NCBI GenBank assembly: GCA_026416715.1
Contig: JAOAEQ010000038.1
Location: 1 to 13,303 of the forward strand
Source of the DNA: a bacterium
GTDB taxonomy: Bacteria > UBP4 > UBA4092 > JAOAEQ01
DNA: 13,303 nucleotides
Direction: 5' to 3'
This document shows positions 1 to 13,303 of the stretch, in pieces (position 1 is the first letter of the stretch; the number at the start of each line of letters is the position of its first letter). The translations under genes and the position numbers were made by a program. The notes under the pieces are model-generated. The model saw only the letters and a list, made by a program, of their open reading frames with translations. It searched no databases and was not told where the DNA came from.

Positions 1-19
1 AGATGTGTATAAGAGACAG
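1..19 (+). other. Residual Nextera transposase adapter (artefact)
   Basis: The first 19 bases, AGATGTGTATAAGAGACAG, are exactly the mosaic-end/read-primer sequence left by Illumina Nextera tagmentation. It puts an in-frame TAA at 10-12 in front of the first gene, which would mislead a gene caller. The sequence is synthetic and shows that this is a contig edge; native DNA begins at about 20. Confidence 0.96.
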
Positions 20-960
20 CTGCTACTCCGACCGTAGCCGCAACCAATGATGCGACCTATGTCCGTTGCGTGAACGTTGTCGGTACCGGTACAAATACGA
101 AACTTGTTACAGTAGCACAGTTGGAAGAACGGGTACGGATTTTTGGCACGACAGATGGCGTTTCGTTTGATGAATGGGAACGGTTCGATGCACCGGGTGC
201 AATACACGATGCGTTACCAGCGAATTTGGCGGTTGATACCATTTATACCGCTCGAGCGTTTGCTGGTACTTCGCCAGCGAATACGCGTCGTTGGGTTAAA
301 AGTGGTGGAATGTGGAGTGAAGATGCAACCTGGCCGGGGTCTCCTTGGGTGATGACACTCTCGTTACATCAGCCGACAAATACTCTCTACGGAATTGTTT
401 GGGATATGGCGCAAGGGGTACCGCCGGTAACTGAAGGGATTCGGGCTTGGAATGCGACAACCGGAGTCCAAATCGATTCGTTAAATATCGGAGAAAGTGG
501 TTCTTCTACTCGCGGATGTTTTATTTCGAACATTCAGGAAGGGAATACGGTAGATGTAGCTCCTGATTCCGCTAATGTTACTGTCGGACAGACAAAACAG
601 CTTTTTGCCACAGCGAATTTAGCACGAAAACTCTATTTTACGGTTTGCGGTGGAGTAGGGTATGGCCGAATAGATTTAGGAGCGAATGTAACCGGACCGG
701 TTTGGTCGAGTAATAATTACGCAGTAGCCACTGTAGATGCAACCGGATTGGTTACGGCGATTTCTGTTGGCGTTTGCACAGTTTCTGCTACCTATACTCG
801 CGATGGAGTTCCGTTTACTGATTCTGCAGTGATAACCGTGGTCGCGACTTCTGCGCCGTTAGTGCGTGATGCGGGAGTACCTGCGAAAGTTCATCGCGTT
901 GAACCCGTCGGTGAATTAACCGCACCGCGAGCGATTCGGACTTGGGAATTGTTTCATTAA
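20..960 (+). CDS. Secreted propeller-like protein with Big_2 Ig-like domain, 5'-truncated
   Basis: The reading frame is open from the end of the adapter to TAA at 958-960, so the N-terminus and signal peptide are missing; about 312 residues remain. An ATG/GTG-based call starting at 70 is only an internal codon. The protein is a paralogue of the next gene. Shared landmarks are the GTGTNTKL region, RRWVKS followed by WSED, GIRAWNATTG and GYGR. The first two thirds resemble beta-propeller repeats. A bacterial Ig-like group 2 (Big_2) domain follows, with VTVGQ, VWSSNN and ATVDATGLVTA. Compared with its neighbour, the KLYF-to-GYGR strand lies inside the Ig domain instead of before it (544-684), which would disturb the fold. 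Role inferred: extracellular or envelope carbohydrate or protein binding; no enzymatic residues are recognised. A strong terminator follows the stop. Confidence 0.8.
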
Positions 961-985
961 TCTGTAAAAAGTATTCCTGCATTAT

Positions 986-1029
986 AACAGCCCCTTATAT
1001 TAATAAGTATTATAAGGGGCTGTTTTTTT
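986..1029 (+). terminator. Intrinsic terminator after truncated secreted-protein gene
   Basis: A perfect 12-bp stem (988-999 with 1011-1022) has an 11-nt loop and runs straight into a run of seven T residues at 1023-1029; two more A-T pairs can extend it. It begins 26 nt after the stop codon, so the two paralogues are probably separate transcripts. Confidence 0.95.
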
Positions 1030-1074
1030 GTCTGCGTTTTTGCTTGAAAAAGTAATAATCCATCATCTTCCTTC

Positions 1075-1102
1075 TTGACAATTCTTACCTTATAGTTATA
1101 CA
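1075..1102 (+). promoter_or_regulatory. Putative sigma70 promoter for second secreted-protein gene
   Basis: A perfect -35 TTGACA (1075-1080) is followed after 16 bp by TATACA (1097-1102), a moderate -10; an alternative -10, TACACT, lies 2 bp further on. Transcription would start near 1109 and leave a leader of about 130 nt. That leader holds a perfect short palindrome, CATCGAGTTCGATG (1173-1186), and the direct repeat AAGCTAT. I recognise no known riboswitch in it. Confidence 0.55.
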
Positions 1103-1241
1103 CTAATCGACAGAAAGAAATAGCGAAAGAACGGAGAAACAGGAGAACCGACAAGCTATGGTTTAAGCTATCCATCGAGTTCGATGATTTCAGGTTTCTA
1201 GGTTATTCAATGTTACGAGAGAAAGGGGGTTAGATAATATT

Positions 1242-2561
1242 ATGCAAAAAAAGATAATGATATTGTTCGTTGGGTTGGTAGTAGGAGGGATAATGGCATT
1301 ACCTGCCGATGCGGTCATCACGTTGGATTGGTCAGTTACCACTGGCAGTATTGCGCAATCAGGGAACATGCGGCAACCGGCATATAATCCGATTACGGGA
1401 CACATGCTCCAGATTCAGTCAGATACAACCATCTGGATACTCAATGCGGAGAATGGCGCGGTACTCGGTCAATTACCACGTCCGGTGAATGGATACGGCG
1501 GTGCACCGTCACCGTATGGGATTGCGGTAGATGCGAATGGTGTGATTTATGCGGTAGATGATTTCTGGGGAACCGGTCCGGGCGGAGGAAATGCGCGAAT
1601 TCTCCGTTGGGCGAATGAAACGAGCACGCCGACGAATGCTGGCAGTTGTGGATTGACGCAAGTTCGGTCATTACGTCTTATCGGAACCGGGGTGAATACG
1701 AAACTTTCGTTTCCGAATACGAGCTATCCGTCAGCGCGGATTTTTACGACTACCAACGGAACGACATTTACGCTAGCGGAAGAAATTTATCATAACGAAG
1801 CGACCCACGATGCCGTGCTCAGTCCGGATGGGAACGTGTTATGGATAGCGACAGCTTCCGGCAGTGGCTATACCCGACGGTTTGTTAAATCTACTACCGG
1901 AACCTGGAGCGAAGATACGCTGTTTCTTAAATCGAATTGGATTAGCAGTCTAGCGTATTCAACGCGCGGGAAACTCTACGGCGCTTATTGGAACACGACC
2001 CCAGGCGTAGTTGATGGAATTCGGGTTTGGGATGCGACTTCCGGTCAATTACTCGAGCAATACGATTTAGGGGATACGAACGAAGATGCGCGTGGTGGAT
2101 ATATTTCGGTGTATAACGCGCCGAATCCGCTTGATGATAAATTATACTTTGCGTTTGCTGGCGGGCTTGGCTACGGACGATTTAGTATCCCATCGACGCC
2201 GATTCTAACCGTTAGTCCTCCGTCTGCGGTATTAACCGTTGGGCAGAAGAAAAAATTCTCGTTTAGCGGCGTACCTGGTCCTGTAACCTGGAGTAGTAGC
2301 AATCTTTCCATCGGGACTGCGGATAATCTCGGGTATTTCTATGCGTTATCCACAGGCAATTGTCAGATGATAGCGACGTATGCTTGGGGTACCGAAATGG
2401 TGAGCGGGTTTGCGGCGGTAACCGTGAATCCCGCTAGCGCAATGCTCATTCCGGAAGCGGAAGCGACGATTAGCAAGAACGCAATGGTTACCCTCAACGT
2501 ACCGGAAGTGCCAGCGAATCTAGCTTGGCGTAAACTTGAATTTGCTGAGATAAAAGATTAG
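1242..2561 (+). CDS. Secreted beta-propeller-like protein with C-terminal Big_2 Ig-like domain
   Basis: This 439-residue protein is a complete paralogue of the gene before it. Residues 1-24 form a Sec signal peptide: KK, a hydrophobic core, then ALPADA with likely cleavage after Ala24. Residues 35-315 hold degenerate repeats of the type PxGIAVDANGVIYAVD, SPDGNVLWIA and RGKLYGAYW, each ending in an aspartate-bounded strand, as in NHL/SMP-30-like propellers. Residues 320-396 form a Big_2 domain (LTVSPPSAVLTVGQ, VTWSSSN). The last 40 residues are low in recognisable structure; no LPXTG, PEP-CTERM or type IX sorting tail is seen. A purine-rich site AAAGGGGG (1222-1229) lies rather far, 12 nt, from the ATG. 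Its own promoter and terminator make it monocistronic. Function inferred as extracytoplasmic binding or adhesion; the ligand is unknown. Confidence 0.85.
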   Translation: MQKKIMILFVGLVVGGIMALPADAVITLDWSVTTGSIAQSGNMRQPAYNPITGHMLQIQSDTTIWILNAENGAVLGQLPRPVNGYGGAPSPYGIAVDANGVIYAVDDFWGTGPGGGNARILRWANETSTPTNAGSCGLTQVRSLRLIGTGVNTKLSFPNTSYPSARIFTTTNGTTFTLAEEIYHNEATHDAVLSPDGNVLWIATASGSGYTRRFVKSTTGTWSEDTLFLKSNWISSLAYSTRGKLYGAYWNTTPGVVDGIRVWDATSGQLLEQYDLGDTNEDARGGYISVYNAPNPLDDKLYFAFAGGLGYGRFSIPSTPILTVSPPSAVLTVGQKKKFSFSGVPGPVTWSSSNLSIGTADNLGYFYALSTGNCQMIATYAWGTEMVSGFAAVTVNPASAMLIPEAEATISKNAMVTLNVPEVPANLAWRKLEFAEIKD

Positions 2562-2627
2562 ATGCGGTAGCGGCTTGATGTATCAACCATTCGGTTAGAT
2601 TCAATCGAAGAGCGGGGTTAACCACTC

Positions 2628-2665
2628 CTGGGCGACGTTACATATGAAGTCGCCCAGTTTTTTTT
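2628..2665 (+). terminator. Intrinsic terminator after second secreted-protein gene
   Basis: A perfect 9-bp GC-rich stem, CTGGGCGAC (2628-2636) with GTCGCCCAG (2649-2657), has a 12-nt loop and is followed directly by eight T residues (2658-2665). Confidence 0.96.
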
Positions 2666-2713
2666 CTTCTGCAAATTCGAGTAGAATATATCGACAACAA
2701 CAACAGGTATCGT

Positions 2714-3484
2714 ATGCGGAATCAAGCGCAATATTGGGATACGATTCTCGACCCGAGAAATCTATCCGATAAGCGAGATCTCCTAACTCAATTCGAGTTG
2801 GAAACAGAACGAGCGTTTTATCAGACACCGGCGCAACAGTATGCGTACCAGCTGATGGGCGAGGTGCAGGGGAAGAAAATCCTAGAACTCGGCGGTGGAC
2901 TTGGCGTGAATGCGGTGATCCTAGCGTGCGCTGGCGCGAAGGTAACTGTCATAGATATTTCCGAGAAACGAGTTGAATGGATGCAGCGGTTAGTGGCGCA
3001 AACGCAGTTGCAGTCGCAGGTTCAGGTTATTCGGATGTCGGCGGAAGAATTAGCGTTTCCGGCGAATCGTTTTGATATCGTGTATTCGAATGCGGTGTTA
3101 ATTCACGTTGATAAACAGAAGACCGCAAGAGAAGTTCGTCGCGTGTTAACTCCGGGTGGGAAAGCGATTTTTGTTGAACCGCTGAAGTACCATCCGTTGG
3201 TGAATCTGTATCGGTTTACGGTAGCGCCGAAAATCTGGCGGGAAATCGCGCAGTATTTTTCGTTTCAGGATATAGAAACGTTAGGGAAATTGTTCCGTGA
3301 GTATACGCATCGTGAGTTTTATCTCGTATCCTTTTTCGCATTCTACTGGGAATTCGGGAAACGCAATCTCCCGCGATTTCAGAAAAGTTTAGCTCGCTGG
3401 CAGAAGGTAGATAGCCAGATTCTGCGAATATTTCCCTTTCTCAACAAACTATGCTGGTTCACGGTTTTCTGCGGGACGAAATGA
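2714..3484 (+). CDS. Class I SAM-dependent methyltransferase (Methyltransf_11-like)
   Basis: The 256-residue protein has the Rossmann methyltransferase signature. Motif I is LELGGGLG (residues 57-64). An acidic residue at the end of strand 2 (VTVIDIS, Asp81) would hold the SAM ribose. Then follow FDIVYSNAVLIHV (120-132) and LTPGGKAIFVEPL (145-157). This order is typical of UbiE/small-molecule methyltransferases; the acceptor cannot be told from sequence. The C-terminal third is rich in Phe, Tyr and Trp, which may form a lid or hydrophobic substrate pocket. The ATG at 2714 is chosen because it is the first after the terminator at 2665 and the alignment-relevant part starts soon after it; the SD (CAGG, 2704-2707) is weak. 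No convincing promoter fits in the 48-bp gap, so it may depend on readthrough or a non-canonical promoter. The gene to its right is convergent. Confidence 0.85.
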   Translation: MRNQAQYWDTILDPRNLSDKRDLLTQFELETERAFYQTPAQQYAYQLMGEVQGKKILELGGGLGVNAVILACAGAKVTVIDISEKRVEWMQRLVAQTQLQSQVQVIRMSAEELAFPANRFDIVYSNAVLIHVDKQKTAREVRRVLTPGGKAIFVEPLKYHPLVNLYRFTVAPKIWREIAQYFSFQDIETLGKLFREYTHREFYLVSFFAFYWEFGKRNLPRFQKSLARWQKVDSQILRIFPFLNKLCWFTVFCGTK

Positions 3485-3611
3485 AAACGCCATCACCCGC
3501 TCACCGTTCACCGTTCAGGTCGCACCGGATTAACTGAAACGAATGCAAACAAGGTCGGTTTTTTACTTTGTGTCCGCAGAGGTTTTTTCGTAGCGTTCTT
3601 TGCGAGAACGA

Positions 3612-4409
3612 TTATGCTTCCAACTTTCCATCGCGCGCTAACGCAATATAGGTTTCTGCAAACGGGTCTCGGTTCAGGAGCACTTCACCGGCTGCTAGCA
3701 AGCTCATCAGACGTTTATCGAGCGGGTCGAGAATTGCCGCATCTAATCCGGCAGCCATACACATCAAAAGAAATGCGGTATTCAGCAATTTCCGGTTCGG
3801 CAGCCCGAACGAAACGTTACTCAACCCGCAAATGATATGCGAGTTCGGGAACTGCGATTTGAACAACCGGATAGTTTCAAGCACCAGAAGACCGGATTCC
3901 GGCGATGCGCTAATCGGGCGAACTAACGGGTCGAAATAAACATCTTCCGGCGGAACTCCGGCATCGAACAGTTTTTTGGATAACGTGGTAGCTTTTTCGA
4001 GTTGTTTTTCTGGCGTCTCTTGAATCCCGTCGTCGTCCATACATAGCGCGATAACCGACGTTTTATATTTAAGAACTAACGGCAGCATCGAGTTGAACCG
4101 GTTCGTTTCCCCGCTGATAGAGTTGATTAACGCTTTTCCTTGGTGAACCGATACTGCGCGTTCGGTTGCGGTTGCATTCGGGCTATCGATACATAACGGT
4201 TTATCTACCACCGCTTGCACGGTTTTAACCAGCCATTCTAACGCCGCTGGTTCGTCTTCAAGTAAAGTTCCGGCATTAACATCGATGTAGTGTGCGCCGG
4301 CATCTGCTTGGTCTTTAGCGGTCTGCTGGATGAACGCAGTATCGCGATTCCGCACCGCCGGTTCAATCGTTTTCCGGCTGGTATTAATTCGTTCGCCAAC
4401 GATGATCAT
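3612..4409 (-). CDS. acsE: Methyltetrahydrofolate:corrinoid methyltransferase (AcsE/MeTr type)
   Basis: This pterin-binding TIM barrel (265 residues) matches the usual AcsE length of about 262. It starts MIIVGERIN, ends near GEVLLN, and contains FDPLVRP and GLSNVS. The folate-binding residues known from Moorella MeTr fall at the expected places: Asp75 (CIDS), Asn96 (INSIS), Asp160 (YFDPL) and an Asn at 198 (GLSN). Such enzymes move the methyl of 5-methyl-THF to cob(I)amide on a corrinoid protein: the Wood-Ljungdahl corrinoid iron-sulfur protein for AcsE, or one-carbon catabolism for MtgA relatives. No corrinoid protein or CODH/ACS gene is in view, so the physiological partner is unknown. A strong SD (AGGAGG, 6 nt before ATG) fixes the start. 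It follows a MerR-like gene on the same strand after 66 nt, probably co-transcribed. Confidence 0.88.
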   Translation of the reverse strand: MIIVGERINTSRKTIEPAVRNRDTAFIQQTAKDQADAGAHYIDVNAGTLLEDEPAALEWLVKTVQAVVDKPLCIDSPNATATERAVSVHQGKALINSISGETNRFNSMLPLVLKYKTSVIALCMDDDGIQETPEKQLEKATTLSKKLFDAGVPPEDVYFDPLVRPISASPESGLLVLETIRLFKSQFPNSHIICGLSNVSFGLPNRKLLNTAFLLMCMAAGLDAAILDPLDKRLMSLLAAGEVLLNRDPFAETYIALARDGKLEA

Positions 4410-4475
4410 AGGTTCCTCCTCGAAGGTAAGCTGAATAAATGAACTACTATTTTTACCGTAATATAGCTTTGTTTG

Positions 4476-5075
4476 TCAAGAACAATTGCGAATAGCGTTA
4501 GCTTGCGCTATTTTGGAACACATCCACGACTCGAGTTTATCCATAATCAGTCGTGGGGTTTCAGCGATACGCATCCGTTTATGGTTATCGAGCGCTAGTT
4601 TGATTCCGAAGAACGATTCCTGCGCTAGCTGGATTCGATGCAGCGCTTTATCGATCGTCGGCCAAGCGTTTTCCAGCAGAATAGCTTGCGCGTTAATTGC
4701 GGTATAAATCGGCCAGATTTTACTCCACGGTTCCGCATCAATATCCACTGGGGTTTCGAGCAGTTGCCGAACGAATGCTCGATTTTCCAGCACCGAGTCA
4801 AATTCTGCTACCGCTTGGCATAAGCGGAATAAATCGACGGCGATTTGTTTCGGTAAGACCATTAATAAATCGCAAAGCAATCGCAGTTCAGCGATATCTG
4901 CTTCCGTATACACATACCGACTGCGTTTAATATTCGAATTCAGTCGTACCGGACGGATAATTCCCTCTTTAATCCATACTTTCAATTTTTTCTCGGTTAG
5001 TTCAAAATAGCCGAGGAATTGGAGTTTTTCAACCACTTCGTTCACGAAATAGAGTTTCGGTTGAACTTCTGGCAT
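4476..5075 (-). CDS. MerR-like transcriptional regulator
   Basis: A 199-residue protein. Residues 26-67 (LTEKKLKVWIKEGIIRPVR, then RYVYTEADIAELRLL) match a MerR-type winged helix: helix-turn-helix, a basic wing with KRSRY, then the FTEADI-like helix. The remaining 130 residues are mostly helical and lack a recognisable cobalamin-binding DxHxxG or metal-binding cysteine set, so the effector is unknown. An upstream TTG at 5090 is also in frame, but the SD GGAGG lies inside that stretch, 8 nt before the ATG at 5075, so I take the ATG as start. Immediately upstream is a TTGACA promoter with an 18-bp spacer, long as often seen at MerR targets, which suggests autoregulation. The next gene on the strand is the MeTr, a likely regulatory target (inference). 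Confidence 0.75.
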   Translation of the reverse strand: MPEVQPKLYFVNEVVEKLQFLGYFELTEKKLKVWIKEGIIRPVRLNSNIKRSRYVYTEADIAELRLLCDLLMVLPKQIAVDLFRLCQAVAEFDSVLENRAFVRQLLETPVDIDAEPWSKIWPIYTAINAQAILLENAWPTIDKALHRIQLAQESFFGIKLALDNHKRMRIAETPRLIMDKLESWMCSKIAQANAIRNCS

Positions 5076-5110
5076 ATCCGTTACCTCCAAGAAAATTTTT
5101 TGTATATATA

Positions 5111-5140
5111 ATCATATATCAAAAAGTTCTACATTGTCAA
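5111..5140 (-). promoter_or_regulatory. Promoter for MerR-like gene and downstream methyltransferase
   Basis: On the minus strand a perfect -35 TTGACA (5140-5135) is followed after 18 bp by TATGAT (5116-5111), five of six matches to TATAAT. An alternative -10, TATATG, gives a 16-bp spacer. An AT-rich near-palindrome overlaps the -10. It is back to back with the plus-strand promoter at 5173-5201. Confidence 0.7.
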
Positions 5141-5172
5141 GTAAAAAATGCAAAATTAAATCCATTTTATTA

Positions 5173-5201
5173 TTGACAAATACTATAAATTATGCTATTA
5201 T
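5173..5201 (+). promoter_or_regulatory. Strong sigma70-like promoter into palindrome-rich leader
   Basis: TTGACA (5173-5178), a 17-bp spacer, then TATTAT (5196-5201): near-consensus. The expected start is near 5208, leaving about 200 nt before the first likely start codon at 5405. The transcript would contain all the inverted repeats at 5229-5358. Confidence 0.75.
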
Positions 5202-5228
5202 TTCTGCCGAAATTATCCAAATTATATT

Positions 5229-5244
5229 TAGAATAATTATTCTA
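5229..5244. repeat. Perfect 16-bp palindrome, possible operator
   Basis: TAGAATAATTATTCTA reads identically on both strands. It lies about 20-35 nt downstream of the predicted transcription start, a usual place for a repressor operator. It could equally be a small RNA hairpin. Protein partner unknown. Confidence 0.5.
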
Positions 5245-5253
5245 CAATTGGCT

Positions 5254-5302
5254 GGAAGCGGGGTTGAACCCGAATTGAACCGGTCAATTCGGGTTCCGCT
5301 CC
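5254..5302 (+). repeat. Long hairpin (19 paired positions) in leader
   Basis: The inner stem is a perfect 12-bp inverted repeat, AACCCGAATTGA (5267-5278) with TCAATTCGGGTT (5284-5295), with the 5-nt loop ACCGG. Below it, a five-base bulge on the left arm (5262-5266) is followed by seven more pairs between 5254-5261 and 5296-5302, with one bulged A. There is no T-run after it, so it is not a simple terminator. It could be a structured leader, a small RNA, or the hairpin of a replication or transposition site. No known family is recognised. Confidence 0.7.
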
Positions 5303-5342
5303 GTTTCACCTTAAGGTTCCCTGCAACGTTAGGTCACGGTTC

Positions 5343-5358
5343 GAATCCGTTCGGATTC
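5343..5358 (+). repeat. Short perfect hairpin embedding a tRNA T-arm-like sequence
   Basis: GAATCC (5343-5348) pairs with GGATTC (5353-5358) around a 4-nt loop. The preceding bases, AGGTCACGGTTCGAATCC, look like the variable loop and T-arm of a tRNA, but no acceptor stem or anticodon arm can be paired around it. A 10-bp palindrome (ACCTTAAGGT, 5308-5317) lies just upstream. It may be a decayed tRNA end left at an integration site, or a coincidence. Confidence 0.35.
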
Positions 5359-5404
5359 AATTTCAGCGCAACCTGAATTACCGTTGCCTAAAGTCAAAGA
5401 GAAC

Positions 5405-5845
5405 ATGCTGAGGATATCCATGATGAATGGTATTCACATTATGCACGATATCAATCGATTCGAAGCGGAGTTCGTTCGGCAGATTGAAGCTGGCTATACG
5501 CCGCTCGATGCGTTGCACCGAACCTTCGTTTCGCTCGGTAACCAATATCTCCTGCAGGTTGACCGCATCGGCGTATCCGGATTTCCGCTAGGCGCACGGG
5601 AAGTGCGTGGAAAGTTCGGCGATAAAATTTTTGCGGTTCGTCAGGGAACGCAGTATGTCAAAGACTACAAGAAACCATCGAATCCGCGAACGGCTCGCCA
5701 ACAAGCGAACCGGAATAAATGGAAAACGATAGCGCAATCCTGGAAGAATGTCTCCGATGCGGAAAAAACGGAATATAACCGTCGCGCTACCGGACAACGG
5801 TTCAGCGGATTTAATCTTTATGTTCGAGAACAATATCGACAGTAA
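5405..5845 (+). CDS. Conserved hypothetical protein, phage-associated type
   Basis: About 146 residues, unrecognised by function. The C-terminal 60 residues carry a motif I recall from phage-linked hypothetical proteins: KPSNPRTARQQANRNKW, a Trp-rich helix (IAQSWKNVSDAEKTEYNRRA), then GQRFSGFNLYV. It is preceded by GKFGDKIFAVRQG, as in short beta segments of such proteins. No signal peptide or membrane segment is seen. Start choice is open: TTG at 5384 has no SD; ATG 5405 has weak AAAGAG before it; ATG 5420 has GAGG six nt upstream and may be the true start. The stop lies 26 nt inside the next gene's start, so the pair is probably translated from one message driven by the promoter at 5173. 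No catalytic motif is seen. Confidence 0.6.
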   Translation: MLRISMMNGIHIMHDINRFEAEFVRQIEAGYTPLDALHRTFVSLGNQYLLQVDRIGVSGFPLGAREVRGKFGDKIFAVRQGTQYVKDYKKPSNPRTARQQANRNKWKTIAQSWKNVSDAEKTEYNRRATGQRFSGFNLYVREQYRQ

Positions 5846-6425
5846 TCACCAACCATCAACGAAAAACCTACCGAAAAAACCGAAGTTCAAACTGCAGGGC
5901 GCAACCGCGAATTCCGAATATTTCGTTCGATATCCACAGAAGGTCTACGACATGATTCTGATGAGCAATCTTCCGGTTCAGGCGAAAGAAATCCTTGATG
6001 TAGTTGCCCGATTTACCTACGGTTTTGGGATAAAAAGCAGTTATTTCCCGTGGGTTTCAATCCAACCGTTTGTTAGCGGACATAAATCCAAGGTTAATCG
6101 CATCATCAAAGGATTGATTAACGCAAGAATATTAATAGGTGGACCGATTCAATCAAAATATAATAAGAATATCGGCGGGTGGGAATTAGCCATCAACGGT
6201 AATACCGATGAGTGGGATGTCAGTCGCGATAATGATAAACTCGATAATCACCGCAAATTACAGAAAATCTCCGCTGGATTGAAAGCAATGAATAAATCGC
6301 ATGTAAAGCAATATCCACAGAACGATATACCAAAACAGCCCGAATTTGAAATTTCTGACTGTGAATTTGCTGCAGCCCCAGATGAGCAAATGACCCAGAA
6401 CTCGGAAACCTGGTGCATAACTTAA
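5820..6425 (+). CDS. Winged-helix protein resembling phage replication protein O N-terminal domain
   Basis: About 201 residues from ATG 5820. An in-frame upstream ATG at 5748 would overlap the previous gene by about 100 nt and has no good SD. Residues about 40-105 run VYDMILMSNLPVQAKEILDV, then FTYGF, then FVSGHKSKVNRIIKGLINARIL. This is the layout of the phage replication O N-terminal (winged-helix, origin-binding) domain, where xxxRTYGW precedes a recognition helix. The C-terminal 90 residues are polar and low in predicted structure, perhaps the helicase-loader contact. No DnaC-like ATPase, DnaB-like helicase or integrase follows, so this is either a remnant or a reused phage regulator. It overlaps the preceding gene by 26 nt. 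No terminator follows clearly. The assignment is from pattern only. Confidence 0.55.
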   Translation: MFENNIDSNHQPSTKNLPKKPKFKLQGATANSEYFVRYPQKVYDMILMSNLPVQAKEILDVVARFTYGFGIKSSYFPWVSIQPFVSGHKSKVNRIIKGLINARILIGGPIQSKYNKNIGGWELAINGNTDEWDVSRDNDKLDNHRKLQKISAGLKAMNKSHVKQYPQNDIPKQPEFEISDCEFAAAPDEQMTQNSETWCIT

Positions 6426-6683
6426 CCCAGCTTTTCGTATGAACGATTGATTTTTTTATCGTTATCTGAAACGATAGATATTAATAATAGAGAAAGATAA
6501 GGAAGAGATAGTATCTATCCCTTGAGGGGAAAATTTATTAACACCAATAAAATCAATTAGTTAAACCCTAAAACTACCTGGAAAACCTAGGGTATATTCA
6601 CACCCAGCTCGGTTACCATCAGGGGAAAAGCAAAACCTTTCGTCAATAGGAATTTACCCATTAATAAACCGATACTTGGTAGG
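6426..6683. other. Intergenic region between convergent genes, short inverted repeats only
   Basis: No gene is supported. AACGAT (6442-6447) and AACGAT (6470-6475) both can pair with the single ATCGTT (6458-6463), giving two mutually exclusive small hairpins. Another weak pair, ACCCTA/TAGGGT, lies near 6566-6593. There is no hairpin plus T-run on either strand good enough to call a terminator. Confidence 0.5.
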
Positions 6684-7400
6684 TTACGGCGCTGATTCCT
6701 CTAATTGGGTTAAAATAGTCGCAACGTCAGTTACCCAAGCGAACCCAAACGCTAAATTGAGCAGACTCGCGAGATGCATCTCTTCGGAGATACTCCCGGT
6801 ACCGTCAGCGAGAAAGAATACCCGATAATCGCGATAGTAGGCATCACGCGCCGTAGATTCACAACACATGTTTGTCATTATTCCGGTAATAACAATATCT
6901 TCTATTTTGAGACAGCGTAATACGGTTTCTAAATCGGTATTGTAAAACGCTGAATACCGATGCTTGAAGACCACCTTTTCGTGAGCGGTCGGAGATAGTT
7001 CCGGATGGATTTCGCTTTCCGGGCTTCCTTCAAGGCACATCCCTTTCCACCACCACCCCATTATTCCGGCATCAAGCTGGTCTGGATGGTGAACGTGTCG
7101 CGTGAAAATTACCGGCCGATTCGCTGTTCGGAACGCGTGAATGAGCTTTTTTAAGTTTGAGAGGATTGCGAGTCCACCGCAGGTATAGGTCGGTGAATTC
7201 GGGTCAAGGAAGAAAAGTTGCATATCAATCACCAGGAGAGCGGATTTCTCCTTGTTCAGTTGCATTCTGTGGGTATTGAACGCAGCAATATGTTCTAACC
7301 ACAGGTTCGTTTTAGCGGAAATGGTTTCTTGCGTGACGTAGGGTTCCATAGGATTCTCGCTCCGAAAATTGGTATTCGTGGTATTCGATTTTTTCGCCAT
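6684..7400 (-). CDS. Isochorismatase-family cysteine hydrolase
   Basis: The 238-residue protein has the family's catalytic triad: Asp59 in ALLVIDMQ, Lys146 in VVFKHRYSAF, and Cys179 in GIMTNMCCESTARDA, after the cis-peptide IMTN. The family includes nicotinamidases, isochorismatases, carbamoylsarcosine and biuret hydrolases, mostly cleaving C-N bonds. The tryptophan-rich MGWWWKG (114-120) and GSPESEI stretches lie in the cap or substrate region; I cannot assign a substrate. Length is above the usual 180-210 because of about 40 extra N-terminal residues. The ATG at 7400 overlaps the stop of the preceding gene by one base (TAATG), showing translational coupling. An internal Met18 with GGAG 10 nt upstream is the alternative start. 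The adjoining aldolase-like enzyme suggests a two-step catabolic or salvage path. Confidence 0.88.
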   Translation of the reverse strand: MAKKSNTTNTNFRSENPMEPYVTQETISAKTNLWLEHIAAFNTHRMQLNKEKSALLVIDMQLFFLDPNSPTYTCGGLAILSNLKKLIHAFRTANRPVIFTRHVHHPDQLDAGIMGWWWKGMCLEGSPESEIHPELSPTAHEKVVFKHRYSAFYNTDLETVLRCLKIEDIVITGIMTNMCCESTARDAYYRDYRVFFLADGTGSISEEMHLASLLNLAFGFAWVTDVATILTQLEESAP

Positions 7401-8404
7401 TATTCTTCTTCATGAATGGTATCGTAAAACGCAAGGTAGTTCTTGTTATCTTTCCCATCGAGAAACTCCATCGCTGACCGCGGATGGAGATTCATCTGCC
7501 CAGTCAGCATATAGGGAATATCGTATCCCCAGGTAACTTTTTCGCGTAACGGAACGACGTATTCCTGCAAACATTTTATCACCGGCCGAAGTCGGAATTT
7601 AGGATTTTTTAAGAACCCTAATAATAACTCTAACGGACAATTACCGGCACCGCGCCCTAATCCGTCTAATGTCGCATCGAGATAACTCGCACCTAAAATC
7701 AGTGCTTCGATAGTGTTCGCATACGCAAGTAACTGATTGTTGTGCGTGTGGATTCCGACTTTCTTCCCAGCTTGTTCTGCATACGTGAGATACTTGCGCA
7801 TTAACGCATGGATTTCTTCGGAATATAATGCACCGTAGCTATCCACCAGATAAATGACATCAACCTCGGTCTGGCATAGAATCGTTAACGCTTCGTCTAA
7901 CTCATTTTCTTGCACCACGGATACCGCCATCAGATTGACCGTGGTTTCGTAACCTTTCTCGTGTGCATCTTTAATCATATCGACTGCGGTGGGAATCTGA
8001 TGGATATACGTGGCGATCCGAATCATATCCAAAACGCTCTGTTCTTTCGGTAGGATATCTTCGTGGTAGTCGGTTTTCCCGACATCTGCCATTGCCGAAA
8101 GTTTTAATGCGGTTTTATTCTCGCCAACTATCCGGCGAATATCATCTTCATCGCAAAACTTCCAGCAGCCGAATTCCGTCGGTGAATATATTTTCTTCGA
8201 CCCTTTATACCCTATTTCCATATAATCAACGCCAGCTTCGATGCAGGTCTGATACACCGCACGAACGAAATCATCTTCGAAACAAGCGTTGTTCATGAGC
8301 CCGCCGTCGCGAATCGTGCAATCGAGCACTTTGATATCTGGCCGATAGGTTAGCCACGTTCCTTTCTTTTCCGACCAACGAGGTTGGATTTCTTTTTTTG
8401 CCAT
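7400..8404 (-). CDS. DRE-TIM metallolyase (HMG-CoA lyase / 4-hydroxy-2-oxovalerate aldolase-like)
   Basis: This 334-residue TIM-barrel protein starts with VLDCTIRDGG (residues 26-35), the metal Asp and catalytic Arg-Asp of the family. The second metal site is GIHTHNNQ (217-224, His219 and His221). The phosphate or carboxylate-binding style loop GLGRGAGNCPLEL lies at 248-260, and VDYMEIGY and VDSYGALY supply further pocket residues. The family cleaves or forms C-C bonds next to a carboxylate, releasing pyruvate, acetyl-CoA or similar. The communication domain of DmpG is shortened, so a stand-alone aldolase annotation (aldolase catalytic domain-containing protein) fits better than DmpG itself. 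A strong SD, GGAGGG, lies 8 nt before the ATG and a good promoter at 8537-8509. It is the first gene of a two-gene operon with the hydrolase. Confidence 0.85.
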   Translation of the reverse strand: MAKKEIQPRWSEKKGTWLTYRPDIKVLDCTIRDGGLMNNACFEDDFVRAVYQTCIEAGVDYMEIGYKGSKKIYSPTEFGCWKFCDEDDIRRIVGENKTALKLSAMADVGKTDYHEDILPKEQSVLDMIRIATYIHQIPTAVDMIKDAHEKGYETTVNLMAVSVVQENELDEALTILCQTEVDVIYLVDSYGALYSEEIHALMRKYLTYAEQAGKKVGIHTHNNQLLAYANTIEALILGASYLDATLDGLGRGAGNCPLELLLGFLKNPKFRLRPVIKCLQEYVVPLREKVTWGYDIPYMLTGQMNLHPRSAMEFLDGKDNKNYLAFYDTIHEEE

Positions 8405-8508
8405 TGTGGTTTCCCTCCATATTTTTTATTGCACGGAAAAATATCTGGTTAATTGCGGTGAGTTCGTTCGCTGAGAACACCGAAACCCGTTAGATATTTT
8501 AGTTGGTT

Positions 8509-8537
8509 ATTGTAACGGATATAGCATTTTTCGTCAA
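8509..8537 (-). promoter_or_regulatory. Promoter for aldolase-hydrolase operon
   Basis: On the minus strand TTGACG (8537-8532), a 17-bp spacer, then TACAAT (8514-8509); five of six matches in each box. Transcription would begin near 8502 and leave a leader of about 98 nt. The leader contains only a weak inverted repeat (GGTG/CACC). Confidence 0.7.
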
Positions 8538-8638
8538 GAGGGACGACATCTACACGAGGTTGCGCAACGGTAACCCGCGAAAAAATAGAGCGGGTATATT
8601 GAACTGGTAAAATTTGTCGGTTCCAGATATCGAACCAT

Positions 8639-8668
8639 TTGACAAAAATTAGGATTACCAATTATAAT
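8639..8668 (+). promoter_or_regulatory. Strong promoter for glycolytic operon
   Basis: TTGACA (8639-8644) and TATAAT (8663-8668) are both perfect consensus, separated by 18 bp. The start is expected near 8675, just before the hairpin at 8680-8740. It is divergent from the aldolase promoter, about 100 bp away. Confidence 0.85.
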
Positions 8669-8679
8669 AAATAACTTAA

Positions 8680-8740
8680 TAGATTATTAGGATTTATACG
8701 GTGGGATAGTTAAAAAAACCGTGGAATCCGATTTAATCTA
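8680..8740 (+). promoter_or_regulatory. Structured 5' leader hairpin upstream of gap
   Basis: Three stacked helices form one long arm: TAGATTA (8680-8686) with TAATCTA (8734-8740), GGATT (8690-8694) with AATCC (8725-8729), CGGT (8699-8702) with ACCG (8718-8721). Small internal loops separate them and a 15-nt A-rich loop closes the arm. It begins within about 5 nt of the predicted transcript start, so it would cap the mRNA, likely as a 5' stabiliser or a regulatory element. A second palindrome, TTTCATTCATGAAA (8751-8764), overlaps the SD. I match neither to a known riboswitch. Confidence 0.55.
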
Positions 8741-8762
8741 AGGAATCATTTTTCATTCATGA

Positions 8763-9812
<1,050 letters not shown>

Positions 9813-9841
9813 CAATAGAAAATAACCAAAAACATAACCGC

Positions 9842-9902
9842 AAAGACGCAAAGAATTGTATGCGATGTCCCTAACGATAATACCAACCTTCTTTGCGTCT
9901 TT
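9842..9902 (+). repeat. 14-bp inverted repeat between gap and tpiA
   Basis: AAAGACGCAAAGAA (9842-9855) is perfectly complementary to TTCTTTGCGTCTTT (9889-9902), with a 33-nt loop. The CGCAAAGACGCAAAG sequence resembles small dispersed palindromic repeats I recall from many bacterial intergenic regions. The trailing T-run is short (four), so it is at most a partial attenuator or an mRNA-processing or stability hairpin. Confidence 0.75.
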
Positions 9903-9949
9903 TGCTAAACGGCGCATTCGTTGCGGTTCGGTTTTATCTTAATCTTTTT

Positions 9950-10762
9950 ATGCGTAAACCGATTGTAGCAGGAAATTGGAAAATGAATGAAACCATCCGG
10001 GAAGCACAAGAACTCGCTACCGGATTAGCGAAAGAAATCGGGCATCTAACCAATATCGATATGGTACTTTGTCCGCCGTATACGGCGTTGTTTGCGGTGC
10101 GCGAAGCTATCCACGGAACGAATATCAAACTCGGAGCGCAAGATGTGTTCTGGGAACCGGTCAACGGCGAGTTTACCGGCGAAATATCGCCGGCAATGCT
10201 GGTAGATGCTGGTTGTCAGTATGTCATCATTGGCCATTCAGAACGGCGTGGAACGAAATATGAACCCACGACACCGGCGTATCGCTTATTCCAAGAGAAA
10301 AATGAAAGTGTAAATCTGAAAGTTAAATCTGCGTTAAACTCGGGTTTGGTTCCGATCGTATGCGTTGGTGAAACGTTGGAAGAACGGAATCAAGGGATAA
10401 CCGAAAAAGTTGTTGCAGACCACGTTCTGAATGGGTTGCTGGGACTGACCCCTGAAGAGTTAAAAAAGACCGTTATTGCCTACGAACCGGTCTGGGCGAT
10501 TGGTAAAGGGAAAACGCCGGCAACTCCGCAGCAAGCTGCGGAAGTCCATCAGTTTATCCGCGCGTTATTGAACACCCAGTTTGGCGCTGAAGTAGCAGCA
10601 TCTATCCGCATCCAATACGGCGGTAGTCTGAATGAGAAAAATGTCGCTGATTTGTTGCCGATACCGGATATTGACGGCGGGTTAGTCGGTGGTGCGTCAC
10701 TGAAAGTCGATGCGTTCAGTTTCTTAGTTAAAAAAGCAGCTGAAATTAAGAACTATTGTTGA
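9950..10762 (+). CDS. tpiA: Triosephosphate isomerase
   Basis: This 270-residue protein interconverts dihydroxyacetone phosphate and glyceraldehyde 3-phosphate. It has NWKMN (catalytic Lys11), IGHSERR (His96) and AYEPVWAIGKGKTPA (Glu179 with the phosphate-gripping loop 6), then IQYGGSLN and GLVGGASL. Start: MRKPIVAGNWKMN at ATG 9950; the reading frame extends upstream to 9893 but that stretch encodes the arm of the inverted repeat and adds a non-homologous leader. No SD is visible before the ATG; the leader is U-rich. Between SERR and the ESVN helix there are about 11 extra residues (GTKYEPTTPAYRLF), longer than in common TIMs, close to the dimer interface. The usual length is about 250. The gene is part of the gap-to-fba cluster. 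Confidence 0.97.
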   Translation: MRKPIVAGNWKMNETIREAQELATGLAKEIGHLTNIDMVLCPPYTALFAVREAIHGTNIKLGAQDVFWEPVNGEFTGEISPAMLVDAGCQYVIIGHSERRGTKYEPTTPAYRLFQEKNESVNLKVKSALNSGLVPIVCVGETLEERNQGITEKVVADHVLNGLLGLTPEELKKTVIAYEPVWAIGKGKTPATPQQAAEVHQFIRALLNTQFGAEVAASIRIQYGGSLNEKNVADLLPIPDIDGGLVGGASLKVDAFSFLVKKAAEIKNYC

Positions 10763-10887
10763 GCATATAGATTATTTAGACAGAATTTATTAAATAAAAT
10801 AAATAGATAGATACGTTACTCCATATAAAAATAAAAAGTAAAATTTCTTCGGGAAATTAGACCGCAAGAAAAAGGAGGAGATTTAAA

Positions 10888-11943
10888 GTGAGACTCGGAG
10901 TATTAACCGGCGGTGGCGATTGTCCGGGATTGAACCCAGCGATTCGCGGTGTAGTGATGCGAGCGCTCGATTATCACGATGAAGTTATCGGATTCCGCGA
11001 AGGTTGGGCAGGAATTATTAAAGGAGACGCTATTCCGCTAACCTTGGAAGATGTAGAAGAAATTATCGGGAAAGGTGGAACAATTCTCGGGAGTTCGCGC
11101 ACGAATCCGTATAAGAAAGATAAAGAAACCGGGAAAGACCGGGTCGCTGAGGTTATTGCGACCTTTAAAAAATTTGAACTAGATGCGTTAATTGGTATCG
11201 GCGGCGATGATACACTCGGGGTCGCAAGTAAACTCTATTCCCAAGAAGGGCTACCATGCGTTGGAGTTCCGAAAACGATGGATAATGATTTATATTGTAC
11301 CGATTTCACGTTCGGGTTTGATACCTCGGTAACGCTAGCGGTGGATGCGGTTGAACGATTACGCGATACCGCAAAATCGCATCGACGAGCGATGGTGCTT
11401 GAAGTTATGGGTCGACATGCAGGGTGGGTAGCGCTATATACTGCAATTGCTGGCGGTGCAGATTGGGTGTTATTACCTGAACAGAATGACCGCATCGAAA
11501 AAGAACTGGAAGATATGTTAGCGCATCTACAAGAAATCAGAAAACGTGGGAAACGATACGCTATCGTGGTCGTCTCTGAAGGAGTAGAACTCCCGAAAAA
11601 AACTGAAACAGAAGAAGAATTAGATGAATTCGGACATATGCTACTGAAAGAGCGCGGAATCGCGGATGCGGTCGCTAACTATATTAAAGATAATACTGGT
11701 TGGGATACTCGAACTGCGGTTATTGGGCATATGCAGCGAGGCGGGCCGCCGACGTTGTTCGACCGAATGCTCGGAACACGGGTTGGCGCAAAAGCCGTTG
11801 ACCTTGTGCATGAAAAGAAATTCGGACAAATGGCAGCACTGGTCGGGAACGAAATCGTTGGTGTCGATTTGAAAGAAGCGGTTGGAAAACAAAAGTTGGT
11901 TACCGAAGATTGGATTAAATTCGCTAAAATATTTTTTAAATGA
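10888..11943 (+). CDS. pfp: 6-phosphofructokinase, PPi-type (group III)
   Basis: The 351-residue protein phosphorylates fructose 6-phosphate. MRLGVLTGGGDCPGLNPAIRG opens the Rossmann-like phosphoryl-donor domain. The donor loop reads IGIGGDDTLG (residues 102-111); a second Asp (Asp108) replaces the Gly of ATP-dependent PFKs. VPKTMDND (127-134) has Lys129 where ATP enzymes have Gly. Together these two positions are the known marks of PPi-dependent PFK, so a reversible reaction serving glycolysis and gluconeogenesis is expected. Related group III (mixed-substrate) members can use ATP. MGRHAGW (174-180) and the GHMQRGGPPTLFDR region complete the active site. Start is GTG with a near-perfect SD, AAGGAGGAG. 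Intergenic spacing to tpiA is 125 nt, containing a small AATTTC/GAAATT hairpin (10842-10858) but no terminator. Confidence 0.93.
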   Translation: MRLGVLTGGGDCPGLNPAIRGVVMRALDYHDEVIGFREGWAGIIKGDAIPLTLEDVEEIIGKGGTILGSSRTNPYKKDKETGKDRVAEVIATFKKFELDALIGIGGDDTLGVASKLYSQEGLPCVGVPKTMDNDLYCTDFTFGFDTSVTLAVDAVERLRDTAKSHRRAMVLEVMGRHAGWVALYTAIAGGADWVLLPEQNDRIEKELEDMLAHLQEIRKRGKRYAIVVVSEGVELPKKTETEEELDEFGHMLLKERGIADAVANYIKDNTGWDTRTAVIGHMQRGGPPTLFDRMLGTRVGAKAVDLVHEKKFGQMAALVGNEIVGVDLKEAVGKQKLVTEDWIKFAKIFFK

Positions 11944-11961
11944 TTCCACTGGTTCTAAAGA

Positions 11962-11992
11962 CGATTGCCCAAGTTTTCACTCTGGGTAATCG
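11962..11992 (+). repeat. Inverted repeat between pfk and fba
   Basis: CGATTGCCCA (11962-11971) pairs with TGGGTAATCG (11983-11992) with one G-T pair and an 11-nt loop. Only four T residues follow after AGA, so termination would be weak. It may set the relative level of fba or slow 3' decay of the upstream message. Confidence 0.45.
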
Positions 11993-12032
11993 AGATTTTC
12001 AATCTGTGTAATCAATATCTATGGAGTAAAAT

Positions 12033-13022
12033 ATGGCTAACGTTCATTATCGCGAGCTTGGTCTCGTTAATACGAAAAAAATGTTTCAAATGGCAATGAA
12101 AGGTGGATACGCTATCCCGGCATATAATTTTAATAATATGGAACAGTTGCAGGCGATAGTTCGTGGATGTATCGAAAGTGAATCACCGTTTATCCTGCAG
12201 GTATCTAGCGGTGCGCGGAAATATGCTGACCAAACTTTGCTGAAATATCTCGCCCAAGGAGCAACCGCGATGATTAAAGCGTCCGGAAAACAGATTCCAA
12301 TGGTGCTCCATCTCGACCACGGTGATACCTTTGAACTCTGTAAATCCTGCGTAGATAGCGGGTTCTCTTCGGTTATGATCGATGGGTCGAAACTACCGTA
12401 TGAACAGAATGTAGCATTAACCAAACAGGTGGTAGATTATGCGCATCAGTTTGATGTTTCGGTTGAAGGAGAACTTGGCGTTCTCGCGGGAATAGAAGAT
12501 GAAGTCAGTGCTGAAAAATCGCATTATACGAATCCGGATGATGTACAGGATTTCGTAAGTAAAACTGGCGTAGATAGTCTTGCGATATCCATCGGGACAT
12601 CGCATGGTGCATATAAGTTCAAAGTTAAACCAGGTCAACCATTACCACCGTTACGGTTCGATATTTTGGAAGAAATCGAGAAACGGATTCCCGGATTCCC
12701 GATCGTACTCCATGGCGCATCGTCCGTTCTTCCGGAATATGTTGAAATGATTAACAAATATGGCGGAAAACTAGAAAATGCGGTCGGTGTGCCGGAAGAC
12801 CAACTCCGGCGCGCAGCGAAATCCGCCGTGTGCAAAATTAATATTGATACTGACGGCCGGTTAGTGGTGACTGCGGTTATCCGGAAAATATTTGCTGAGC
12901 AACCGAGTGAATTTGACCCAAGAAAATATCTTGGTCCAGCACGGGATGAACTGCAGAAACTGATTGTTCGCAAGAATAAAGAAGTGCTCGGGAGCGCTGG
13001 GAAAGCCGCCGAGTGTTTATAA
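12033..13022 (+). CDS. fba: Class II (Zn-dependent) fructose-bisphosphate aldolase
   Basis: The 329-residue TIM barrel cleaves fructose 1,6-bisphosphate to the two triose phosphates. VLHLDHGD (91-98) supplies the catalytic Asp95 and metal ligand His96. GTSHGAYK (188-195) has ligand His191 and VLHGASS (225-231) ligand His227. VSVEGELGVLAG and KINIDTDGRL are the usual flanking signatures. GYAIPAYNFNN at the N-terminus is typical. Its form fits class IIB more than class IIA, being shorter than the E. coli protein of about 359. The SD GGAG lies six nt before the ATG at 12033. Last gene of the operon; a strong terminator follows 29 nt after the stop. It shares the pathway with the other three genes. 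Confidence 0.97.
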   Translation: MANVHYRELGLVNTKKMFQMAMKGGYAIPAYNFNNMEQLQAIVRGCIESESPFILQVSSGARKYADQTLLKYLAQGATAMIKASGKQIPMVLHLDHGDTFELCKSCVDSGFSSVMIDGSKLPYEQNVALTKQVVDYAHQFDVSVEGELGVLAGIEDEVSAEKSHYTNPDDVQDFVSKTGVDSLAISIGTSHGAYKFKVKPGQPLPPLRFDILEEIEKRIPGFPIVLHGASSVLPEYVEMINKYGGKLENAVGVPEDQLRRAAKSAVCKINIDTDGRLVVTAVIRKIFAEQPSEFDPRKYLGPARDELQKLIVRKNKEVLGSAGKAAECL

Positions 13023-13051
13023 AATATAAAATAGAAAAATAGCTTTTTTAT

Positions 13052-13091
13052 AAAAGCCTCGGTAGAACAATAGTTCTATCGGGGCTTTTTT
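13052..13091 (+). terminator. Intrinsic terminator of the glycolytic operon
   Basis: AAAAGCCTCGGTAGAAC (13052-13068) pairs with 13073-13089 over 17 positions, with two G-T pairs and an AATA loop. The stem runs into a T-tract (13086-13091). It is the only strong terminator found downstream of the gap promoter, which supports one transcript of about 4.4 kb. Confidence 0.94.
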
Positions 13092-13164
13092 ATTTCAAAG
13101 GATACAACGCTTTGTTTCTAATTGTTTTTGTGGGAAATTGATTACATATAACAAAATCTCCTTT

Positions 13165-13233
13165 GTGTGCTGGGCAAGAACTGCGGAACCGCAATGCTGG
13201 TTGTTTGCCACCAGAACCCAGAGATTTCCACAC
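13165..13233. other. Candidate structured RNA or DNA element (three-way junction)
   Basis: Nested inverted repeats fold compactly: CTGGG (13170-13174) with CCCAG (13217-13221) encloses two hairpins, TGCGG-AA-CCGCA (13182-13193) and CTGGT (13197-13201) with ACCAG (13210-13214). An outer helix GTGTG (13165-13169) with CACAC (13229-13233) closes the whole with a 7-nt bulge on one side. No wobble pairs are needed, so either strand could fold. I do not recognise a known RNA family. The 13092-13303 region has no gene. Confidence 0.4.
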
Positions 13234-13238
13234 AGGGA

Positions 13239-13267
13239 TTGACAAAATTTATCTTTTATGCTATATG
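13239..13267 (+). promoter_or_regulatory. Putative promoter reading out of the window
   Basis: TTGACA (13239-13244), a 17-bp spacer, then TATATG (13262-13267). The predicted start is near 13274. A hairpin (ACAC, GGG at 13284-13291 with CCC, GTGT at 13296-13303, loop GTTA) begins about ten nt later, at the window edge. The gene it serves lies beyond the window. Confidence 0.55.
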
Positions 13268-13303
13268 TGGTAACAACGGAAATACACTGGGGTTACCCTG
13301 TGT

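Follow-up and report, generated by a model that had tools for sequence, protein, structure and literature searches.

Dispersed palindromes are common in general. MITEs and other small mobile sequences with terminal inverted repeats include the Correia-type and RUP elements, and matS is one 13-bp sequence that is restricted to the terminus region. REP sequences comprise GTAG- and CGTC-tagged superfamilies with RAYT / TnpA-REP (PMC3733652, PMC8266576, PMC2817692), and the REP transposase reads a tetranucleotide together with a single-stranded hairpin (PMC8266576). The hairpin described here, which lies in the leader of a gene pair, belongs to a dispersed palindromic repeat of which about 95 copies were located in its 2.96-Mb genome when all searches were combined.

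The window, that is, the whole 13,303-nt stretch of DNA that was analysed, is contig C38 of a draft genome (G000; 2.96 Mb, 64 contigs), in which genes were called as longest ORFs of at least 90 aa. Chromosomal metabolic genes are present on the contig, and, with the contig belonging to this genome, nothing supports the earlier suggestion that the leader might hold a site of a small replicon. Window positions 1-19 (AGATGTGTATAAGAGACAG) match the Nextera/Tn5 mosaic-end adapter at the contig start, which indicates an untrimmed adapter in the assembly. Positions 70-960 and 1242-2561 encode adjacent Big_2-domain proteins, apparent paralogues of one another. The features of the leader and its setting are as follows.

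5111-5140, minus strand: divergent promoter-like site of the MerR-like gene (11/12 matches; setting)
5173-5201, plus strand: sigma-70-like promoter TTGACA-17-TATTAT of the downstream gene pair (11/12 matches; setting, outside the repeat)
5229-5244, no strand: perfect 16-bp palindrome TAGAATAATTATTCTA, a possible operator, borderline against chance (outside the repeat)
5255-5307, no strand: whole arm pairing of the window copy, flanks partly paired (inverted-repeat search, folds)
5260-5302, no strand: dispersed 43-bp palindromic repeat, S1 family, CCCG variant (49.1 bits with model R2)
5316-5404, plus strand: imperfect inverted repeat, arms 5316-5340 and 5380-5404, with two small hairpins inside (outside the dispersed repeat)

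The first gene behind the promoter encodes a protein of 141-153 aa with a weak HMG-box match only, and the product of the second (5820-6425) has the N-terminal domain of phage replication protein O (PF04492). Upstream, a divergent gene under a promoter of its own encodes a MerR-like regulator. Viral contigs yielded no relatives of either downstream protein, and phage records yielded none of the O-like one. An earlier note on this leader had listed a near-consensus promoter, 16-bp and 10-bp palindromes, a hairpin, and a T-arm-like piece, with the first likely start codon about 200 nt downstream, and all of these features are present. The promoter agrees with the consensus at 11 of 12 positions, and the likeliest start codon, ATG 5420, is preceded by GAGG at 5410-5413 and sits about 210 nt past the expected transcription start. 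The strong hairpin was likewise confirmed, but its reported 19 paired positions, 12 of them in a perfect stem, were revised on recounting to 20 of 24 (arms 5255-5278 / 5284-5307) with the inner 13 perfect.

The small features were compared with chance expectation. The 16-bp palindrome has a P of about 0.035 in an AT-rich stretch, and 0.27 to 0.67 such palindromes are expected per window; it lies near the divergent promoters and is the one feature here that may still be a candidate operator. The perfect 10-bp palindrome ACCTTAAGGT at 5308-5317 is of a kind expected by chance (0.63 per 330 nt). The T-arm-like sequence is a 13-nt piece (CGGTTCGAATCCG, 5337-5349), and a tRNA or attachment-site remnant was rejected, as ARAGORN reported no tRNA and only this piece is there. 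Shuffled sequences fold less well than what remains of the leader (5308-5420; z -3.2), of which convincing copies were not found elsewhere in its own genome; the inverted repeat at 5316-5404 is possibly a leader structure of the gene pair. No gathering-level Rfam match was obtained in the window, and only chance-level matches were obtained in 5080-5450. The hairpin, by contrast with these features, is far beyond chance as a DNA fold (z -5.5), and the leader as RNA also has a very stable fold (z -5.5). Read as a 43-mer, the window copy has feet GGGG / CTCC and 16/20 arm positions paired, and is partly decayed, in its left foot and in its arm pairing. The features of the leader are thus unrelated to one another, and the hairpin is probably a passenger in this 5' region of the gene pair.

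Comparison of the leader with its own genome gave dozens of matches, most of them limited to the hairpin, so that the search proposed earlier found it well beyond this contig. The core GAATTGAACCGGTCAATTC, with at most 3 mismatches, occurs at about 40 genome sites (0 for a reversed-pattern control), and about 51 genome sites are recovered with a covariance model for which 38 copies were used. Two models were used, R1 for the S1 family and R2 for all families; copy positions on most contigs above C18 came from model searches. A long-palindrome scan that was blind to sequence recovered more families, which have other stems in an unchanged frame. At least six stem families share this frame, which consists of GGAG...CTCC feet, three variable complementary bases, and a family-specific stem. 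The stems are as follows.

S1: AATGAGAATTGAACCGTTCAATTCTCATT, variants CCCG, TCGG, and ACGG (the window copy is CCCG)
S2: GAGTGGGTATTGCTTTGAGCAATACCCACTC
S3: CTACGAACGAGATAWTATCTCGTTCGTAG
S4a: GAACAAGAGCGG...
S4b: GAACCAGTGTG...
S5: GATGAACGAGCTC...

In all families GGAG stands 20 positions outward of the centre, which is 3 nt long (2 nt in part of S5), giving a foot-to-foot length of 43 bp (42 with the 2-nt centre). A gap-free alignment of 35 elements has 95.7% of its cells paired, with 227 double-change cells vs 68 in shuffles, and slid pairings collapse. A scan for structure plus feet over 2.05 Mb returned 71 elements vs 2 in the reversed sequence. The half-site GAATTG is conserved within S1, the outer bases of the G000 copies are often TASY ahead of GGAG, and many copies have decayed feet or arms, the window copy among them. 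A separate group of small palindromes, AAAGCAAAGTCCGAANTTCGGACTTTGCTTT, with T-rich ends (L094 ~1111, L147 ~16550, L172 ~4352), probably consists of terminators.

One other genome of the phylum, G001, was compared; it comes from a member of the same taxonomic class as the window genome, but of a different taxonomic family. It contains 23 copies of GGAG-NNN-TAACGGAGAGGGTCWGACCCTCTCCGTTA-NNN-CTCC, which is absent from G000, and none of the six G000 stems was present among the palindromes of 280 kb sampled from G001. The S1 model R1 gave no match in 96 genomes outside the phylum, and R2, which covers all families, was applied to G000 and G001 only. The core, sought in 84,980 species genomes and also among viral contigs, gave only isolated matches in about the number expected by chance, and model matches were at most partial. 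Judged from these sequences, the repeat is a class-level family of which each of the two genomes has its own stems. G001 also has a palindrome group TTTTGACAGCTGTCAAAA without GGAG feet (L191 ~5635, L194 ~2601, L197 ~16577). In three G001 copies (C8:155346, C62:142211, C65:102693) the arms carry differing triplets, some of which (TTA, TGG) occur as full pairs in other G001 copies, a pattern like that of recombination between two copies at their centre.

The copies are concentrated between genes, 69/79 being wholly intergenic vs 8.5% of positions. Among 72 copies, 41 lie in co-directional, 17 in divergent, and 14 in convergent intervals, where 47, 17, and 8 were expected (p 0.07). No T-tails were found on the copies and no terminator was called at the window hairpin; an intrinsic terminator was rejected on the latter ground and on the 17/72 copies in divergent intervals. 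On the transcribed strand, the 41 copies in co-directional intervals have no preference for G.U pairs over A.C (24 vs 37), although RNA would tolerate G.U. A regulon was also rejected, since ten S1 neighbour genes are unrelated (they include SurA-like, purine synthesis, YlxM, ChrB, MFS, Fe-ADH, and aconitase genes). The triplets next to the feet are nearly free in sequence, yet are complementary from arm to arm: S1 has 9 full pairings vs 2.5 expected (p 1.5e-4), S3 gives p 0.001, and G001 has 16/23 vs 4.7 expected (p<5e-5). Because otherwise free positions pair in this way, it appears to be the hairpin, rather than the linear duplex, that is read. The disregard of gene orientation, the lack of T-tails or target duplications, and the lack of a G.U excess together point to action as a DNA hairpin rather than as an RNA element. 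The covariation that the earlier note had proposed to seek among homologous leaders is strong, but it is the copies across the genome, not orthologous leaders, that show it. The note's view that the four features form a single device in the leader of the operon did not hold, since the hairpin recurs between unrelated genes throughout the genome, and its reading of the hairpin as a leader RNA or operator specific to the gene pair is contradicted by copies in divergent, convergent, and co-directional intervals. Its proposal of the hairpin as a candidate undescribed element stands, the hairpin being beyond chance and a description of such an element not having been found.

Spacing was analysed over 2.05 Mb in 17 contigs with 68 family-assigned copies and 51 neighbour gaps; the family definitions came from this same genome, but were made without positional information. 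The gaps have a mean of 23.9 kb and a CV of 0.46, and two are below 10 kb, the smallest being about 8.6-8.7 kb. In 5000 random intergenic placements the CV was 0.98 (lowest 0.65), so that the observed value has P<1/5000, and there were 11.8 gaps below 5 kb and 19.5 below 10 kb (lowest 9). As a control, 72 unrelated palindromes on the same contigs look random (CV 0.90, 20 gaps below 10 kb). Eight structure-scan matches of no family were excluded from these figures, and their inclusion gives the same kind of result (CV 0.53). Different stem families are joined by 42/51 gaps, from which it follows that all families form one spaced series. The index of dispersion in 40-kb bins is 0.30, vs 1.05 for random placement and 0.53 with an 8.6-kb exclusion. 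An exclusion of 8.6 to 12 kb accounts for the floor of the gaps. Internal gaps are capped at 51 kb, a ceiling below the prediction from exclusion alone (P at most 0.008); when contig ends are counted (71.7 kb are free at the start of C3), P for exclusion alone is 0.07-0.16, and the ceiling lies only marginally beyond such models. Contigs outside the test are mostly in agreement, with gaps of 31.6 kb (C19), 24.7, 20.5, and 17.0 kb (C20), 16.4 kb (C21), 19.8 kb (C22), and 26.9 kb (C29). Exceptions are a 6.2-kb gap in C23 and a tandem pair in C26 (24302/24349). The ten gaps in G001, of 16 to 85 kb, are consistent with even spacing and too few for proof.

The reading that we favour, with some reservation, is that of a mobile hairpin repeat similar to REP, with copies that either avoid one another or are kept at about one per chromosomal domain. 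The copies would have arisen by copying, as dozens of loci have a stem of about 29 bases in common, and the repeat would be a present or past non-autonomous mobile element. Machinery acting in trans would recognise the feet and the extruded hairpin, in single-stranded or cruciform DNA, as is suggested by the mutual pairing kept at free positions. The spacing would follow if a resident copy discouraged another nearby, or if about one copy per 24 kb were retained for a chromosome-structural role. Both the mobility and the extrusion are what we infer from sequence comparison, and arm-templated repair could also homogenise the arms. In a search for a mobilising enzyme, the Y1 transposase (PF01797) was absent from G000 and G001, whereas a control search finds PF01797 in E. 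coli and others. No direct repeat of 2 to 9 nt was enriched at any plausible boundary of 39 S1 copies, and a search of the S1 family's own genome for a parent element with the S1 half-site returned palindromic copies only. A REPtron-like arrangement, with repeats flanking a recurrent gene, was rejected, as no copies bracket a gene-sized stretch bar one 6.2-kb pair. That pair's gap in C23 and the C26 tandem pair are departures from the spacing that weigh against this reading.

The same spacing may instead reflect a chromosome-architecture site, for which selection would keep about one palindrome per 24 kb, cruciform or protein-bound, setting loops or supercoil domains; the stem families would then be interchangeable and the hairpin shape read rather than the sequence. 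This is possible but doubtful. It agrees with regular spacing across stem families (42/51 gaps between families, minimum 8.7 kb), with an index of dispersion below that of exclusion alone (0.30 vs 0.53), with internal gaps of at most 51 kb, and with structure conserved above sequence. Set against these are the longest free stretch of 71.7 kb, with which exclusion alone is not firmly rejected (P 0.07 to 0.16), the decay of feet or arms in many copies including that in the window, and the fact that no protein is known to read the palindromes. It can be proposed only tentatively that this class of bacteria marks the chromosome with self-complementary 43-bp DNA hairpins about every 24 kb and that a structure-reading system sets domain spacing, with feet, length, and pairing conserved and the stem sequence varying by family and genome.

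The remaining readings concern the leader or its transcription. An RNA element, in which transcribed hairpins terminate, attenuate, or stabilise mRNAs and here form the structured leader of the gene pair, would fit the very stable RNA fold (z -5.5), the location of the window hairpin between promoter and start codon, and the slight excess of convergent intervals (14 vs 8); with no T-tail, divergent intervals at the expected frequency (17 vs 17), G.U not above A.C on the transcribed strand (24 vs 37), and no Rfam match, it is very unlikely. Binding of a dimeric global regulator to a linear palindrome at many promoters would explain the dyad symmetry, the intergenic sites, and the conserved GAATTG of S1, but the frame is common to at least six unrelated stems, the free positions covary between arms as linear binding does not need, convergent intervals also carry copies, and ten sampled neighbours are functionally unrelated, which makes such an operator highly improbable. 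Scarcely credible is that all four features make up a single site dedicated to regulation or replication in a phage-like element: these do lie within 130 nt behind a good promoter, with a replication protein O-like second gene (PF04492) downstream and a favourable fold at 5308-5420 (z -3.2), but the largest of them is a genome-wide repeat, chance would be expected to give a 10-bp palindrome and puts the 16-bp palindrome at the borderline, and no relatives came to light, of the downstream proteins in viral contigs or of the O-like one among phage records.

Should selection be the cause of the spacing, the size of chromosomal domains could be approached from sequence in this uncultivated lineage. 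Should the cause be insertion exclusion, the spacing would indicate an unknown mobiliser of hairpins whose target immunity extends over about 10 kb.

Among the described systems, matS shares with the present repeat short palindromic sites tens of kilobases apart, and differs in that the repeat has at least six stems in one frame on nearly all contigs examined and no known binding protein. MITEs are similarly short, non-coding, and dispersed, with inverted-repeat structure, whereas the repeat is without target-site duplication or a non-palindromic interior and places several unrelated stems in one frame; a classical DDE-transposon MITE was rejected on the absence of a target-site duplication in 39 S1 copies. 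We know of no REP-like family that combines paired feet at both ends, a constant length over unrelated stems, the lack of a tyrosine transposase, and even spacing across stem families. The hairpin ends of IS200/IS605 elements also place a tetranucleotide beside a DNA hairpin (PMC8266576), of which single-stranded reading is likewise inferred here, but neither genome has a Y1 transposase gene, and the searches yielded no element that includes a coding part. Compared with REP sequences, the tag here is GGAG paired with CTCC at both ends, whereas the REP tag (GTAG, GTRG, CGTC) is unpaired at one end, and GGAG was not found in two accounts of REP (PMC3733652, PMC8266576). All stems here have one fixed length (43 bp). 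The Y1 transposase is absent from G000 and G001, unlike REP of the GTAG type with a cognate RAYT. REP sequences frequently form dimers or BIMEs in opposite orientation, and here there is one tandem pair (C26:24302/24349), the next smallest gap being 6.2 kb. Divergent intervals are not avoided here as they are by REP (PMC3733652), G.U pairs are not favoured, and no report of regular spacing was found for REP. Membership of REP fails on the tag, pairing at both ends, the Y1 transposase, dimers, and divergent intervals. The present repeat nevertheless has in common with REP that its copies are short intergenic palindromes, about 100 in number, with a conserved terminal tetranucleotide, several stem families per genome, compensatory stem changes, and species-specific stems.
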